Origin: Eubacterium sp. An11
GTDB lineage: Bacteria > Bacillota > Clostridia > Lachnospirales > Lachnospiraceae
NCBI RefSeq assembly: GCF_002161065.1
Contig: NZ_NFLV01000001.1
Coordinates: forward strand, 62,001 to 126,000
Direction: 5' to 3'
Length of the DNA: 64,000 nucleotides
Shown piece after piece: positions 1 through 64,000 of the stretch (position 1 is the stretch's first letter; the number at the start of each line of letters is the position of its first letter). The notes under the pieces are model-generated. The model saw only the letters and a program-made list of their open reading frames with translations, did no database searches and was not told where the DNA came from. A program made the position numbers and the translations under genes.

Positions 1-846
1 GGCAAAACGCTGGGCCTGATCGGAGAATCCGGCTGCGGAAAATCCACATTTATGCGTCTTGTGGTCAGGCTGGATAAACCTACGGAAGGAGAAATTCTTT
101 TTAAAGGAAAAAATCTGACAAAAATGAGGGGAGAGGAGCTGCGGCAGACCCGCCAGCATATCCAGATGGTTTTTCAGGATCCAGGCGGGTCATTTAATCC
201 GAAGATGCGGATCCGGGATATCATCTGCGAGCCGCTCATGAATTTTGGAAGGATCAAGGCGTCTCAGAAAGAGGAGACGGCCCGGAAACTTCTGGAGACC
301 GTGGAACTTCCCGGTGAGTTTGCCAGCCGTTATCCCCACAATATGTCCGGCGGACAGCGGCAGAGGATTGCCATCGCCCGGGCGATTGCGCTGGAACCGG
401 ATCTGATCATCATGGACGAGGCCACCTGCGCCCTGGATGTGTCCGTACAAAAGACCATTATTGAGCTGGTGTGCAGGCTGCAGAAGGAGAAAAATATTTC
501 CATCGGATTTATCGCCCATGATCTGGGCCTGATCCAGTCTTTCGCCCATCAGGTGGCCGTGATGTATCTGGGTAATATCGTGGAAATCATCCCGGGAGAA
601 GATGTGGAGAAAGCGCAGCATCCTTATACGCGGACTCTGATAGAAGCGATCTTTGACACAAAGATGGATTTTAACAAAAAAATCGGGCGTGTGGACAGTG
701 AGATACCAAGCCCTCTGGATATCCCTTCGGGATGCCCTTTTCAGACCCGCTGCAGCCATTGTACAGAATTGTGCCGGACGGAAAGACCGGTTTTAAAGAC
801 AATTGGAGAAGGACATCAGGTGGCCTGTCATTTATTTCATGAATGA
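1..846 (+). CDS. oligopeptide/dipeptide ABC transporter ATP-binding protein, 5' truncated
   Basis: This is the ATPase subunit (OppF/DppF type) of a peptide importer, energising uptake on the cytoplasmic face of the membrane. The reading frame is open from base 1, so the true start lies upstream of the window. The Walker A motif GESGCGKST is read at bases 22-48, the Q-loop is in VFQDPGGSFNP, the signature is NMSGGQRQRIAIARA, and Walker B is LIIMDEAT followed by the D-loop ALDVS. The C-terminal oligopeptide-transporter extension is present, with the CPFQTRCSHCTELC cysteine cluster typical of Opp/Dpp ATPases. A lipoprotein follows after about 20 bases and may belong to the same operon. The family is clear but the actual substrate is not. 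Confidence 0.93.
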   Translation, partial: GKTLGLIGESGCGKSTFMRLVVRLDKPTEGEILFKGKNLTKMRGEELRQTRQHIQMVFQDPGGSFNPKMRIRDIICEPLMNFGRIKASQKEETARKLLETVELPGEFASRYPHNMSGGQRQRIAIARAIALEPDLIIMDEATCALDVSVQKTIIELVCRLQKEKNISIGFIAHDLGLIQSFAHQVAVMYLGNIVEIIPGEDVEKAQHPYTRTLIEAIFDTKMDFNKKIGRVDSEIPSPLDIPSGCPFQTRCSHCTELCRTERPVLKTIGEGHQVACHLFHE

Positions 847-868
847 AAAAAGAATGGAGTGATTGAAT

Positions 869-2092
869 ATGAGAAAATATATCCTGTTTTTTCTGACAGT
901 CATCCTGCTGGGGTTTCTGGCTTTTGGCTGCGCGACGACAGACAGCGACGATATCGCCACTCAGAACAAGAGGGAGGCGGACGCCAGCGGCCTGGACAGT
1001 CATACGATCGGCGTCGCCACCTATAATATCAGAGACGCGCAGGTTATGATGTTTAAAGAGTATCTTGATCATTATATCGGAGACTGCTTCCCGGATGTGA
1101 CATTTCTGTACTCGGAAAGCATCTCAGGAAGTGAAGAACTGATGGATTTTCTGGAACTCTGTGCGGAAAACGGAGCGGAAGGGGTGATGGTATTCGGCTC
1201 CTATGATCTGCAAAAAGAAGTTGCGTTCTGCGCGGAGCACGACATGTATATGATTCGTCCTTCTGCAACGTCTTCGGATGCTGATTTTGAGGCGGTGGCG
1301 TCAAATCCTTATTATATAGGAGAAATCGGGCCGGGAAGCGAACTGGAATATGAAGCCGGTGCGGATATGACGCGGACCATGGCAGAGGATGGGAAAACCT
1401 ATCTTATTCTTTCCGGCGGCGCCGCCGAGGATAATGAAATGCATCGTCTGCGTACGCTGGGAATGCTGGAGACTCTGCAGGAAATTTATGGAACAGAGTT
1501 GGAACAGACTGCGGAAGAACTGGCGGTGACAGAGGAGACGGTCACCGTGGAGGCCGGCGGACTAAAAGTCACCGTTTTCCCGGGATATCTGGAAAGAGAA
1601 GAAAACGCTGCGGCAGCCGCTAAAATGATCGAGGACGGCGATTATACAACCGTTTTGTCCTCCGTTCCGGTCAGCCCGCTGATGGAGACACTGGATACCG
1701 TGAAGGTAGAGTGCGGTACGATTGACTGTTTTTCTGAGGATAATTCTTACGGATTTCAAGATGGGACCATTTCTTATGTGGCTGGCAAATACCAGTCGGA
1801 GATTGGTCCGGGATTTGCCGCTTTATATAATGCCATCACCGGCAATGCCGATGCTTTTCGTGAAAATGGCAGGGCCTTTCGTCTGAAACAGGGATTCTGG
1901 ACGGCAAAAAGCAGCGAGGAGTACGAGAAAATGTATTCGCTGGCCCGCAGTATTTCTGTGAACGCTTATAATTATGAGGATCTGTATTCCGTTATTAAGA
2001 GTATGACTCCGGAAGCGGATTTCGATTCCTTAAAGACGCTGGCTGAAAGTTTCAGCTATGAAGCCTGCATGGAAAGGAGGGGATTACATTAA
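869..2092 (+). CDS. lipoprotein with periplasmic-binding-protein-like fold, unknown ligand
   Basis: This is a secreted lipoprotein of 407 residues. An N-terminal hydrophobic signal ends in a lipobox-like LAFGC, so Cys at about residue 21 should be lipidated. The rest, with segments such as IGVATYNI and a repeated alpha/beta pattern, resembles type-1 periplasmic binding proteins and possibly the DUF3798 lipoproteins of Firmicutes; that assignment is tentative. The ATG at 869 was chosen because GGAGTG at 856-861 sits at the right spacing, while an in-frame TTG at 863 is too close. It follows the peptide-transporter ATPase, so it may be an accessory binding protein for that importer, but co-transcription is inferred from spacing only. 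Confidence 0.7.
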   Translation: MRKYILFFLTVILLGFLAFGCATTDSDDIATQNKREADASGLDSHTIGVATYNIRDAQVMMFKEYLDHYIGDCFPDVTFLYSESISGSEELMDFLELCAENGAEGVMVFGSYDLQKEVAFCAEHDMYMIRPSATSSDADFEAVASNPYYIGEIGPGSELEYEAGADMTRTMAEDGKTYLILSGGAAEDNEMHRLRTLGMLETLQEIYGTELEQTAEELAVTEETVTVEAGGLKVTVFPGYLEREENAAAAAKMIEDGDYTTVLSSVPVSPLMETLDTVKVECGTIDCFSEDNSYGFQDGTISYVAGKYQSEIGPGFAALYNAITGNADAFRENGRAFRLKQGFWTAKSSEEYEKMYSLARSISVNAYNYEDLYSVIKSMTPEADFDSLKTLAESFSYEACMERRGLH

Positions 2093-2140
2093 TCTGATAT
2101 AAACGTCTCAATGTCTGTACTCAATATTTCTCAATGAAAG

Positions 2141-2208
2141 AGAATCCTGTTTTGCAGGATTCTCCGCCTGCGGCGGGGCGCTTTTGCGACAGTAATCCGC
2201 CGCTGTGC
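2141..2208 (+). repeat. dispersed GC-rich hairpin repeat, copy A
   Basis: An intergenic block contains two small hairpins (AATCCTG/CAGGATT and CCGCC/GGCGG), then a less conserved stretch ending in TAATCCGCCGC. The reverse complement of 32388-32463 matches it, with only about one mismatch in the first 35 positions and a short indel in the middle. It lies just downstream of the lipoprotein gene and just before the shared terminator. No coding potential is seen. Confidence 0.75.
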
Positions 2209-2248
2209 AAAAAAAGGGAGTGATTTCAGCGAATCACTCCCTTTTTTG
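2209..2248. terminator. bidirectional Rho-independent terminator
   Basis: A 10-bp stem GGGAGTGATT/AATCACTCCC (2216-2241) is flanked by an A-run on the left and a T-run on the right. It can end transcription of both the lipoprotein gene (+) and the converging glycerophosphotransferase gene (-). Confidence 0.88.
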
Positions 2249-2316
2249 TCCGCAGGGTACCGTTATTTCCTGTGTACCGCCGGACGATATTATGGAAGGC
2301 GTACCGGCCGGGCGCG

Positions 2317-3504
2317 CTATTTGATCATAGAAATAATTCTCTCTGTGGCGTGTCCGTTGCAGCTTCCCATGAACTTATTCTTGAAGTCGATAACCTGCTG
2401 TCTGTCGAAACGCTCGTCGATATGGTGGATGGTATCCAGAAGCTCGTCCTGGGTTTTTACCACCGGTCCCGGTGTCAGGTCAAAATAGTCGTAGTAGAAA
2501 CCGCGCCAGTCACAATAATCTTCATAGTCGTATGCATAGAAGATCATCGGTTTCTCAAAGAGTGAGTATTCGAAGATCAGAGAGGAATAGTCGGAAATAC
2601 AGATATCCGCGCTGCAAAGCAGATCCTCGATGGTCAGTTCTTGTGTCAGATCCCTTGCAAAAGAGGACAGCTCTTCCGGAATCTCCGGCGGGCATTTGAC
2701 GAAAGGATGATGCTTGCAGACGAGAACATATTCATCTCCCAGTTCTTTGGCGAAACGGTAGAAGTCAATCTCGTCCGGGGAAGTGGCGGAGGCCACGTGT
2801 CCGCGGAAGGTCGGCGCGTAGAGGATGACTTTCCTGCCCCGCGCTTCCGGCATGACTTCATAAAGTTTCTCTTTCCGGCTGTTTACGAATTCTTCATCAT
2901 AAAATAAATCTGTACGGCTGATACCTGTCGCCTGGACGATGCCCTTTGGAAGGTTCATGGCTTCCTCGTAGGCCCAGATCACTTCCGGGCTGCTGACGGT
3001 CACCACATCCAGATTGCCGTAGTTCGGATATTTATCCAAAGTGGCGGCGGAGGCGCCGAACTTAAGCTCGGCGGTGCTTCGTCCGAACTTCTTGAAAGCG
3101 CCGCAGCCGTGCCACAGATTGATGGCCATGGTTTCCTCCCGGAGAGGAAGGCAGGAGAGAACAATGGATGCCTCGTCTAAAATAACACATTTACTGTTGG
3201 CAAGCTCCTTGATCATATGTTTTACATTTTCTGTGAATTCACGGCCTCTGGAAAAATTAAAATGCAGATGGGCTTCTGCCAGCTCGTATTTGCCGGACTC
3301 TTCCATCACATGATACATATGTTCCATAGAATTGGAGAGTTTGTCAAATCGCATCTCAAGAAAAAGAATCTTGTTCTCATGAACCGGATTATCTTTGCAG
3401 TATTCCCGGTAAAGACGAGGAAAATAAATCTTGTAGCGATAGTGTTTGTAAATCAGTTTTAAACGTTTGATAATTGCTTTTTTGATAGTACGAATGACTC
3501 CCAT
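2317..3504 (-). CDS. CDP-glycerol glycerophosphotransferase family protein (TagB/TagF-like)
   Basis: The protein is predicted to transfer glycerol phosphate (or a related polyol phosphate) from a CDP-activated donor to a wall- or membrane-linked glycan, at the inner face of the membrane. At 395 residues it is the size of a single-domain TagB-like enzyme. Family landmarks are INLWHGCGAFKKFG near residue 130, APTFRGH in the middle, VCKHHPFVK, and SDYSSLIFEYSLFEKP in the C-terminal GT-B half. The N-terminus is basic and amphipathic. AAGGAG lies just upstream of the ATG. No teichoic-acid operon surrounds it, so this is an orphan member and acceptor and donor are unknown. Confidence 0.88.
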   Translation of the reverse strand: MGVIRTIKKAIIKRLKLIYKHYRYKIYFPRLYREYCKDNPVHENKILFLEMRFDKLSNSMEHMYHVMEESGKYELAEAHLHFNFSRGREFTENVKHMIKELANSKCVILDEASIVLSCLPLREETMAINLWHGCGAFKKFGRSTAELKFGASAATLDKYPNYGNLDVVTVSSPEVIWAYEEAMNLPKGIVQATGISRTDLFYDEEFVNSRKEKLYEVMPEARGRKVILYAPTFRGHVASATSPDEIDFYRFAKELGDEYVLVCKHHPFVKCPPEIPEELSSFARDLTQELTIEDLLCSADICISDYSSLIFEYSLFEKPMIFYAYDYEDYCDWRGFYYDYFDLTPGPVVKTQDELLDTIHHIDERFDRQQVIDFKNKFMGSCNGHATERIISMIK

Positions 3505-3601
3505 TGAGAAACTCCTTTTTAAATGTATTTTGTGCGCAGGGGCACTGTTTTCGGGGACAGACGCCCTGCTCCCGGCGAGACAGTTCCGCCGGCGGAACTT
3601 T

Positions 3602-4348
3602 TTATGATGAAATCAGTGAAATCAGGTTAAAAGTCAGACCGCAGATGATGCCAATGGAGGCGATGAGAAGATTCCACTGAAAAAGAAAATCAATGAATGT
3701 GTCCAGGTTACAGCCAAGCAGATGGGCGAAAACAGACACAAAAAGAAAAAGCAGTTCCAGAACCAGCAGGCCTTTGGCGGCCATGTGAAGGTCCTGACGG
3801 CTTAATTCCATGTTCATGGACACGCTGATTATAACATATAAATATGCAAACATTATTATTATATCAGTGCCGCCGAGCTGTTGCAAGGCTTTAAAAAAAG
3901 AATCTGTTCCGCTCTGAAATGCCCCGGGAAGCGCCTGAAGACTGGCAGGCAGCAGCCGGCCGATGAGAAAAAGAAGCAGGGGCGGCAGCAGGAGCGGGCC
4001 GACTCCGACGAAGAACAGTCCGGTATCCCGGCGGAGGCTGTGGAGCAGCCCGCTGCCTTCGTAGTGCATTTTCACGTAGCCGAGGGTGCCGCCGTTCTTT
4101 CGGGCCGTTTTCACCCGGCGATAAAGACAGACACTGTCAATATGATATCCAAAGATCAACGCAAAAATAAGGTGCGACAGTTCATGAACCGGCGTACCGA
4201 TGAGATTAAAAAGATCCAGCAGAAAGTATCCCCGGGCGTTCCTGGAAAAATTCTGCCAGGCGGACTGTCTGGCACGGCCCATGAGGAAGCCGAAGACCAC
4301 AAGCACCAGCAACATTTTGATATTAAATTGAATAAAGTAATCAAACAT
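3602..4348 (-). CDS. integral membrane M50-like metalloprotease homologue
   Basis: This is a hydrophobic protein of 248 residues with several predicted membrane segments. The first helices carry PVHELSHLIFALIFG, an HExxH zinc-protease signature inside a membrane helix as in site-2-type (M50) proteases. The second zinc ligand motif is not obvious, so activity is uncertain. The ATG at 4348 was preferred over one at 4381 because GAGGGA precedes it at a good distance. The gene stands alone on this strand, with no obvious anti-sigma factor or pheromone substrate nearby. It could also be a non-proteolytic relative. Confidence 0.6.
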   Translation of the reverse strand: MFDYFIQFNIKMLLVLVVFGFLMGRARQSAWQNFSRNARGYFLLDLFNLIGTPVHELSHLIFALIFGYHIDSVCLYRRVKTARKNGGTLGYVKMHYEGSGLLHSLRRDTGLFFVGVGPLLLPPLLLFLIGRLLPASLQALPGAFQSGTDSFFKALQQLGGTDIIIMFAYLYVIISVSMNMELSRQDLHMAAKGLLVLELLFLFVSVFAHLLGCNLDTFIDFLFQWNLLIASIGIICGLTFNLISLISS

Positions 4349-4562
4349 ACGGATTCCCTCGTTGAAAATATGGCTTATCATATCATTAATATGCGGGTTT
4401 TACAAGAATCTTTATTATTTTATCAGACGAAAACGGAAAAAATGTGACAGAAATTTCCGGAATTTGCGGCTTCTGCGGCATAGAATTATATTGAAATTTC
4501 AGCGCGAATTGTATAAAATTAGTACATAATGTTAAAAAAGAGAGAAGAGATGGAGGTAGAAC

Positions 4563-5408
4563 ATGAGTGGAATTGTCATAATTATCATTGCTCTTGTGAT
4601 CATTATCGCGGCCGTGGTTGTTGTGGTGACCGCGATGCCGGGAAAGAAGTCCGGAGAGCAGGCTCAGAGTGAACAGAGAAAGATCAAAGATCTGCAGGTG
4701 GATGCGGTGGAAATGAAAAGGAAAAAAGAGCCGGTAAAAGAAGATCCGGAGGTCACTGCCGCCAAAAAGGAGCTCTATCAATATCTGACCCAGGTGATTA
4801 AACGAATGTTTATGCATTACCGAAGAGGGAGCTGGGATAAGCTGACAAGAGTCAATCTTCCATCGGAAGGAGTGCAGAAACATTATGATAAGATCCGGCA
4901 GTCTCTCACACCTCAAGCCGCGCGTATTCTGGATGCGTTTTTTGCCTGTATTGATATGAAGGGCAGTGAGGAAAAGAAGCCGGGAGAGGTGCAGGACGGC
5001 GAGAAGCTGAAGGAGGTATTTCTCCAGATGGTTCTTCCGTTTTATCCGGTGTACTACGACAGGCTGGACGGAATCCGGTATACCTCTTTGCTGAATCAGA
5101 CCATGCTTAATCTGTTTCACCGTCTGACCGGCAAGAAGTTCCGTCTGGGTTACAAGAACCGGTATAATTCCGGCGTGACCGCTTACCGTTGGGAGGGCAG
5201 CCGCTATCAGGTGTATGCCGAGGACGGCACCAGGCTCTGCGACGCAGTTTTCCGGGACGGAAAAGTGTGGGAAGGATACGCCTGTCTGCCTGTGGAAGAA
5301 CAGAAGGATGATGACTGGGAACTGATGCAGGCGGGGACTTTCCGCGATGGCGTGTTTGTGGACGGAACACTGCAGTATATATATAGGAAGAAATGCGGAC
5401 AGATCTGA
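4563..5408 (+). CDS. membrane-anchored protein of unknown function
   Basis: I do not recognise this protein. It has 281 residues. The first roughly 24 residues form one very hydrophobic Ile/Val-rich helix without a cleavage site, followed by a charged, Lys/Glu-rich linker and a mostly helical cytosolic or extracellular domain. The C-terminal 80 residues contain repeated aromatic-glycine patterns (AYRWEGSRYQVYAEDGT, DGKVWEGYACLP), suggesting a small beta-sheet. A strong GGAGG at 4552-4556 supports the ATG. It lies upstream of pta with its own apparent promoter gap, so there is no clear operon partner. Confidence 0.7.
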   Translation: MSGIVIIIIALVIIIAAVVVVVTAMPGKKSGEQAQSEQRKIKDLQVDAVEMKRKKEPVKEDPEVTAAKKELYQYLTQVIKRMFMHYRRGSWDKLTRVNLPSEGVQKHYDKIRQSLTPQAARILDAFFACIDMKGSEEKKPGEVQDGEKLKEVFLQMVLPFYPVYYDRLDGIRYTSLLNQTMLNLFHRLTGKKFRLGYKNRYNSGVTAYRWEGSRYQVYAEDGTRLCDAVFRDGKVWEGYACLPVEEQKDDDWELMQAGTFRDGVFVDGTLQYIYRKKCGQI

Positions 5409-5450
5409 CAGAAATGAGGCACAGTACAGCCCATGTTCAGGATAAAATAC

Positions 5451-5479
5451 TTGCAATATCGGCAGTACAATATTAAGAT
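5451..5479 (+). promoter_or_regulatory. candidate promoter of pta
   Basis: TTGCAA (5451-5456) and TAAGAT (5474-5479) are spaced by 17 bp, about 70 bases upstream of the pta start. Confidence 0.5.
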
Positions 5480-5547
5480 AGAGTTACATGTATTTTGTAT
5501 ACATGCTCAAAAGATATATAAATTATTTTATTGGAGGGACAAAAAGA

Positions 5548-6507
5548 ATGTTTGCAAAATTAGAAGAACAGTTAAAAGCAGCTACAAGAACCATCGTCTT
5601 TACAGAAGGTACGGATGCCCGTATTCTGGACGCGGCAGATAAGCTGACCAATCAGGGTATCCTCAATGTGATTCTTATTGGTGAGGAAGGCGAAGTGAAG
5701 AAAGCTGCTGCAGACGGCGGATTCCACATTGACAAATGCCAGATCGTCAATCCGGCGGCTTACGATGAGATGGAGCCGATGGTGGAAGAGATGCTGAGAC
5801 TCCGCAAGGGAAAGATGACAGAAGAACAGGTAAGAAGCGCTTTATCACAGGGCAACTATTTTGGAACCATGTTGGTAAAGATGGGCAAGGCAGATTGTCT
5901 TCTGGGAGGAGCTACTTACTCCACAGCGGATACCGTTCGTCCGGCTCTTCAGCTGATTAAGACAAAACCAGGCAACAAGATCGTAAGCTCCACCTTCATC
6001 ATGGTAAAAGGTGACGAGAAACTGGCTTTCGCGGACTGTGCCATCAACATTGATCCGAGTGAAGATGATCTGGTGGAGATTGCCATTGAGAGTGCGAAGA
6101 CAGCAAAGGTATTCGGTATTGATCCGAAAGTCGCTATGTTATCTTACTCCACACTGGGTTCCGGCAAGGGCGAATCCGTGACAAAGATGGCCAACGCCAC
6201 AGCAAAGGTAAAAGAGCAGGCTCCGGATCTTGCCATCGACGGCGAGCTGCAGTTTGACGCTGCTGTATCTCCGGAAGTCGCTAAGATCAAATGTCAGGGA
6301 TCTCCGGTAGCCGGACAGGCCAATACCTTTATCTTCCCTGATATCAGCGCAGCCAACATCGGTTATAAGATCGCAGCACGCCTTGGCGGATATGAAGCCA
6401 TCGGACCGGTTCTTCAGGGACTGAACGCGCCGATCAATGATTTAAGCCGTGGATGTAATGCAGAAGAAGTATACAAGATGGCTCTTGTTACGGCGGCGTT
6501 AAGCTGA
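5548..6507 (+). CDS. pta: phosphate acetyltransferase
   Basis: The enzyme interconverts acetyl-CoA and acetyl phosphate, the first step of acetate formation with ATP yield in fermentation. The 319-residue length matches the short Firmicutes form. Recognisable segments are IVFTEGTDARILDAA near the start, DCLLGGATYSTADTVRPALQ in the middle, and GELQFDAAVSPEVAKIKC and GQANTFIFPDISAANIGYKIA toward the end. The ATG at 5548 is preceded by TTGGAGGGAC; an upstream in-frame ATG at 5488 lacks such a site. Acetate kinase, often the next gene, is not here; gldA follows instead after a separate promoter-like gap. Confidence 0.96.
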   Translation: MFAKLEEQLKAATRTIVFTEGTDARILDAADKLTNQGILNVILIGEEGEVKKAAADGGFHIDKCQIVNPAAYDEMEPMVEEMLRLRKGKMTEEQVRSALSQGNYFGTMLVKMGKADCLLGGATYSTADTVRPALQLIKTKPGNKIVSSTFIMVKGDEKLAFADCAINIDPSEDDLVEIAIESAKTAKVFGIDPKVAMLSYSTLGSGKGESVTKMANATAKVKEQAPDLAIDGELQFDAAVSPEVAKIKCQGSPVAGQANTFIFPDISAANIGYKIAARLGGYEAIGPVLQGLNAPINDLSRGCNAEEVYKMALVTAALS

Positions 6508-6558
6508 TTTTTTGTGCAATTTATAAAATAATTTCTTTCCTTTATACAAAGTATTTGT

Positions 6559-6564
6559 TATAAT
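6559..6564 (+). promoter_or_regulatory. candidate -10 element of gldA
   Basis: A perfect TATAAT lies 93 bases upstream of the gldA start. No convincing -35 box is seen at 16-18 bp, so only the -10 is listed. Confidence 0.35.
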
Positions 6565-6656
6565 AGTGACATAAAGTTTCGGAATGAAGGAGACTTTGTG
6601 GCATGATGTACATGCCGGAATATATGCATATGCATAAGGAAAGGAAGGATTCTATT

Positions 6657-7757
6657 ATGGCAAATGTAATTATCAGCCCGTCAAAATATGTGCAGGGCGC
6701 AGGAGAACTTTCAAATGTGGCGGAATACGCGGTGAAGCTGGGAAAGAAACCGTTTATTCTGATCAGTGAAGGCGGACGTAAGCGTGTGGGAGGAACCATC
6801 GAAGACAGTTTCAAAGATACCGGGTGCGAACTGGTCTTTGAGATTTTCAATGGTGAGTGTTCCAGAAAAGAGATTGACCGTCTGGTTGCCATCGTAAAAG
6901 AAAAAGGCTGCGACCTGGTTCTCGGTGTCGGCGGCGGAAAGATTTTTGATACCGCAAAGGCTGTTGCTTACTATACAGAGAATCCGGTTATCATCTGCCC
7001 GACCATCGCAGCAACGGATGCTCCTTGTTCCGCACTGACCGTTGTATATACCGATGACGGTGTATTCGAAGAATATCTGTGGCTGCCGGCTAACCCGAAT
7101 CTGGTGCTGGTAGATACCGATATCATCGCCAAAGCACCGGCAAGACTGCTGGTATCCGGCATGGGTGATGCGCTGGCTACATATTTTGAGGCAAAGGCAT
7201 GTCAGATTTCCAACGCCACCAGCTGTGCGGGAGGTAAAGTGACTGTGGCAGCCATGACTCTGGCAAAGGCATGTTACGATACTCTGATCGAAGAAGGTGT
7301 CAAGGCAAAACTGGCTGTGGAGCAGAATGTATGTACACCGGCAGTGGAGAAGATCATTGAGGCCAACACCCTCCTTTCCGGCATCGGATTTGAGAGCGGC
7401 GGACTGGCAGGCGCACATGCGATCCATAATGGCCTGACCTGCATTAAAGAGTGTCATCACCTGTATCACGGCGAGAAGGTTGCCTTCGGTACTCTGACGC
7501 AGCTGGTTCTGGAGAATGCAGACGAAGATCTGCTGGATGAAGTGATTTCTTTCTGTATGGAAGTAGGACTTCCTACCACATTTGCAGATCTTGGTATTGA
7601 GAATCCGGACAAGGATGCTCTGATGGAAGCGGCAACACTGGCAGCGGCTCCGACAGATACCCTGGGCAATGAGCCTGTGGAGATCACACCGGAGAAAGTT
7701 TACGCAGCTATGGTTGGAGCGGATGCTCTGGGAAGATATTACAAAGGACTGGAATAA
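6657..7757 (+). CDS. gldA: glycerol dehydrogenase (iron/zinc-containing ADH family)
   Basis: This is an NAD-dependent oxidoreductase that interconverts glycerol and dihydroxyacetone in the cytosol. It has 366 residues, typical for GldA. The N-terminal NAD-binding half carries LGVGGGKIFDTAKA. The metal site is formed by an Asp in SGMGDALATYFEAKA and His residues in GAHAIHNGLT and LYHGEKVAFGT, the GldA pattern of one Asp and two His. The ATG at 6657 follows AAGGAAGGA; upstream in-frame ATGs at 6603-6633 lack a ribosome binding site. Related small alcohol or diol substrates cannot be excluded. Confidence 0.93.
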   Translation: MANVIISPSKYVQGAGELSNVAEYAVKLGKKPFILISEGGRKRVGGTIEDSFKDTGCELVFEIFNGECSRKEIDRLVAIVKEKGCDLVLGVGGGKIFDTAKAVAYYTENPVIICPTIAATDAPCSALTVVYTDDGVFEEYLWLPANPNLVLVDTDIIAKAPARLLVSGMGDALATYFEAKACQISNATSCAGGKVTVAAMTLAKACYDTLIEEGVKAKLAVEQNVCTPAVEKIIEANTLLSGIGFESGGLAGAHAIHNGLTCIKECHHLYHGEKVAFGTLTQLVLENADEDLLDEVISFCMEVGLPTTFADLGIENPDKDALMEAATLAAAPTDTLGNEPVEITPEKVYAAMVGADALGRYYKGLE

Positions 7758-7846
7758 TCCTGAGAAGGTATTTTAAATCAATGAATCCTGCCCGGGCGGG
7801 TTTTGCCGGCCCGGCGGCAGGTGCCAGTGATATATTATTTTAAATA

Positions 7847-7886
7847 AAAATGCGGAAGCTTTTTTGATGGAAGCTTCCGCATTTTT
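7847..7886. terminator. bidirectional terminator between gldA and the NlpC/P60 gene
   Basis: A 13-bp perfect stem (7849-7861 with 7871-7883) is flanked by A-run and T-run, so it serves both converging genes. Confidence 0.9.
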
Positions 7887-7923
7887 ATTATGTAAGTACC
7901 GTTTTTGTAACTATGCACGCGCT

Positions 7924-8841
7924 CTATCGCTGGCTGCCACAAAAAGCAGCGGCGTCATAACAGCATGTCCAGTAGGAACCTGGATAATAGGTGGAGATGA
8001 CGACCCGTCCTCTGGTAGAAGAAGCGTGGATATACTGATTGTTGCCGATATAAAGGGCGGCGTGGTTGGAACCGGACTCGATCCGCATGAGGATATCTCC
8101 TTCCTGCAGAGCGGAAAGAGGCTTCCGGTAGGCCGCGAGACGGGCAATCTGTCCGCTGGTGGTTTCACCGATATTGACGCCGGAGGCGGCAAGGTAGACA
8201 TCACGCAGAAGGCTGGAACAGTCGGCATATCCCGGCATATTGCGTCTGGCCTGGCTGTACAGGTCGCCTAACCTTGCTCTGGCGGCGGAAATCACCTTCA
8301 TGCGCAGAAAATCCGTACTCGGTGAACTGGCGGCAGTGCTGGCGTTGTCCGAAGAAACAACCGATGCTGTCTTCTGGGAGGAGGTCAGAGAACTGCTGAT
8401 ATAGCGAATCTGTTTTTTATATTTGACCTTCATCCAGCCGGAGCTTTTGCTGAGACACTTAAGCTTGGTGTTCCTCGGCAGCACAGCCACGGAACTGTAA
8501 CCGGTTCCGGGGCCTGTCCTCAAATTGACGCCGTCGCCGGCCACATAGACGATCTTGTACTGTTTTTTCAGATAGCGGGATTTGATGTAACTGACGGAGC
8601 CGTTGACCTTGACGGCTGCCCAGGAGCCGGAAACCCCGATCTTTTTCACCCGCGCTCCTTTTCGAATGGTAGTCTGCACCGGATAGTCAAGACCCGGTCC
8701 TTTTCTCAGGTGGACGGTGGTTTTTGTCGAGCATACAGTCTTGGCAGTTGCTTTGTAGGCAGCCCGGGCATGGACAGGCGCTGCCAGAATCAGACATGCA
8801 GACGACAGAAGGATCAGACCATGTCGAAATTTAAAATGCAT
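7924..8841 (-). CDS. secreted NlpC/P60 peptidoglycan endopeptidase with two SH3b domains
   Basis: This is a cell-wall hydrolase that should cleave stem peptides of peptidoglycan outside the cell. The 305-residue precursor has a signal peptide ending near ARAAYKA. Two bacterial SH3 domains follow at about residues 40-150 (VHLRKGPGLDYPV and VNLRTGPGTGYSS), then a Ser/Thr/Ala-rich linker and an NlpC/P60 domain. The catalytic Cys is in GYADCSSLL (about residue 208), His in SNHAALYIGN, and the third polar residue in YIHASS. The ATG at 8841 has GGGAGA upstream; an in-frame ATG at 8874 does not. It is monocistronic, between two terminator or promoter regions. Confidence 0.93.
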   Translation of the reverse strand: MHFKFRHGLILLSSACLILAAPVHARAAYKATAKTVCSTKTTVHLRKGPGLDYPVQTTIRKGARVKKIGVSGSWAAVKVNGSVSYIKSRYLKKQYKIVYVAGDGVNLRTGPGTGYSSVAVLPRNTKLKCLSKSSGWMKVKYKKQIRYISSSLTSSQKTASVVSSDNASTAASSPSTDFLRMKVISAARARLGDLYSQARRNMPGYADCSSLLRDVYLAASGVNIGETTSGQIARLAAYRKPLSALQEGDILMRIESGSNHAALYIGNNQYIHASSTRGRVVISTYYPGSYWTCCYDAAAFCGSQR

Positions 8842-8892
8842 GCAACATCTCTCCCTTTTATTAATGATTTCCATTACATATAAATAGAGTAT

Positions 8893-8920
8893 ATCATAAT
8901 ATATTAAGAAATGGAAACAA
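8893..8920 (-). promoter_or_regulatory. candidate promoter of the NlpC/P60 gene
   Basis: On the minus strand TTGTTT (8915-8920) and TATGAT (8893-8898) are 16 bp apart, about 50 bases upstream of the start. The surrounding AT-rich gap 8842-9051 contains no other recognisable feature. Confidence 0.45.
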
Positions 8921-9051
8921 AATTGTAATGTTTTTTAGGCATTTCTTGATATAGTTTATGCATTTTATGACAGATTCATTACAAAAAAAGTTACATTTTG
9001 TCCGAAACTGCAGTTACAACAGAGAAACCATGATAAAAGAAGAGACATGAC

Positions 9052-12000
9052 TCAACTGTATTCCATCCGGATCGTGCTGCCATTCTGGCTGACGTCTGAC
9101 GGGGTGACGATGAGTTTTACCGGTACCCGGGCCTGAATGGCTTCCACATGGGTGATGATGCCGATGCTCCGACGGGTGCTCTGGAGTCGTTCAAGGCTTG
9201 TCATGACCACATCAAGCAGTTCATCATCCAGATTTCCGAAGCCCTCATCCAGAAAAAAGAGTTCCAGGGGAGCCGTTCCGTTTAGCTGGATCACCGAAGA
9301 AAGAGCGAGAGCCAGGGAGAGGGAAGTGATAAAAGTCTCGCCTCCCGACAGGGTGTCGCATGGGCGCAGGATACCGCCATTTTTGTTGTCCCGGATGACA
9401 AACTCCGCGTTCTCGTTGATTTCCAGTTCATAATTGCCGTTGGAGATGGAAGAGAGGATCACGGAAGCCTCTGAGGCGATGTAGCGGAGCCGGGATTCCG
9501 ATACATACTCGATAAAGGCGTTGCCTTTGAACAGCTGTTCCAGCTGCCGGATGAGTCCCCGGCGATGCAGAGCTTCTTTGTGCTGTGACAGAAGGTCTTG
9601 TTTCCGGCTCAGTTTTTCCTCGCAGGATTTTATCTCGCTAAGAAGGACCGCTTCCTCTTTTTGCTGCTGTTCCAGCGCCAGGTCGGCCTGTCTGGCGCTT
9701 TCCTTCTTCTCTGCCCATTCTTCCTCGGAAATGTTCTGGTTTTGCCTCTTTTCTTCCAGATAGGACAGCCGCTCTTTTGTCCCGGAAAATGTCTCCTGAA
9801 ACTCGTGGAGTTCTTCTTCCATGGCAGCGAGAGTCTCCTCAGAGAGACAGGCCTCCTTTATATCCGCGTCCGGAGCGAAACCGGCGAGGTCCAGCTGCTT
9901 TTTCAGCATCTCTTCATCCTGTTCCTGATTTTTCCGGCAGAGCTGCCTCTGGTTTTCCGCCGCCGACGCTTCTTCTTTTCTGGATTGCAGCAGTCCGGTC
10001 TCCTCCTGATATTGTCTGTCCAGCGTTTCCTTTTTTTCTTCCAGCTGTTTTCGCTGTTCTTCCGTATGTTCCAAGAGAGCGCTAAAGTCATCGGAAACGG
10101 AATATCCTTCGGGAAACTTCTGTTCTTCTTCTTTGATAAGAGCCGCATAGTGAAGCGCTTCGCTGCGGGCTGTGGCAATCTCGCCGGACAGGGACAGACA
10201 CTCTCTGGTGAGAGCCTCTCTGTTGTTTCTGCCTTCTTCCAGCTGCTGTCTCAGAAGAAGGATTTCCTCCTGCAGCGCATCATATTTCTTCTCGGCCTCC
10301 CGTTTTCCGGCGAGGGCTTCAGTGAAATTCTCCGTATTCCACTGACGCCGCAGGGCAAGGATTTCATTGCCTTCCTGCTGAAGTTTCCGGTATTGTTCCT
10401 GATTCTGTTTCCGTAGCCGGCTGTACTGTTCTTCATACTGGGATGCCCTGGCCTGACTGGCATGAAAGGAAGAGGAAAGTTCCTGCAGCTGCCGGCGGAT
10501 GTCTTCCGGGCGGAGGGCATCGGGAGCGCTGACAGCAATATCCGGACGACCGGAAAGGGAAGAAGTTTCCGAAATTTCTGCGGTGGAAAAAGGAGCAGAT
10601 GGCTCCGAAGGCCGGGCTTCGGAGCGGCCCGCCGGTTCCGGAAGCAGATCTGTGATGGTCTTAAGATGCGCTGAGATGGCGGATATCTGTTCCTCTGACG
10701 TCCTTTTGCCGCTATCCAGTTCTTTTTCTCTGTCGGCCAGTGTGCGAAGCTGTTCCTGCAGTTTTTGTATATTGGTCAGTGCAGCCGTGTCGGCGTCACT
10801 GCTGTCAGGAAAACTGTCATGGAGAGAAACTGCTTCCGGTGCCGCATCGGCATGGTGGATCTGTCCGCAGACCGGGCAGGGAGCTTTGTCCCGAAGATGG
10901 CTGCGGAGAATCAGCGCCATGTGCTGTTCCTGCAGTTCTTCCAGTTCCTTCTCAAAAGCCCCTCTGGTTTCTGATAACTGACGGAGATGTGTGCAGATCC
11001 GGGACAGATCATTTTCATGATGCGCCAGACTGTGCCGGGCGGCGGACTGGAGAGAGCGAAGCTGTTCTTTCAGAGAGGAAAGCGAGGCCAGTTCGTTTTC
11101 CAGCCGCTGCTTCTGTGTCTGTTCTTCTTTTTTATTTTCTTCATAATGCCCCCGTTTTTCCCTGTAGGTTTCTTCCAGAAGATGTCCCTCTTCCAGACCA
11201 TGAAGTTCCTCCCGGGAAGGACGAATGCCGGCGGCAGCCTTTTCTTTTTCGGCGAGTTCCTTTTGCAGCTGTTCCTCCCGCTGCCGGCCATCCACTTCTT
11301 TTTGCTGCAAAACTGTCAGTTTTTGCTGATTTTCCTGCCGGCGGCGTTCCGTTTCCTTCAGGCTGGTGTTCCAGTTTTTGATGGAGCGGCTGCGCTCCAT
11401 GGCGTTTCTGAAATCCTGCTCCTTTTGTATGAGTCCCGGCAGCAGTACAGAATATTTTTCGGAAAGTGCTTCTTTTTCTTTTTGTATGTTTTCGCAGATG
11501 GCCAGTTGTTCTTTCAACTGTTTTTGTATATCCGCGAAGGCTTGTTCTGCCTGTTTTGCCTCCCGGGCGCTTTTTTCTGCCTGCAGCGCAAAAGGGCGGA
11601 CCTGGGCGGCCCGTTTTCCAAGAGCCAGCTGCTTCTCTTTTTCTTCCATGGCGGGCTGCCGCCGCAGGCAGTCCTCATATTTTTTGCGGACCGGTTCATA
11701 TTCCAGCAGGAGAGAGCGTATGGCGTCGGCTTCCTGAAAGGCCTGGCGGGCCGCTTCTTTTTTTTCGGCTGTTTTTTTCAGTTCTTCCCTTAAAAGCGCA
11801 TGACTTTGACACATTTTATTGAGAGAATCCCCGGAAACATTTTCATAGCCCTGGAGCTGTCCTTCCAGATTGCTGAGAAGGAGTTCCTGCTTTTGTTTTG
11901 CCGAGGAAATTTTCTGAGTCAGTTCTAAGCCATACTGTTCCAGATGAAAGATCCGCTGGAGCATGCTGCGGCGCTCAGCGTTCTTCAATTTGAGAAATTC

Positions 12001-12468
12001 GCTGAACTGTCCCTGGGGAAGCACTACGGTGCGCATGAAGTCCTCGCTGGTCAGTCCCAGAAGACGGATACATTCCTGGGTGACTTCTGTGGGACGGTCG
12101 GCAAGAATAAGAGGCTTCTCACCGGTGACGTCCGCCAGCGAAGCGCCGGTATTGCGGACGGTGGAGGAATGATTTCCTTTGTGATACCGGAAAGAACGCT
12201 CCACCTGATATTGATGGGTTTCTGTGGTTGTGATAGAAAAAAGAAAAGAAACGGCCGCCGTCTCTTCATTGATATTGATAAAATTTTTGGTGGAGCGGGG
12301 AAGTCTGGCGTACAAAGCCAGGGTGATGGCGTCCAGAATACTGGATTTCCCGCTGCCGGTGGGACCGAAGATGCCGAACAGACCGGCGGAAGTCAGTGCT
12401 TCAAAATCAATGGTCTGTTCTTTCCGGTAGCTGTTGATTCCCCGCAGGGTCAGTTTTAGTGGCCTCAT
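9052..12468 (-). CDS. sbcC: exonuclease SbcC (Rad50-like ATPase subunit)
   Basis: This is the ATPase subunit of the SbcCD nuclease, which opens hairpins and processes DNA ends during repair and replication. It has 1138 residues. The N-terminal ATPase half has Walker A FGPTGSGKSSILDAI near residue 34. A long Glu/Gln-rich coiled coil follows, with a zinc-hook CPVCG near residue 533. The C-terminal half has the signature LSGGETFITSLSLALALS and Walker B FFLDEGFGNLD. The start overlaps the sbcD stop by four bases (ATGA), with GGAGG inside sbcD, so the two are translationally coupled. Confidence 0.97.
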   Translation of the reverse strand: MRPLKLTLRGINSYRKEQTIDFEALTSAGLFGIFGPTGSGKSSILDAITLALYARLPRSTKNFININEETAAVSFLFSITTTETHQYQVERSFRYHKGNHSSTVRNTGASLADVTGEKPLILADRPTEVTQECIRLLGLTSEDFMRTVVLPQGQFSEFLKLKNAERRSMLQRIFHLEQYGLELTQKISSAKQKQELLLSNLEGQLQGYENVSGDSLNKMCQSHALLREELKKTAEKKEAARQAFQEADAIRSLLLEYEPVRKKYEDCLRRQPAMEEKEKQLALGKRAAQVRPFALQAEKSAREAKQAEQAFADIQKQLKEQLAICENIQKEKEALSEKYSVLLPGLIQKEQDFRNAMERSRSIKNWNTSLKETERRRQENQQKLTVLQQKEVDGRQREEQLQKELAEKEKAAAGIRPSREELHGLEEGHLLEETYREKRGHYEENKKEEQTQKQRLENELASLSSLKEQLRSLQSAARHSLAHHENDLSRICTHLRQLSETRGAFEKELEELQEQHMALILRSHLRDKAPCPVCGQIHHADAAPEAVSLHDSFPDSSDADTAALTNIQKLQEQLRTLADREKELDSGKRTSEEQISAISAHLKTITDLLPEPAGRSEARPSEPSAPFSTAEISETSSLSGRPDIAVSAPDALRPEDIRRQLQELSSSFHASQARASQYEEQYSRLRKQNQEQYRKLQQEGNEILALRRQWNTENFTEALAGKREAEKKYDALQEEILLLRQQLEEGRNNREALTRECLSLSGEIATARSEALHYAALIKEEEQKFPEGYSVSDDFSALLEHTEEQRKQLEEKKETLDRQYQEETGLLQSRKEEASAAENQRQLCRKNQEQDEEMLKKQLDLAGFAPDADIKEACLSEETLAAMEEELHEFQETFSGTKERLSYLEEKRQNQNISEEEWAEKKESARQADLALEQQQKEEAVLLSEIKSCEEKLSRKQDLLSQHKEALHRRGLIRQLEQLFKGNAFIEYVSESRLRYIASEASVILSSISNGNYELEINENAEFVIRDNKNGGILRPCDTLSGGETFITSLSLALALSSVIQLNGTAPLELFFLDEGFGNLDDELLDVVMTSLERLQSTRRSIGIITHVEAIQARVPVKLIVTPSDVSQNGSTIRMEYS

Positions 12469-13679
12469 TGCAAATCCTCCTCTCCGTCTGTCATGATGTC
12501 CAGCAGAAGTTCCAGGGTTTCTTCGTCCATTTCCGTCTGGAACTTCTTTTTATAATAGTTTTTCACAAGAACCTCAAAAGGAAGTTCTTCTATTTTTTCA
12601 GAAGATGGGGAAGTTCCGCTTCCTTCCGGGAAAATCGGGCGGATAGACAAAATGTCTGCCTTCAGCCGTTTCATGGCGCGAATCTCCTCCTCGTGAATAT
12701 AATGATCGGTCTCAATTTCCAGATACACCCAGGAATCCTCTCCGGCATGCTCTTCACAGAGGGCAATGGCTTCTGCGGGACTTTTGCAGTGCCAGATTTC
12801 AATGGGTTTGTAAACAGGAAGAGGGATTTTTTTGATTTCGCAGGGAGTGCCGGGATGAAGGGTTACGGCCACCACCTGATTGCCAAAGGAGATTTCCCGC
12901 TGGTTATAATGGAGAGGAGAACCGCTGTAGAGAGCGTTTCGTCGTCCGGGAACCTGCTGAGGTTTGTGGACATGGCCGAGAGCAATGTAATCGGCTGCTT
13001 CCGGAAAGATATCCCCGGGAAGAAGATAACTGCCGCCCAGCTGGACGCTCCGTTCTGAACCGTCTCCGGTGCTGTTCATGACGAAGAGATGACTCATCAC
13101 CAGGTGGACGGCGTCCGGACGGAACTTTTTGGCAAGATCCGAGAAAAGCCGGCGCATCCGGTTTTCATAGCTTTCCGCCTGCCTGGACTCGTCATCAGAA
13201 GCGTTCAGGTAAAGCTCTCCCAGACGTTTCTCACTGGGGAAAGGAACCAGAAGCAGATCGGCCTTTTCACCGTGAATCTCGGCGTGAATATAGCCGGGAC
13301 CGCTGTCTGTGATCTGATTTTTTCCGTACTGTCCCGGCAAAACTACTGTATTGGGCGTCCCGGCCATGACGATACCGTGTTCTTTGGCCAGGGGGCCGGA
13401 AGCGGTCAGGCGCTCGGGATTGTCGTGATTTCCGGAGATGATCACTGTCATACAGCGGCCGTCCCGGGAAAGCTGTTTTAAAGTGTCATAAAAAAGCTGT
13501 TCCGCCATGGCGGGCGGATTATAATTATCATAAATATCACCGGCAATGAGGATCAGGTCAGCTTCTTCGTCCCGGCAGATGCGCACGAAATCGGACAGGA
13601 ACTTCTCCTGTTCCGGGAGACGGCTGTGGCCTTCCAGATTCTTTCCCAAATGCCAGTCGGCGGTGTGTATGATTTTCAT
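12465..13679 (-). CDS. sbcD: exonuclease SbcD (Mre11-like nuclease subunit)
   Basis: This is the metallophosphoesterase nuclease subunit that pairs with SbcC. It has 404 residues. Di-metal ligands appear in order: ADWHLGK (residues 7-13), AGDIYDN, SGNHDNPER, MSHLFV and LGHVHKPQ. It carries the usual C-terminal capping region that contacts SbcC. It is first of the two-gene sbcDC operon on the minus strand, with the sbcC start overlapping its stop. Confidence 0.97.
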   Translation of the reverse strand: MKIIHTADWHLGKNLEGHSRLPEQEKFLSDFVRICRDEEADLILIAGDIYDNYNPPAMAEQLFYDTLKQLSRDGRCMTVIISGNHDNPERLTASGPLAKEHGIVMAGTPNTVVLPGQYGKNQITDSGPGYIHAEIHGEKADLLLVPFPSEKRLGELYLNASDDESRQAESYENRMRRLFSDLAKKFRPDAVHLVMSHLFVMNSTGDGSERSVQLGGSYLLPGDIFPEAADYIALGHVHKPQQVPGRRNALYSGSPLHYNQREISFGNQVVAVTLHPGTPCEIKKIPLPVYKPIEIWHCKSPAEAIALCEEHAGEDSWVYLEIETDHYIHEEEIRAMKRLKADILSIRPIFPEGSGTSPSSEKIEELPFEVLVKNYYKKKFQTEMDEETLELLLDIMTDGEEDLQ

Positions 13680-13755
13680 GAATGTCCTTCTTTCTGTAAT
13701 TCCTGTATTCTCATCTTATACCAGCGCAGAAGAGTTTGCAATAGAAGAAAACTTT

Positions 13756-13784
13756 TTGTAAAATACATTTTTTTGTGGTATGAT
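13756..13784 (+). promoter_or_regulatory. candidate promoter of the 13.8-kb small gene
   Basis: TTGTAA (13756-13761) and TATGAT (13779-13784) are separated by 17 bp, about 50 bases before the start codon at 13835. Confidence 0.55.
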
Positions 13785-13834
13785 TGCACTGCTGTCATAA
13801 ACCATGAAGGCATCAGACCGGAAAGGGGAGAAAG

Positions 13835-14179
13835 ATGGAACATTATCTTGATATAGAGACGGAACTTTTTGAAAAGATCAGAGAACATGAGACCACAAGG
13901 ATACAGATCCCCCGGGAGATAAACGGCCGGGAAGTGCGGACCGGAGACACGTTGAAACTGTATCATCCAGGCGACGGGACAGAGGCTCTGCGGGTGGAGG
14001 TGTCCGGCGTGGAGGAGAGCGGAACAACGGAGGAAGACGGAAAAGAAGAAGAGAAGAGCGGGGAAACAGGGCAGGAAGTGACCGTCTCATTTTCTCTGCT
14101 GGAATGGATGTGCCGTCTGGAGACAGAGCTTGACGAACTGCTGCGGCAGGAAGAAGAGTGGATGCAGGGGCTGCTGTAA
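13835..14179 (+). CDS. small acidic protein, unknown function
   Basis: I do not recognise this 114-residue protein with confidence. The first 60 residues (segments FEKIREHETTRIQIPREING and VRTGDTLKLYHPG) recall the small PUA-like/ASCH or DUF3850 beta-barrel proteins, where a short beta strand is followed by GDxL. A Glu/Gly-rich insertion (about residues 66-80) separates this from a C-terminal acidic helix. AGGGGAG precedes the ATG and there is a good promoter. The next gene, a transporter, starts about 100 bases later. Confidence 0.6.
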   Translation: MEHYLDIETELFEKIREHETTRIQIPREINGREVRTGDTLKLYHPGDGTEALRVEVSGVEESGTTEEDGKEEEKSGETGQEVTVSFSLLEWMCRLETELDELLRQEEEWMQGLL

Positions 14180-14281
14180 ATTGGCGGGGAACGCCCGGCA
14201 AAGAACGCCCGACGGGAGAAAAGCAATGGCCCGTGGGTGTGAGAAGCAGCGCATCAATATATAGAAAGAAGTGAGAAAATT

Positions 14282-15217
14282 ATGAAAAAAGAAATCATGC
14301 AGAAAACAGCGGTAGTATGGCTGCTGGCCATGGTATGCTGTCTGCTCTGGGGAAGCGCCTTTCCCTGTGTGAAGATCGGATATGATCTTTTTCGGATCGG
14401 GGCTTCGGATACGGCCTCTCAGATCGTATTTGCCGGCACGAGATTCTTTCTGGCCGGCGTGCTGGCGCTGATACTTGGAAGCCTTTCACAAAAGAGAGTG
14501 TTGATCCCCCGGAAAAAAGATCTGCCGAAGATCGGTGTGCTGGCAATGTTCCAGACCATTCTGCAGTATCTGTTTTTTTACATCGGACTGGCCCACACGA
14601 CGGGAGTGAAATCTTCCATCATTGAGGCGGCCAATGTCTTTATTGCTATTCTCATTGCCAGCCTGATTTTTCATCAGGAGAAACTGACCCGGCGGAAAAT
14701 GATCGGCTGTGTCATTGGATTTGCCGGTGTGGTGCTCATTAATCTGAGCGGCGGCGGAATGGATATGAGTTTCCAGTGGAACGGCGAGCTGTTTATTTTG
14801 TTTTCCACCATCGCCTACGCCATGTCCTCTGTGTTCATCAAAAAATATTCGGCAGAGTCAGATCCGGTGCTGCTGAGCGGCTGGCAGTTCTGTTTCGGCG
14901 GACTGGTGATGGTTCTGGCGGGAAAGATCATGGGAGGAAGTCTTACGTTTTATGAGATCGCCTGTGTGCCTCTTTTGTTATATATGGCGTTCATTTCCGC
15001 TGTGGCCTATTCGTTATGGGCGGTGCTCCTAAAATATAACCCGGTATCCCGGGTAACTGTGTTCGGATTCATGAATCCGGTGTTTGGCGTGATTTTATCT
15101 GCCCTGCTTCTGAATGAAAACGGCCAGGCGTTTTCTCTGCGGGGCCTGACCTCACTGATTCTGGTATGTGTGGGGATCTATATTGTCAACCGTTCCGGAG
15201 AGCAAATGGAGAAGTGA
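14282..15217 (+). CDS. DMT superfamily (EamA) transporter
   Basis: This is a predicted exporter or permease of the drug/metabolite transporter superfamily. Its 311 residues form about ten hydrophobic helices in two EamA repeats. The first repeat contains LLWGSAFPCVKIGYD and the second is marked by STIAYAMSSVFIKKY. Conserved PVSRVTVFGFMNPVFGVILSALLLNE lies in the last third, as in YdcZ/RhaT-like members. The substrate (often amino acids or metabolites) cannot be read from sequence. It ends at a terminator region shared with the convergent CYTH gene. Confidence 0.88.
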   Translation: MKKEIMQKTAVVWLLAMVCCLLWGSAFPCVKIGYDLFRIGASDTASQIVFAGTRFFLAGVLALILGSLSQKRVLIPRKKDLPKIGVLAMFQTILQYLFFYIGLAHTTGVKSSIIEAANVFIAILIASLIFHQEKLTRRKMIGCVIGFAGVVLINLSGGGMDMSFQWNGELFILFSTIAYAMSSVFIKKYSAESDPVLLSGWQFCFGGLVMVLAGKIMGGSLTFYEIACVPLLLYMAFISAVAYSLWAVLLKYNPVSRVTVFGFMNPVFGVILSALLLNENGQAFSLRGLTSLILVCVGIYIVNRSGEQMEK

Positions 15218-15260
15218 TGTTCCCTTCCTACGGGGAAGAGGAAGGATTCTCTTCTGCCGC

Positions 15261-15300
15261 AAAAAAGAAAGGCAGCCGGCCCTTCAGGGAAACGGCTGCC
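15261..15300 (-). terminator. terminator of the CYTH gene
   Basis: Stem GGCAGCCG (15271-15278) pairs with CGGCTGCC (15293-15300). The A-run at 15261-15270 is the U-tail for the minus strand. Confidence 0.8.
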
Positions 15301-15316
15301 GGGAAACGGAGCAGAC

Positions 15317-15871
15317 TTACTGCTGCCGTTTTTGCAGCATATAAAGATAGGAATAACGGGTGGTATCTTCCATCCGGCAGTCGAGGTCATGGAGAATGGT
15401 CTCGATTTTTTTTAGTGCGTTTTCACGCCCGGCTTCATTTTCCACGATGATTTCCAGCTCCAGAAAGGAACCGAGGCCTTCCACCTGATCCACGCAGGCG
15501 GTGAGGTCGTCCCGGTGATAATACTGACGGAGCTTGCGCACCGGAGAAAGTTCCCGGTAGCCCAGGGACAGAAGGATGTTCCGGCAGGTTTCGCCGTCCG
15601 CCACTTCCGTCTCCAGCTCTTTTCGGGCACTGGACACAGAATCAAGCTTCGGCCCCTTGTAGGTGAGGAAAGCGGCGGCGGATGTGTTGGAAAGATTCTC
15701 GCTTTCCCGGATCCTCAGCGCCTCGTCGTTTCTCATGAAATCATGAAAATTGCTGGTGAAATATGTATCTGATTCCCGGATCAGATTTCCCGGCTCAAAT
15801 CCCAGGCGGCGCAGACCCTGTTCGATGGGCGGCCGGCGGAAGATGGGCAGCTTGATCTCTACTTCAATCAT
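15317..15871 (-). CDS. CYTH domain protein (class IV adenylate cyclase / triphosphatase-like)
   Basis: This is a soluble tunnel-fold protein that binds triphosphorylated substrates. It has 184 residues. The N-terminal IEVEIKLPI is the ExExK signature, and further charged strands ALRIRES, FLTYKGPK, RKELETEV, KLRQYYHRDDLTACVDQVEGLGSFLELEI fit a CyaB-like member. Family members are adenylate cyclases, thiamine triphosphatases or inorganic triphosphatases, and the sequence alone does not decide. The ATG at 15871 follows TGGAG; a TTG six codons upstream is less likely. It sits directly downstream of a structured intergenic repeat. Confidence 0.85.
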   Translation of the reverse strand: MIEVEIKLPIFRRPPIEQGLRRLGFEPGNLIRESDTYFTSNFHDFMRNDEALRIRESENLSNTSAAAFLTYKGPKLDSVSSARKELETEVADGETCRNILLSLGYRELSPVRKLRQYYHRDDLTACVDQVEGLGSFLELEIIVENEAGRENALKKIETILHDLDCRMEDTTRYSYLYMLQKRQQ

Positions 15872-15903
15872 AACAAAATGTGTCTCCAATCATTAAAAAT
15901 AGT

Positions 15904-16076
15904 GTAACTATTCAGCCATACACTTCGGATTCCGCAACTGACGTTGCTTGTCCGCTGCTAACGCAGCTAAATCCTCAGTTTAGGCGAAACGCCATATGCT
16001 ATTCCATGCAAAACACTTATGAAAGTAAACTTTCAACGTTGTTTTTGCCTTGAATAGCGCATGGCTGAATAGTTAC
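15904..16076. repeat. structured intergenic element, diverged single copy
   Basis: The 173-base element is closed by a perfect 16-bp inverted repeat (15904-15919 with 16061-16076). Inside are two small hairpins (GCAAC/GTTGC and GCTGC/GCAGC) enclosed by GGATT/AATCC, then a long hairpin GCTATTC/GAATAGC topped by TGAAAG-TAAA-CTTTCA. Its architecture is the same as the triplet at 23449-23967 although much of the sequence differs. It begins 7 bases after the C_GCAxxG gene stop and ends 32 bases before the CYTH start, reading on the minus strand. No coding potential was found. Confidence 0.85.
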
Positions 16077-16082
16077 AAAATA

Positions 16083-16538
16083 TTATTGTGCCAGGTCAGG
16101 AAAGAACTCTTCCACGATCTCGCAGGCATCCAGGATCATTTTCAGGCAGGGACGGGATTTATAATATTCCGGCGTCCGTTCCGACGGCTGGGCGGACTTT
16201 TCCGCTTTGCGAAGACCCAGAAGGGTCATACAGGTGATGGATTTGTTTTTCTCCCGGAAAGCGTCCGCCATGGCGCGGACGATCTCATAATTTTTTCTTT
16301 TTCCTTCCTGGTCCGCACCGACGGTGGCGCCGGTTTTCAGACCGGCGATGATGAACATGCCGCAGACAGCGCCGCAGGTTTTGCGCATCCGCCCGATGCC
16401 CGCTCCAAAGGAAGCAGAGATGCGGAGCATGGTTTCCCGGTCGATGCCGAAAGCATCAGCGTAGGCGGCTGCCACAGACTGAGAACAGTTGTAGCCCTCC
16501 AGAAAAAGATTTTTGGCTGTTTCACTCCGTTTTGACAT
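16083..16538 (-). CDS. C_GCAxxG_C_C family (redox-type) protein
   Basis: This small cytosolic protein has 151 residues and belongs to the family defined by conserved cysteines and a CGAxCG core. Here the cysteines are in EGYNCSQSV, KTCGAVCGM, ITCMTLLG and a late SRPCLKM/LDACEIVE. The spacing suggests metal or redox chemistry, but the family has no firmly known activity. The ATG at 16538 follows GGAGG and lies inside the end of the upstream lipoprotein gene, a 17-base overlap that implies translational coupling. Confidence 0.85.
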   Translation of the reverse strand: MSKRSETAKNLFLEGYNCSQSVAAAYADAFGIDRETMLRISASFGAGIGRMRKTCGAVCGMFIIAGLKTGATVGADQEGKRKNYEIVRAMADAFREKNKSITCMTLLGLRKAEKSAQPSERTPEYYKSRPCLKMILDACEIVEEFFPDLAQ

Positions 16539-17742
16539 TGGTATAATCCTCCAGATCAAAGGTATAATTTTTTCCAAAATATTTTTTGGTTTTTAATTTC
16601 AGTTCAGAGCCGTTTAAGGTATACGGAATTTGCAGAGCGTTTCCGTTCTCGCCGTCCAGAGTCCGGAAGGACTGGAAGAGCCGGGAATTCTTGTCCGCAG
16701 TCACCCTGCTCTTCTTCCGGTCAAAGGTAAAGATAATGTTTTGGCCGGCCTCGTCGACGGTAATCCTGCCGCAGATGGTATTGGCGTCGGTGGCTCCCTC
16801 TTTTCCATCGGAAATATAAAGATAGAGAGAACCGCTGCCTTCGTCCGTGGCAAAATAGCAGAAATGGTCTGTCTGGTCGAATCTCCAGTGGAAACAAGTG
16901 TTGTTCAGATAGTAGGCGGTACTGGAAGTGTTCAGACCGTAAATAACGTTATTATAAAAAGAAAGAGTGTTTCCTTCATAGTCCATGGTCAGGGACTCAT
17001 TGGATACGGAAAGACGGAGGTCGATCTCGGAGATGCCTTCCGGTAAGTCCGTGAAAATGTCCGGCAGTTCCATGGAGTCATCCCGCAAAGTGTAGAAAGA
17101 AAAATCTTCGCCTTCATTGCCGCAGTACAGGAAATTGGTGATAAAGGTTCCCGGTTCATCGCCATCCGGGCTGACGGAATAAAGTTCCGCGTATTTGTCA
17201 TAGAGTGCCAGTTCATAGACAAAATCGCTGGTCACATCGTCCGGGCTGGTGTACCAGATATCTGTCTCCGCGATATCAAGGAGCGGACTCATGGATGTAT
17301 CTGACTGTTCCTGAATGGATGCATTTTCTTTCTCAAAGTAATAGCTGGTATCTTCGCAGGTTAAGAGCAGATGTTCCGTGTCCGGGGCGCGGTAGGCAAA
17401 ATCTTTCGTGCCGCTGAAATCCTCCCAGCCTTCCGGCAGCCGGTTGTCAAAGGCGGTATCCGCCGTGATGGAAATTCTGCTGTCAGAATCAATGGAAATT
17501 GTACCGTGGAATAAATCGGAGTTCTGCTCGATATCTGACAAAATGAGACTGCCCTGGCTGTCAATGGAAAGGCAGAGATTGTCGGCGCGGAAACTGCTGT
17601 CTTTTCCCAGAGCGTTGCCGCAGCCGTACCAGGTGCCGGAAAGCTCTGAGGTGTCAGTGATGGCGGGCTTTCTGCCGCCGCAGCCGGCCAGGCAGAAGAG
17701 GGCCGCGGATATACAGCCGATGAAATAAAGTAGTTTTTTCAT
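16522..17742 (-). CDS. lipoprotein of unknown function
   Basis: This is a 406-residue secreted lipoprotein. The signal peptide ends in CLAGC (lipobox, Cys about residue 21). The remainder is acidic and beta-rich, with at least three copies of a pattern of 'short polar strand - Asp/Ser turn - Tyr strand' (for example SGTWYGCGNALGKDSS and ADTAFDNRLPEGW), which suggests repeated beta-sandwich or lipocalin-like modules. I do not recognise a named family. AAGGGA precedes the ATG. It forms an overlapping pair with the downstream C_GCAxxG protein. Confidence 0.7.
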   Translation of the reverse strand: MKKLLYFIGCISAALFCLAGCGGRKPAITDTSELSGTWYGCGNALGKDSSFRADNLCLSIDSQGSLILSDIEQNSDLFHGTISIDSDSRISITADTAFDNRLPEGWEDFSGTKDFAYRAPDTEHLLLTCEDTSYYFEKENASIQEQSDTSMSPLLDIAETDIWYTSPDDVTSDFVYELALYDKYAELYSVSPDGDEPGTFITNFLYCGNEGEDFSFYTLRDDSMELPDIFTDLPEGISEIDLRLSVSNESLTMDYEGNTLSFYNNVIYGLNTSSTAYYLNNTCFHWRFDQTDHFCYFATDEGSGSLYLYISDGKEGATDANTICGRITVDEAGQNIIFTFDRKKSRVTADKNSRLFQSFRTLDGENGNALQIPYTLNGSELKLKTKKYFGKNYTFDLEDYTNVKTE

Positions 17743-17835
17743 AGAACATCCCTTTCTCTGTTTTCAAATATATCTATCATATTTTACCACAATTCTTCAG
17801 AAATATGAAAGAGTTCCGGAAGAAAAAGTAACAGG

Positions 17836-17864
17836 TTGCGTTTCAGGGTATCTTATTGTATACT
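17836..17864 (+). promoter_or_regulatory. candidate promoter of the purO gene
   Basis: TTGCGT (17836-17841) and TATACT (17859-17864) are spaced by 17 bp, 52 bases before the start codon. No purine-riboswitch-like hairpins were recognised between them and the gene. Confidence 0.55.
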
Positions 17865-17915
17865 TTGTAGATAAAGGAAACTTGCATTACATTTATGAGG
17901 AAAAGGAGGATTCCA

Positions 17916-18629
17916 ATGGAAAAGATTTCAATCGCTAAAGAACTGAAAGAGAACTCTTATCCGGGAAGAGGAATTATTGTCGGCCGCTCTGCAGACGGAA
18001 CCAAAGCAGTGACGGCGTATTTTATTATGGGGAGAAGCTCCAACAGCCGCAACCGTGTGTTTGTGGAGGACGGAGAAGGAATCCGCACCCAGGCCTTTGA
18101 TGAATCCAAGCTGGAGGATCCGAGCTTGATTATTTACGCGCCGGTCCGCGTTCTTGGCAACAAGACCATCGTTACCAACGGCGACCAGACGGATACCATT
18201 TATGAATGTATGGATAAACAGATGACCTTTGAGCAGGCGCTGCGCACAAGAGAGTTTGAGCCGGACGCGCCAAATTATACCCCTCGTATTTCCGCGGTGC
18301 TTCACATTGAGAACGGACAGTACAATTACGCCATGTCCATCTTAAAGAGCAACAACGGCAATCCGGACAGCTGCAACAGATTTACGTTTGCCTATAATAA
18401 CTGCCCGGCGGGAGAGGGACATTTCATTTCCACCTATCTGCATGACGGAAATCCTCTGCCGAGCTTTGAGGGTGAGCCAAAGCTTCTGGATATTCCGGAT
18501 GATATGGATGCCTTCGCGGATCTGCTCTGGGAGAGCCTCAACGAGGAGAATAAGGTTTCCCTGTTTGTTCGTTATATTGATATTGAGACAGGGATTTACA
18601 AATCCAAGATTATCAATAAGAATAAATAA
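17916..18629 (+). CDS. purO: IMP cyclohydrolase, PurO type
   Basis: The enzyme closes FAICAR to IMP, the last step of purine synthesis. The 237-residue protein resembles the archaeal-type PurO fold rather than the N-terminal domain of bifunctional PurH: the start has YPGRGIIVGRSADGTKAV, followed by GRSSNSRNRVF, the conserved YTPRISAVLH and NCPAGEGHFISTYLHDG. GGAGG precedes the ATG at 17916. The next gene encodes the formyltransferase that supplies FAICAR, so the two steps are split between two proteins in one operon. Confidence 0.88.
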   Translation: MEKISIAKELKENSYPGRGIIVGRSADGTKAVTAYFIMGRSSNSRNRVFVEDGEGIRTQAFDESKLEDPSLIIYAPVRVLGNKTIVTNGDQTDTIYECMDKQMTFEQALRTREFEPDAPNYTPRISAVLHIENGQYNYAMSILKSNNGNPDSCNRFTFAYNNCPAGEGHFISTYLHDGNPLPSFEGEPKLLDIPDDMDAFADLLWESLNEENKVSLFVRYIDIETGIYKSKIINKNK

Positions 18630-18718
18630 TCGGGAAGCATGCGGCGCTCCAAAGTGCCGCGGCCACAGAAAATGTACAGAATAACATGTGTATTCACAAC
18701 AGAAAGGATCGATAAGAT

Positions 18719-19894
18719 ATGAAAGAACTGGAACTGAAATATGGCTGTAATCCGAATCAGAAGCCATCCCGCATCTACATGGAAGAGGGAGAGCTGCCAA
18801 TCACAGTGTTAAATGGTAAACCGGGATATATTAATTTTCTGGATGCCTTTAACGGCTGGCAGCTGGTAAAAGAATTAAAAAAGGCCACAGGTCTTCCGGC
18901 GGCTACTTCCTTTAAGCATGTATCCCCGGCGGGAGCGGCCGTGGGTCTGCCTCTTTCCGACACTCTGGCAAAGATTTACTGGGTGGATGATCTGGGTGAA
19001 CTCTCTCCGCTGGCCTGTGCCTACGCGAGAGCCAGAGGCGCTGACCGGATGTCTTCTTACGGCGATTTCATCGCACTGTCTGATGTCTGTGATGTGCCGA
19101 CAGCCAACATGATCAAGAGAGAGGTATCCGACGGTATCATCGCACCGGGCTATGAGCCGGAAGCTCTTGAGATTCTCAAGTCCAAAAAGAAAGGCAATTA
19201 CAATGTCATTCAGATCGATCCGGATTATGTGCCGGCAGAGATTGAGCACAAACAGGTATTCGGTATTACCTTTGAGCAGGGAAGGAATGAGCTGAATATC
19301 GATAAGGATTTCTTCTCCAACATCGTGACAGAGAACAAAGATCTGCCGGAACAGGCAAGAATCGACCTGGCGATTTCTATGATCACCTTAAAATACACCC
19401 AGTCTAATTCCGTCTGCTATGTCAAAGACGGACAGGCCATCGGTATCGGTGCCGGACAGCAGTCCAGAATCCACTGTACCCGTCTGGCCGGACAGAAGGC
19501 AGATAACTGGTGGCTGCGTCAGTCTCCGCAGGTCATGGGTCTGCAGTTTAAGGATGAGATCCGCCGGGCAGACAGAGATAATGCCATTGATGTCTATATG
19601 GGTGACGAGTACATGGACGTGCTGGCTGACGGAGAGTGGGAGAAGATCTTCAAGGTAAAACCGGAAGTGTTCACCAGAGAGGCCAAGAGAGAGTGGCTGG
19701 ATAAGCTTACCGACGTAGCCTTAGGATCAGACGCATTCTTCCCGTTTGGTGACAATATCGAGAGAGCGCACAAGAGCGGTGTCAAATACGTGGCACAGCC
19801 GGGCGGTTCCATTCGTGATGACAATGTCATTGACACCTGTAACAAATACGGTATGGTTATGGCGTTCACAGGAATCCGCCTGTTCCATCACTAA
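18719..19894 (+). CDS. AICAR formyltransferase (stand-alone PurH C-terminal-type enzyme)
   Basis: The enzyme transfers a formyl group from 10-formyl-THF to AICAR in purine synthesis. The 391-residue protein corresponds to the transformylase domain of PurH without the MGS-like cyclohydrolase domain. Landmarks are [14 protein letters not shown] at the start, [15 protein letters not shown] (KH pair of the active site), [24 protein letters not shown] in the middle and [17 protein letters not shown] near the end. It lies about 90 bases after purO, preceded by a small GCGGC/GCCGC hairpin and an AAAGGA-type site. The pairing with PurO explains the missing cyclohydrolase domain. Confidence 0.93.
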
Positions 19895-20015
19895 AAGAAG
19901 CAGTAAAATATAAACGAACCGGCAGAGGGGGCCGCCGCAGATACAGGGCGGACGCTGGAGATGCCGGCGGCAGTCTGGGATAATATCAGCGCAGAGCAGC
20001 ATAGAGGTGACAAAT

Positions 20016-20651
20016 ATGAGTGGTAACAGCATAAGAAAAGACGCGGTGCAGACAGGGTGTGAAAGGAATCCGCATCTGTCTTTGTCAGCAGATGCTGTCA
20101 GGACAGAGCGTTTTGAGAATACAGTTTCCGTGAAAGAATATATGGATAAATGTGTCAATGTTCCGGAATTTCTGGAATACTGTAAACAATGTGCGAATTA
20201 TGGAACAGTCTGGTCCTGTCCGCCTTTTGATTTTGATCCCGAAGACTACTGGAAGAAATACCGCAGTTTCCATATTGTGGGCATGAAGATTTACCTGCCG
20301 GAAGAACTTCTCGCGGGAACCTACACGAAAGAGGAGCGGGCAGAGATTTTTGAAACCATTCTCCACCCAAAGAAAGAGGAACTGAATCAGGAGCTTTTTG
20401 CCATGGAGAAGAAGTATCCGGGCAGTGTATCTGTAAGCGGCGGCTCCTGCCAACAGTGCGGCAAGGGAAACTGTGCCCGGAAAGAAGGCCTTCCCTGCCG
20501 GTTCCCGGAAAAGATGCGGCATTCTGTGGAGGCACTGGGAGGCAATGTGGGGCTTACAGTGACAAAATATCTTCATCAGGAGCTGCAGTGGATAGAAGAA
20601 GGAAAACTGCCGGAGTATTTTATGCTGGTGGGCGGACTGCTCATTCCATGA
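20016..20651 (+). CDS. DUF2284 predicted metal-binding protein
   Basis: This 211-residue cytosolic protein is of the DUF2284 family. Cysteine clusters are visible: CKQCANYGTVWSCPPFDF early in the protein and GGSCQQCGKGNCARKEGLPCRFPEKMR in the second half, which fit an iron-sulfur or zinc site. Later residues EALGGNVGLTVTKYL complete the family pattern. GAGGTGA at 20005-20011 precedes the ATG at 20016; an in-frame GTG nine bases earlier overlaps that site and was rejected. Function is unknown; relatives are often adjacent to corrinoid or radical-enzyme genes, which is not the case here. Confidence 0.85.
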   Translation: MSGNSIRKDAVQTGCERNPHLSLSADAVRTERFENTVSVKEYMDKCVNVPEFLEYCKQCANYGTVWSCPPFDFDPEDYWKKYRSFHIVGMKIYLPEELLAGTYTKEERAEIFETILHPKKEELNQELFAMEKKYPGSVSVSGGSCQQCGKGNCARKEGLPCRFPEKMRHSVEALGGNVGLTVTKYLHQELQWIEEGKLPEYFMLVGGLLIP

Positions 20652-20695
20652 GGAAGGCCGGCACATTTCCTGACAAATATGTAAAAAGATAAAAG

Positions 20696-20757
20696 AAAAA
20701 GCCGGCATCCGGTGCGTATTTTCGTGGAGAAAATGTGACGGATGTACGGCATTTTTC
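20696..20757. terminator. bidirectional terminator between DUF2284 gene and aroA
   Basis: A long imperfect hairpin runs from AAAAAGCCG to CGGCATTTTT with internal pairing GCATCCG/CGGATG and ATTTTC/GAAAAT. Both ends carry A/T runs, suiting convergent genes. Confidence 0.8.
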
Positions 20758-20768
20758 TTTATATTATG

Positions 20769-22109
20769 TTATTTTTCCGGACAAAGAGAGTGGAGCTGCC
20801 GGAAAAAGTCCGGGTAGGAGACGTCCACGCAGTCGCTGTCGGTGATGACGGTCTCGCCGTCGGCGTTGATACCTGCGATGGAAAATGTCATGGCAATCCG
20901 GTGATCCATGGCACAGGCGATGGACGCGCCGTGAAGGGCAGCACCGGAAAAAGAAGCTCTGGAGCCGGCGCTGTCTGTATCGGCGGAAGCATTCTGGCGG
21001 CTGTTGATGAGGAAGCCGTCGTCCGTCGGAATCACGTCGGCGCCCATGGCAGTCAGGTTTTCGCTGACGATGGCGATACGGTCGCTTTCTTTTACCCGCA
21101 GCTCATGGGCGTCGCGGATGATAGTTTCCCCCTCGGCGAAACATGCCATGAGGGCGATGACCGGAAGTTCATCGATGAGGGCCGGGATGATGTCTCCTTC
21201 AATGACGGTTCCCCGGAGACGGGAGGTCTTTACCCGGATGTCTGCCACCGGTTCTCCCCCGGCTTCCCGTACATTTTCCAGAGTGAGATCTGCGTTCATG
21301 GCCCGGCATACTTCGAGAATGCCTGCCCGGGTTGGATTGATACCCACATTCTGGATCAGTATCTCGGAATCCGGAGTGATCAGCGCCGCCACGATGAAAA
21401 AGGCGGCGGAGGAAATGTCCCCGGGCACTTCAATGTGCTGGCTGTGCAGTGTTTCCGGAGGGCGGATGGTACAAGTCGTTCCTTCCGTGCGGATATCGGC
21501 GCCAAAAGAGCGGAGCATCCGTTCTGTGTGATCTCTGGACAGAGCCGGCTCTGTGACGCTGGTCTCCCCGTCAGCGTACAGTCCTGCCAGAAGTACGCAG
21601 GATTTTACCTGGGCGGAGGCCACCGGAGAATCATAATGAATGGCAGTGAGAGGTTTCCCGTGGATGATGAGCGGTGCGCATCCGTCCCCGTTTTTGCTGG
21701 TGATATCGGCGTGCATCATGGTAAGGGGGGTGATGATCCGTTTCATGGGACGGGAATTTAACGACGCGTCCCCGCTTAATTCTGAGGTAAACGGCTGCCC
21801 TGCCAGAATACCGGAAATCAGCCGGGTGGTGGTGCCGCTGTTTCCCACATCCAGAACGTTTTTCGGGGCGGAAAGGCCGTGGAGGCCCTTGCCGTGAACA
21901 TAAATCATGTTATCTTTTTCTTCTATATCAATTCCCATGGCGCGGAAACAGCCGATGGTGGACAGACAGTCGGCGCCTTTTAAAAAGCCGTGAATGGTGG
22001 TGGTCCCTTCTGCCAGCGCGCCGAACATGACCGCCCGGTGGCTGATGGATTTATCGCCCGGCACGGTGATCGTTCCCCGCAGGCCGGATTTTCTTGTCAA
22101 AGTTTTCAT
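20769..22109 (-). CDS. aroA: 3-phosphoshikimate 1-carboxyvinyltransferase (EPSP synthase)
   Basis: The enzyme condenses shikimate-3-phosphate and PEP in the shikimate pathway, giving 5-enolpyruvylshikimate-3-phosphate. About 446 residues. Landmarks: VPGDKSISHRAVMFGALAEG (substrate-binding Lys), DVGNSGTTTRLISG, SSAAFFIVAALI and LRVKESDRIAIVSENLTAMG. The second in-frame ATG (22109) is chosen since AAAGGAA is too close to the first at 22115. It follows tyrA by about 25 bases on the same strand, forming an aromatic amino acid operon. Confidence 0.97.
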   Translation of the reverse strand: MKTLTRKSGLRGTITVPGDKSISHRAVMFGALAEGTTTIHGFLKGADCLSTIGCFRAMGIDIEEKDNMIYVHGKGLHGLSAPKNVLDVGNSGTTTRLISGILAGQPFTSELSGDASLNSRPMKRIITPLTMMHADITSKNGDGCAPLIIHGKPLTAIHYDSPVASAQVKSCVLLAGLYADGETSVTEPALSRDHTERMLRSFGADIRTEGTTCTIRPPETLHSQHIEVPGDISSAAFFIVAALITPDSEILIQNVGINPTRAGILEVCRAMNADLTLENVREAGGEPVADIRVKTSRLRGTVIEGDIIPALIDELPVIALMACFAEGETIIRDAHELRVKESDRIAIVSENLTAMGADVIPTDDGFLINSRQNASADTDSAGSRASFSGAALHGASIACAMDHRIAMTFSIAGINADGETVITDSDCVDVSYPDFFRQLHSLCPEK

Positions 22110-22134
22110 GATCATAGATTCCTTTTCTGTGTAT

Positions 22135-23238
22135 TTAGCGAATGTTTACGATGTAATTTCGTTCTTCCAGCACCTGTGCTGCTTTCGTACAGGATTCATC
22201 GTCATATAAAACGATTTCCAGCACGCCTTCCTCGAATTCCCGGTTGTGGACGATGCCGATATTTTTAATGTTGATATTGTTGAAGGCCAGCTGAGAAGCG
22301 ACGGAGGCCAGGGTTCCCGGTTCGTCCGGAATATATACATACAGTTTGTGGATCTTCTCAAATAATCCGATGGAGTGATCCGGCACGGAATTCCGGTATT
22401 CGCCGGCACTCCGGAAATATTCATTGACGAAGCTGCCGTTGCCCTCGTCCAGTTTGTCGATGACCTGATTGAGGTCTCTGACCATATCGGAGAGGAGGGA
22501 GCGGATGTTGCCGGAATTGTTGAGGCAGATCTGTTCCCACATGACCGGAGAGGAGGAGGCGATGCGGGTGATATCTTTAAAGCCGCCGGCGGCCAGCTGA
22601 CGCAGCATACCGTTGTCTGTGTCGGCACGGCGTACCAGATGTACCAGCTCCGCCGCCACAATGTGAGGAATGTGGCTGATGGAGGCGGTAATATAATCGT
22701 GCTGCTCCGGTTTTAAGGTGACAGCCAGTGCTCCCAGTCCCTGAATAAAGGAGGAGAATGTGGCGGTCAGATAAAACATGGTATGGTCGCTGGGTGTCAG
22801 GAAATAGTAAGCGTTCTCCAGAAGATGGTCGTTGGAATTCTCATAACCGGTTTTTTCCGAGCCGACCATGGGATGGCCGCCGATAAACTGAGGGGACAGT
22901 CCGAGCGCATCTACCGCTTCTTGGATCGGAGTCTTTACGCTGCCCACATCGGTGATGAGACACTGGGGAGCTACGATGTTTTTCAGCTCTTTCAGATACC
23001 CGATGTTCACGGACACCGGCGCGCAGAGAAACAGGATATCACAGGTGGAAAAACGGGAATCCACCGCGTCAAAAAACTGATTGAGCACGCCTTCCCGGCA
23101 GGCAAGCTCGCCGGCCGACTGGTCTGTATCGAAACCATAAATCACGGTTTCCGGGTGAACCCGGCGGATGGTCTTTGCGATGGAACCGCCGATGAGGCCC
23201 AGTCCGATGAAACCGATGGTAAAATGTTCTGCGTTCAT
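22135..23238 (-). CDS. tyrA: prephenate dehydrogenase with C-terminal ACT domain
   Basis: The enzyme oxidatively decarboxylates prephenate to 4-hydroxyphenylpyruvate for tyrosine synthesis. 367 residues. The NAD fold starts with IGFIGLGLIGGSIAKTI; LFLCAPVSV, ITDVGSVKTPI and FIGGHPMVGSEKTG are the family core. The C-terminal ACT domain (KLYVYIPDEPGTLASVASQL) probably senses tyrosine, as in other Firmicutes enzymes. GGAGG precedes the ATG at 23238; the open frame extends 35 codons further upstream but has no good start there. A decayed copy of the structured intergenic element lies in its leader. Confidence 0.95.
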   Translation of the reverse strand: MNAEHFTIGFIGLGLIGGSIAKTIRRVHPETVIYGFDTDQSAGELACREGVLNQFFDAVDSRFSTCDILFLCAPVSVNIGYLKELKNIVAPQCLITDVGSVKTPIQEAVDALGLSPQFIGGHPMVGSEKTGYENSNDHLLENAYYFLTPSDHTMFYLTATFSSFIQGLGALAVTLKPEQHDYITASISHIPHIVAAELVHLVRRADTDNGMLRQLAAGGFKDITRIASSSPVMWEQICLNNSGNIRSLLSDMVRDLNQVIDKLDEGNGSFVNEYFRSAGEYRNSVPDHSIGLFEKIHKLYVYIPDEPGTLASVASQLAFNNINIKNIGIVHNREFEEGVLEIVLYDDESCTKAAQVLEERNYIVNIR

Positions 23239-23264
23239 TATAATAAACCTCCAAATGTTCGTTG

Positions 23265-23334
23265 TTTTGCGAAATGTCTGTGAACGTAAATTCTCAACAC
23301 GGATTCTGCCCTGACGGGCGCGCGGTTGAATGAT
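23265..23334. repeat. decayed half copy of the structured intergenic element
   Basis: Bases from TGTGAACGTAAATTCTCA to GGTTGAATGATCAC follow the right-hand half of the element at 15904-16076 position by position (TGAAnn-TAAA loop, G(T/C)C-rich arm, GCGC, GGyTGAAT, closing AC), with many substitutions and without the left half. It lies inside the tyrA leader, between promoter and start codon. Confidence 0.6.
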
Positions 23335-23348
23335 CACAATCATTCTCT

Positions 23349-23377
23349 ATATTATATAGGAAATAAGCCTGTGTCAA
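23349..23377 (-). promoter_or_regulatory. candidate promoter of tyrA-aroA
   Basis: On the minus strand a consensus TTGACA (23372-23377) is followed at 17 bp by TAATAT (23349-23354), with an alternative TATAAT at 15 bp (23351-23356). Confidence 0.65.
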
Positions 23378-23448
23378 ATAATACACGGAAAAATGTGATG
23401 TGTCAACGCTTTTCAGTGTTAAAGTGACACGCTTTGGGCAAAATAGAT

Positions 23449-23967
23449 GAAACGGTTCAGCCATGGCATCCCGGAAACCCGCCGCAGTTTGCCGCCTGTT
23501 CAGCGTATGACGCTGGTTTCCTCGATGATGGCAGAGCGCCATATGCCAGTCAGAATAAAAAGCTTATGAACATAAATGTTCAACGCCCTTTTTATTCTTC
23601 CTGGCGCATGGCTGTGAGAGAAACAGTTCAGCCATGGCATCTCGGAAACCCGCCGCGGCTTGCCGCCTGTTCAGCGTATGACGCTGGTTTCCTCGATGAT
23701 GGCAGAGCGCCATATGCCAGTCAGAATAAAAAAGCTTATGAACATAAATGTTCAACGCCTTTTTTATTCTTCCTGGCGCATGGCTGTGAGAGAAACAGTT
23801 CAGCCATGGCATCTCGGAAACCCGCCGCGGCTTGCCGCCTGTTCAGCGTATGGCGCTGGTTTCCTCGATGATGGCAGAGCGCCATATGCCAGTCAGAATA
23901 AAAAAGCTTATGAACATAAATGTTCAGCGCCTCTTTTATTCTTCCTGGCGCATGGCTGAACTGTTTC
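23449..23967. repeat. tandem triplet of the structured intergenic element
   Basis: Three copies lie head to tail: 23449-23619, 23620-23791 and 23792-23967, each starting GAAACrGTTCAGCCATGG. The third copy ends with the perfect complement of its own start (23792-23808 with 23951-23967, 17 bp); copies one and two end instead in CATGGCTGTGAGA and run into the next. Each contains GGAAACC/GGTTTCC around two hairpins (GCGG/CCGC and CAGCG/CGCTG) and a long hairpin GCCAG/CTGGC, GAATAAAAAAG/CTTTTTTATTC capped by TGAACA-TAAA-TGTTCA. The block fills most of the 885-base gap between tyrA and the EF-G paralogue. Open frames that cross it are by-products of the repetition. Confidence 0.9.
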
Positions 23968-24123
23968 TACAAATTTATCAGATTTCTCTTGTAATATTGG
24001 TGATTTTTTAGTAAAATAGACATAGAGTTGTTTGAGAATATGCGAAAAATTCGTTGATTCGACAATTTTTTTGCATTTTTTATATCAAACACCACAGAAA
24101 TTACAACACGGGAGGAACTGATT

Positions 24124-26217
24124 ATGAACGTATATGCAACCGAGAACATTAGAAACGTCGTTTTACTGGGACATGGCGGCTGTGGAAAGACATCCCTGAT
24201 CGAGTCCATGGCGTTTACAACCGGTATTATCAAGCGGGTGAGAACGGTAGCTGAAGGTGGAACGGTAAGTGATTATGATAAAGAAGAGATCAAGAGAAAG
24301 TTTTCCATCCAGTCATCAGTGATTCCTCTGGAAGTGGATAATGTTAAGGTGAATCTTCTGGACACACCGGGTCTGTTCGACTTTTCCGGTGAGGTCTATG
24401 AAGCGTTGAGCGTGGCAGACGCGGCAGTTATCGTTATCAATGGTAAGTCCGGAGTGGAAGTAGGAACCAGAAGAAGTTTTGACTTCTGTGCCAAGAAGGG
24501 CATTCCGGTTATCGTATATATTACCTGCGTGGAGGACGAGCATGTGGATGCTTCCGCCATCGTGGACGAACTGAGAGAGAGCTATGGCAACAAGATCGTA
24601 CCTTTCCATATGCCGATGAAAGAGGACGGCGTTTTCAAGGGATTCATCAATGCAGTGAAGATGCTGGAGTGCCGTCTGCAGCCGAACGGAAGTTACGATG
24701 AAGTTGTTGTGGAAGAAGGCGTCAATGACGAGCTGGATGATTACCGGATGCAGCTGATGGAAGGTGTGGCTGAGACCAGTGAGGATCTTATGGAGAAGTT
24801 CTTCGCGGAAGAGCCTTTCACAGAAGAGGAGATCAAGAATGCCATCATCGGTTCTGTGGCAAGAAGAGATCTGATGCCGGTGATCTGCGGCGCCATCAAC
24901 ACCGACTACGGCGCTAACATTCTTCTCAATGATATGGTGAAATATTTCTCCGCTCCTGGTATGGTGACAGATCAGTTTACAGGAACCAAGGTGAAGACAG
25001 GAGAGCCTGTCACCGCTTCCTATGACGCTTCCCAGCCAGTCAGCGCTTATGTGTTTAAGACCATTGCAGACCCGTTCGTGGGACGTTTCTCCCTGGTTAA
25101 GGTGACGGATGGTATTTTAAAACCGGATACCGCCATCTATAACGGCAACAAAGATACAGAAGAACGTATCGGCAAGCTTTATGTGCTGAGAGGAAAAGAG
25201 CAGTTTGAAGTGAACGCTCTTTACGCCGGCGATATCGGAGCCATCGCCAAGTTATCAGTCACAAAGACCGGCGATACCCTGTCACCGAAGGCGAACCCGA
25301 TCATCTTCGAGAAGGCAGAGATGCCGGAACCATACACATTCATGCGCTATGTCACCAGAACAAAAGGTGATGAGGACAAGGTTTCCGCAGCTCTTAAGAA
25401 GCTGATGGATGAAGACCTGACTCTGAAAGAAGTCAATGACAAGGCAAACCGTCAGATGCTTCTCTACGGACTGGGCGACCAGCATCTGGAGATCGTAAGA
25501 AGCAAGCTGGCTGACAGATATAAAGTTGAGATCGACCTGGTGAAACCAAAAGTAGCTTTCAAGGAGACCATCCGTGGCAGTGTGGAGGTCCGGGGCAAAT
25601 ATAAGAAACAGTCCGGCGGACACGGTCAGTATGGCGATGTACTCATGAAGTTTGAACCGTCAGGCGATCTGGAGACCCCATATGTATTTGACGAGAAGAT
25701 TTTCGGAGGCGCCGTGCCGAAGAACTACTTCCCGGCTGTTGAGAAAGGTGTGGCAGAGAGCTGCCAGAAGGGACCTCTGGCCGGATATCCGGTTGTTGGT
25801 ATCAAGGCTACTTTGATCGATGGTTCCTACCATCCGGTGGATTCCTCGGAGATGGCGTTCAAGATGGCTGCTATCACCGCTTTCAAGAACGGTATCATGG
25901 ATGCCAAACCGGTACTTCTGGAGCCGATCGTTAATCTGAAAGTGGACGTTCTGGATTCCAATACCGGTGACGTCATGGGTGACCTGAACAAGCGCCGCGG
26001 ACGTATCCTCGGCATGAATCCGCTGCCGGGCGGAAGACAGGAACTGGAAGCAGATATTCCGCTGGCCAGTCTGGTGGGATATTCCACAGACCTGCGTTCC
26101 ATGACGGGCGGAAGCGGAGAATTCTCCTATACATTCAGCCGCTATGAACAGATGCCTGCTGATGCACAGGAAAAGGTATTAAAAGAAGCAGAAGCGGAAA
26201 AGGAGAATGAAAAATAA
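24124..26217 (+). CDS. elongation factor G paralogue (EF-G-like GTPase)
   Basis: This 697-residue translational GTPase has the five-domain EF-G plan but is not the canonical housekeeping EF-G. The P-loop is LGHGGCGKTS (residues 16-25) rather than AHIDAGKTT; G3 is DTPGLFDF near residue 79; the expected NKxD guanine-specificity motif near residue 139 reads ITCVEDEHV. Domain IV (GHGQYGDVLMKFEP, DGSYHPVDSSEMAFKMA) and V (DLNKRRGRILGM) are intact. It corresponds to the EF-G-like families found beside canonical FusA in many Firmicutes. Role may be ribosome recycling or stress response, which is inferred. The downstream HD protein starts two bases after its stop. Confidence 0.9.
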   Translation: MNVYATENIRNVVLLGHGGCGKTSLIESMAFTTGIIKRVRTVAEGGTVSDYDKEEIKRKFSIQSSVIPLEVDNVKVNLLDTPGLFDFSGEVYEALSVADAAVIVINGKSGVEVGTRRSFDFCAKKGIPVIVYITCVEDEHVDASAIVDELRESYGNKIVPFHMPMKEDGVFKGFINAVKMLECRLQPNGSYDEVVVEEGVNDELDDYRMQLMEGVAETSEDLMEKFFAEEPFTEEEIKNAIIGSVARRDLMPVICGAINTDYGANILLNDMVKYFSAPGMVTDQFTGTKVKTGEPVTASYDASQPVSAYVFKTIADPFVGRFSLVKVTDGILKPDTAIYNGNKDTEERIGKLYVLRGKEQFEVNALYAGDIGAIAKLSVTKTGDTLSPKANPIIFEKAEMPEPYTFMRYVTRTKGDEDKVSAALKKLMDEDLTLKEVNDKANRQMLLYGLGDQHLEIVRSKLADRYKVEIDLVKPKVAFKETIRGSVEVRGKYKKQSGGHGQYGDVLMKFEPSGDLETPYVFDEKIFGGAVPKNYFPAVEKGVAESCQKGPLAGYPVVGIKATLIDGSYHPVDSSEMAFKMAAITAFKNGIMDAKPVLLEPIVNLKVDVLDSNTGDVMGDLNKRRGRILGMNPLPGGRQELEADIPLASLVGYSTDLRSMTGGSGEFSYTFSRYEQMPADAQEKVLKEAEAEKENEK

Positions 26218-26219
26218 AT

Positions 26220-26798
26220 ATGATTAATAAGGCGATTGCATTTGCGGTGAAGGCCCATGAGGGGCAGCCGCGGAAAGGGACGGAAATACCTTACATCTTT
26301 CATCCGCTGGAAGTGGGGATGATCGTATCCAGAATAACGGACGACGAGGAAGTGATTGCCGCGGCGGTGCTCCACGACACAGTGGAAGACTGCGATACGG
26401 TAACTCTGGAGGATATCCGGAGAGAGTTCGGAGACAGGGTGGCCCGGATTGTCGGCCTGGAGAGCGAGGATAAGGGAAAGAGCTGGGAAGAAAGAAAAGC
26501 TTCCACAGTCCGGTCGCTCAGTCAGGAATCCATGTGGGAAGCCAAGGTTGTGGCGCTGGGCGATAAGCTGTCCAATATACGCTGCTTTTATGCGGATTAT
26601 GTCAAGCTGGGAGATGAGCTGTGGCAGCGTTTCAACATGAAGGATAAACGCAGGCAGGGATGGTACTATCAGGGGTTATGTGAGGCACTGTCGGATTTGT
26701 CCGGACTGGAAGAGTATCAGGAGTTCTGTCACTTGGTTTCGCTGGTCTTTGGGGAGGTTGCTGACGGGGAAGGCGTCGGCGCTGACAGTCAGGGATAA
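26220..26798 (+). CDS. HD-domain protein, small (p)ppGpp hydrolase-like
   Basis: This 192-residue protein resembles the hydrolase half of RelA/SpoT and the small MESH1-like hydrolases. The metal ligands are His in IFHPLEVG, the HD pair in VLHDTVEDCD, and Asp in LGDKLSNIR, with KAHEGQPRKGTEIPY before them as in the SpoT HD domain. No synthetase, TGS or ACT domain follows. It should remove pyrophosphate from (p)ppGpp or a similar nucleotide, but substrate is inferred. It starts two bases after the EF-G-like gene, with AAGGAG in that gene's end, so the two are surely co-transcribed. Confidence 0.8.
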   Translation: MINKAIAFAVKAHEGQPRKGTEIPYIFHPLEVGMIVSRITDDEEVIAAAVLHDTVEDCDTVTLEDIRREFGDRVARIVGLESEDKGKSWEERKASTVRSLSQESMWEAKVVALGDKLSNIRCFYADYVKLGDELWQRFNMKDKRRQGWYYQGLCEALSDLSGLEEYQEFCHLVSLVFGEVADGEGVGADSQG

Positions 26799-26897
26799 CA
26801 AAGTCTTTGAGCCGGAGAATGTGATTGTCGCTGATTAATCATGGACAGAGTTTTCAATATTGTTGAGAACTGTTGAATTTATATTGAATTTTTTCAT

Positions 26898-27001
26898 GGA
26901 GCTGTTGTAAAATAACTCCGTGCGGATACGGCGGTCCGTCTGAGAAGACGGAGGCTGTGTCCGGCGGAGAAAGGCTTTTACAGCGGCTCCGTCTTTTGTT
27001 T
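26898..27001 (+). ncRNA. candidate small RNA or attenuator with alternative hairpins
   Basis: In the 367-base gap before the ACT gene, three hairpins line up: GGAG...CTCC (26898-26919), TCCGTC/GACGGA (26935-26952) and GACGGAG/CTCCGTC (26947-26993), the last followed by TTTTGTTT. The second and third share the GACGGA strand, so they exclude each other, like an antiterminator and terminator. A weak promoter (TTGTTG at 26860, TATTGA at 26882) precedes it. It could be an independent RNA or simply the terminator of the upstream operon. It does not match any riboswitch class I can name. Confidence 0.4.
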
Positions 27002-27045
27002 CATAGAAAACCACGCACTTTTTTATGAAAATGATAAAATGAGTG

Positions 27046-27142
27046 TTGCACATTGGAAAAGAATGTGATAGTATCTTCCCTGGACATACAAGTGTACTTG
27101 TGTGACGTACTATTTGGAACTGATGTTAGTGAGAATACTATC
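27046..27142 (+). promoter_or_regulatory. promoter and inverted repeats upstream of the threonine operon
   Basis: TTGCAC (27046-27051) and TAGTAT (27069-27074) are 17 bp apart. The -10 lies in one arm of GATAGTAT/ATACTATC (27067-27074 with 27135-27142). Between them is a 6-bp dyad ACAAGT/ACTTGT (27088-27101). The placement suggests an operator for a dimeric regulator, but none is identified. Confidence 0.45.
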
Positions 27143-27165
27143 ATATGGGAGACTCAGGGGTTGCT

Positions 27166-27609
27166 ATGGATAATGCATGTAAATTTTATATGGTAAAGAA
27201 GAAGGCGCTTCCGGAAGTCCTCCTTAAGGTGGCGGAAGTGAACAGCCTGCTGGGGGCGGGCAGAGTGAAGACAATACGGGAGGCGATTGATGCCGTTGGC
27301 ATCAGCCGCAGCTCTTATTATAAATATAAAGATGATATTTTCCCGATCCATGAAAAGATTCAGGGAAAGACAATCACCTTCGTCATGGAGATGGAAGACC
27401 GGCCAGGTCTTTTATCCAACGTACTGAAGGTTGTTGCGGAGTGCAATGCAAATATTTTGTCCATTCATCAGAGTATTCCGGTGAATCACATCGCTCTCAT
27501 TACGCTGAGCGTGCTGGTTTTGCCGACTACCGCTGATGTGACGGAATTGTTTGAAAAGATTGAAGAAGCCAGCGGCATTCATAATCTGAAGATTGTATCT
27601 GCAGAATAA
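27166..27609 (+). CDS. ACT domain protein (UPF0735 family)
   Basis: This 147-residue protein has an N-terminal helix-turn-helix-like segment (TIREAIDAVGISRSSYYKYKD) and a C-terminal ACT domain (MEMEDRPGLLSNVLKVVAE). The family is called UPF0735 or PheB-like; members sit beside amino acid genes and are thought to sense or regulate. Here it heads the hom operon, so a threonine or branched amino acid signal is likely but not shown. The ATG at 27166 follows AGGGG; an upstream ATG at 27145 would add seven residues not usual in the family. Confidence 0.85.
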   Translation: MDNACKFYMVKKKALPEVLLKVAEVNSLLGAGRVKTIREAIDAVGISRSSYYKYKDDIFPIHEKIQGKTITFVMEMEDRPGLLSNVLKVVAECNANILSIHQSIPVNHIALITLSVLVLPTTADVTELFEKIEEASGIHNLKIVSAE

Positions 27610-27690
27610 ATAAAAGAGAACTGCGGCATGCGGCAGCATTCCATGAACGGAGATGGCGGTATGCCGGACAGAAGAATGAGGAGGACAGTG

Positions 27691-28902
27691 ATGATAAACG
27701 TTGCAGTGTTAGGATACGGCACCATAGGCGCCGGCGTGGTAGAAGTGTTAGACACCAATGCGGACAGCATTGAAAAAAAAGCAGGGGACAGGATCGTGGT
27801 AAAGAGAATTCTTGACCTGCGGGATTTCCCGGGAGATCCGAACCAGGATAAGGTGGTTCATGATTATAAAATTATCGAAGAAGATGAGGATATTCAGGTT
27901 GTTGTGGAATGTATGGGCGGTCTGGAACCGGCCTATACTTTTGTGAAGACAGCTCTCCTTCAGGGAAGAAGCGTGGCTACTTCCAACAAAGAGCTGGTGG
28001 CAAAATACGGAGCGGAGCTCATTGCCATCGCCGGGGAGAAAAAAGTAAACTTTCTCTTTGAGGCCAGCGTGGGAGGCGGTATTCCGATCATCCGCCCGCT
28101 GACCCAGTGTCTGACAGCCGATGTCATTGAGGAGATCAGCGGTATCTTAAACGGAACAACGAATTACATGCTGACGAAGATGGAAGAGGAAGGCATGGCC
28201 TTTGACGAGGTGCTGAAAGAGGCGCAGGAAAAGGGATATGCGGAACTGCATCCGGAAGCGGATATTGAAGGTTACGACGCCTGCAGAAAGATTGCGATTC
28301 TCACCTCCCTGGCTTACGGCCGTCAGGTAGATTTTGAGGACGTACATACGGAGGGAATCACGAATATCACAGCGGAAGATTTCCAGTATGCCCGTCAGAT
28401 GAAGAAATGCATCAAACTTCTCGGAAAGAGCTGGAGCGACGACAACGGCAGACTGTATGCCATGGTATGCCCGATGCTCATCGATCACTATCATCCGCTG
28501 GCCGGCGTGAAGGACGTATTTAACGCTATTTTTGTCCACGGAAATATGGTGGGCGACACCATGTTTTACGGAAGCGGAGCCGGCAAGCTGCCGACAGCCA
28601 GCGCTGTGGCGGCCGATGTGGTGGACTGTGTGAAACATATGGGAACCCACATCAAGATGATCTGGGATCAGGAGAAACTTGCGCTCAGCGATTTTGGAAG
28701 TTTTGAGAGGAGGTACTTTGTCCGCATGCCGAAAGAGGTTTCCCTGGATGCGGTGGAAAAAGCCTTTGGCGCCGTGGAACCGGTGAAAGTGGACGGTATT
28801 AAGGAGACCGCTTTTGTGACCGGTGTCATGAAAGAAAGTGATTATCATAAAGCTGCCGATCAGTTTGATAATATTTTGAACATGATCCGTATCGATGCGT
28901 AG
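27691..28902 (+). CDS. hom: homoserine dehydrogenase
   Basis: The enzyme reduces aspartate semialdehyde to homoserine, the branch point to threonine and methionine. 403 residues. NAD(P) motif LGYGTIGAGVVEVL at the start; catalytic-core segments SNKELVAKYGAEL, EASVGGGIPIIRPL, ISGILNGTTNYMLTKM and GYAELHPEADIEGYDACRK. A C-terminal ACT-like domain begins with RRYFVRMPKE. GGAGGA precedes the ATG at 27691. It lies between the ACT regulator and the proposed homoserine kinase. Confidence 0.96.
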   Translation: MINVAVLGYGTIGAGVVEVLDTNADSIEKKAGDRIVVKRILDLRDFPGDPNQDKVVHDYKIIEEDEDIQVVVECMGGLEPAYTFVKTALLQGRSVATSNKELVAKYGAELIAIAGEKKVNFLFEASVGGGIPIIRPLTQCLTADVIEEISGILNGTTNYMLTKMEEEGMAFDEVLKEAQEKGYAELHPEADIEGYDACRKIAILTSLAYGRQVDFEDVHTEGITNITAEDFQYARQMKKCIKLLGKSWSDDNGRLYAMVCPMLIDHYHPLAGVKDVFNAIFVHGNMVGDTMFYGSGAGKLPTASAVAADVVDCVKHMGTHIKMIWDQEKLALSDFGSFERRYFVRMPKEVSLDAVEKAFGAVEPVKVDGIKETAFVTGVMKESDYHKAADQFDNILNMIRIDA

Positions 28903-28926
28903 CTTTTGTGAAAGGAGATTTTTAGT

Positions 28927-30126
28927 ATGAAGTATATTGTAGTGCTGGGTGACGGCATGGCAGATTATCCCATAGATGAACTGAATGAGAAAACGCCTCT
29001 GGAATACGCCCATACGCCTGTGATGGATGAGCTGGCCCAGAAGTCAGAGATCGGACAGGTGCACACCATCCCGGCGGGAATGAAGCCGGGCAGTGACACG
29101 GCCAATCTTTCTGTGCTTGGCTATGATCCGAAGAAATATTACACGGGACGTTCCCCTCTGGAGGCTCTGAGCATCGGCGTGCCGATGAAAGATACCGATA
29201 TTGCCATCCGGTGCAATATCGTGACGGTCTCCGATGAGGAACCGGATTATAAAGATAAGAAGATGATCGACCACAGTGCGGGAGAGATTTCCACAGAGGA
29301 TGCCGATGTGCTGATTCAGGCAGTACAGGAAGCCTTTGGAAACGAGATGTTCCATTTTTATACAGGAACCAGTTACCGTCATCTCTTAATCTGGGATAAG
29401 GGAAGTGTGGTGGAACTGACACCGCCGCATGATATCCTGACCAAAACCATCGGAACTTACCTTCCGAAGGAAAAGCTTCTGGCGGATATGATGGAAAAAA
29501 GTTATGAGATCCTGAACAATCATCCGATCAATGTTGCCAGAGAGAAAGCCGGACTGCACAAGGCTAATTCCATCTGGTTCTGGGGTGCAGGCACCAAGCC
29601 GGCGCTGGATAACTTTACAGAGAAAACAGGAAAACGCGGCGTCATGATTTCCGCGGTGGATCTGCTGAAGGGAATCGGCGTGGGCGCCGGTCTTAAAAAT
29701 ATCATCGTGGAGGGTGCCGACGGCACACTGGAGACCAACTATGAAGGAAAGGCCCAGGCAGCGGTGGATGCCCTCACGAAAGATGGCTATGATTTTGCCT
29801 ACATTCATGTGGAGGCGCCGGATGAGATGGGACATCAGGGAAGCGTGGAGCGTAAGATCAAGTCCATCGAGTATCTGGATCAGAGAGTGATCCGGGTGGT
29901 AAAAGAAGGGATGGATGCTTCCGGTGAAGAGTACCGCATGCTGGTCCTTCCGGATCACCCGACACCGATCGCTCTGAGGACTCATACCAGCGATCCGGTT
30001 CCGTATATGCTTTTTGACAGCACCAACCACGGCAGCCGAATGTGGCATTATAATGAGAGGGAGGCAGCGGCTTCCGGTATCGATATGCCTTCAGGAGCGG
30101 CGCTGATGGAATACTTTTTAGATTAA
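28927..30126 (+). CDS. 2,3-bisphosphoglycerate-independent phosphoglycerate mutase homologue, proposed homoserine kinase
   Basis: This 399-residue member of the alkaline-phosphatase superfamily (COG3635, archaeal-type ApgM) belongs to the group described by TIGR02535 as proposed homoserine kinase. Landmarks are VVLGDGMADYPIDEL at the start, PGSDTANLSVLGYDP, LLKGIGVGAG, HVEAPDEMGHQGSVE and PDHPTPIALRTHTSDP with metal-binding Asp/His. The neighbours are hom (25 bases upstream) and lysC (30 bases downstream), and no thrB-type kinase is seen, which supports the threonine-pathway role over glycolysis. The kinase activity itself is an inference from family and context. Confidence 0.87.
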   Translation: MKYIVVLGDGMADYPIDELNEKTPLEYAHTPVMDELAQKSEIGQVHTIPAGMKPGSDTANLSVLGYDPKKYYTGRSPLEALSIGVPMKDTDIAIRCNIVTVSDEEPDYKDKKMIDHSAGEISTEDADVLIQAVQEAFGNEMFHFYTGTSYRHLLIWDKGSVVELTPPHDILTKTIGTYLPKEKLLADMMEKSYEILNNHPINVAREKAGLHKANSIWFWGAGTKPALDNFTEKTGKRGVMISAVDLLKGIGVGAGLKNIIVEGADGTLETNYEGKAQAAVDALTKDGYDFAYIHVEAPDEMGHQGSVERKIKSIEYLDQRVIRVVKEGMDASGEEYRMLVLPDHPTPIALRTHTSDPVPYMLFDSTNHGSRMWHYNEREAAASGIDMPSGAALMEYFLD

Positions 30127-30155
30127 AAAATACCTTAAGAAATCAGGAGGACAGT

Positions 30156-31364
30156 ATGTTAATCGTTAAAAAATTTGGAGGTACTTCTGTTGGCAACAAA
30201 GAAAGAATATTCAATGTTGCAAGAAGATGTATTGAAGATTATCAGAAAGGAAACGACATCGTAGTAGTTTTATCTGCCATGGGCAAATCCACCGATGATC
30301 TCATCGAGATGGCAAGAGATATCAACCCAAAACCATCTAAGAGAGAGATGGATATGCTGATGACCACCGGAGAGCAGATTTCCGTATCCATGATGGCGCT
30401 GGCCATGGGATTCCTCGGAGTTCCGGCCGTTTCCTTAAATGCATTTCAGGTGGCAATGCACACCACACACCGCTATGGAAATGCCAGACTGAAAAGAATT
30501 GATACCGACCGGATCCGCAATGAGCTGGAACAGAGAAAGATCGTTCTGGTCACCGGTTTCCAGGGCGTGGATAAATATGATAATCTTACAACACTGGGCC
30601 GGGGAGGTTCCGACACGACGGCTGTGGCTCTGGCGGCTGCGCTTCATGCAGATGCCTGTGAGATCTACACCGATGTGGACGGTGTGTATACCGCGGACCC
30701 GCGCCTTGTAAAGAATGCCCGCAAATTAGACGAGATCACCTACGACGAGATGCTGGAGCTGTCCACCCTGGGTGCCGGCGTGCTTCACAACCGTTCTGTG
30801 GAAATGGCCAAAAAATATGGTGTACAGTTAGTGGTACGTTCAAGCTTAAATACAAACGAAGGAACAATTGTCAGGGAGGAAGTAAACATGGAAAAGATGC
30901 TTGTCAGTGGAGTGGCAGTGGATAAGAATGCCACAAGAATCGCAGTAGTTGGATTAAAGGACGAACCGGGAGTGGCCTTCCATTTATTTAATGCGCTGGC
31001 CAAATACAATATCAATGTGGATGTGATTTTACAGTCCATCGGCCGTGACGGTACCAAGGATATTTCCTTCACCGTGGCAGAAGATGTGGCAGATGAGGCA
31101 GTGTCCATCATCCAGAAGAGCTTTCCGAAGAGTGATTACAAAAAGATTGATGAAGAAAAAGATGTGGCAAAATTATCCATCGTCGGTGCCGGCATGATGA
31201 GCAACCCGGGTGTTGCGGCATCTATGTTTGAGGCTCTCTATGACTGTGGAGTGAATATTAAGATGATCAGCACTTCTGAGATCCGCGTTACAGTTCTGAT
31301 CGACCAGAAATACGTGGAGAGAGCGATCAACGCTGTCCATGATAAGTTTTCACTGGCTGACTGA
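30156..31364 (+). CDS. lysC: aspartate kinase
   Basis: The enzyme phosphorylates aspartate, the first step toward lysine, threonine and methionine. 402 residues. N-terminal VKKFGGTSVGNKERI is the amino acid kinase signature; GRGGSDTTAVALAAAL and YTDVDGVYTADPR line the active site. Two C-terminal ACT domains (about residues 255-402) provide feedback inhibition. AGGAGG precedes the ATG. Last gene of the threonine operon, ending at a terminator at 31374. Confidence 0.97.
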   Translation: MLIVKKFGGTSVGNKERIFNVARRCIEDYQKGNDIVVVLSAMGKSTDDLIEMARDINPKPSKREMDMLMTTGEQISVSMMALAMGFLGVPAVSLNAFQVAMHTTHRYGNARLKRIDTDRIRNELEQRKIVLVTGFQGVDKYDNLTTLGRGGSDTTAVALAAALHADACEIYTDVDGVYTADPRLVKNARKLDEITYDEMLELSTLGAGVLHNRSVEMAKKYGVQLVVRSSLNTNEGTIVREEVNMEKMLVSGVAVDKNATRIAVVGLKDEPGVAFHLFNALAKYNINVDVILQSIGRDGTKDISFTVAEDVADEAVSIIQKSFPKSDYKKIDEEKDVAKLSIVGAGMMSNPGVAASMFEALYDCGVNIKMISTSEIRVTVLIDQKYVERAINAVHDKFSLAD

Positions 31365-31373
31365 TGATGACCC

Positions 31374-31415
31374 GGGACTTTGTGGCATTGCCGCCGCAAA
31401 GTCCTTTTCTTTTTG
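31374..31415 (+). terminator. terminator of the hom-lysC operon
   Basis: Stem GGACTTTG/CAAAGTCC with an inner GGC/GCC extension, followed by TTTTCTTTTT. Confidence 0.85.
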
Positions 31416-31532
31416 CACATTTTATGTTATGATACTTATCAAATGGGGCTGTAAAAACCGGTGGGCGGTGAGAGAAAGGACCCGGCCGGGAAGACAGTTT
31501 CCGCAGCAACGGGAGAAGACGGAGGTATTCGT

Positions 31533-32012
31533 ATGAAGAGACAGGATTATGTTTCCTGGGACGCTTATTTCATGGGAGTTGCCATGCTTTCAGCGGAGAG
31601 AAGCAAGGATAACAACACACAGGTGGGGGCCTGCATCGTAAGTCCTCATAATAAGATTCTGTCCATGGGATATAATGGTATGCCGACGGGCTGCGATGAT
31701 GACCGCATGCCGTGGGAGCGGAGAGGGACACCTCTGGATACCAAATATCTGTATGTATGCCACGCGGAGCTGAACGCCATTTTGAATTATGGCGGAGGCT
31801 CATTAAAAGGCGCGAGGATCTATACGACGCTGTTCCCGTGCAACGAATGTACCAAGGCGATCATCCAGTCCGGCATTGCGGAGGTCATTTATTATTCCGA
31901 TAAATACGCGGATACAGATTCCACCATCGCAGCCAAGCGCATGCTCGACATGGTCGGGATTACATATCGCCAGTATGAGAGGGAGAATAAAGAGCTGACG
32001 CTTCATCTGTAA
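31533..32012 (+). CDS. deoxycytidylate (dCMP) deaminase
   Basis: The enzyme deaminates dCMP to dUMP for dTTP supply, in the cytosol. 159 residues. The zinc site is CHAELNAI plus PCNECTKAI, and QVGACIVSP with GYNGMPTGCDD gives the substrate pocket typical of ComEB/dCMP deaminases. GGAGG precedes the ATG at 31533. The frame extends upstream without a better start. It stands between the lysC terminator and the infC promoter. Confidence 0.93.
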   Translation: MKRQDYVSWDAYFMGVAMLSAERSKDNNTQVGACIVSPHNKILSMGYNGMPTGCDDDRMPWERRGTPLDTKYLYVCHAELNAILNYGGGSLKGARIYTTLFPCNECTKAIIQSGIAEVIYYSDKYADTDSTIAAKRMLDMVGITYRQYERENKELTLHL

Positions 32013-32128
32013 GGAACGGCGGGAGAGTCCGCGGACAGTTTCCGGAGATGCTGGCCGGCTGTTGGTAAGTGAACAGAATATGATCCGGGATGATATAAAA
32101 AGACCCGGAATGAAATGAAAAATAAGGC

Positions 32129-32157
32129 TTGACAGAACTCATTTCCAATGGTATAGT
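32129..32157 (+). promoter_or_regulatory. promoter of the infC-rpmI-rplT operon
   Basis: A consensus TTGACA (32129-32134) and TATAGT (32152-32157) are spaced by 17 bp. Confidence 0.85.
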
Positions 32158-32163
32158 ATCTAA

Positions 32164-32340
32164 GGTTGTTTGTTAAGGCAACAGAGAGAATAAAGCAGAG
32201 TATCCACTCTCACCTCAGCACAATGGTGACTCGGGTTTATATCGTTGGAAAGTGATTGATTTCCGTATCTGTGGAAGCAGAGCGGGATTGGTTGATTATG
32301 ATATACAGTGGATAGTCTTGCAGCTATCCACTTTTTTTGT
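32164..32340 (+). promoter_or_regulatory. ribosomal protein leader (L20-type) attenuator
   Basis: This is the untranslated leader of infC. A terminator hairpin AGTGGATAG/CTATCCACT (32307-32332) is followed by TTTTTTTG. Its left arm can instead pair with TATCCACT at 32201-32208, giving an antiterminator. The segment between has the conserved look of L20-binding leaders of Clostridia (CTCACCTC...GGTGAC, GTTGGAAAGTGATTGA). In Bacillus, L20 binding to such a leader stops transcription, a feedback on the operon that encodes it. The class call is from memory of the pattern, not a search. Confidence 0.7.
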
Positions 32341-32387
32341 TTCATAGAAACGCAGTTTCCTATGAAATAAAAAGGCTCCGCGAGGAT

Positions 32388-32463
32388 CGCAATGCGGCGG
32401 ATTAAAAGATGTCGCTGCAGCGGCCCGCCGCAGGCGGAGAATCCTGCAAAGCAGGATTTTCCA
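32388..32463 (-). repeat. dispersed GC-rich hairpin repeat, copy B
   Basis: The reverse complement matches 2141-2208. This copy is joined on its left to a further palindrome, TTTCATAG...CTATGAAA (32340-32367), and AAAAAGGCTCCGCGAGGATCG. The block lies between the infC attenuator and the infC ribosome binding site, adding about 125 bases to the leader. Confidence 0.72.
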
Positions 32464-32509
32464 TATCATATAAAAAATGTCCTATGAGGGTTTATGGAGG
32501 TGTACGACA

Positions 32510-33016
32510 ATTAACGATTTGATGATTAATGAGCAGGTGCGTGACAGAGAAGTCAGATTGATCAGCGAGAGCGGAGAACAGCTTGGAATCATGTCCGCGA
32601 AAGAAGCCATGAAGATTGCCAGAGAGGCAGAACTTGATCTGGTGAAGATCGCACCGAATGCAAAGCCGCCGGTATGTAAGATTATTGATTATGGAAAATA
32701 CAGGTATGAGCTTGCGCGCAAGGAGAAGGAAGCAAGAAAGAAACAGAAGACCATTGATGTCAAGGAAGTGAGACTCTCTCCGAATATTGACACCAATGAC
32801 CTGAATACAAAGGTCAATCAGGCAAGAAAGTTCCTTTCCAAGGGAGATAAAGTGAAAGTGACCCTTCGTTTCCGGGGCAGAGAACTGGCTCATGTGAATT
32901 CCAGCAAGGTGATTCTTGACGAATTTGCTGCACAGCTTTCTGACTGCGCAGTCGTCGACAAACAGCCGAAGTTTGAGGGAAGAAGCATGACAATGTTTTT
33001 AACTGAAAAACGTTAA
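32510..33016 (+). CDS. infC: translation initiation factor IF-3, ATT start codon
   Basis: IF-3 binds the 30S subunit and checks start-codon pairing. 168 residues. The N-terminal INEQVRDREVRLISE, the linker KEKEARKKQKT and the C-terminal VKVTLRFRGRELAH and DKQPKFEGRSMTMFL are all intact. The start is ATT at 32510, nine bases after GGAGGT; an upstream ATG at 32477 would read through the ribosome binding site and the next in-frame ATG (32522) is badly placed. Rare start codons in infC are established in E. coli and Bacillus, where they let IF-3 limit its own synthesis. Confidence 0.93.
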   Translation: MNDLMINEQVRDREVRLISESGEQLGIMSAKEAMKIAREAELDLVKIAPNAKPPVCKIIDYGKYRYELARKEKEARKKQKTIDVKEVRLSPNIDTNDLNTKVNQARKFLSKGDKVKVTLRFRGRELAHVNSSKVILDEFAAQLSDCAVVDKQPKFEGRSMTMFLTEKR

Positions 33017-33048
33017 TTCTATATAGAACAATTTAGGAGGACTTAATT

Positions 33049-33246
33049 ATGCCAAAAATGAAAACAAGCAGAGCTGCTGCAAAGCGCTTCAAAAAAACAG
33101 GTACTGGACAGTTAAAAAGAATGAAAGCTTATAAGAGCCATATCTTAACAAAGAAATCTCAGAAGAGAAAGAGAAACCTGAGAAAGTCTACAGTTACAGA
33201 CCCGACAAACGCAAAGAACATGAAGAAGATTTTACCATATCTTTAA
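33049..33246 (+). CDS. rpmI: 50S ribosomal protein L35
   Basis: This 65-residue basic protein of the large subunit starts [18 protein letters not shown] and contains [18 protein letters not shown], the L35 signature. AGGAGG precedes the ATG, 32 bases after infC. Same operon as infC and rplT. Confidence 0.98.
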
Positions 33247-33269
33247 TCGCATATAGGAGGACGTAAATT

Positions 33270-33626
33270 ATGGCAAGAGTAAAAGGCGCAATCGGCGCAA
33301 AGAAAAGACATAACAGAACATTAAAGCTTGCGAAAGGTTACAGAGGAGCAAGATCCAAACAGTATAGAGTAGCAAAACAGTCTGTAATGAGAGCTCTCAC
33401 AAGCGCTTATGCAGGAAGAAAACAGAGAAAGAGACAGTTCAGACAGCTCTGGATCGCACGTATCAATGCGGCAGCCAGAATGAACGGTATCTCTTACAGC
33501 AAACTGATGCACGGTCTGAAACTGGCCGGTGTGGAAGTAAACAGAAAAATGCTTTCTGAGATGGCGATCAGCGATCCGGCAGGATTTGCAGCCCTCGCAG
33601 AATTAGCAAAGAGCAAGGTGGCCTAA
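33270..33626 (+). CDS. rplT: 50S ribosomal protein L20
   Basis: This 118-residue rRNA-binding protein is essential for early 50S assembly and, in Firmicutes, represses its own operon by binding the leader. Family segments are [16 protein letters not shown] near residue 12, [16 protein letters not shown] and [27 protein letters not shown] precedes the ATG. A strong terminator follows. Confidence 0.98.
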
Positions 33627-33634
33627 TGAAAGAT

Positions 33635-33672
33635 GAGACCAGTAAACGGAAGTTTACTGGTCTTTTTTCTTT
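33635..33672 (+). terminator. terminator of infC-rpmI-rplT
   Basis: Perfect 11-bp stem GACCAGTAAAC/GTTTACTGGTC with a GGAA tetraloop and TTTTTTCTTT tail. Confidence 0.95.
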
Positions 33673-33735
33673 ATAAAAAACCAGTCCATTCATTAAATAA
33701 CATTTAATTTATATTTCAAAAAGGAGGAGATTGTT

Positions 33736-34815
33736 ATGCAACATGTAACGAAACTTAAGAAATTGGTAATCTTTTTGCTGGCTTTTGTAATGATTACCAG
33801 CTCGGTCGGTGCATCAGCGGCTGTTACATATCAGAAAGGAAGCAGAACTTATTCATACAGCGGCTCTTCCTATACTGTGTATTATAACAGCAAGCAGGTT
33901 AGTACAAAGAAAAAGACAGGTGTTCTCATTGATGGAAGTATTATGATTCCGTACAAGGCCTGTCTTGTAAAGAGAGGACCAAAGATGACGGCCAAGTATA
34001 ATAAGTCATCAAAAAAATTAGTACTTTCTTATAACGGAACAAAGGTCAAACTGTTTGTCGGCAAGAAAAAGATAAAAGTGAATGGAACAAAGAAGAAAAT
34101 AAGCGTTGCGCCGCTGTTTGTGAAATTTAACGGCAAAAAGACGCTTATGATTCCGGCCAGAGCGGTTTTTGAAGAAGGATTCGGATTTACTTACGAATAT
34201 AAGAAAAAGAAAAAAGCCGTCTACATCACCGAGCCGGAGACCACGACCAACAGCGCTCCTGTGGAAGTGCCGGCAGCCCCTCAGACAGGCGGCATGACGG
34301 CAGCGGCATTTGCCGGCATGAATACTTCCCAGTTTATTCAGACCATGGGACCGATTGCCCAGGCTGATTACAAAAAGACCGGAATCTTAGCTTCTGTGAC
34401 CCTTGCCCAGGCGATTCTGGAGAGCGGATGGGGCAAATCAGAACTGGCGCAGAAAGGCAACAATCTGTTCGGCATGAAGACAGTTTTATCCGGTAACACA
34501 TGGAGCGGCTCTGTGTGGGACGGATACAGCAGTGTGACCATCAATACCGGCGAAGAATATGATGGCAAACATGTGACCATCAGCGCTCCGTTCCGGAAAT
34601 ATTCCTGCGTGGAGCAGTCGGTGGCTGATCATTCCGCTTATCTGCTCAATGCAAGAGATGGTTCTTCTTACAGATATGCCGGCCTGACATCCACCAACAG
34701 CTACAAAAAGCAGCTGACCATCATCAAAAACGGTGGATATGCCACAAGCAGTACATACGTTTCTCAGCTGACTTCTTTGATTGAGAGATATGGTCTTAAC
34801 CAGTATGACCAGTAG
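33736..34815 (+). CDS. secreted N-acetylglucosaminidase with N-terminal copper-amine-oxidase-like domain
   Basis: This is a cell-wall hydrolase of 359 residues. It has a signal peptide ending near SVGASAA. A very basic region (about residues 30-165, VSTKKKTGVLIDGSIMIPYKA, MIPARAVFEEGFGF) is the copper amine oxidase N1-like 'stalk' domain of Clostridia surface proteins. The catalytic glucosaminidase domain follows (about 190-355): TGILASVTLAQAILESGWGKS contains the presumed catalytic Glu, with NNLFGMK and FRKYSCVEQSVADHSAYL. It should cut GlcNAc-MurNAc bonds during growth or separation. AAGGAGGAG precedes the ATG. Confidence 0.92.
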   Translation: MQHVTKLKKLVIFLLAFVMITSSVGASAAVTYQKGSRTYSYSGSSYTVYYNSKQVSTKKKTGVLIDGSIMIPYKACLVKRGPKMTAKYNKSSKKLVLSYNGTKVKLFVGKKKIKVNGTKKKISVAPLFVKFNGKKTLMIPARAVFEEGFGFTYEYKKKKKAVYITEPETTTNSAPVEVPAAPQTGGMTAAAFAGMNTSQFIQTMGPIAQADYKKTGILASVTLAQAILESGWGKSELAQKGNNLFGMKTVLSGNTWSGSVWDGYSSVTINTGEEYDGKHVTISAPFRKYSCVEQSVADHSAYLLNARDGSSYRYAGLTSTNSYKKQLTIIKNGGYATSSTYVSQLTSLIERYGLNQYDQ

Positions 34816-34929
34816 GATATGGGAAATGTAATCCTGGCCAGCAGGACTGGAAAGATTCGGAACACGTGGTCCTGGCCCGTATGATCGGTAAAGTATGAAA
34901 AATGTGGTTTTGATCAAGGATTGGTTCTT

Positions 34930-34978
34930 CAAAAGAAATGTCTGTTCCCGGTGTGGACAGGCATTTCTTTTTATTTTT
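34930..34978 (+). terminator. terminator of the glucosaminidase gene
   Basis: Stem AAGAAATGTCTGT pairs with ACAGGCATTTCTT, followed by a T-rich tail. About 110 bases after the stop codon. Confidence 0.8.
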
Positions 34979-35017
34979 TCCTGTGTTATAATGCTGATGT
35001 AAAGTTAGGAGGATTCT

Positions 35018-35977
35018 ATGAGACGCGTAAGACGGACGAAAAAATCAGGACTGCTCCAGAGCCCCCTGTTTTCCATGGTGATTTCTCTGCTGCTTGTGGC
35101 GGCGGCCGTGGGATTTGTTTTTGGGTTTGGCGCATTTCTGAAGCACCAGACATACACCGGACCGGAGGTGGCATCCGGCCTCGAATCAACAGAGGAAAAA
35201 GAGGAATCACCGGAATATCTGGATATTGACAACAGTTTTCAACCCTGTTATGTGATGATCTGCGAGGTTCCGCCTCTGGGGCTGTGGGCCAATCCCATTC
35301 CCGGTGAGAAAACCGATGCCTCAACGATGCTTGTCAGCGGACAGATTGTACATGCGAAGCAGCGAGGCACCTACAAGGGAGAAACCTACTATAAGCTGGA
35401 CGACGGCAGCTATTTGAGCGCAGGCATTTCCCATGCGCAGCCTCTGCTGGATTATACGGAGATGGAAGGATATCTGGCTATCACCTATATCAGCTCTTCG
35501 GGTGTCCGTTTGAGAAAATGGGCAGACTTCGATGCCGATAACGTGGTGGGAGCAGTCTATGTGGGCGACAAAGTACAGATCAAAGCGAAGGTCCAGACGG
35601 AAAAGGGTGATTCTGCATATATCACGACAGATGGTCTGTATATCACGACGGACGCCCAGTATTTTAATGACTATACCAGCGTTCCGGAAAAGAGCAGTGA
35701 CAGTAAGACCGGAACAAAATCCGGGGAGAGCGGCAGCAGGGCTGATTTTTTCCAAAAAGAAGGCACGGAAGACAAAGAAAGTACGGAAGACAAATCAGAG
35801 AAAACAAAATCGACCCGTTCCGCCGGAACGACAGCTTCCGGTTCTTCTAAGAACACGGAACGGAACGAAAAAGCTTCAGAAAAATCTACGGCAGATTCCG
35901 GGCAGACAGATTCCCGGGAGACACTGAATCCCGGAAAATGGGATTTTTCCGACAAGGAACTGAATCAGCAGGACTGA
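35018..35977 (+). CDS. membrane-anchored extracellular protein with SH3-like region, unknown function
   Basis: I do not recognise a named family for the whole 319-residue protein. A basic N-terminus and one hydrophobic helix (about residues 17-42) anchor it. Two SH3b-like segments follow: LGLWANPIPGEKTDASTMLV around residues 88-130 and GVRLRKWADFDADNVVGAVY around 160-205, a common layout of surface proteins. The last 95 residues are Ser/Lys/Glu/Thr low-complexity (many EDKESTEDK-type runs), likely a flexible tail. AGGAGG precedes the ATG. Confidence 0.7.
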   Translation: MRRVRRTKKSGLLQSPLFSMVISLLLVAAAVGFVFGFGAFLKHQTYTGPEVASGLESTEEKEESPEYLDIDNSFQPCYVMICEVPPLGLWANPIPGEKTDASTMLVSGQIVHAKQRGTYKGETYYKLDDGSYLSAGISHAQPLLDYTEMEGYLAITYISSSGVRLRKWADFDADNVVGAVYVGDKVQIKAKVQTEKGDSAYITTDGLYITTDAQYFNDYTSVPEKSSDSKTGTKSGESGSRADFFQKEGTEDKESTEDKSEKTKSTRSAGTTASGSSKNTERNEKASEKSTADSGQTDSRETLNPGKWDFSDKELNQQD

Positions 35978-35995
35978 TTTTATGCTGTCAGAGAA

Positions 35996-36043
35996 AAGAC
36001 CGCTTTTGGGCTGCAGAAATTGCAGAGAAAAGGCGGTCTTTTG
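35996..36043 (+). terminator. terminator upstream of the tRNA gene
   Basis: AAGACCGC pairs with GCGGTCTT across a smaller CTGCA/TGCAG hairpin, followed by TTTTG. Confidence 0.7.
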
Positions 36044-36126
36044 CCCTGATCCGGGGGCTGTAAAAAGGTGAAATTGTACCAGAAGAATAAACAATATATT
36101 TTTTTGAAAAAAATTGAAAAAAGTAC

Positions 36127-36155
36127 TTGCATTATTACAAAATGCGTGCTATAAT
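36127..36155 (+). promoter_or_regulatory. promoter of tRNA-Leu
   Basis: TTGCAT (36127-36132) and a perfect TATAAT (36150-36155) at 17-bp spacing, about 50 bases upstream of the tRNA. Confidence 0.85.
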
Positions 36156-36203
36156 CAATTTCGTTGGTGAGGGAGAGCAAAACATCAACAAAAAAGAATA
36201 CAT

Positions 36204-36288
36204 GCAGACGTGGCGGAATTGGCATACGCGCTAGACTAAGGATCTAGTCCGGGCTAACTGGGTACGGGTTCAAGTCCCGTCGTCTGCA
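36204..36288 (+). tRNA. tRNA-Leu (anticodon AAG)
   Basis: The 85-base class II tRNA folds with acceptor stem GCAGACG/CGTCTGC, anticodon stem CTAGA/TCTAG enclosing CTAAGGA (anticodon AAG, reading CUN leucine codons after A34 modification), a long variable arm, and T-loop GTTCAAG. Discriminator base is A. The 3' CCA is not encoded and must be added by nucleotidyltransferase. It is transcribed alone, with its own promoter and terminator. Confidence 0.95.
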
Positions 36289-36301
36289 CTCGAAGAGAAT
36301 G

Positions 36302-36331
36302 GAGAATCACAAGATTGTGGTTCTCTTTTTT
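36302..36331 (+). terminator. terminator of tRNA-Leu
   Basis: Stem GAGAATCAC/GTGGTTCTC with AAGATT loop and TTTTTT tail, 13 bases after the tRNA. Confidence 0.92.
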
Positions 36332-36401
36332 CGTTGTACGGGAAGCAGTTCCCCTTTTTTCGTGGAAGCCTTTTTTAACGCTGGAATGATGATTTTGTTT
36401 G

Positions 36402-36410
36402 TGCTATAAT
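36402..36410 (+). promoter_or_regulatory. extended -10 promoter of the Ig-like secreted protein
   Basis: TGCTATAAT forms an extended -10 (TGn-TATAAT) without a clear -35. A small dyad TCGTC/GACGA follows in the leader. Confidence 0.5.
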
Positions 36411-36481
36411 ATTTTTTATCGTCGGATCAAGACGAAATATATTGCATCACACAAATCTACAAAAAGATAAAGGAGGAAGTC

Positions 36482-37030
36482 ATGAAAAACATTTTGAAAA
36501 AGTTGATGATCGCATCCCTGGTTCTGACGCTGGCGCTGCCGGTGGGCTCCTGGTCAGGCGCCAATGCGGAAGCAGCGGAAGTGACGCAGACACAGCCGGC
36601 AAAACCAGTAAAATTGTCGAAAAAAGTGCTGAAACTGAAAGTGGGACAGAAAAAGAAACTGGTGCTTAAAAATGCAGCCGGGAAAGTCACCTGGAAATCC
36701 AAAAACAGCAGCGTGGCAAAGGTCGGACGAAAAGGTGTCGTCCGGGCGAAAAAAAGCGGAAAGACAACCATCATCGCCAGATTTGGCGGTAAAAAATACA
36801 AATGCAAAGTGACGGTGACTGCTCCTGCATCTTCCAGCCGTTCTTCCTCGGGAAGCAGTTCCTCCGGTTCCTCTTCGGACACCAGCAAGACCGGAACCGT
36901 CTACTGGACGCCGGGCGGAAGCGTATATCATTATTCCCGAAGCTGTCCGACACTGTCCAGATCGAGAATCGTGTACAGCGGAACACCTTCGGAGAGTGGA
37001 AAGAGCCGCGGATGCAAGGTATGTGGCTGA
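36482..37030 (+). CDS. secreted protein with bacterial Ig-like (BIG2) domain and C-terminal Cys module
   Basis: This secreted protein has 182 residues. A signal peptide ends near GANAEA. A BIG2-type Ig fold follows (about residues 45-115; VGQKKKLVLKNAAGKVTWKS, SVAKVGRKGVVRAKKSGKTT). A Ser-rich linker then leads to a C-terminal module, YWTPGGSVYHYSRSCPTLSR ending SRGCKVCG. That last part has the spacing of small zinc-binding modules (His-x3-Cys ... Cys-x2-Cys) seen at the end of various secreted proteins. AGGAGG precedes the ATG. Binding target is unknown. Confidence 0.8.
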   Translation: MKNILKKLMIASLVLTLALPVGSWSGANAEAAEVTQTQPAKPVKLSKKVLKLKVGQKKKLVLKNAAGKVTWKSKNSSVAKVGRKGVVRAKKSGKTTIIARFGGKKYKCKVTVTAPASSSRSSSGSSSSGSSSDTSKTGTVYWTPGGSVYHYSRSCPTLSRSRIVYSGTPSESGKSRGCKVCG

Positions 37031-37059
37031 AGAAAAAGATATAGAAATCACGAAAGAAA

Positions 37060-37091
37060 AAGGATTGCCTTTAAAGGAGGCAGTCCTTTTT
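37060..37091 (+). terminator. terminator of the Ig-like protein gene
   Basis: Imperfect stem AAAGGATTGCCT/AGGCAGTCCTTT followed by TTTT. Confidence 0.75.
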
Positions 37092-37138
37092 TGTGTGAAG
37101 AAATGAAAACCGGTATAGGGTAAAGGAGGTATGAGGAA

Positions 37139-37633
37139 ATGATAAGAAAAAAGATCGGCCTGTTTTTATTTTTGGCAGCAGTCGTTCTGGCGGATGCCAC
37201 GGCTTTAGCTGCTCCGGCTGGCGAAGAGACACAGGGCAGGAAGACAGACAGAGGGACAGAAGGATATTTTAAAGAGGTAAAGCAGGAGAGATGCTTTAAA
37301 AATGAAGGACTGATAAAACATTTCAAGGACAGGAGAGCGATCAGACATTTTATAGAAGAAACGTATCCGGAGAGTTACCGGGTGATCTGTATCCCGGGGA
37401 GACGGCTGAAGGCGGGGAAGCTTCGGAAGAGAAGGAGAAGGAATATTGTCTATGTGGCAAAATGGGTTTCTTTTTCGAGGGGAAGAAAAGGCGTTACGAG
37501 AGACGGAAAAAGAATACGCTATAATAAAAAAGTAAAGCGGGGAAAGAAAGTATTCAGTTATCTGATCTATGATCCGCGGACCGGAAAAGAAGATGACGTG
37601 GCGGCGGTGGTCGATAACGGACGGATAAGATAA
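37139..37633 (+). CDS. small secreted basic protein, unknown function
   Basis: I do not recognise this 164-residue protein. A signal peptide (MIRKKIGLFLFLAAVVLADA, cut near ALAAPA) is followed by a Lys/Arg-rich mature chain with pI expected to be very high; patches such as KLRKRRRRNIVY and RGKKVFSYLIYDPRTG occur. Its ending, VAAVVDNGRIR, leads straight into the next gene's region after about 110 bases. It may bind the cell wall or nucleic acid because of charge, which is speculative. Confidence 0.65.
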   Translation: MIRKKIGLFLFLAAVVLADATALAAPAGEETQGRKTDRGTEGYFKEVKQERCFKNEGLIKHFKDRRAIRHFIEETYPESYRVICIPGRRLKAGKLRKRRRRNIVYVAKWVSFSRGRKGVTRDGKRIRYNKKVKRGKKVFSYLIYDPRTGKEDDVAAVVDNGRIR

Positions 37634-37741
37634 GGTATTCAAAAAGCGGGATTTATGTTATACTTATGCCTGGTTTTGCCGCTGTCACGGCGGTTGATGT
37701 TTTGTTGTGAAAGAAAACAGAAAAAGAAACCGGAGGTATAT

Positions 37742-39568
37742 ATGAGTGTAATAAATATTGAACATATTTCCAAGCTGTACGGTGACCGGATGGTGCTGGA
37801 CGATCTGTCATGCAGCGTGGACGCAGGAGATAAAATAGGTATCGTCGGTGTGAACGGCACAGGAAAGTCGACTCTGCTGCGCATGATTGCCGGAGATGAG
37901 GAGCCGGACAGCGGAACGATCATCTTCTCCAGAGGAATGACTGTGGGATGGCTGCCGCAGAATCCGGATTTTCCGGAAAAAGGCAGCGTGCTTTCCTATG
38001 TGTGTGAAGGTTCGGGGGAAGATTACGCTTTTGAGAGCGAAGCCAAATCTATGCTGAATTCCCTGGAACTTTATGATTTCCGGCAGCCCATCCGGGAACT
38101 TTCCGGAGGCCAGAAAAAGCGGGCGGCTCTGTGCAGAGTGCTTTTGCAGAATACCGATGTGCTGATTCTTGATGAGCCGACCAACCATCTGGACAGTTTT
38201 ATGGCGGACTGGCTGGAAAAGTATCTGGTGCGCTATAAGGGCGTGCTGCTTCTGGTTACCCACGACCGGTATTTCCTTGACCGGGTGACCACACAGATCT
38301 GGGAAGTGGATGCAGGAAAAGTGTACACGTATCTGTCCAATTATTCCGGATATCTGGAAAGAAAGGCGGAAAAAGAAGAGATGGCCCAGGCCGCGGAGCG
38401 GAAACAACAGAGTATCCTGCGGGTGGAACTGCAGTGGGTGATGCGGGGCGCCCGGGCGAGAAGCACCAAGCAGAAAGCAAGGCTTGAGTGATTTGAGCGG
38501 TTAAAAAGTATGGATGCGCCTCAGAGCGCCCGGCAGGTGGAGATGGAAGTGGTCGGCACCAGGCTCGGCAAGAAAACCATCGTTTTGGAACACATAGCAA
38601 AAAGTTACGGAGATAGACAGCTGTTTACAGATTTTTCGTACATTTTCCGGAGATATGAGCGTATCGGCTTTGTGGGAGCCAACGGCTGCGGAAAGTCCAC
38701 GCTGATGCGGATTCTTGCGGGAAAAGAACAGCCTGATGGAGGAACGGTCGACTGGGGAGAGACCATCAAGATCGGCTATTTTGCCCAGGAATGTGAAGTG
38801 ATGGATGAAAGACAGCGGGTCATCGACTATATCCGCGATGAGGCGGAATATGTGCAGACATCCGCCGGAAGGATCTCGGCCACAAGGATGCTGGAAAGAT
38901 TTTTATTCAGTCCGGATATGCAGTACGCCCCCATAGCCAAAATCTCCGGCGGAGAGAGACGGAGGCTGTATCTTCTGAAGGTACTCATGGGAGCTCCCAA
39001 TGTACTGATTCTTGATGAGCCCACCAATGACCTTGATATCGCGACCCTGCAGGTGCTGGAGGGCTTTCTTGACAATTTCCCGGGTATCGTCATAGTGGTA
39101 TCGCACGACCGGTACTTCCTTGACAGGATTGCAGACCGTATCGCCGCTTTTGAGGATGGCAGAATCAAGGTTTATGAAGGCGGTTATACGGACTACCTGG
39201 AAAAAAGGGCCGGCAGGGAGGAAACCGGAGAGAACTCCGGGGGAGAAGAGAAGAAAGGAAATTCTTCCGGCGGTTCATCCAGAAAGAAACGTTCCTACCG
39301 GGACCCGGAAAGAGAGAAGCTGCGGTTTACCTTTGCGGAACAGAAGGAGTTTGAGACCATAGATGAGGATATTGAGGCGCTGGAAAATAAAATGGAGACC
39401 ATCGAGGAGGAGATTTCCAAAAACGCCACAAATTTTGTCAAGCTCAACGAATGGGTACAGGAAAAAGAAAATGTGCAGAAGCAGCTGGACGAGAAGATGG
39501 AACGCTGGGTATATCTCAATGACCTGGCGGAGAGAATTGAAGAACAGAGAAAGGAAAGACAGAGCTGA
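37742..39568 (+). pseudogene. ABC-F ATPase (Uup-like) interrupted by an in-frame TGA
   Basis: The frame encodes a complete ABC-F protein of about 608 codons except for TGA at 38489-38491 (codon 250). Before it: Walker A VNGTGKSTLL (about residue 37), signature ELSGGQKKRAAL, Walker B VLILDEPTNHL and the start of the inter-domain linker. After it, in the same frame: second Walker A ANGCGKSTLM (about 313), ISGGERRRLYLL, DEPTNDLDI, and a C-terminal coiled coil (EEQRKERQS end) as in Uup. At this site relatives usually read KARxxRFE, so the TGA fits a CGA to TGA change. A split product, readthrough or sequencing error are all possible. GGAGG precedes the ATG; DUF1638 follows with one-base overlap. 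Confidence 0.85.
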
Positions 39569-40287
39569 TGAAAACCGCATTGATTGCCTGCCGGACGCTG
39601 GAAAAAGAAATTTCATATATCCTGGATCATGAGCCCGTAAACATTGATATGGTCTTGTATGTGCCTTCCGGACTCCATAACACAACGGCCCGGCTTCAGG
39701 AGGCAGTGCGGGAGCAGATGCGCCGTCTGGAAGGAACCGGCGTGGAGAGACTGCTGTTATGTTTCGGTCTCTGCGGCAATATGGTGGACGGTCTTACGAC
39801 AGGAGACTATGAGACTGTCATGCCAAAGACGGATGACTGTATCACCCTGCTGCTGGGATCGGCGGAAAGAAGAAGATATCTGGATGAGACAAAGAGAGGG
39901 TATTTCCTGACGGAAGGCTGGCTTCAGGGAAAAGCCAATCTGCACAGCGAATATCAGAAAGCAGTGGAAATGTACGGGCAGGAGATGGCCGATGACATTT
40001 ACAGGGAGATTTTTCAGGGGTACCGGTATCTGACTTTAATTGATACGGGACAACCCGATTATCCGGCATTTGTGCAGGAAGGAAAGAAAATAGCGGAAGA
40101 TTTCGGACTGGAGCCGCTGCCCGTCAAAGGAGAGACCGGCTGGCTGAAGGAATATTTGCTTCAGGACATAGAACAGTTGAAAACACAGGATAAAGTGGTG
40201 ATTTATCCGCCGCACAGTCGGATGAGTTTTAAAGATTTTATCACACCTGCGGAGAACACCCATGAGACCGCGCAGGATTGTATGTAG
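39568..40287 (+). CDS. DUF1638 family protein
   Basis: This 239-residue cytosolic protein is of the DUF1638 family. Landmarks are IACRTLEKEI near the start, LLLCFGLCGNMVDGL and MPKTDDCITLLLGSAERR with the conserved cysteines, and LIDTGQPDYPAFVQEGKKIAED. In other genomes the family accompanies corrinoid or methyltransferase genes, which are not seen here. The ATG shares a base with the ABC-F stop (TGATG), so it is coupled to that gene. Function is unknown. Confidence 0.85.
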   Translation: MKTALIACRTLEKEISYILDHEPVNIDMVLYVPSGLHNTTARLQEAVREQMRRLEGTGVERLLLCFGLCGNMVDGLTTGDYETVMPKTDDCITLLLGSAERRRYLDETKRGYFLTEGWLQGKANLHSEYQKAVEMYGQEMADDIYREIFQGYRYLTLIDTGQPDYPAFVQEGKKIAEDFGLEPLPVKGETGWLKEYLLQDIEQLKTQDKVVIYPPHSRMSFKDFITPAENTHETAQDCM

Positions 40288-40318
40288 ACAGACAGGAAAA
40301 GAGAGAGGAGAAAACAGA

Positions 40319-41683
40319 ATGAACAGAGCATTTTATCCGGCAGACATTCTTCTGCCGAAGAAAGGAACGGATATGTCCCGGTGGTCGGTGATTGCCTGCG
40401 ACCAGTTCACCAGCGAGCCGGAATATTGGGAGGAGACAGAAAAAATCGTGGGAGAGGCTCCGTCCACTCTGCGGATGATCCTGCCGGAAGTCTACCTGGA
40501 CGGCCCGCAGGAGGAAGAAAAACTGGAACAGATCCGCCAGTCAATGGAAAACTATCTGGAAGAGGATCTCTTTTCCGTCTATGAAGATTCTATGATTTAT
40601 GTGGAACGGACGGACAGCAGCGGCAAAGTCCGGGCCGGTATTGTGGGCTGCATAGATCTGGAGCAGTATGATTATCATAAAGGAAGCGATTCTCTGGTGA
40701 GGGCCACAGAGGCCACTGTGGAGGAAAGGATTCCGGCGAGAATCCGCGTCCGGAAGAACGCGCCCCTGGAACTGCCGCATATCATGCTGCTGATCGATGA
40801 TAAAGGGCAGACGGTGATAGAGCCATGCGGGCAGTACAGGAAAGAGGAGAATCTTCTCTATGATTTTGATCTGATGCAGGGCGGCGGTCATCTGAGAGGC
40901 TATCTTCTGGACAAAAAAGAGCAGGAGCGGATCCTTGCCGCCCTGGACCTGCTGGCGGAGGAACAGGCCGGAAATATCCAGCTGGAGGATCCGAAGTCGG
41001 ACGGTCGTGTGTCCGGCAGCGGCGAGTCTTCCGCCATGGTGTTAGCGGTGGGCGACGGCAATCACTCCCTGGCATCCGCCAAAGAGTTTTATGAACAGTT
41101 AAAGGCGGCGCATCCGGAGGAAGATTATTCCACGCATCCGGCCAGATACGCCCTGGCGGAGATTGTCAATCTCCACAGTCCGGCTCTGGAATTTGAGGCG
41201 ATTCACCGCATCGTAACAGAGACAGATGTGGACGCTCTTCTGGAGGAGATGACAGAGAAACTGGGGCTTGTGTTTGAGAAAGAAAATGTGCCTAAGGAGA
41301 ATGCCGGTGAGGATACCGCGGGAGAGAACAGCGGAATCCACGATCTGGATAAAGGCTGCCAGGAAATGTACATTGTCAGAAACGGCCTGTGCCAGAAGAC
41401 CATCATTACCCGGCCGGTTTCCAAATTGACCGTGGGAAGTTTACAGGCTTTTCTGGATACTTATCAGAAAGAGCATCCGCTCAGCATGGATTATATTCAC
41501 GGGGCGGATACGGTGCTGGCCCTCTCCGGAGAAGAAGGGTGCGTCGGATTTTTATTGCCGGATATGGCGAAAGGAGACCTGTTCCCGTCAGTGATGGCGG
41601 ACGGAGCGCTGCCAAGGAAGACTTTTTCCATGGGACATGCGGAAGATAAGAGATATTATACCGAGTGCCGGAAGATCCGGTGA
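40319..41683 (+). CDS. DUF1015 family protein (SerK-like)
   Basis: This 454-residue protein is of the DUF1015 family, some members of which (SerK) phosphorylate free serine with ADP in archaea. Landmarks: FYPADILLPKKGTDMSRWSV, VIACDQFTSEPEYW, VIEPCGQYR, AVGDGNHSLASAKEFYEQLK and ARYALAEIVNLHSPALEFEAIHRIV. A Glu/Asn/Gly-rich insertion (about residues 325-345) interrupts the C-terminal part. AGAGGAG precedes the ATG at 40319. It follows DUF1638, a neighbour I would expect to be co-expressed. Serine kinase activity is inference from the family. Confidence 0.85.
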   Translation: MNRAFYPADILLPKKGTDMSRWSVIACDQFTSEPEYWEETEKIVGEAPSTLRMILPEVYLDGPQEEEKLEQIRQSMENYLEEDLFSVYEDSMIYVERTDSSGKVRAGIVGCIDLEQYDYHKGSDSLVRATEATVEERIPARIRVRKNAPLELPHIMLLIDDKGQTVIEPCGQYRKEENLLYDFDLMQGGGHLRGYLLDKKEQERILAALDLLAEEQAGNIQLEDPKSDGRVSGSGESSAMVLAVGDGNHSLASAKEFYEQLKAAHPEEDYSTHPARYALAEIVNLHSPALEFEAIHRIVTETDVDALLEEMTEKLGLVFEKENVPKENAGEDTAGENSGIHDLDKGCQEMYIVRNGLCQKTIITRPVSKLTVGSLQAFLDTYQKEHPLSMDYIHGADTVLALSGEEGCVGFLLPDMAKGDLFPSVMADGALPRKTFSMGHAEDKRYYTECRKIR

Positions 41684-41698
41684 CAGATCATATAAACG

Positions 41699-41738
41699 AT
41701 CCCGGCGGCTTCTCACAGAGGCCGCCGGGATTCTTTCT
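41699..41738 (+). terminator. terminator of the ABC-F/DUF1638/DUF1015 operon
   Basis: An 11-bp stem ATCCCGGCGGC/GCCGCCGGGAT followed by TCTTTCTC. Confidence 0.8.
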
Positions 41739-41754
41739 CACGGTTTAATGTGGC

Positions 41755-42996
41755 TTATTTGTTTTTATTATGGAGCGTCAAATGTCTTGGAAGACCACCG
41801 GCGTAATACGGCAGGATATTGCCGAGAATCAGCGGGCGGGCGTACTCCAGATATTTTTCGCTGACATAGGTGCCGTCATTGATGATCCAGTCCCGTGGAA
41901 CCTTGCGTTCCACGTTGGCAATTTCATGGATATCATATTTGTTGTAAGTGACCAGATAAGGTTCCCGGCTGGTGACCTGAATGGTGACCATCATACCGGT
42001 GTGCCCTTCCATGGCGGCCTGGCAGGCCACAAATCCGACGGCGGAAGCCTCGTCCACATCAATGCGGGAAGCCATGTGGGTGGCGCATCGCTGCAGGGTG
42101 GAAAACTCAATCGGGCGGGATTTCAGCCCCGTAGCCTCAGTAACCTTGTTGGCCAGGAAAGAGGCGCAGCCGGATAACTGTTTATGGCCGAAAGCGTCCA
42201 CGTAATCGGACATGCTGCCCAGCTCGCAGACGAAACGTCCGTCGGTGAGACGGATGCCCTCGGAGACAGCAATGACGACGGAACGCTTGGTCTCCGCCAG
42301 ATGTTTTACCTTTGTCATGAAACTGTCCAGATCAAACGGAACTTCCGGAAGATAAATGAGATCCGGGCCTTCACAGTCGATCCCTTTGGACAGAGCCGAA
42401 GCGGCGGCCAGCCAGCCTGCGTGGCGGCCCATGATCTCCACGATACACACCGTCGGTTTGGACGCGCCGAAGCTGGCGTTGTCGCGGATGATCTCTTTCA
42501 TGGATGTGGCGATATATTTGGCCGCGGAACCATAGCCCGGCGTGTGGTCTGTAAGAGGCAGATCGTTGTCGATGGTTTTTGGAACGCCCATGAACTTCTG
42601 TGGTTTATCCTTTTTGGCTGCATAATCGGACAGCATCTTGATGGTGTCCATGGAGTCGTTGCCGCCGATGTAAAGAAAATACTGGATGTTGTATTTTTCC
42701 ATAATATCAAACATTTTGTCATAGACATCTTCATTGCCTTCGATAGGCGGCAGCTTGTAGCGGCAGGAACCCAGGAAAGACGCCGGCGTCCTTTTTAATA
42801 AAGAAATGTCCGCATGACAGGTGATGTAATCATCGAGATCGATGATATCTTCGTTTAAAAAACCTTCGATTCCGTAATGCATGCCGTAGACTTTTTCTGC
42901 ACCGTACTTTTTGGCAGCCTGGATAACCCCGGCCAGGCTGGAATTGATGACGGCCGTCGGTCCTCCGGACTGGCCCACCAATACATTTCCCTTCAT
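41755..42996 (-). CDS. pfp: phosphofructokinase, PPi-dependent type
   Basis: The enzyme phosphorylates fructose 6-phosphate in glycolysis. 413 residues. The phosphoryl-donor motifs read GGNDSMDT and PKTIDNDLPLTDH: Asp after Asn and Lys in place of Gly are the positions that distinguish PPi-dependent from ATP-dependent enzymes (GGDGT and PGTIDND). Other landmarks: VGQSGGPTAVINSSLAG at the start, PGYGSAAKYI and MGRHAGWLAAASAL. GAGGAGG precedes the ATG at 42996. PPi use is inferred from these motifs. The gene stands alone. Confidence 0.9.
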   Translation of the reverse strand: MKGNVLVGQSGGPTAVINSSLAGVIQAAKKYGAEKVYGMHYGIEGFLNEDIIDLDDYITCHADISLLKRTPASFLGSCRYKLPPIEGNEDVYDKMFDIMEKYNIQYFLYIGGNDSMDTIKMLSDYAAKKDKPQKFMGVPKTIDNDLPLTDHTPGYGSAAKYIATSMKEIIRDNASFGASKPTVCIVEIMGRHAGWLAAASALSKGIDCEGPDLIYLPEVPFDLDSFMTKVKHLAETKRSVVIAVSEGIRLTDGRFVCELGSMSDYVDAFGHKQLSGCASFLANKVTEATGLKSRPIEFSTLQRCATHMASRIDVDEASAVGFVACQAAMEGHTGMMVTIQVTSREPYLVTYNKYDIHEIANVERKVPRDWIINDGTYVSEKYLEYARPLILGNILPYYAGGLPRHLTLHNKNK

Positions 42997-43181
42997 AAAT
43001 ATGTACCTCCTCTTTGTGCAAAAATGCACAATTTTTTTCAATTATTATAACAGTTATATATTAAATGCGCAATTCTTTTGTCATTTTTGTTCAAAAAAAC
43101 GAAATTTCGAAGAATTTTCAGCCTTTTAAGATAGAGAATATTGTGATAGAATAAGACAGATGCGAAAGAAGAGGGATGATT

Positions 43182-43982
43182 ATGCCAACAACATACACAC
43201 ATTATACGTATGGACAGGAGATTTTCCGGATGCTCAGTCCGAAGCTGCAAAAAAAGATCCGTCCATATATGAATTATTATAACATTGGAGTACACGGACC
43301 GGATATTTTGTTTTATTACCGTTCTTTTTCCAAAAATGCGGTGAATCAGTACGGTGTCAAGGTACACGACGAGCCGATGCGCTGTTTTCTGGAACACGCG
43401 TTCTCTGTATTTAAAAAACAGCGCAGAAAGAACGCGGCTTTTGCCTACCTGGCAGGCTTCATGACACACTATATTCTGGACAGCACCTGCCATCCGTATA
43501 TCCGCCGGCGCATGGTGGAGACGGGGATCAGCCACGCCGAGATGGAGACTGACTGGGATTATCTTATGATGAAGAGAGATTACAGGAATCCTCTTCACTA
43601 TAAGGTGGCAAGGCATATCCACACAGGGCTTGCCTACGCGTCCGTGATCGGGCCGTATTATGATATCAGCCCACGGAAAATAAGTGCGGGACTTTGGTAC
43701 ATGAAACTGGTTTTAAATCACATTTTTCACTCTCATTTTGGAGTGAAGCGGGCGGTATCGGCATTCCTCAATGAGATGTTTCTGCCGAAGCTCAGTTTTC
43801 AGCACTATTTCAGAAAGAAAAAAATGAATCCGCAGAACAGAGAAACCTGCCGGCAGCTGTACCGGCTCTATAAGTGGAGCAGGACGGAGTGCGTGGAGGC
43901 GATTGAGGAAATGTACCAGGCTTTGCAGAAGGATGATCGTTCTTTCTGTGAAAAAGGAAGATTCGAGCGGCTGTTTTCCTGA
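43182..43982 (+). CDS. zinc-dependent phospholipase C-like protein
   Basis: This 266-residue protein is of the zinc-dependent phospholipase C/S1-P1-like family found in Firmicutes. His/Asp-rich landmarks appear: TTYTHYTYGQEIF, NIGVHGPDILFYYR, FLAGFMTHYILDSTCHPYI and HAEMETDWDYLMMKR. No signal peptide is evident, so it is probably cytosolic and may not be a secreted toxin-type lipase. The second ATG (43182) is preferred as GAGGGA lies just upstream. It is followed by the D,D-carboxypeptidase about 45 bases later. Confidence 0.8.
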   Translation: MPTTYTHYTYGQEIFRMLSPKLQKKIRPYMNYYNIGVHGPDILFYYRSFSKNAVNQYGVKVHDEPMRCFLEHAFSVFKKQRRKNAAFAYLAGFMTHYILDSTCHPYIRRRMVETGISHAEMETDWDYLMMKRDYRNPLHYKVARHIHTGLAYASVIGPYYDISPRKISAGLWYMKLVLNHIFHSHFGVKRAVSAFLNEMFLPKLSFQHYFRKKKMNPQNRETCRQLYRLYKWSRTECVEAIEEMYQALQKDDRSFCEKGRFERLFS

Positions 43983-44027
43983 AAAGGATGGCCGCATCAT
44001 AAAAAAACAAAAGAGGAGGCGATGAAA

Positions 44028-45665
44028 ATGTCAGACAGCCATACGAGGGATAAAAACATACGCAGAGGGGTAAGCTTTATGCTGATGGCAGTGTTTGCGC
44101 TGTGCCTGTTATTGCCCGTAAAGGGAGAGGCAAAGGTGCGGGCACCGAAAATGCAGTGTCATGCCTATGCGGTGATGGATGCGGGCTCGGGAGAGATCCT
44201 TTTCGGGCAGGACGAAAATAAAATGATTTATCCCGCCAGTACGGCAAAACTGATGACAGCCATTGTCTGTGTGGAGAATGGCAATGTCAATAAAAAGATT
44301 AAAACCAGATCAGAAATTGTCAATGGGACCACGTACGGCACCTATTGTCTTGGTCTGCCGTCGGGCGTGAAGTTTACGTTTAATGATCTGCTGAGTATGT
44401 GCCTGGTTGCTTCTGCCGCCGACGCGACAGATTCCCTGGCGGCCGGTGTGTTTGGTTCCAAGGAAGCCTGTGTGGAGGCCATGAACGCCAAATGTGCGGA
44501 GATGGGACTCACCCAGACCAGTTTTGACAATCCGGTGGGGTCCGATATCGGAGCCGGATTTTACGAGACCTATTCCACCGCGGCGGAGATGGCGGAAATC
44601 TGCCGGTATGCCATGACCATTCCGATCATCCGGACTGCCGTGGCCAAATCTCATTATGATAGCAGCAACGGATTGGTCAGCTGCAATACCACCAACTGGT
44701 TTTTAAGAGGATTGTCCTCCTATGACGAAGATGAGTATACGGTCATCGGCTCCAAATCCGGAACCACCAATGCGGCCGGCGATGTGTTCATCGCCACAGC
44801 GGTGGATGACGAGGGCCATGAGGTTATCTGCGCTTACTTTGGAAATGTGAGCAAAGCGAGTACATTTTCTTCCATACGGAAACTGTTTGACTATACATTT
44901 AAAAAGTATAAAAACGGAAAGCTGCAGCTGACCTCCGGCAATTACGATGTGAGATGTTCGGAGGATCTGGGCGATGTTTACAACGAGTATGCCGCGCTCA
45001 ATTGTTTTCCATCCGGCAAAGACGGTCTGTATCATCCGCAGAAGGCTGTCACGAGAACAGAGCTTGCGAAAATGTTCCGGGGTGTGGATAATTTGAGCGG
45101 CAACGCGGTTCTGGATGTATTTGAAAAAGGAAACAGCAAGGGCACCGTGACTGTAAGCCGTCTGGCTTCCCTGATCCAGGAGCTGTATCCGGAGCATCTG
45201 ACAGAAGAGGAAGTGGAGGAGACATTAAGCGGCTGCACCAATGCGGAGGAGCTCACAGAGGAAGAGAAGGAGGCCTACGCACTTTTCCTTCAGAATGGAT
45301 TGTCTTCCGATGATTCCTGCCGGAACGCAAAGCAGATCCTCACCAGAAAACAGGCGCTGCTCATTGCCGACAGATTGTCCGATTATCAGGTGCGCTACTA
45401 TGCGTCTCATCCGGAATTTCTGACCGGTGACGCACAGCCGGCAGAAGCGGAAGGTGCGGCGGCTGGTAATGTATCCACGGAAGGTGCCGCCGGAGAGACT
45501 TCCGCAGCCGATAATGCGGCGGCTGGCACATCCGAGGGAACCGGAACGCAGGGCGTGTATCCGGCGCTGTCCTGCGGAAACATGGACGCCCTGGCAGGAT
45601 TTAATAAAAAGTGGATGGAATATCTGACTGATCAGATTATCCGGACAGCAGAGGAAGGAGCCTGA
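44028..45665 (+). CDS. D-alanyl-D-alanine carboxypeptidase (PBP5-like) with C-terminal SLH-like region
   Basis: This exported penicillin-binding protein should trim D-Ala from peptidoglycan stem peptides. The 545-residue precursor has a signal region ending near GEAKVRA. The catalytic Ser-Lys tetrad is YPASTAKLMTA (about residue 73). The second motif reads SAADATDS instead of the usual SxN, and the third is KSGTTNAAG in place of KTG. After the PBP5-like domain there are acidic segments with an SLH-like look (LYHPQKAVTRTELAKMF, NAKQILTRKQALLIADRL). The C-terminus is Ala/Gly/Glu-rich. Start at 44028 chosen over 44022 because of spacing to AGGAGG. Confidence 0.87.
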   Translation: MSDSHTRDKNIRRGVSFMLMAVFALCLLLPVKGEAKVRAPKMQCHAYAVMDAGSGEILFGQDENKMIYPASTAKLMTAIVCVENGNVNKKIKTRSEIVNGTTYGTYCLGLPSGVKFTFNDLLSMCLVASAADATDSLAAGVFGSKEACVEAMNAKCAEMGLTQTSFDNPVGSDIGAGFYETYSTAAEMAEICRYAMTIPIIRTAVAKSHYDSSNGLVSCNTTNWFLRGLSSYDEDEYTVIGSKSGTTNAAGDVFIATAVDDEGHEVICAYFGNVSKASTFSSIRKLFDYTFKKYKNGKLQLTSGNYDVRCSEDLGDVYNEYAALNCFPSGKDGLYHPQKAVTRTELAKMFRGVDNLSGNAVLDVFEKGNSKGTVTVSRLASLIQELYPEHLTEEEVEETLSGCTNAEELTEEEKEAYALFLQNGLSSDDSCRNAKQILTRKQALLIADRLSDYQVRYYASHPEFLTGDAQPAEAEGAAAGNVSTEGAAGETSAADNAAAGTSEGTGTQGVYPALSCGNMDALAGFNKKWMEYLTDQIIRTAEEGA

Positions 45666-45670
45666 GTATT

Positions 45671-45865
45671 ATGGGAAGAAAGTTATATAAATCAGAAACA
45701 GACAGAAAGATTCTCGGCGTGTGCGGAGGAATCGCGGATTATTTCGGCATCGATTCCACTATCGTCCGCCTGATTCTCGTCTTTATCACTCTCTGGGGAT
45801 TTGTTCCGGGAATCCTTATCTATATCATCGCGGCCTTTGTGATGCCCGATGAGCCGGTGCGTTAG
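45671..45865 (+). CDS. PspC domain protein
   Basis: This 64-residue protein consists of a PspC domain: LYKSETDRKILGVCGGIADY then a hydrophobic helix (LILVFITLWGFVPGILIYIIAAFVMP). Such proteins sit in the inner membrane and, in enterobacteria, act in envelope stress. Here it follows the D,D-carboxypeptidase by only five bases. Confidence 0.9.
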   Translation: MGRKLYKSETDRKILGVCGGIADYFGIDSTIVRLILVFITLWGFVPGILIYIIAAFVMPDEPVR

Positions 45866-45896
45866 AGCCGGGGATATCAATTTACAGTGAACAAAA

Positions 45897-45974
45897 TAAA
45901 ACCGTCACAAACGGAAGAATATCCATGCCGTTGGAAGGCAGTGGATACCGCTCCTTGTTTGTGGCGGTTTTTAT
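45897..45974 (+). terminator. terminator after the PspC gene
   Basis: A long imperfect hairpin pairs AACCG-CACAAACGGA with TCC-TTGTTTGTG-CGGTT, with an inner TATCCA/TGGATA stem, followed by TTTT. Confidence 0.8.
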
Positions 45975-46020
45975 TGTAATGCTGTGATTTGATTATGCTG
46001 CTGACGCTGCGATCACAGCC

Positions 46021-46815
46021 TTATCCGATGGTATACCATGGTTCCTGTCTGGTATCACACAGCGGACGAAGCAGCCGGTCACGAAGCGCTTCCAGAGGCT
46101 TTTCTGTGAAAGACTTGGCCTGGGCCGGGCAGATGCGGATGCAGGCACCGCAGCGGATGCAGATATCATTGTTGATATCCCGCGGATTGCTGTCGCTGAT
46201 GGCCTTCATCGGACAGACGCCGGCGCAGAGCATACAGTAGATACAGTACTCATTGGTCTCCACATTGAACGGGAACTGGGTCATCGGCGGTTTCTCATAC
46301 GGATAGTTACCTGGAATATCCAGCTTTTTCATATCGTAGATCACAGCGAGGCGCAGACGCTCTTTGATCTTATCGCCAAACTCCTTCACTACGGCCATAT
46401 CCTTCTCATCCGGACGGCCGCTGGCCAGATCACTTAAATAAGTATGCTGGCAGACAAAAGAAGCGGCTGCCACAGGAACAAATCCTTTGCTGCCAAGCTC
46501 CTTGTAAAGCTCCATCAGCGCGTCATCGACAGCCCTGTTACCGTAAGTCACCACCAGCACCACCGGCGTGCTGATGCCGCGGAACCGGCTTAAGCACTCG
46601 CTCACCGGAGTCGGGATCCGTCCACCGTAAACCGGGACGCCGATGATCAGCAGATGATTTTCCGTAAACCGAAAATGATTCTGACGCATATCATAGTCGG
46701 TAAGATTGATGTTCTCCACCGGATAATCCTTAAAAGACTCCCCGATACCGGTGACCACCTTTTTGGTGGTGTCCCCCGGGCTGAAATAAGCGCAGTATAC
46801 TTTTGATATCTTCAC
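46021..46815 (-). CDS. EFR1-type flavodoxin/ferredoxin fusion protein
   Basis: This 264-residue cytosolic electron carrier is a fusion. The N-terminal flavodoxin-like half (about 1-150) has YFSPGDTTKKVV, GVPVYGGRIPTPVSECL and TYGNRAVDDAL. The C-terminal ferredoxin part has two 4Fe-4S motifs, CIYCMLCAGVCP and CIRCGACIRICP. The GTG at 46815 follows GGAGG; the upstream ATG at 46830 overlaps that site. No dedicated partner enzyme lies next to it. Confidence 0.9.
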   Translation of the reverse strand: MKISKVYCAYFSPGDTTKKVVTGIGESFKDYPVENINLTDYDMRQNHFRFTENHLLIIGVPVYGGRIPTPVSECLSRFRGISTPVVLVVTYGNRAVDDALMELYKELGSKGFVPVAAASFVCQHTYLSDLASGRPDEKDMAVVKEFGDKIKERLRLAVIYDMKKLDIPGNYPYEKPPMTQFPFNVETNEYCIYCMLCAGVCPMKAISDSNPRDINNDICIRCGACIRICPAQAKSFTEKPLEALRDRLLRPLCDTRQEPWYTIG

Positions 46816-46943
46816 AATAAATCCTCCCATCGTTTCAATTTGTAAATGTATCGTTTGCTGTCACAATTTCTTATATTATAAAACGATTGGCGGAGAGATT
46901 CAATGAAAGAGTTGAGATTTCCGGGAATATAGGAAAAAAGGGG

Positions 46944-47066
46944 ATTGTAAAGGTGGTAACAAGACGATTCTATCAGTCCTCCTTCACAGCTCGCGGTCGA
47001 AAGCCGTATGTGTCCAAAATGTCATTTGTCTATTGAAAAATCGCTTTGTTCCACCTTTACAAATAT
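46944..47066. repeat. inverted repeat flanking an intergenic segment
   Basis: TTGTAAAGGTGG (46945-46956) and CCACCTTTACAA (47051-47062) form a 12-bp perfect inverted repeat about 95 bases apart. Sequence between has no long open frame. It could be ends of a small mobile or decayed element; no target duplication is obvious. Confidence 0.5.
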
Positions 47067-47401
47067 CCTGTGCTACGCTGGCAAAACAGCAGGTTATGGC
47101 TACAGACGAATCAGCGGATACCAAAATTTACGGTCGTGTCTGTCTGGCATGAACCTGCAGAGTAAGCCACACAGGTAGCTCTTGTGTCGATTTGAACCAG
47201 GATATTTTGTCATGATCCGGATGATCCAGAAGTCAGGGATTTGCGGCATGATGGGATGATTATAGAAAAACGTATCGGGGAAGATCGACGACTGTGAGTG
47301 CAGGCGTATTGTGACAGTTCCAAAGAGGAGCTGGTTACCAGCCTGCTGAAGTGGAGGAGGAGACTTCCCCGACTGCGTTTTTCTATGATAAATATAAAGC
47401 C
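47066..47401. other. gene-poor intergenic stretch, possibly decayed coding sequence
   Basis: The roughly 800-base gap 46816-47619 carries no gene I can support. This part reads as fragments in several frames broken by stops (for example SGYQNLRSCLSGMNLQSK and TSPTAFFYDKYKAANP). These could be remnants of a lost gene or chance, and I cannot name a source family. Confidence 0.35.
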
Positions 47402-47507
47402 GCAAATCCCGTCTCTTTATTCACACCCGGATAAATGCAAATCCCGTCTTCTTTATACACATCCGGATAAATGCAAATCCCGTCTCTTTATCCACATCCG
47501 GATAAAT
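47402..47507 (+). repeat. tandem direct repeat, three 35/36-bp units
   Basis: Three units (47402-47436, 47437-47472, 47473-47507) each begin GCAAATCCCGTCT and end CCGGATAAAT; a broken fourth begins at 47508. Each unit contains a dyad TTTATnC-ACAyCC-GGATAAA, perfect in unit three. No spacer differs, so it is not CRISPR. It ends about 110 bases before the HsdS-like gene. Confidence 0.85.
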
Positions 47508-47619
47508 GCAAAGCTCGGGGTTTCAAATCGTTTCAAATGGATTATCTTTTTTAGTATTGCCTGAATCAAAAAAAGAAGTTATAATGAAAAATAACATGTG
47601 AAAGAGGGGTAAATGTCAA

Positions 47620-48213
47620 GTGGAACTTCTGCTGGAACAAATCAGTCAGATTACCCATGGTGTGGTGCTTAACCGTATAAAGCCTAAGGTACAGAGCGAA
47701 GGAATCGAATATCCCATTCTATCCATCAGCCAGCTTCTGGATGAGGAGAACGGTATTACGGATTATGAGGTTCCTTCTGTTTTTGTGGACAAAAAAAAGG
47801 TGGATCACCTGAATCTGGCAAAGGAGCATAGTATCGTCATCGGTCTGACTTCCTTTCACCGGGCGGCGGTTCTGGAAAAACAGCATGAAGGAAAGATCAT
47901 CCCCTCCAATTTTGTGTCCATAGAATTTCGGGACGGAATCATGGACCCCTATTATTTTGCCTGGTATTTTAATGAACATCCGGAGATCAAGCTGCAGAGG
48001 GATATCGCCATACAGGGGAATTCCTCGGTGAAAGTGCTGTCCATCCATATGATCCGGCAGCTGATGATCGAGTGTCCGGATCTTGCCACACAGATGTCCA
48101 TCGGCAAGCTTTATTACTATCAGAAAAGAAAACAGCTGCTTCTCATGGAGAGAATGAAACTGGAAAAATCCGTTCTCTCCGAGGAGATGATGCAGTATCT
48201 GAAGAAACTTTGA
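47620..48213 (+). CDS. half-size HsdS-like specificity protein
   Basis: This 197-residue protein resembles one target-recognition domain plus coiled coil of type I restriction specificity subunits. The TRD part has YPILSISQLLDEENGI and the characteristic SIVIGLTS...KIIPSNFVSIEF, DPYYFAWYFNEHPEIK and QGNSSVKVLSIHMIRQLMI; the C-terminal coiled coil is DLATQMSIGKLYYYQKRKQL. Normal HsdS has two TRDs and about 400 residues, so this would need to dimerise. GTG start after GAGGGG at 47604-47609. It is followed 14 bases later by an HsdM-like gene; no HsdR is nearby. Confidence 0.8.
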   Translation: MELLLEQISQITHGVVLNRIKPKVQSEGIEYPILSISQLLDEENGITDYEVPSVFVDKKKVDHLNLAKEHSIVIGLTSFHRAAVLEKQHEGKIIPSNFVSIEFRDGIMDPYYFAWYFNEHPEIKLQRDIAIQGNSSVKVLSIHMIRQLMIECPDLATQMSIGKLYYYQKRKQLLLMERMKLEKSVLSEEMMQYLKKL

Positions 48214-48227
48214 GAAGGTGAGAAGGA

Positions 48228-49595
48228 ATGGATGAAAAACAATTGCATTATGAGTTCATGTCGATTCCAGGGGAGAGCCATCCCGGTCTGACCTTTGAGG
48301 AATACAGGGATACCTGTGTGTTTCTTTTATTTTATCATTATTTATGCCTGCGTTTTGATGAAAGGCTGGACGACGCTTACAAGCTGGATGCCATGGTCCG
48401 TATGGCGGTTCGGGGAAAGCTGCAGCTGCCGTCTTTTTTACGGTTTATTGAGGATGCCTCTCCGTTCATTCATCTGGCCGGCGGAGATTTTCAGCTGACA
48501 GATTTTTCTTTTTACAGGAATCTGACCAGAATGCAGTCCACAGAGAAACAGAAAAGTTACGCGAGATTTGTCCGAAAGATGATAAAAAAGATGAATCTCT
48601 GGGGCAGCGGGGAGCTGCTTCTGGAAAAATATCCGGTCTTTTTTGAAGAACTTCTGCAGGCGTTTGCAGGCATGAAAAAGGAGACTGCCATTTCCAGCGA
48701 GGTGCTGCGGCTGTACCGACTGTTTTTTTCAAAAGGCGATGAGAAGATCCGTCGTGTCTTTGTGCCGGAATTTACGTATGGAACCTTGTACCGCTGTATG
48801 TCGGAGAATCCTGCGAAGCTGGACATTTCCGGCTATGACAGTCATGAGGGATACCGGGAGATTTTGAAGATCCTGGGTTATATGAAAGGAGTGCCGGAAG
48901 GTTCACTCCATGTCTATGACCGGAGAGAATGGGAAGAGGAAAGCGAAGATACGGAGAAGTTTGACGCCATCGGCATTTACATGCCGGAAGGGGCGGAAGC
49001 AGGAAGCGTCATGGCAAAGAACAGGAAGTCCAGAAAATTGATGGAGAAGATTGGTCCCATTTCCAAGGGGGAGCTTCCGTTTCTCTTATCAGCGTTTTCC
49101 ATGTTGAAGGAAGACGGCGTGCTGGCGGCTATTCTGCCGGGAGCCCTTCTTTACCGGGAGGGCAAGGAATCCCAGCTGCGCCGGTTTCTTGTCAGCGAGA
49201 AAAATGGTCTTGATCTGGTGATGCTTCTGCCGGACCATATTTTACAGACGGCAGGCCAAAAAGAAGTGCTTTTGCTGCTGCGGAAGAATCGTCCGGGGAG
49301 AGATGTCATGTTTTTTGACTGTTCTGAGGTGGAAAGTTTTGAATCAGAACAGTTAAATGCCATTGGGATCGCCTGGAAGGAGCGGAAGACCGTTCCGGGG
49401 TTTTGCAGCCGGGTGGAGCAGATGGAACTGGAGCAGAATGACTTTAATCTGAACCTTCCCCGTTACATCGTGAAGACGGTGAAGGTGGCTAAAGTAGATA
49501 TTGACGCCCGGAAAAAGCGTATCGCGGAAATTGACAGGGAACTGGAAGAAATCGAAGAACGGATTGCCATGTATAAAAGAGATCTGGAATTGTAA
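48228..49595 (+). CDS. HsdM-like protein without recognisable methyltransferase motifs
   Basis: This 455-residue protein follows the HsdM plan: N-terminal helical domain (LTFEEYRDTCVFLLFYHYL), central Rossmann-like part, then FNLNLPRYIVKT near residue 406 and a C-terminal coiled coil (IAEIDRELEEIEERI) that in HsdM contacts HsdS. However the SAM motif expected after VFVPEFTYG (about residue 178) reads ISGYDSHEGY in place of DPACGSGG, and the catalytic NPPF position (about 249) reads IYMPEGAE. Downstream fold segments (LLSAFSMLKEDGVLAAILP, LLRKNRPGRDVMFFDCSE) are kept. It is therefore likely inactive as a methylase but still able to bind the HsdS-like partner. Alternatively it uses a different cofactor. 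Confidence 0.8.
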   Translation: MDEKQLHYEFMSIPGESHPGLTFEEYRDTCVFLLFYHYLCLRFDERLDDAYKLDAMVRMAVRGKLQLPSFLRFIEDASPFIHLAGGDFQLTDFSFYRNLTRMQSTEKQKSYARFVRKMIKKMNLWGSGELLLEKYPVFFEELLQAFAGMKKETAISSEVLRLYRLFFSKGDEKIRRVFVPEFTYGTLYRCMSENPAKLDISGYDSHEGYREILKILGYMKGVPEGSLHVYDRREWEEESEDTEKFDAIGIYMPEGAEAGSVMAKNRKSRKLMEKIGPISKGELPFLLSAFSMLKEDGVLAAILPGALLYREGKESQLRRFLVSEKNGLDLVMLLPDHILQTAGQKEVLLLLRKNRPGRDVMFFDCSEVESFESEQLNAIGIAWKERKTVPGFCSRVEQMELEQNDFNLNLPRYIVKTVKVAKVDIDARKKRIAEIDRELEEIEERIAMYKRDLEL

Positions 49596-49659
49596 AACGA
49601 TACATGCGGGAATGATAGAAAATGTGTCGGCAAGACAGAAGGAATGGAGAATATTTTTT

Positions 49660-50460
49660 ATGAAAAAGTGGAAATTAGGAGCACTGCTTCTGACGGCAGC
49701 TCTGCTGGCGGCCGGTTGTTCAAAGGCAGAGAAACAGGAGACGGCACCGGAACCGGAACAGCCGGATTATTATGTGGGTGTGGAGGCAGATAATGCGCCA
49801 TATTATTCGACAGATGAGAATGGGACCGTATCAGGATTTTATGTGGATCTGATGAATACGCTGTCAGAACGCGGAGGATTTACCTATGAATTTAAGACCA
49901 TGAGTCCGGCAGAATATAAGGCAGCTGGCGCTGATCCAACAGACGAGAACAACGGAACGTCAAGTCAGCCCGGCCATCTCTTCCTGGGAACGATGGAACC
50001 GGAGGCTGGAGACACCTCCACGTATGCCCGGTCGGAACCGGTGTATGAGACCGGCCTTTGCCTGCTGGTGAAAAAAGGACAAGGTATCCGCAAAATGAAG
50101 AATCTGCGAAGTGTGAGCATCGCTGCCAGGGCGGAGACGGAGGAAGCGGTCTTTGCCGATGATCTGGCAGCCAGCTATGATGCGGAGACCATCGTCTTTC
50201 AGGATGCGGCCAATGTGATCTCTGATGTGTCTCAGGGATATTCCGGGGCGATGGTTCTTGATCAGGAAAAGGCATCACTGGTCTTACAGCAGGACAAAAC
50301 GCTGAAGCTTATGACCACCAGTGAGAAGTATTTCAGTGTTCACCGCTTTACGGCTGCGGCAGCGGAAGGAATTCCGGAGACTTTTTCCAGCGCTTTGGAG
50401 GAAATCCGTGCAGACGGGACTTTAAATGCTCTTTTGCAGCAGTACGGACTGGGCGCGTAA
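49660..50460 (+). CDS. lipoprotein, family 3 extracellular solute-binding protein
   Basis: This 266-residue lipoprotein has a lipobox LLAAGC (Cys about residue 20). The mature part resembles SBP_bac_3 amino-acid-binding proteins: YYVGVEADNAPYYSTDENG, VSGFYVDLMNTLSERG, and FSSALEEIRADGTLNALLQQ at the end. No permease or ATPase gene is adjacent, so it may be a stand-alone receptor or serve a distant transporter. GGAG lies upstream of the ATG at 49660. It follows the HsdM-like gene by about 65 bases. Confidence 0.82.
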   Translation: MKKWKLGALLLTAALLAAGCSKAEKQETAPEPEQPDYYVGVEADNAPYYSTDENGTVSGFYVDLMNTLSERGGFTYEFKTMSPAEYKAAGADPTDENNGTSSQPGHLFLGTMEPEAGDTSTYARSEPVYETGLCLLVKKGQGIRKMKNLRSVSIAARAETEEAVFADDLAASYDAETIVFQDAANVISDVSQGYSGAMVLDQEKASLVLQQDKTLKLMTTSEKYFSVHRFTAAAAEGIPETFSSALEEIRADGTLNALLQQYGLGA

Positions 50461-50546
50461 GAAATGCATAGAACATCCGGAAAGGCCGTAATACAAAATA
50501 ATATCACATATAAGAATACAGATAAGATAAGAATACAGATTAAAAA

Positions 50547-50602
50547 GGATGTATTCCCGGGACAGCTGCCTGCCTTCCCGGGGATACATCCTTTTGTTTT
50601 TT
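50547..50602. terminator. bidirectional terminator between solute-binding protein and HAD gene
   Basis: A 15-bp stem, GGATGTATTCCCGGG with CCCGGGGATACATCC, is flanked by AAAAA on the left and TTTTGTTTTTT on the right. Confidence 0.9.
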
Positions 50603-50654
50603 CTGTATGGATCTCTGAGAGTGATCATTTGCGTCAGTCTGTGATTCTCATATG

Positions 50655-51461
50655 CTAGAGGAGACCGTGATTTTTGCAATAATAATAAATACCGTCGTCT
50701 GATACATTTCCACAGACAGCATCCGCGGCAGCCTTTACGTCGTCCGTCGCGTTTCCCATGGCAACGCCGGTGCCGACGGTCTGCAGCATTTCAATATCGT
50801 TGCCGCCGTCGCCAAAGGCGATGGCCTGCTCATTTTTAATGTGGAAATAGTCCAGAACTTTTTGTACACCCACGCCTTTGCTGCCGTCAGTGGGGATAAT
50901 GTCCACGGCCCGGGGCCACCAGGAAGTGATTTTGGCTCCGGTCACGCCTTTTAGTAATTGTGCGTGTTCCTCTTTCCGGCTGCCCAGCATCAGCTGGTAA
51001 ACGGTGCTGTTCATGAGATCCTCAAAATCATCAGCCACCGTGATCGTTTGCTTTGAGATGGCATAATAGTCGGTGAGATCCGGGTCATTGCCATTGGAGG
51101 CGCTGCGTGCGGCGGTGGCCACGGAGACCGGCCGGCCGAGAGCTTTTGCGTTTTCTATAACACGACGGACGGCGGCGGGAGGGAGCGGGTTGCTGAAAAT
51201 GACTGCGTCTTTGGTAAAGCAGTAAGAAGCGTTGAAGGCCAGGCAGGCGTCGAATTCCACGCCGTCAAACTGCGGAATCTTATCTGGCGCTCTTCCTGTG
51301 GCGATGCAGATTTTGACACCGTTTTTTTGGAGTGCTCTCAGGGTATCCAGCATTTTTGGCGTGGCGACTTTGGTGTTGATGTCGACCAATGTCCCGTCAA
51401 CGTCAAAAAAAGCTATTTGGATATCGTTTGCTTTATGTATTTCTGTATTGCCTGAAGACAT
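50655..51461 (-). CDS. HAD-superfamily (Cof-type) phosphatase
   Basis: This 268-residue hydrolase of the Cof/IIB HAD group is likely a sugar-phosphate or nucleotide phosphatase in the cytosol. Motif I is AFFDVDGTLVD (residues 17-27), motif II CIATGRAP, motif III around DGSKGVGVQKVL, and motif IV FGDGGNDIEMLQTV. The cap of type C2B lies between residues 85 and 190. AGGAGA precedes the ATG. Substrate is unknown. Confidence 0.92.
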   Translation of the reverse strand: MSSGNTEIHKANDIQIAFFDVDGTLVDINTKVATPKMLDTLRALQKNGVKICIATGRAPDKIPQFDGVEFDACLAFNASYCFTKDAVIFSNPLPPAAVRRVIENAKALGRPVSVATAARSASNGNDPDLTDYYAISKQTITVADDFEDLMNSTVYQLMLGSRKEEHAQLLKGVTGAKITSWWPRAVDIIPTDGSKGVGVQKVLDYFHIKNEQAIAFGDGGNDIEMLQTVGTGVAMGNATDDVKAAADAVCGNVSDDGIYYYCKNHGLL

Positions 51462-51485
51462 GTTGATCTCTCCTGTTTCTGTATT

Positions 51486-51528
51486 TTCAGAGGATAGTAT
51501 CCCGAATATTCAGAGGACAGTATCCCGA
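51486..51528. repeat. short direct repeat upstream of the HAD gene
   Basis: Two copies of TTCAGAGGAyAGTATCCCGA (51486-51505 and 51509-51528) lie head to tail just upstream of the HAD gene on its 5' side. They may be a duplicated operator or a chance duplication. Confidence 0.6.
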
Positions 51529-51630
51529 GGCCCATTATAGCATAAACGTGGCTGAATAGGCACATAAAAATCGGCTATCCTATTTTCTGTAAACACAACA
51601 GGCGGCGCAGGGGCTGCAAAGGAGGTATTT

Positions 51631-52296
51631 ATGGATAATCAGGATAAAAAACTGCTGGAATTCGGAGAAGAACTTCTGACAGATCACGAGAGCGGACATC
51701 ACATTTTATTTTTATCAATTATCGGAGAAATTGAGGGGCATGAGCTGGCCGGCGACAGAACGAAAACCACAAAATATGAACATTTGCTGCCGCTTCTGGC
51801 CAAAGCGCAGGACAACAGAAATATTGACGGCATCCTGCTGCTGATCAACACGGTGGGCGGGGATTGTTCCTGTGGACTGGCGGCGGCGGAAATGATCGCG
51901 TCCATTGACAAACCGGTGATCTCTCTGATTATCGGGGACAGTCATTCCATTGGCGTCCCTCTTTCCGTGGCGCCGGACTACACTATGATCGCACCTACGG
52001 CCACCATGCTCATTCACCCGGTCCGTCTGAGCGGGACCGTCATCGGCGCTCCGCCAACGTTTGAGTATTTTAAACTGATCCAGGACAGGATCCTCGATTT
52101 CACTGCCGGACATTCCCGGGCGAAAAAAGAGGATTTGGAGGAGATGATGATGAAAAAAGGGATGATGGCAAAAGATCTTGGTACAATCCTGGTGGGAGAA
52201 CAGGCGGTGAAAGCCGGACTTGCCGATCAGGTGGGAGGAATTGCGGAGGCACTTTCCTGGCTGCATGACGCCATTTCTGAGAAAAAAGGTGAATAA
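51631..52296 (+). CDS. ClpP-family serine protease, TepA-like
   Basis: This 221-residue protein is of the ClpP/crotonase fold, close to TepA, the translocation-enhancing protease of Bacillus. The nucleophile Ser is in GDSHSIGVPLSVAPD and the His in MLIHPVRLSG; LLLINTVGGDCSCGLAAAEM gives the oxyanion region. There is no signal peptide, so it acts in the cytosol or at the membrane. GGAGG precedes the ATG. It is placed directly upstream of the FtsK/SpoIIIE gene, as in other Firmicutes. Confidence 0.88.
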   Translation: MDNQDKKLLEFGEELLTDHESGHHILFLSIIGEIEGHELAGDRTKTTKYEHLLPLLAKAQDNRNIDGILLLINTVGGDCSCGLAAAEMIASIDKPVISLIIGDSHSIGVPLSVAPDYTMIAPTATMLIHPVRLSGTVIGAPPTFEYFKLIQDRILDFTAGHSRAKKEDLEEMMMKKGMMAKDLGTILVGEQAVKAGLADQVGGIAEALSWLHDAISEKKGE

Positions 52297-52333
52297 AAAA
52301 CTGTTATTTTCATAAAAAACGCTCCTTTTTTTC

Positions 52334-52361
52334 TTGTATCATTTATGGTATTATCTATGAT
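52334..52361 (+). promoter_or_regulatory. candidate promoter of the FtsK/SpoIIIE gene
   Basis: TTGTAT (52334-52339) and TATGAT (52356-52361) are 16 bp apart, 35 bases before the start. Confidence 0.5.
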
Positions 52362-52395
52362 ATGATGACAGCAGATAATAAAAGGGAGTTAGAAA

Positions 52396-55614
<3,219 letters not shown>

Positions 55615-55679
55615 CAGAGTCCATGTTTCTTTGTGTGTGAGCCAAAAGGCGGTGAATGTGGATTATACCAGGAATTGCC

Positions 55680-55708
55680 TTTACGAATGGATAAAAGTGT
55701 TGTATCAT
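55680..55708 (+). promoter_or_regulatory. candidate promoter of folD-rimO-pgsA
   Basis: TTTACG (55680-55685) and TATCAT (55703-55708) at 17-bp spacing, followed by a small CCTGCC/GGCAGG hairpin in the leader. A THF riboswitch was looked for and not recognised. Confidence 0.4.
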
Positions 55709-55769
55709 AAAATATCCTGCCTGCACGGGCAGGCGGCGACGAAAATTCAGAACAGAAAGAGTGAAGAAT

Positions 55770-56618
55770 ATGGCAATGAGAATTGACGGAAAGAAGATTT
55801 CCGCAGAGATCAAGGAAGAGCTGAAGGAGCAGGTTGCCCGCATGAAGGAGGACGGCATCTCTGTCTGTCTGGCAGTGATTCAGGTGGGGAATGACCCGGC
55901 TTCCTCGGTCTATGTGGGAAATAAAAAGAAAGCCTGTGCCTATATCGGCATAGAGTCAAGAGCTTATGAGCTTCCGGAGGAGACTACGGAGGAAGAACTT
56001 CTGATCCTGATCGATCAGCTGAACAAAGACGACAGCGTCAACGGTATTCTGGTCCAGCTTCCGATTCCGGATCATATGGATGAAAAGAAGGTGATTGAGG
56101 CCATTTCTCCAAAAAAAGATGTGGACGGTTTTCATCCGCAGAGTGTGGGAGCCCTTTCCATCGGGGAACCGGGATTTGTCTCCTGTACGCCGGCGGGTAT
56201 CATCCAGCTTCTCAAGCGTTCCGGCATCGGGATTGAGGGAAAGGACTGCGTGGTTGTAGGGCGGAGCAACATTGTGGGTAAACCGATGGCCATGCTTCTG
56301 CTTAGGGAGAATGGAACAGTGACTATCTGTCATTCCCACACCCGGAACTTAAAGGAAATCTGCCAGAGAGCGGATATTCTGGTGGCAGCCATTGGAAAAC
56401 CGAAGTTTTTTGATGCTTCTTATGTGAAGGAAGGAGCGGTTGTCATTGATGTGGGAATCCACCGCAATGAAAACAATAAGCTCTGCGGAGACGTGGATTA
56501 TGACAGTGTTGTTGAGAAAGTAAGCGCCATTACCCCGGTTCCGGGCGGTGTGGGTCCGATGACCATCGCCATGCTGATGCATAACTGTGTGGAAGCGGCA
56601 TTGAGGATGAATGAATAA
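55770..56618 (+). CDS. folD: bifunctional methylenetetrahydrofolate dehydrogenase/cyclohydrolase
   Basis: The enzyme interconverts 5,10-methylene-, methenyl- and 10-formyl-THF in the cytosol, supplying formyl groups for purines and initiator tRNA. 282 residues. Landmarks: AVIQVGNDPASSVYVGNKKKA with the catalytic Lys region, NGILVQLPIPDHMD, PKKDVDGFHPQSVG, VVVGRSNIVGKPMAMLLL and TPVPGGVGPMTIAMLM. The ATG at 55770 is the most likely of three closely spaced starts (GTG 55761, ATG 55770, ATG 55776). rimO begins on the base after its stop. Confidence 0.95.
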   Translation: MAMRIDGKKISAEIKEELKEQVARMKEDGISVCLAVIQVGNDPASSVYVGNKKKACAYIGIESRAYELPEETTEEELLILIDQLNKDDSVNGILVQLPIPDHMDEKKVIEAISPKKDVDGFHPQSVGALSIGEPGFVSCTPAGIIQLLKRSGIGIEGKDCVVVGRSNIVGKPMAMLLLRENGTVTICHSHTRNLKEICQRADILVAAIGKPKFFDASYVKEGAVVIDVGIHRNENNKLCGDVDYDSVVEKVSAITPVPGGVGPMTIAMLMHNCVEAALRMNE

Positions 56619-57986
56619 ATGAAAAATGTATTAATGATTTCTCTGGGATGTGACAAGAATCTGGTAGACAGCGAAAAAATGTTGGGGCTTCTGGCGGAAG
56701 GCGGATATACCATCGTGGAAGAGGAAGCGGAGGCCGACGCCATCGTCATCAATACCTGCTGTTTTATCCATGACGCCAAAGAGGAGAGTATTGAGACGAT
56801 CCTTGAGATGGCTTCCTGGAAAGAAAAGGGCAGATTGAAGGCGCTGGTGATCACAGGCTGTCTGGCCCAGAGATACAAAGACGAAATTGCAAAAGAGCTT
56901 CCGGAAGTGGATGCGGTCATTGGCATCAGCGGATATACGGAGATCGTGCCGGTGCTTGACGCCCTGCTGAAAGAGGCGCAGACAGAAGAGGAACATCCTC
57001 TGGTCTGCTGTCCGTCCATTGATCTGCTGACGCCGTCTCTTTCCGATAAACGGATGGTGACAACGGGAAGTTATACTGCCTATTTAAAGATTGCGGAGGG
57101 CTGCAATAAGCGCTGTACTTACTGTGTTATTCCGTATATCCGGGGACGGTACCGCAGTTTTCCGATGGAAGATCTGCTGGACGAAGCCGGAAGACTGGTG
57201 GAAGGCGGGGCAAAGGAGCTGATCCTCATCGCCCAGGAGACAACTGTCTACGGAATGGATCTATATGGAAAGAAGATGCTGCCGGAACTTCTGCACAGAC
57301 TCTGCGGACTTGAGGGACTTGACTGGATCCGGATTCTTTACTGCTATCCGGAGGAGATCACCGATGAGCTGATTCAGGTGATGAAAGAAGAAGAGAAGAT
57401 CTGTCATTATCTGGATATTCCGATCCAGCACAGCGAAGACAGTATCCTGAAGCGAATGGGAAGAAAGACAGACCGGGCGGAGCTGACGGAATTGATCGGG
57501 AAACTTCGGAGGGAGATCCCTGATATCATTCTGCGGACGACGCTCATAACCGGCTTCCCGGGAGAGACAGAAGAAGAATTCGAACGCATGAAAGATTTTG
57601 TGGAGCAGATGCGTTTTGACCGGCTGGGGGTATTTACCTACTCGCCGGAGGAGGGAACAAAAGCGGCGGACATGGAAGGACAGATCGACGAGGAGTGCAA
57701 GGAAGCCCGCCGGGATGCTGTCATGGAGCTGCAGCAGCAGATCAGCGCCGAAAAGGCAGCCTCCATGGTGGGAAAAGAAATGTCCGTTCTGATCGAAGGG
57801 TATTTATACGAAGAAGATATTTATGTGGGAAGGACCTATATGGATGCGCCGAAGGTAGATGGAAATGTATTCGTCCGTTCAGAGGAGGAAATGATTTCCG
57901 GAGATATTGTCCCGGTGCGCATTACGGGTGCAAGCGAATATGATTTGATGGGAGATGTTATTTATGAAGATGAATTTACCGAATAA
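56619..57986 (+). CDS. rimO: ribosomal protein S12 methylthiotransferase
   Basis: This radical-SAM enzyme adds a methylthio group to an aspartate of ribosomal protein S12. 455 residues. The N-terminal UPF0004 domain binds one 4Fe-4S cluster with Cys in SLGCDKN, NTCCFIH and TGCLAQR; the radical SAM motif is CNKRCTYCVIP; a C-terminal TRAM domain ends with VPVRITGASEYDLMGD. It abuts folD and its last 23 bases overlap pgsA, so the three are one transcript. Confidence 0.96.
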   Translation: MKNVLMISLGCDKNLVDSEKMLGLLAEGGYTIVEEEAEADAIVINTCCFIHDAKEESIETILEMASWKEKGRLKALVITGCLAQRYKDEIAKELPEVDAVIGISGYTEIVPVLDALLKEAQTEEEHPLVCCPSIDLLTPSLSDKRMVTTGSYTAYLKIAEGCNKRCTYCVIPYIRGRYRSFPMEDLLDEAGRLVEGGAKELILIAQETTVYGMDLYGKKMLPELLHRLCGLEGLDWIRILYCYPEEITDELIQVMKEEEKICHYLDIPIQHSEDSILKRMGRKTDRAELTELIGKLRREIPDIILRTTLITGFPGETEEEFERMKDFVEQMRFDRLGVFTYSPEEGTKAADMEGQIDEECKEARRDAVMELQQQISAEKAASMVGKEMSVLIEGYLYEEDIYVGRTYMDAPKVDGNVFVRSEEEMISGDIVPVRITGASEYDLMGDVIYEDEFTE

Positions 57987-58533
57987 GCTGACGATACTCA
58001 GGATGATTCTGGTTCCGTTTTTTGTATTTTTTATGCTGGTGGACTCCTCCATCGTGCCTCATGGATATGCGAAATGGATCGCGCTGGTATTGTTCTGCGT
58101 GGCCAGTATCACAGATTTTCTGGACGGACAGATTGCCAGAAAAAATAATCTCGTGACGAATTTCGGAAAGTTTATGGACCCTTTGGCAGATAAAATCCTG
58201 ACCTGCTCCGCGTTTATCTGTCTGATCGTAACAAGGCCGGAGAGCATGCCGGCGTGGATTGTCATCATTATTATTGCCAGAGAGTTTGTCATCAGCGGTT
58301 TCCGTCTGGTGGCCAGCGACAAGGGCGTGGTGATTGCCGCCAGCTACTGGGGCAAGTTCAAGACGAACTTCCAGATGTTTGCTATTATCCTTCTCATCGC
58401 GGATTTTGGCGGTCCGGTGGCCTTTGTCATCGAACAGGTTCTGGTTTACATCGCTTTAATCCTGACCATTGTGTCTCTGGTGGATTATCTGGCCAAGAAT
58501 ATTGATGTCCTGAAAGAGGGAGGAGAGGAATAG
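57964..58533 (+). CDS. pgsA: CDP-diacylglycerol-glycerol-3-phosphate 3-phosphatidyltransferase
   Basis: This membrane enzyme makes phosphatidylglycerol phosphate, the precursor of phosphatidylglycerol. 189 residues with four to five helices. The CDP-alcohol phosphotransferase motif is seen as ASITDFLDGQIARKNNLVTNFGKFMDPLADK (shortened here: DFLDGQIARK, GKFMDPLADK). The ATG at 57964 is chosen since GGGAG lies nine bases upstream; an ATG at 57955 touches that site. It overlaps the rimO end by 23 bases. Confidence 0.94.
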   Translation: MKMNLPNKLTILRMILVPFFVFFMLVDSSIVPHGYAKWIALVLFCVASITDFLDGQIARKNNLVTNFGKFMDPLADKILTCSAFICLIVTRPESMPAWIVIIIIAREFVISGFRLVASDKGVVIAASYWGKFKTNFQMFAIILLIADFGGPVAFVIEQVLVYIALILTIVSLVDYLAKNIDVLKEGGEE

Positions 58534-58535
58534 CC

Positions 58536-59039
58536 ATGAGTTCAGGCCGAAGAATCGTGGAGATACCGGTGGAGAAGAAGATCGAAAGAATTTTAAGAAC
58601 AAGGCAGCTGACCGTTACCACAGCGGAATCCTGTACAGGGGGACTGATCGCGGGGACGCTGGTCAATGCTCCGGGTATCTCAGAAGTATACAAAGAAGGC
58701 TATATTACGTATTCCAATGAGGCGAAGATGAAGCTTCTTGGAGTAAAAGAGGAGACACTCCGGAAATATGGCGCCGTATCCCGTCAGACAGCCATTGAGA
58801 TGGCCGAGGGCGCAGCCCGGGCGGCGGGAGCTGACGCGGCCATTGCGGTCACCGGCATTGCCGGTCCCGACGGCGGCACAGAAGAAAAACCGGTGGGTCT
58901 GGTGTATATCGGCTGTACGGTGGAAGGAAAGACGATCGTCAAGCGATGTTTTTATGGAGGAGACCGGATGGCCATCCGCCAGGCGGCTGCCAGAGAGGCG
59001 CTGGATATCTTGTACTGCCAGATTTTGTCTTCAGAGTGA
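58536..59039 (+). CDS. CinA C-terminal domain protein (nicotinamide-nucleotide amidase)
   Basis: This 167-residue stand-alone amidase domain (PncC type) hydrolyses NMN to nicotinate mononucleotide or an equivalent. Landmarks: TVTTAESCTGGLIAGTLVN (catalytic Ser/Lys-type site), GYITYSNEAKMKLLGV, VSRQTAIEMAEGAARA and AVTGIAGPDGGTEEKPVGLVYIG. The N-terminal CinA MoaB-like domain is absent, as in PncC. It starts two bases after pgsA. Confidence 0.92.
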   Translation: MSSGRRIVEIPVEKKIERILRTRQLTVTTAESCTGGLIAGTLVNAPGISEVYKEGYITYSNEAKMKLLGVKEETLRKYGAVSRQTAIEMAEGAARAAGADAAIAVTGIAGPDGGTEEKPVGLVYIGCTVEGKTIVKRCFYGGDRMAIRQAAAREALDILYCQILSSE

Positions 59040-59078
59040 AAGATACAGGATTGACAGATAAAAGACCCTGAATAGACA

Positions 59079-59137
59079 CAAACGCATGGAAATTACTGCT
59101 TTTGTGAAGACAAAAAGCGGTATTCTGTGCGTTTTTT
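59079..59137 (+). terminator. terminator of the folD-cinA cluster
   Basis: An imperfect hairpin pairs AACGCA...TGCTTTT with AAAAGC(G)...TGCGTT, then TTTTTT. Confidence 0.8.
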
Positions 59138-59147
59138 TCTTGATTTT

Positions 59148-59175
59148 TTGAGCTAATTGATATAGTCTATATAAC
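59148..59175 (+). promoter_or_regulatory. promoter with overlapping palindrome upstream of gntR-clpC
   Basis: TTGAGC (59148-59153) and TATAAC (59170-59175) at 16 bp enclose an 11-bp perfect palindrome TATAGTCTATA (59161-59171). A palindrome in the spacer is typical for GntR repressor sites, suggesting autoregulation. The 155-base leader that follows holds several GC-rich hairpins (for example GGCGCGC and GCGCGC) but no riboswitch class I recognise. Confidence 0.5.
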
Positions 59176-59330
59176 ACAGACAATTTTCAGCTTGGGTGTC
59201 CCCTGCTGAAAGTTGAGCCTCCGGCGGATCGCAGAGGCGCGCAGATGAAAGATTCTTCGGAGCGCGCACCTGGCGGCAGGTACGCCGACAGCGTACTTGA
59301 ATTTACAAATGAAAATGAAAGGGTGAAAGC

Positions 59331-59708
59331 ATGCTGATAGAGATAGATTTTAACAGTCCGGAAGCCATATATATACAGCTTCGCAACCAGATTGTGATGG
59401 AGATTGCGCAGGACAGGCTCCATGACGGGGATTCGCTTCCTTCCGTGCGGAATCTGGCGAAGGACCTGGGAGTGAACATGCACACCGTGAATAAAGCGTA
59501 TGCCATCCTCCGGGAGGAGGGCTATCTGAAGCTTGACCGGAGAAAGGGCGCCATTGTCTCTGTGGAGAAGAACCGCAAGGAGGCTGAGCTTGAAAAGATC
59601 AACAATTATATGCAGATGATCGTCGCCCAGGCCATATGCAAGGAGATTACAAAGGAAGAAATGAAACAAATTGTCGGGGAAATGTATGATACATTTCATC
59701 TATTGTGA
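59331..59708 (+). CDS. GntR-family regulator, YtrA-like short form
   Basis: This 125-residue repressor has a GntR winged helix (about residues 10-75: PEAIYIQLRNQIVMEIA, SLPSVRNLAKDLGVNMHTVNKAYAILREEGYL) and a short helical tail instead of a full effector domain, as in the YtrA subfamily. It likely binds the palindrome in its own promoter. clpC starts 16 bases after its stop, so the repressor may control that protease subunit. Confidence 0.9.
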   Translation: MLIEIDFNSPEAIYIQLRNQIVMEIAQDRLHDGDSLPSVRNLAKDLGVNMHTVNKAYAILREEGYLKLDRRKGAIVSVEKNRKEAELEKINNYMQMIVAQAICKEITKEEMKQIVGEMYDTFHLL

Positions 59709-59724
59709 AATAAGGTGAGGTTTT

Positions 59725-62166
59725 ATGAATAGAGAATACAACGAATATGCGTCCCGTGCCCTGGAACGGGCAGAGGAAGACGCGAAAGCCTGCCGTCAGA
59801 AGTATGTGGGGACGGAGCATCTGGTGCTGGGACTGTTGTCCCAGGAAGATTCTCTGGCCGGCAGAGTGCTGGCGGAGAACGGCGTGTCTTATGAGACGTT
59901 TTTTAATGCAGTGCTGGGACAGTCAGCGGCGCTGGGAGATAATGAGAAGGCAGCGTTTTTCGGATACAGCCCGAAGGCGGAGGAGATTCTTGAAAACAGC
60001 GCGGCGGAGGCAGGAAGATTTCACGCGGAGAAGATTGGCAGTGAACATATTCTGCTTGCACTGCTCAAGGAGACGGACTGCATCGCCATCCGTCTTCTGC
60101 GGGGGCTCAACGTGAATCTTAAGCGCATTTATGTGGATGTGCTGGTGACTCTGGGCGTGGATGCTTCAAGAGCCCAGAAGGAATACCAGGCGTTGACCGG
60201 ACAGAAGAAGAGAAGACAGTCTTCCATGACGGAGGCTTTCTGCGAGGATCTGACCCAGAAGGCAAAGGATGGCAGCCTGGACCCGATCATAGGACGGAAG
60301 AAGGAACTGCAGAGGGTCATTCAGATCCTGAGCCGCAGGACCAAAAACAGTCCTTGTCTGGTGGGAGAGCCCGGCGTGGGCAAGACTGCCATTGTGGAAG
60401 GTCTGGCCCAGTGGATTGTCAGAGAAGAGGTTCCGGAGATGCTTAAGGGCAAGAAGGTCATGGTCCTTGATCTGCCGGGACTGATTGCGGGATCCAAATA
60501 CCGGGGTGAGTTCGAGGAAAGGATCAAAGGATTGCTCCAGGAAGTTATGGACAGGGGCGATATCCTGCTGTTTGTGGATGAGATTCATACCATGATCGGG
60601 GCAGGAGGAGCCGAGGGGGCTATCGATGCCTCCAATATCGTAAAGCCGTTTCTGGCCAGAGGCGAGCTGCAACTGATCGGAGCCACCACCAGCGAGGAAT
60701 ATCGCAAATATATAGAGAAGGACGCAGCCTTTGAGCGGAGATTCCAGCCGGTTACGGTGGAGGAGCCGACGGTGGAGGAGACCGTCGCCATCTTAAAAGG
60801 GCTGAAAGAAAAGTTTGAGAAACACCATCATGTGCGCTATACAGCAGCGGCCCTGGAGGCAGCGGCTGCTCTTTCCAAGAGATATATCAGCGACCGGTTT
60901 TTGCCGGACAAGGCTATCGACGTGATGGATGAGGCGGCTTCCAGAAAGAAGGTCGGTCTGTTTACCATGCCGGATGATTTAAAAAAGGCAGAGGAAGAGG
61001 CCAAAAAGTTCAGCCAGAGAAAAGAGGAAGCTCTCATGGAAGGAAATATCCGGAGGGCCAAGTTCAATAATACCAAACAGCAGAAGGCACAGGCAAAGGC
61101 CCAGGAACTGAAGGAACAGTGGGATCAGGCAAAAGAGTCCAGAAATATCACTGTTTCGGAAAATGATGTGGCTGCCGTGGTTTCTGACTGGACCAAGATC
61201 CCGGTGACCAGAATCAGCCAGACCGAGTCACAGAGACTTTTGTCTCTGGAAACAGAGCTGAAAAAGAGAGTCATCGGTCAGGATGAAGCGGTGAGTATTC
61301 TGGCAAAAGCCATCAAGAGAGGCCGTGTGGGTATGAAGGATCCGAAGCGTCCTATCGGTTCTTTCCTGTTCCTTGGACCGACCGGCGTGGGTAAGACAGA
61401 GCTTTCCAAGGCACTGGCAGAGGCGCTTTTTGGCGATGAGAATGCCATGATCCGGGTTGATATGTCCGAATATATGGAGAAGCACAGTGTGTCCAAGCTT
61501 ATCGGTTCTCCGCCAGGATACGTGGGATATGAAGAGGGCGGACAGCTCAGCGAGCAGGTGCGCAGACATCCGTATTCGGTCCTTTTGTTTGATGAGATTG
61601 AGAAAGCCCATGGCGACGTGTTTAACATTTTGCTGCAGGTTCTTGACGATGGTCAGATCACTGACTCCAACGGACGTAAGGTTGACTTCAAGAATACGGT
61701 GATCATCATGACGTCCAATGCGGGCGCGCAGCGGATCATGGCACCGAAGAATCTGGGATTTACCACCCATTCCGATGCCGGGCAGGATCATGAGAAGATG
61801 AAGAATCGTGTTATGGAAGAAGTCAAACAGATTTTCAAGCCGGAATTTCTCAACAGAATTGACGGTATTGTGGTCTTCCACACCCTGGAGAAAGAACAGC
61901 AGAAGAAGATCGTCCGTCTGCTGATCAAAGAGCTGGCAGACAGAGTGCAAAAGACACCGGGATTCACACTCTCCGTGACAGAAGAGGTGGAGGATTATAT
62001 TCTGGAAAAGGGATATAATCCGCAGTATGGCGCCAGACCGCTGCGCCGGACCATCCAGAATGAGCTGGAAGACTTCCTGGCTGATGAATTCCTGTTAGGA
62101 CATATCAAGGCCGGAAGCCAGGTCACTCTGGGAATGAAAGACGGTAAAGTAGTGATAGAAGGATAG
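59725..62166 (+). CDS. clpC: ATP-dependent Clp protease ATP-binding subunit ClpC
   Basis: This AAA+ unfoldase delivers proteins to ClpP. 813 residues. Two N-terminal Clp repeats ([30 protein letters not shown]), first AAA domain with Walker A GEPGVGKT near residue 215, a coiled middle segment ([14 protein letters not shown]...), second AAA domain with Walker A GPTGVGKT near 552, and a ClpB-type C-terminal small domain. The middle region fits a ClpC rather than ClpB length. No ctsR, mcsA or mcsB is next to it; a GntR gene takes that place. Confidence 0.93.
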
Positions 62167-62374
62167 AAGACCCGACGCATCCGGACCGGCGCGGAAGGAT
62201 TGCCGGGAAGGGAAAATGAAGTCAGCGCGGCAAGGCCGAATGGAGCGGCGGAAATTATCTGTCTGCCGGCTGACCGGCATTTTCCCTGATAATTCAGTGC
62301 TGTGTTTCTGAAGGACAGTCCGGTGCAGGGGAACAGTATTTTCAGAATAGTGACATTCTTATGAAAATGAATAT
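62167..62374. other. intergenic region without a gene
   Basis: About 200 bases between clpC and the next promoter. It contains a few GC-rich inverted stretches (GCCGGC...GCCGGC type) but no open frame or recognised RNA. Confidence 0.5.
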
Positions 62375-62402
62375 TTGCAAAAGTGTATAATTCCTGTATA
62401 AT
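62375..62402 (+). promoter_or_regulatory. promoter upstream of the 137-residue protein
   Basis: TTGCAA (62375-62380) and perfect TATAAT (62397-62402) at 16 bp; a second TATAAT lies just upstream within the spacer. Confidence 0.75.
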
Positions 62403-62474
62403 AAGGATAACTGAAAGCTGTTGGATAAATGAGGCGGAGGGGATGTACCTTTCGCCGCAGGTAGGAGGATAATT

Positions 62475-62888
62475 ATGGCTAACGTAAAAGAATTACTGAG
62501 AACAGAAGAGAATGGCAGTATTAGTTTTGGTGACTACAGTCTGGAGGCTAAGACCAAGCTGGCAGATTTCAAGTTCCAGGATTCTGTATACAAGGTGAAG
62601 ACATTTAAGGAGATTACCCGTCTGGAGAAGAATGGCGGGGTAGTGTATGAATCTGTTCCGGGTTCCGCTGTACATGATTTTAAGGAGACGGAACGTCAGC
62701 TTACTTTCCAGGTGGAAGCGGCAGATGATATACATATCACTCTGGAGCTGGAGCCGGAGAAAGAGTACAAGGTGTTTGTGGATGACACGAACATCGGTAA
62801 GATGAAGTCCAGTCTGGGAGGTAAGATCGACTTCAGTATTGAGATGAACGAAGGAGAGACCGCGAAGGTCAACGTAGTTAAATTATAA
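62475..62888 (+). CDS. conserved small protein, unknown function
   Basis: This 137-residue protein has no signal peptide. It is predicted to be mostly beta: SISFGDYSLEAKTKLADFKF, RLEKNGGVVYESVPGSAV, LTFQVEAADDIHITLELEPE, KYKVFVDD-type strand and a C-terminal strand pair. Homologues in Clostridia are commonly labelled 'endosialidase', which I find no support for here. AGGAGG precedes the ATG, with a good promoter and terminator, so it is probably a well-expressed single gene. Confidence 0.75.
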   Translation: MANVKELLRTEENGSISFGDYSLEAKTKLADFKFQDSVYKVKTFKEITRLEKNGGVVYESVPGSAVHDFKETERQLTFQVEAADDIHITLELEPEKEYKVFVDDTNIGKMKSSLGGKIDFSIEMNEGETAKVNVVKL

Positions 62889-62898
62889 AGCTGTTTCA

Positions 62899-62930
62899 GG
62901 AAAGAATCCCGGTACCGGGATTCTTTCCTT
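62899..62930 (+). terminator. terminator of the 137-residue protein gene
   Basis: A 13-bp perfect palindrome GAAAGAATCCCGG...CCGGGATTCTTTC ending in CCTT. The weak T-tail makes it less certain. Confidence 0.7.
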
Positions 62931-62968
62931 ATGTTTATGGAAATCATAATAAATGGAGAATGGATTTT

Positions 62969-64000
62969 ATGGCAAAATCAAAAACAAAAACTGTTTTTTT
63001 CTGTAAAGAATGCGGCTATGAATCTGCCAAATGGATGGGGCAGTGTCCGGGGTGCCATCAGTGGAATACCCTGGTGGAAGAGCGGACGGTGCCTGCAGCC
63101 AGAGGCAGGTCTGCCAGAGCAGTGCCGCACCAGAAGCTGACCGGTTTATTTGAAGTTTCCATGGAGGAAGAGGAGCGGATGGATTCCGGAATCCCGGAAC
63201 TGAACCGGGTGCTGGGCGGAGGAATTGTGAAGGGGTCTCTCATCCTGGTGGGCGGAGATCCTGGCATCGGCAAATCCACCCTGCTTCTGCAGATCTGCCG
63301 GAATCTGGCCAACGCCGGGAAAGATGTGGTATATGTTTCCGGAGAGGAATCCTTAAAGCAGATCAAGATGCGGGCCGACCGGCTGGGAGGATTTGAGAAA
63401 GAGGTCTCCCTGCTCTGTGAGACAGACATTGATGTGGCGGCATCCGTGCTGCGGGAAAGGAAACCGGATATGGTGGTGGTGGACTCTGTGCAGACCATGT
63501 CCAGTGAGGAGATCACATCGGCAGCAGGAAGTGTCAGTCAGGTGCGGGAGGTAACCTCTATTTTGATGCAGCTGGCGAAAACAGAGGGAATCGCGGTATT
63601 TATCGTGGGCCATGTCACCAAGGAAGGCGTGGTAGCCGGACCAAAAACCCTGGAGCATATGGTGGATACGGTGCTGTATTTTGAGGGAGAGCAGAATGCG
63701 GTGTACCGGATTCTCCGTGGAGTCAAGAACCGGTTTGGCTCCACCAACGAAATCGGTGTCTTCGAGATGAAACAAAAAGGGCTGTATGAAGTATCCAACC
63801 CTTCAAAAGTGATGCTGGACGGAAGACCGCTGGATGCTTCCGGGTCAGTGGTGGTCTGTTCCATGGAGGGGACAAGACCTCTGCTTATCGAGATTCAGGC
63901 TCTTGTCTCGCCTACAAGTTTTAACATGCCGCGGCGGACCTCCGTGGGGATTGACTATAACAGAGTCAATCTGCTTCTGGCGGTGCTGGAAAAAAAGGCC
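62969..64000 (+). CDS. radA: DNA repair protein RadA, 3' truncated
   Basis: RadA helps branch migration in recombination and repair. 344 codons are visible; the frame is open to the window end. An N-terminal zinc finger (FCKECGYESAKWMGQCPGC) leads to the RecA-like core: Walker A GGDPGIGKSTLL near residue 95, VSGEESLKQIKMRADRLG, DSVQTMSSEEI, and the RadA-specific KNRFGSTNEIGVFEM near 252. The beginning of the Lon-protease-like C-terminal domain (ALVSPTSFNMPRRTSVGIDY) is seen at the edge. GGAG precedes the ATG. Confidence 0.95.
   Translation, partial: MAKSKTKTVFFCKECGYESAKWMGQCPGCHQWNTLVEERTVPAARGRSARAVPHQKLTGLFEVSMEEEERMDSGIPELNRVLGGGIVKGSLILVGGDPGIGKSTLLLQICRNLANAGKDVVYVSGEESLKQIKMRADRLGGFEKEVSLLCETDIDVAASVLRERKPDMVVVDSVQTMSSEEITSAAGSVSQVREVTSILMQLAKTEGIAVFIVGHVTKEGVVAGPKTLEHMVDTVLYFEGEQNAVYRILRGVKNRFGSTNEIGVFEMKQKGLYEVSNPSKVMLDGRPLDASGSVVVCSMEGTRPLLIEIQALVSPTSFNMPRRTSVGIDYNRVNLLLAVLEKKA

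Follow-up and report, generated by a model that had tools for sequence, protein, structure and literature searches.

A fixed gene pair of half-HsdS and HsdM-like proteins without methyltransferase motifs, and its possible role as a DNA-binding complex

Known half-HsdS systems and eroded relatives

The 'Type 1 1/2' methyltransferases M.AhdI, M.BsaBI and M.PshAI consist of a separate M subunit and a half-size S subunit, and M.AhdI is an M2S2 complex whose two identical recognition domains read GACN5GTC (excerpts of PMC3874165 and PMC2878638). Natural half-HsdS methyltransferases take the M2S2 form and read symmetric interrupted sites (PMC2878638, in excerpt). In type I enzymes, DNA is bound by the complex of S and M and by neither subunit alone (PMC3874165, in excerpt). 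Half-HsdS dimers have been likened to transcription factors that are homodimers, and HsdS bears a striking similarity to BmrR (PMC6158711, in excerpt).

We analyzed a window of 64,000 nucleotides, positions 62001 to 126000 of contig 1 in a 3.9-Mb genome that is Lachnospiraceae-like, as judged by its gene content and its relatives. On the + strand, the window carries two intact open frames, which are separated by a gap of 14 nt, as the preliminary description stated. The first, S', is a half-size S with one recognition domain and a helix, and the second, M', is a separate M protein, as in the 'Type 1 1/2' enzymes. However, those enzymes are active and are paired with a restriction enzyme, whereas M' lacks motifs I and IV and no nuclease is linked to it. 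Because the motifs are absent, adenine methylation of an interrupted palindrome, which also belongs to the 'Type 1 1/2' definition, is not to be expected of the pair. In the open-access PMC literature, we found no description of a half-HsdS whose partner is an HsdM without catalysis.

A half-HsdS followed by an HsdM also occurs in intact restriction-modification (R-M) operons, both in genomes of the family (L119, L122, L123, L126) and in viral contigs (L160 to L163, L166, L168). The S. nepalensis plasmid pSNJS101 carries HsdR, half-HsdS, HsdM and HsdS in that order. Type I operons of this kind (L123, L126, viral L160-L168, pSNJS101) share the gene order of the pair and contain the closest sequence relatives of S' and M', but they keep DPxxGSG and mostly NPP(Y/F), and have a full-length HsdS and HsdR nearby. 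The pair itself has no linked HsdR, no motif-bearing HsdM and no two-domain HsdS, all of which define type I R-M. Two details of the operons were observed in passing. The HsdM at L126:5347-6906 has NMPF rather than NPPF at motif IV, in an apparently complete R-M operon, and a RhuM-family protein (PF13310; L123:6397-7401) lies between HsdM and HsdS in an intact operon of the half-HsdS type.

Four other eroded pairs were found in other genera of the family (L116:1619-3590, L117:4971-7005, L118:5500-7570 and L124:4315-6205). Like S'-M', each has a half-HsdS followed by an N6_Mtase-family protein, of 435 to 486 aa, without NPP(Y/F/W); they differ from S'-M' in sequence and in genomic place. Erosion is mainly at motif IV in L117 and L118, whose DFSCGxG resembles motif I, L116 keeps a partial motif I, and the L116 and L124 pairs lie directly beside an intact HsdM. 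In a phylogenetic tree, the M' proteins of the genus form one clade (100/100) with a stem of 4.0 changes per column, long enough to make rate estimates rough, and short branches after it. This shape reads as fast change followed by constraint. The tree sets L117, L118 and L124 apart from this clade, a hint that eroded pairs arose repeatedly, though the branches are long; the pairs may represent a route by which R-M systems are repeatedly domesticated, or else a heteromeric methyltransferase.

Architecture of S' and M' and the proposed complex

The features of the two genes are collected in Table 1. In PADLOC, where the two proteins were scanned, S' and M' matched only models of type I/II R-M subunits, plus a weak mad2 match. 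S' was matched by the type I specificity models, best by Specificity_I (E 1.2e-7); a Pfam search with S' gave nothing above the cut-off. The AlphaFold model of S' (mean pLDDT 83.6) has one recognition domain followed by a single helix of 42 residues, not the two domains of a type I HsdS. Foldseek matched this model to Esub1 (8vsq/8vsr, TMq 0.71-0.76), to BsaXI S and to type I HsdS chains. The best match, Esub1 (PDB 8vsq and 8vsr), is bound by the streptococcal prophage protein Prx; it is of half-HsdS size, like S', but its sequence is only distantly related.

Table 1. Positions in the window of the S' and M' genes, their parts and the putative promoter
Feature	Position	Strand	Basis
S', half-HsdS, 197 aa, GTG start	47620..48213	+	PADLOC, AlphaFold model, Foldseek, orthologues
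Single target-recognition domain of S', residues about 1-150	47620..48069	+	98/150 positions invariant (17 full-length sequences)
Long C-terminal helix of S', residues 155-196, expected dimerization/spacer coiled coil	48082..48207	+	One unbroken helix in model
M', HsdM-like protein without catalysis, 455 aa	48228..49595	+	N6_Mtase match, AlphaFold model, genus orthologues
Basic helix of M', residues 105-123, EKQKSYARFVRKMIKK	48540..48596	+	Charge conserved in 19 full-length M'
Former SAM motif I of M': VFVPEFTYG replaces DPxxGSG	48756..48782	+	Alignment with intact HsdMs
Former catalytic motif IV of M': FDAIGIYMPEG replaces FDxVxxNPP(Y/F)	48960..48992	+	Genus consensus FDaIgIFMPEG
NLNLPRY segment of M', common to HsdM	49446..49466	+	N407, L408, N409, P411, R412, Y413 invariant in 19 M'
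C-terminal helix of M', residues 425-452, HsdM element expected to pack on HsdS	49500..49583	+	Model
Putative sigma-70 promoter of the S'-M' operon, TTGCCT-17-TATAAT	47557..47585	+	Conservation in genus

M' matches Pfam N6_Mtase well above the cut-off (E 3e-20; 73.2 bits against 20.4), but over profile positions 77-304 of 311 only, and its score with the TIGR hsdM model (68.9 bits) is far under the cut-off of 242.75. In the AlphaFold model (mean pLDDT 82.6), a helical N-terminal domain is joined to a class I methyltransferase domain, and there is a helix at the C-terminus; the PDB structure closest to the model is HsdM 3lkd (TMq 0.73-0.74). By sequence and predicted fold, M' belongs to the HsdM fold family (N6_Mtase). 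The HsdS/HsdM descent claimed in the preliminary description is thus borne out by the profile matches and predicted folds, and the NLNLPRY segment (19 sequences) and C-terminal helix (model) are kept, as it had said. Its claim that the HsdM N-terminal domain is kept stands only in part, because the domain survives as a helical domain that is shortened and strongly changed in sequence. M' as a whole is about 60 to 80 residues shorter than the intact HsdMs compared.

The methyltransferase motifs are absent from every comparable orthologue. By pattern, motif I was found in 0 of 20 M' and in 27 of 28 HsdMs from viral contigs, and motif IV of the NPP(Y/F/W) type gave the same counts, 0/20 and 27/28. 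The M' fragment of G313 lacks both motifs by eye, so that all 21 motif-reaching M' of the genus are without them; the fragment of G317 ends short of the motif regions and is outside this count. At the motif I site, the genus consensus is VFlPeFqYG where intact HsdMs have VYDPTCGSG, and at the motif IV site NPPF is replaced by IFMPEG. Conservation extends to the replacement strings, in which P180, Y184, G185, D246, P253 and G255 are invariant in 19 M'. The early observation that M' has neither the SAM motif nor an NPPF-type motif therefore extends to the genus, where no homologue with intact motifs was found, and the loss is not local decay.

M' could in principle still be a methyltransferase that uses an unusual SAM site or one borrowed from another protein. 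The class I fold is kept in the predicted structure, and the NMPF of L126 indicates that motif IV tolerates some change. However, the SAM glycines and the catalytic Asn-Pro-Pro have been lost together, and this genome has no other HsdM-sized N6_Mtase match to serve as a partner: of the two others, one falls in a 1967-aa frame and the second scores below the cut-off. In G304, M' is the only N6_Mtase match. We consider continued methylation very unlikely.

M' has also acquired a basic helix. Its net charge is +5 to +6 in all 19 full-length M', whereas the aligned place in 28 intact HsdMs from viral contigs has a mean charge of 0.0 (range -2 to +3). Such a gain would be expected of a protein that traded catalysis for tighter nucleic-acid binding.

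The elements needed to build a complex, namely the S' helix and the NLNLPRY segment and C-terminal helix of M', are all kept, which favors domestication. We infer that S' dimerizes through its long helix and that one M' is attached to each S', so that the complex is S'2M'2, of the M.AhdI kind. The coiled coil would set the two identical recognition domains in inverted orientation to read an interrupted palindrome. M' would bind no SAM and methylate nothing, and would be kept as the structural arm of a DNA clamp, with its basic helix giving a firmer hold on DNA (or on RNA or a partner). The product may be a stable, sequence-specific DNA binder with a chromosomal role as a transcription regulator, nucleoid protein or DNA landmark. 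Retention of a dead M would be explained if S needs M for DNA binding, as in type I enzymes (PMC3874165, in excerpt). Because of the M.AhdI form, the interdependence of S and M, and the likeness of HsdS to BmrR, we regard a palindrome-reading, non-methylating S'2M'2 as the likeliest reading. That the pair is such a domesticated pseudo-'Type 1 1/2' complex, with a chromosomal or regulatory role and not a defensive one, we put at slightly better than an even chance.

The gene and protein comparisons suggest, then, that a former defense enzyme now serves as a protein that binds DNA sequence-specifically. Genes for R-M enzymes normally have a defensive role, a patchy distribution and fast sequence change, and METTL14 is an example of a pseudo-methyltransferase. 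If true, the pair would clearly exemplify the conversion of a restriction enzyme to a core DNA-binding factor, and would be a bacterial parallel to METTL14. With a recognition domain so nearly invariant, one target should hold for the whole genus.

Distribution and conservation of the pair

Among 24 genomes of the genus, M' is present in 22 (two of these are fragments under 200 or 300 aa) and S' in 20. Genomes missing either gene are incomplete assemblies (70 to 84% complete), and the 11 high-quality genomes all have both, so the pair is fixed. The orthologous loci include 'Eubacteriaceae bacterium CHKCI004' and 'Eubacterium sp. SUG709'. The searches outside the genus were samples in which at most a few candidates were scored per genome. 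No orthologue was found there among 299 family genomes or in one scan of genome contigs. A profile search of 397 family genomes returned two genus members at the 1e-224 level at least, then a match at 1e-35, and no further orthologue. In 391 class genomes searched at E 1e-30, the next best match (1e-42) was an intact HsdM, again with no orthologue.

Both genes are under purifying selection. The dN/dS ratio was 0.007 to 0.036 for S' (7 of 9 pairs estimable) and 0.045 to 0.13 for M' (7 of 10), values that are rough since several dS exceed 1.5. These ratios bear on whether the pair is a functionless R-M remnant in slow decay. Its catalytic motifs are lost and the locus has no HsdR or full-length HsdS, as such a remnant might. 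However, the frames are open in every orthologue, dN/dS is low, blocks of the sequences are invariant and the pair is fixed, which refutes decay as far as sequence allows, and we hold it to be extremely improbable. The preliminary description had likewise judged from the intact frames that this was not simple decay, and the 11 of 11 high-quality genomes with both genes agree with it.

The recognition domain of S' is the best-conserved part of the pair. Pairwise identity of S' has a median of 0.843 and a minimum of 0.777 among 17 full-length genus orthologues; a 51-residue fragment from G314 was left out of the comparisons. S' was about as conserved as FolD (medians 0.822 and 0.819 over 55 shared pairs; S' higher in 29). 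It was more conserved than TepA, FtsK and a solute-binding protein in all 55 pairs compared for each, and than phosphofructokinase in 15 of 15. Conservation at the level of FolD would be odd for an R-M recognition domain. However, the neighboring PNPase is more conserved than S' (0.877 vs 0.792 over 28 pairs; S' higher in 2). Given PNPase, the conservation of S' is not extreme, and this counts against domestication. For M', the median identity is 0.529 and the minimum 0.455 (19 sequences); it evolves faster than S', as a partly relaxed protein might, and this too counts against domestication.

A separate observation is that synonymous divergence was lower in S' than in M' in 5 of 6 genome pairs with both estimable, with codon conservation in S' peaking at codons 45 to 66 (match 0.67 vs 0.39 to 0.43 expected); this could reflect codon bias, recombination or a hidden element. 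Most of the signal at these codons came from one subclade, and an M' window scored as high. An antisense gene over S', suggested by long antisense frames in three genomes, was rejected as not significant: the longest antisense open stretch averaged 129 codons against 97 in codon-shuffled controls (95% point 163).

Another reading makes S'-M' a defense or anti-restriction device that occupies or senses invader sequence, or draws other type I systems away as a decoy. In its favor, the pair descends from R-M, its intact cousins belong to R-M operons found in viral contigs, in family genomes and on the staphylococcal plasmid, and two of the four other eroded pairs (L116, L124) lie beside an intact HsdM. 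Defense genes are usually patchy and R-M recognition domains usually variable, whereas this pair is fixed in the genus, in one place, with a recognition domain that is almost invariant. HSDR_N (PF04313), the HsdR family searched, had no match in this genome and was found in 10 of 24 genus genomes, including 7 of the 11 high-quality ones; the other four carry the pair nonetheless. It was never on the contig of the pair, save in the single-contig G301, about 230 kb away, so the earlier statement that no HsdR is linked to the pair holds here and, as judged by HSDR_N, among the 24 genomes.

No effector gene recurs beside the pair, and relatives of S' and M' were absent from the viral collections (four scans) and phages searched. 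Among plasmids, 12 records were returned, all under 60% identity, and the five listed stood at 24.9%. We therefore consider a defensive device unlikely, and fixation, genomic place and the absence of R-M partners argue for a chromosomal or regulatory role instead. Of the roles that had been proposed at the outset, the regulatory (or chromosomal) one fits best, and defense and anti-restriction are disfavored.

Genomic place and promoter region

The pair occupies a fixed place. By tblastn, M' is followed by a gene for FtsK/SpoIIIE in 18 of 19 loci, with TepA in between in 12. G310, G314, G315, G316 and G318 have no other called gene between M' and ftsK, which are separated by about 50 to 250 nt. 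The exception is G320, in which an M' fragment lies beside other genes and an S' fragment, on another contig, adjoins tepA-ftsK in the opposite direction. The upstream neighbor differs between subclades: in some relatives it is PNPase, in others a ferredoxin-type protein, and S' comes after pnp in many of them. All 10 of the family relatives compared have tepA, and S' and M' were undetectable in the 11 to 12 kb taken from each. This absence, together with the genus-wide place, makes it most likely that the pair entered once, before the genus radiated. The FtsK gene downstream counts in favor of domestication, but the adjacency may be accidental, since tepA-ftsK is an older unit of the family.

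These neighbors raise the question of whether M' is a scaffold for a task other than DNA binding (for example, on RNA or with the neighboring PNPase or FtsK), with S' kept as an adaptor. The new basic helix, the position of S' behind pnp and the FtsK gene after M' are consistent with this. However, the strongest conservation lies in the recognition domain, suggesting that S' itself has a fixed ligand, and the upstream neighbors vary between subclades. A scaffold role is doubtful.

A more specific possibility joins DNA binding to FtsK. Type I enzymes use their M2S complex to place the HsdR translocase on its target. With HsdR gone and an FtsK/SpoIIIE gene after M' in nearly all loci, S'2M'2 might be a DNA-bound landmark that marks or loads chromosomal sites for the FtsK motor, unlike the role of any R-M relative. 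We regard this version as a long shot.

Promoter-like sites near S' were no more frequent than expected by chance (3 found vs 3.0), and the promoter call has weight because a pattern is conserved upstream of S', not because of the site count. The pattern TTGCCGAA-N14-16-TATAAT occurred 14 times in the 24 genus genomes; 11 of these sites lie upstream of S'. A reversed control pattern occurred twice. The putative -35 box TTGCCGAA is odd, conserved and nearly private to the S'-M' operon. The exact pattern is absent from the genome of the window and from relatives with S' close behind pnp. In the former, neither TTGCCGAAN{9,11}GTTATAAT nor TTGCCGAAN{14,16}TATAAT had a match, since the window reads TTGCCTGAA.

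We also searched the 150 nt upstream of S' in 16 genomes for interrupted palindromes that might be an operator (shuffled maximum: mean 1.1, 95% 2). GTTAT-N8-ATAAC was the sole conserved one found, and this counts against a domesticated palindrome-reading complex. It was rejected as a conserved operator and counts just as a lead, because the 5 of the 16 genomes that have it are closely related and one of its arms is the -10 box. Not seen upstream of S' in 15 relatives, a 35-bp tandem repeat (3.1 copies, 93% matches) lies at 47402-47512 in the window, just upstream of the S' promoter.
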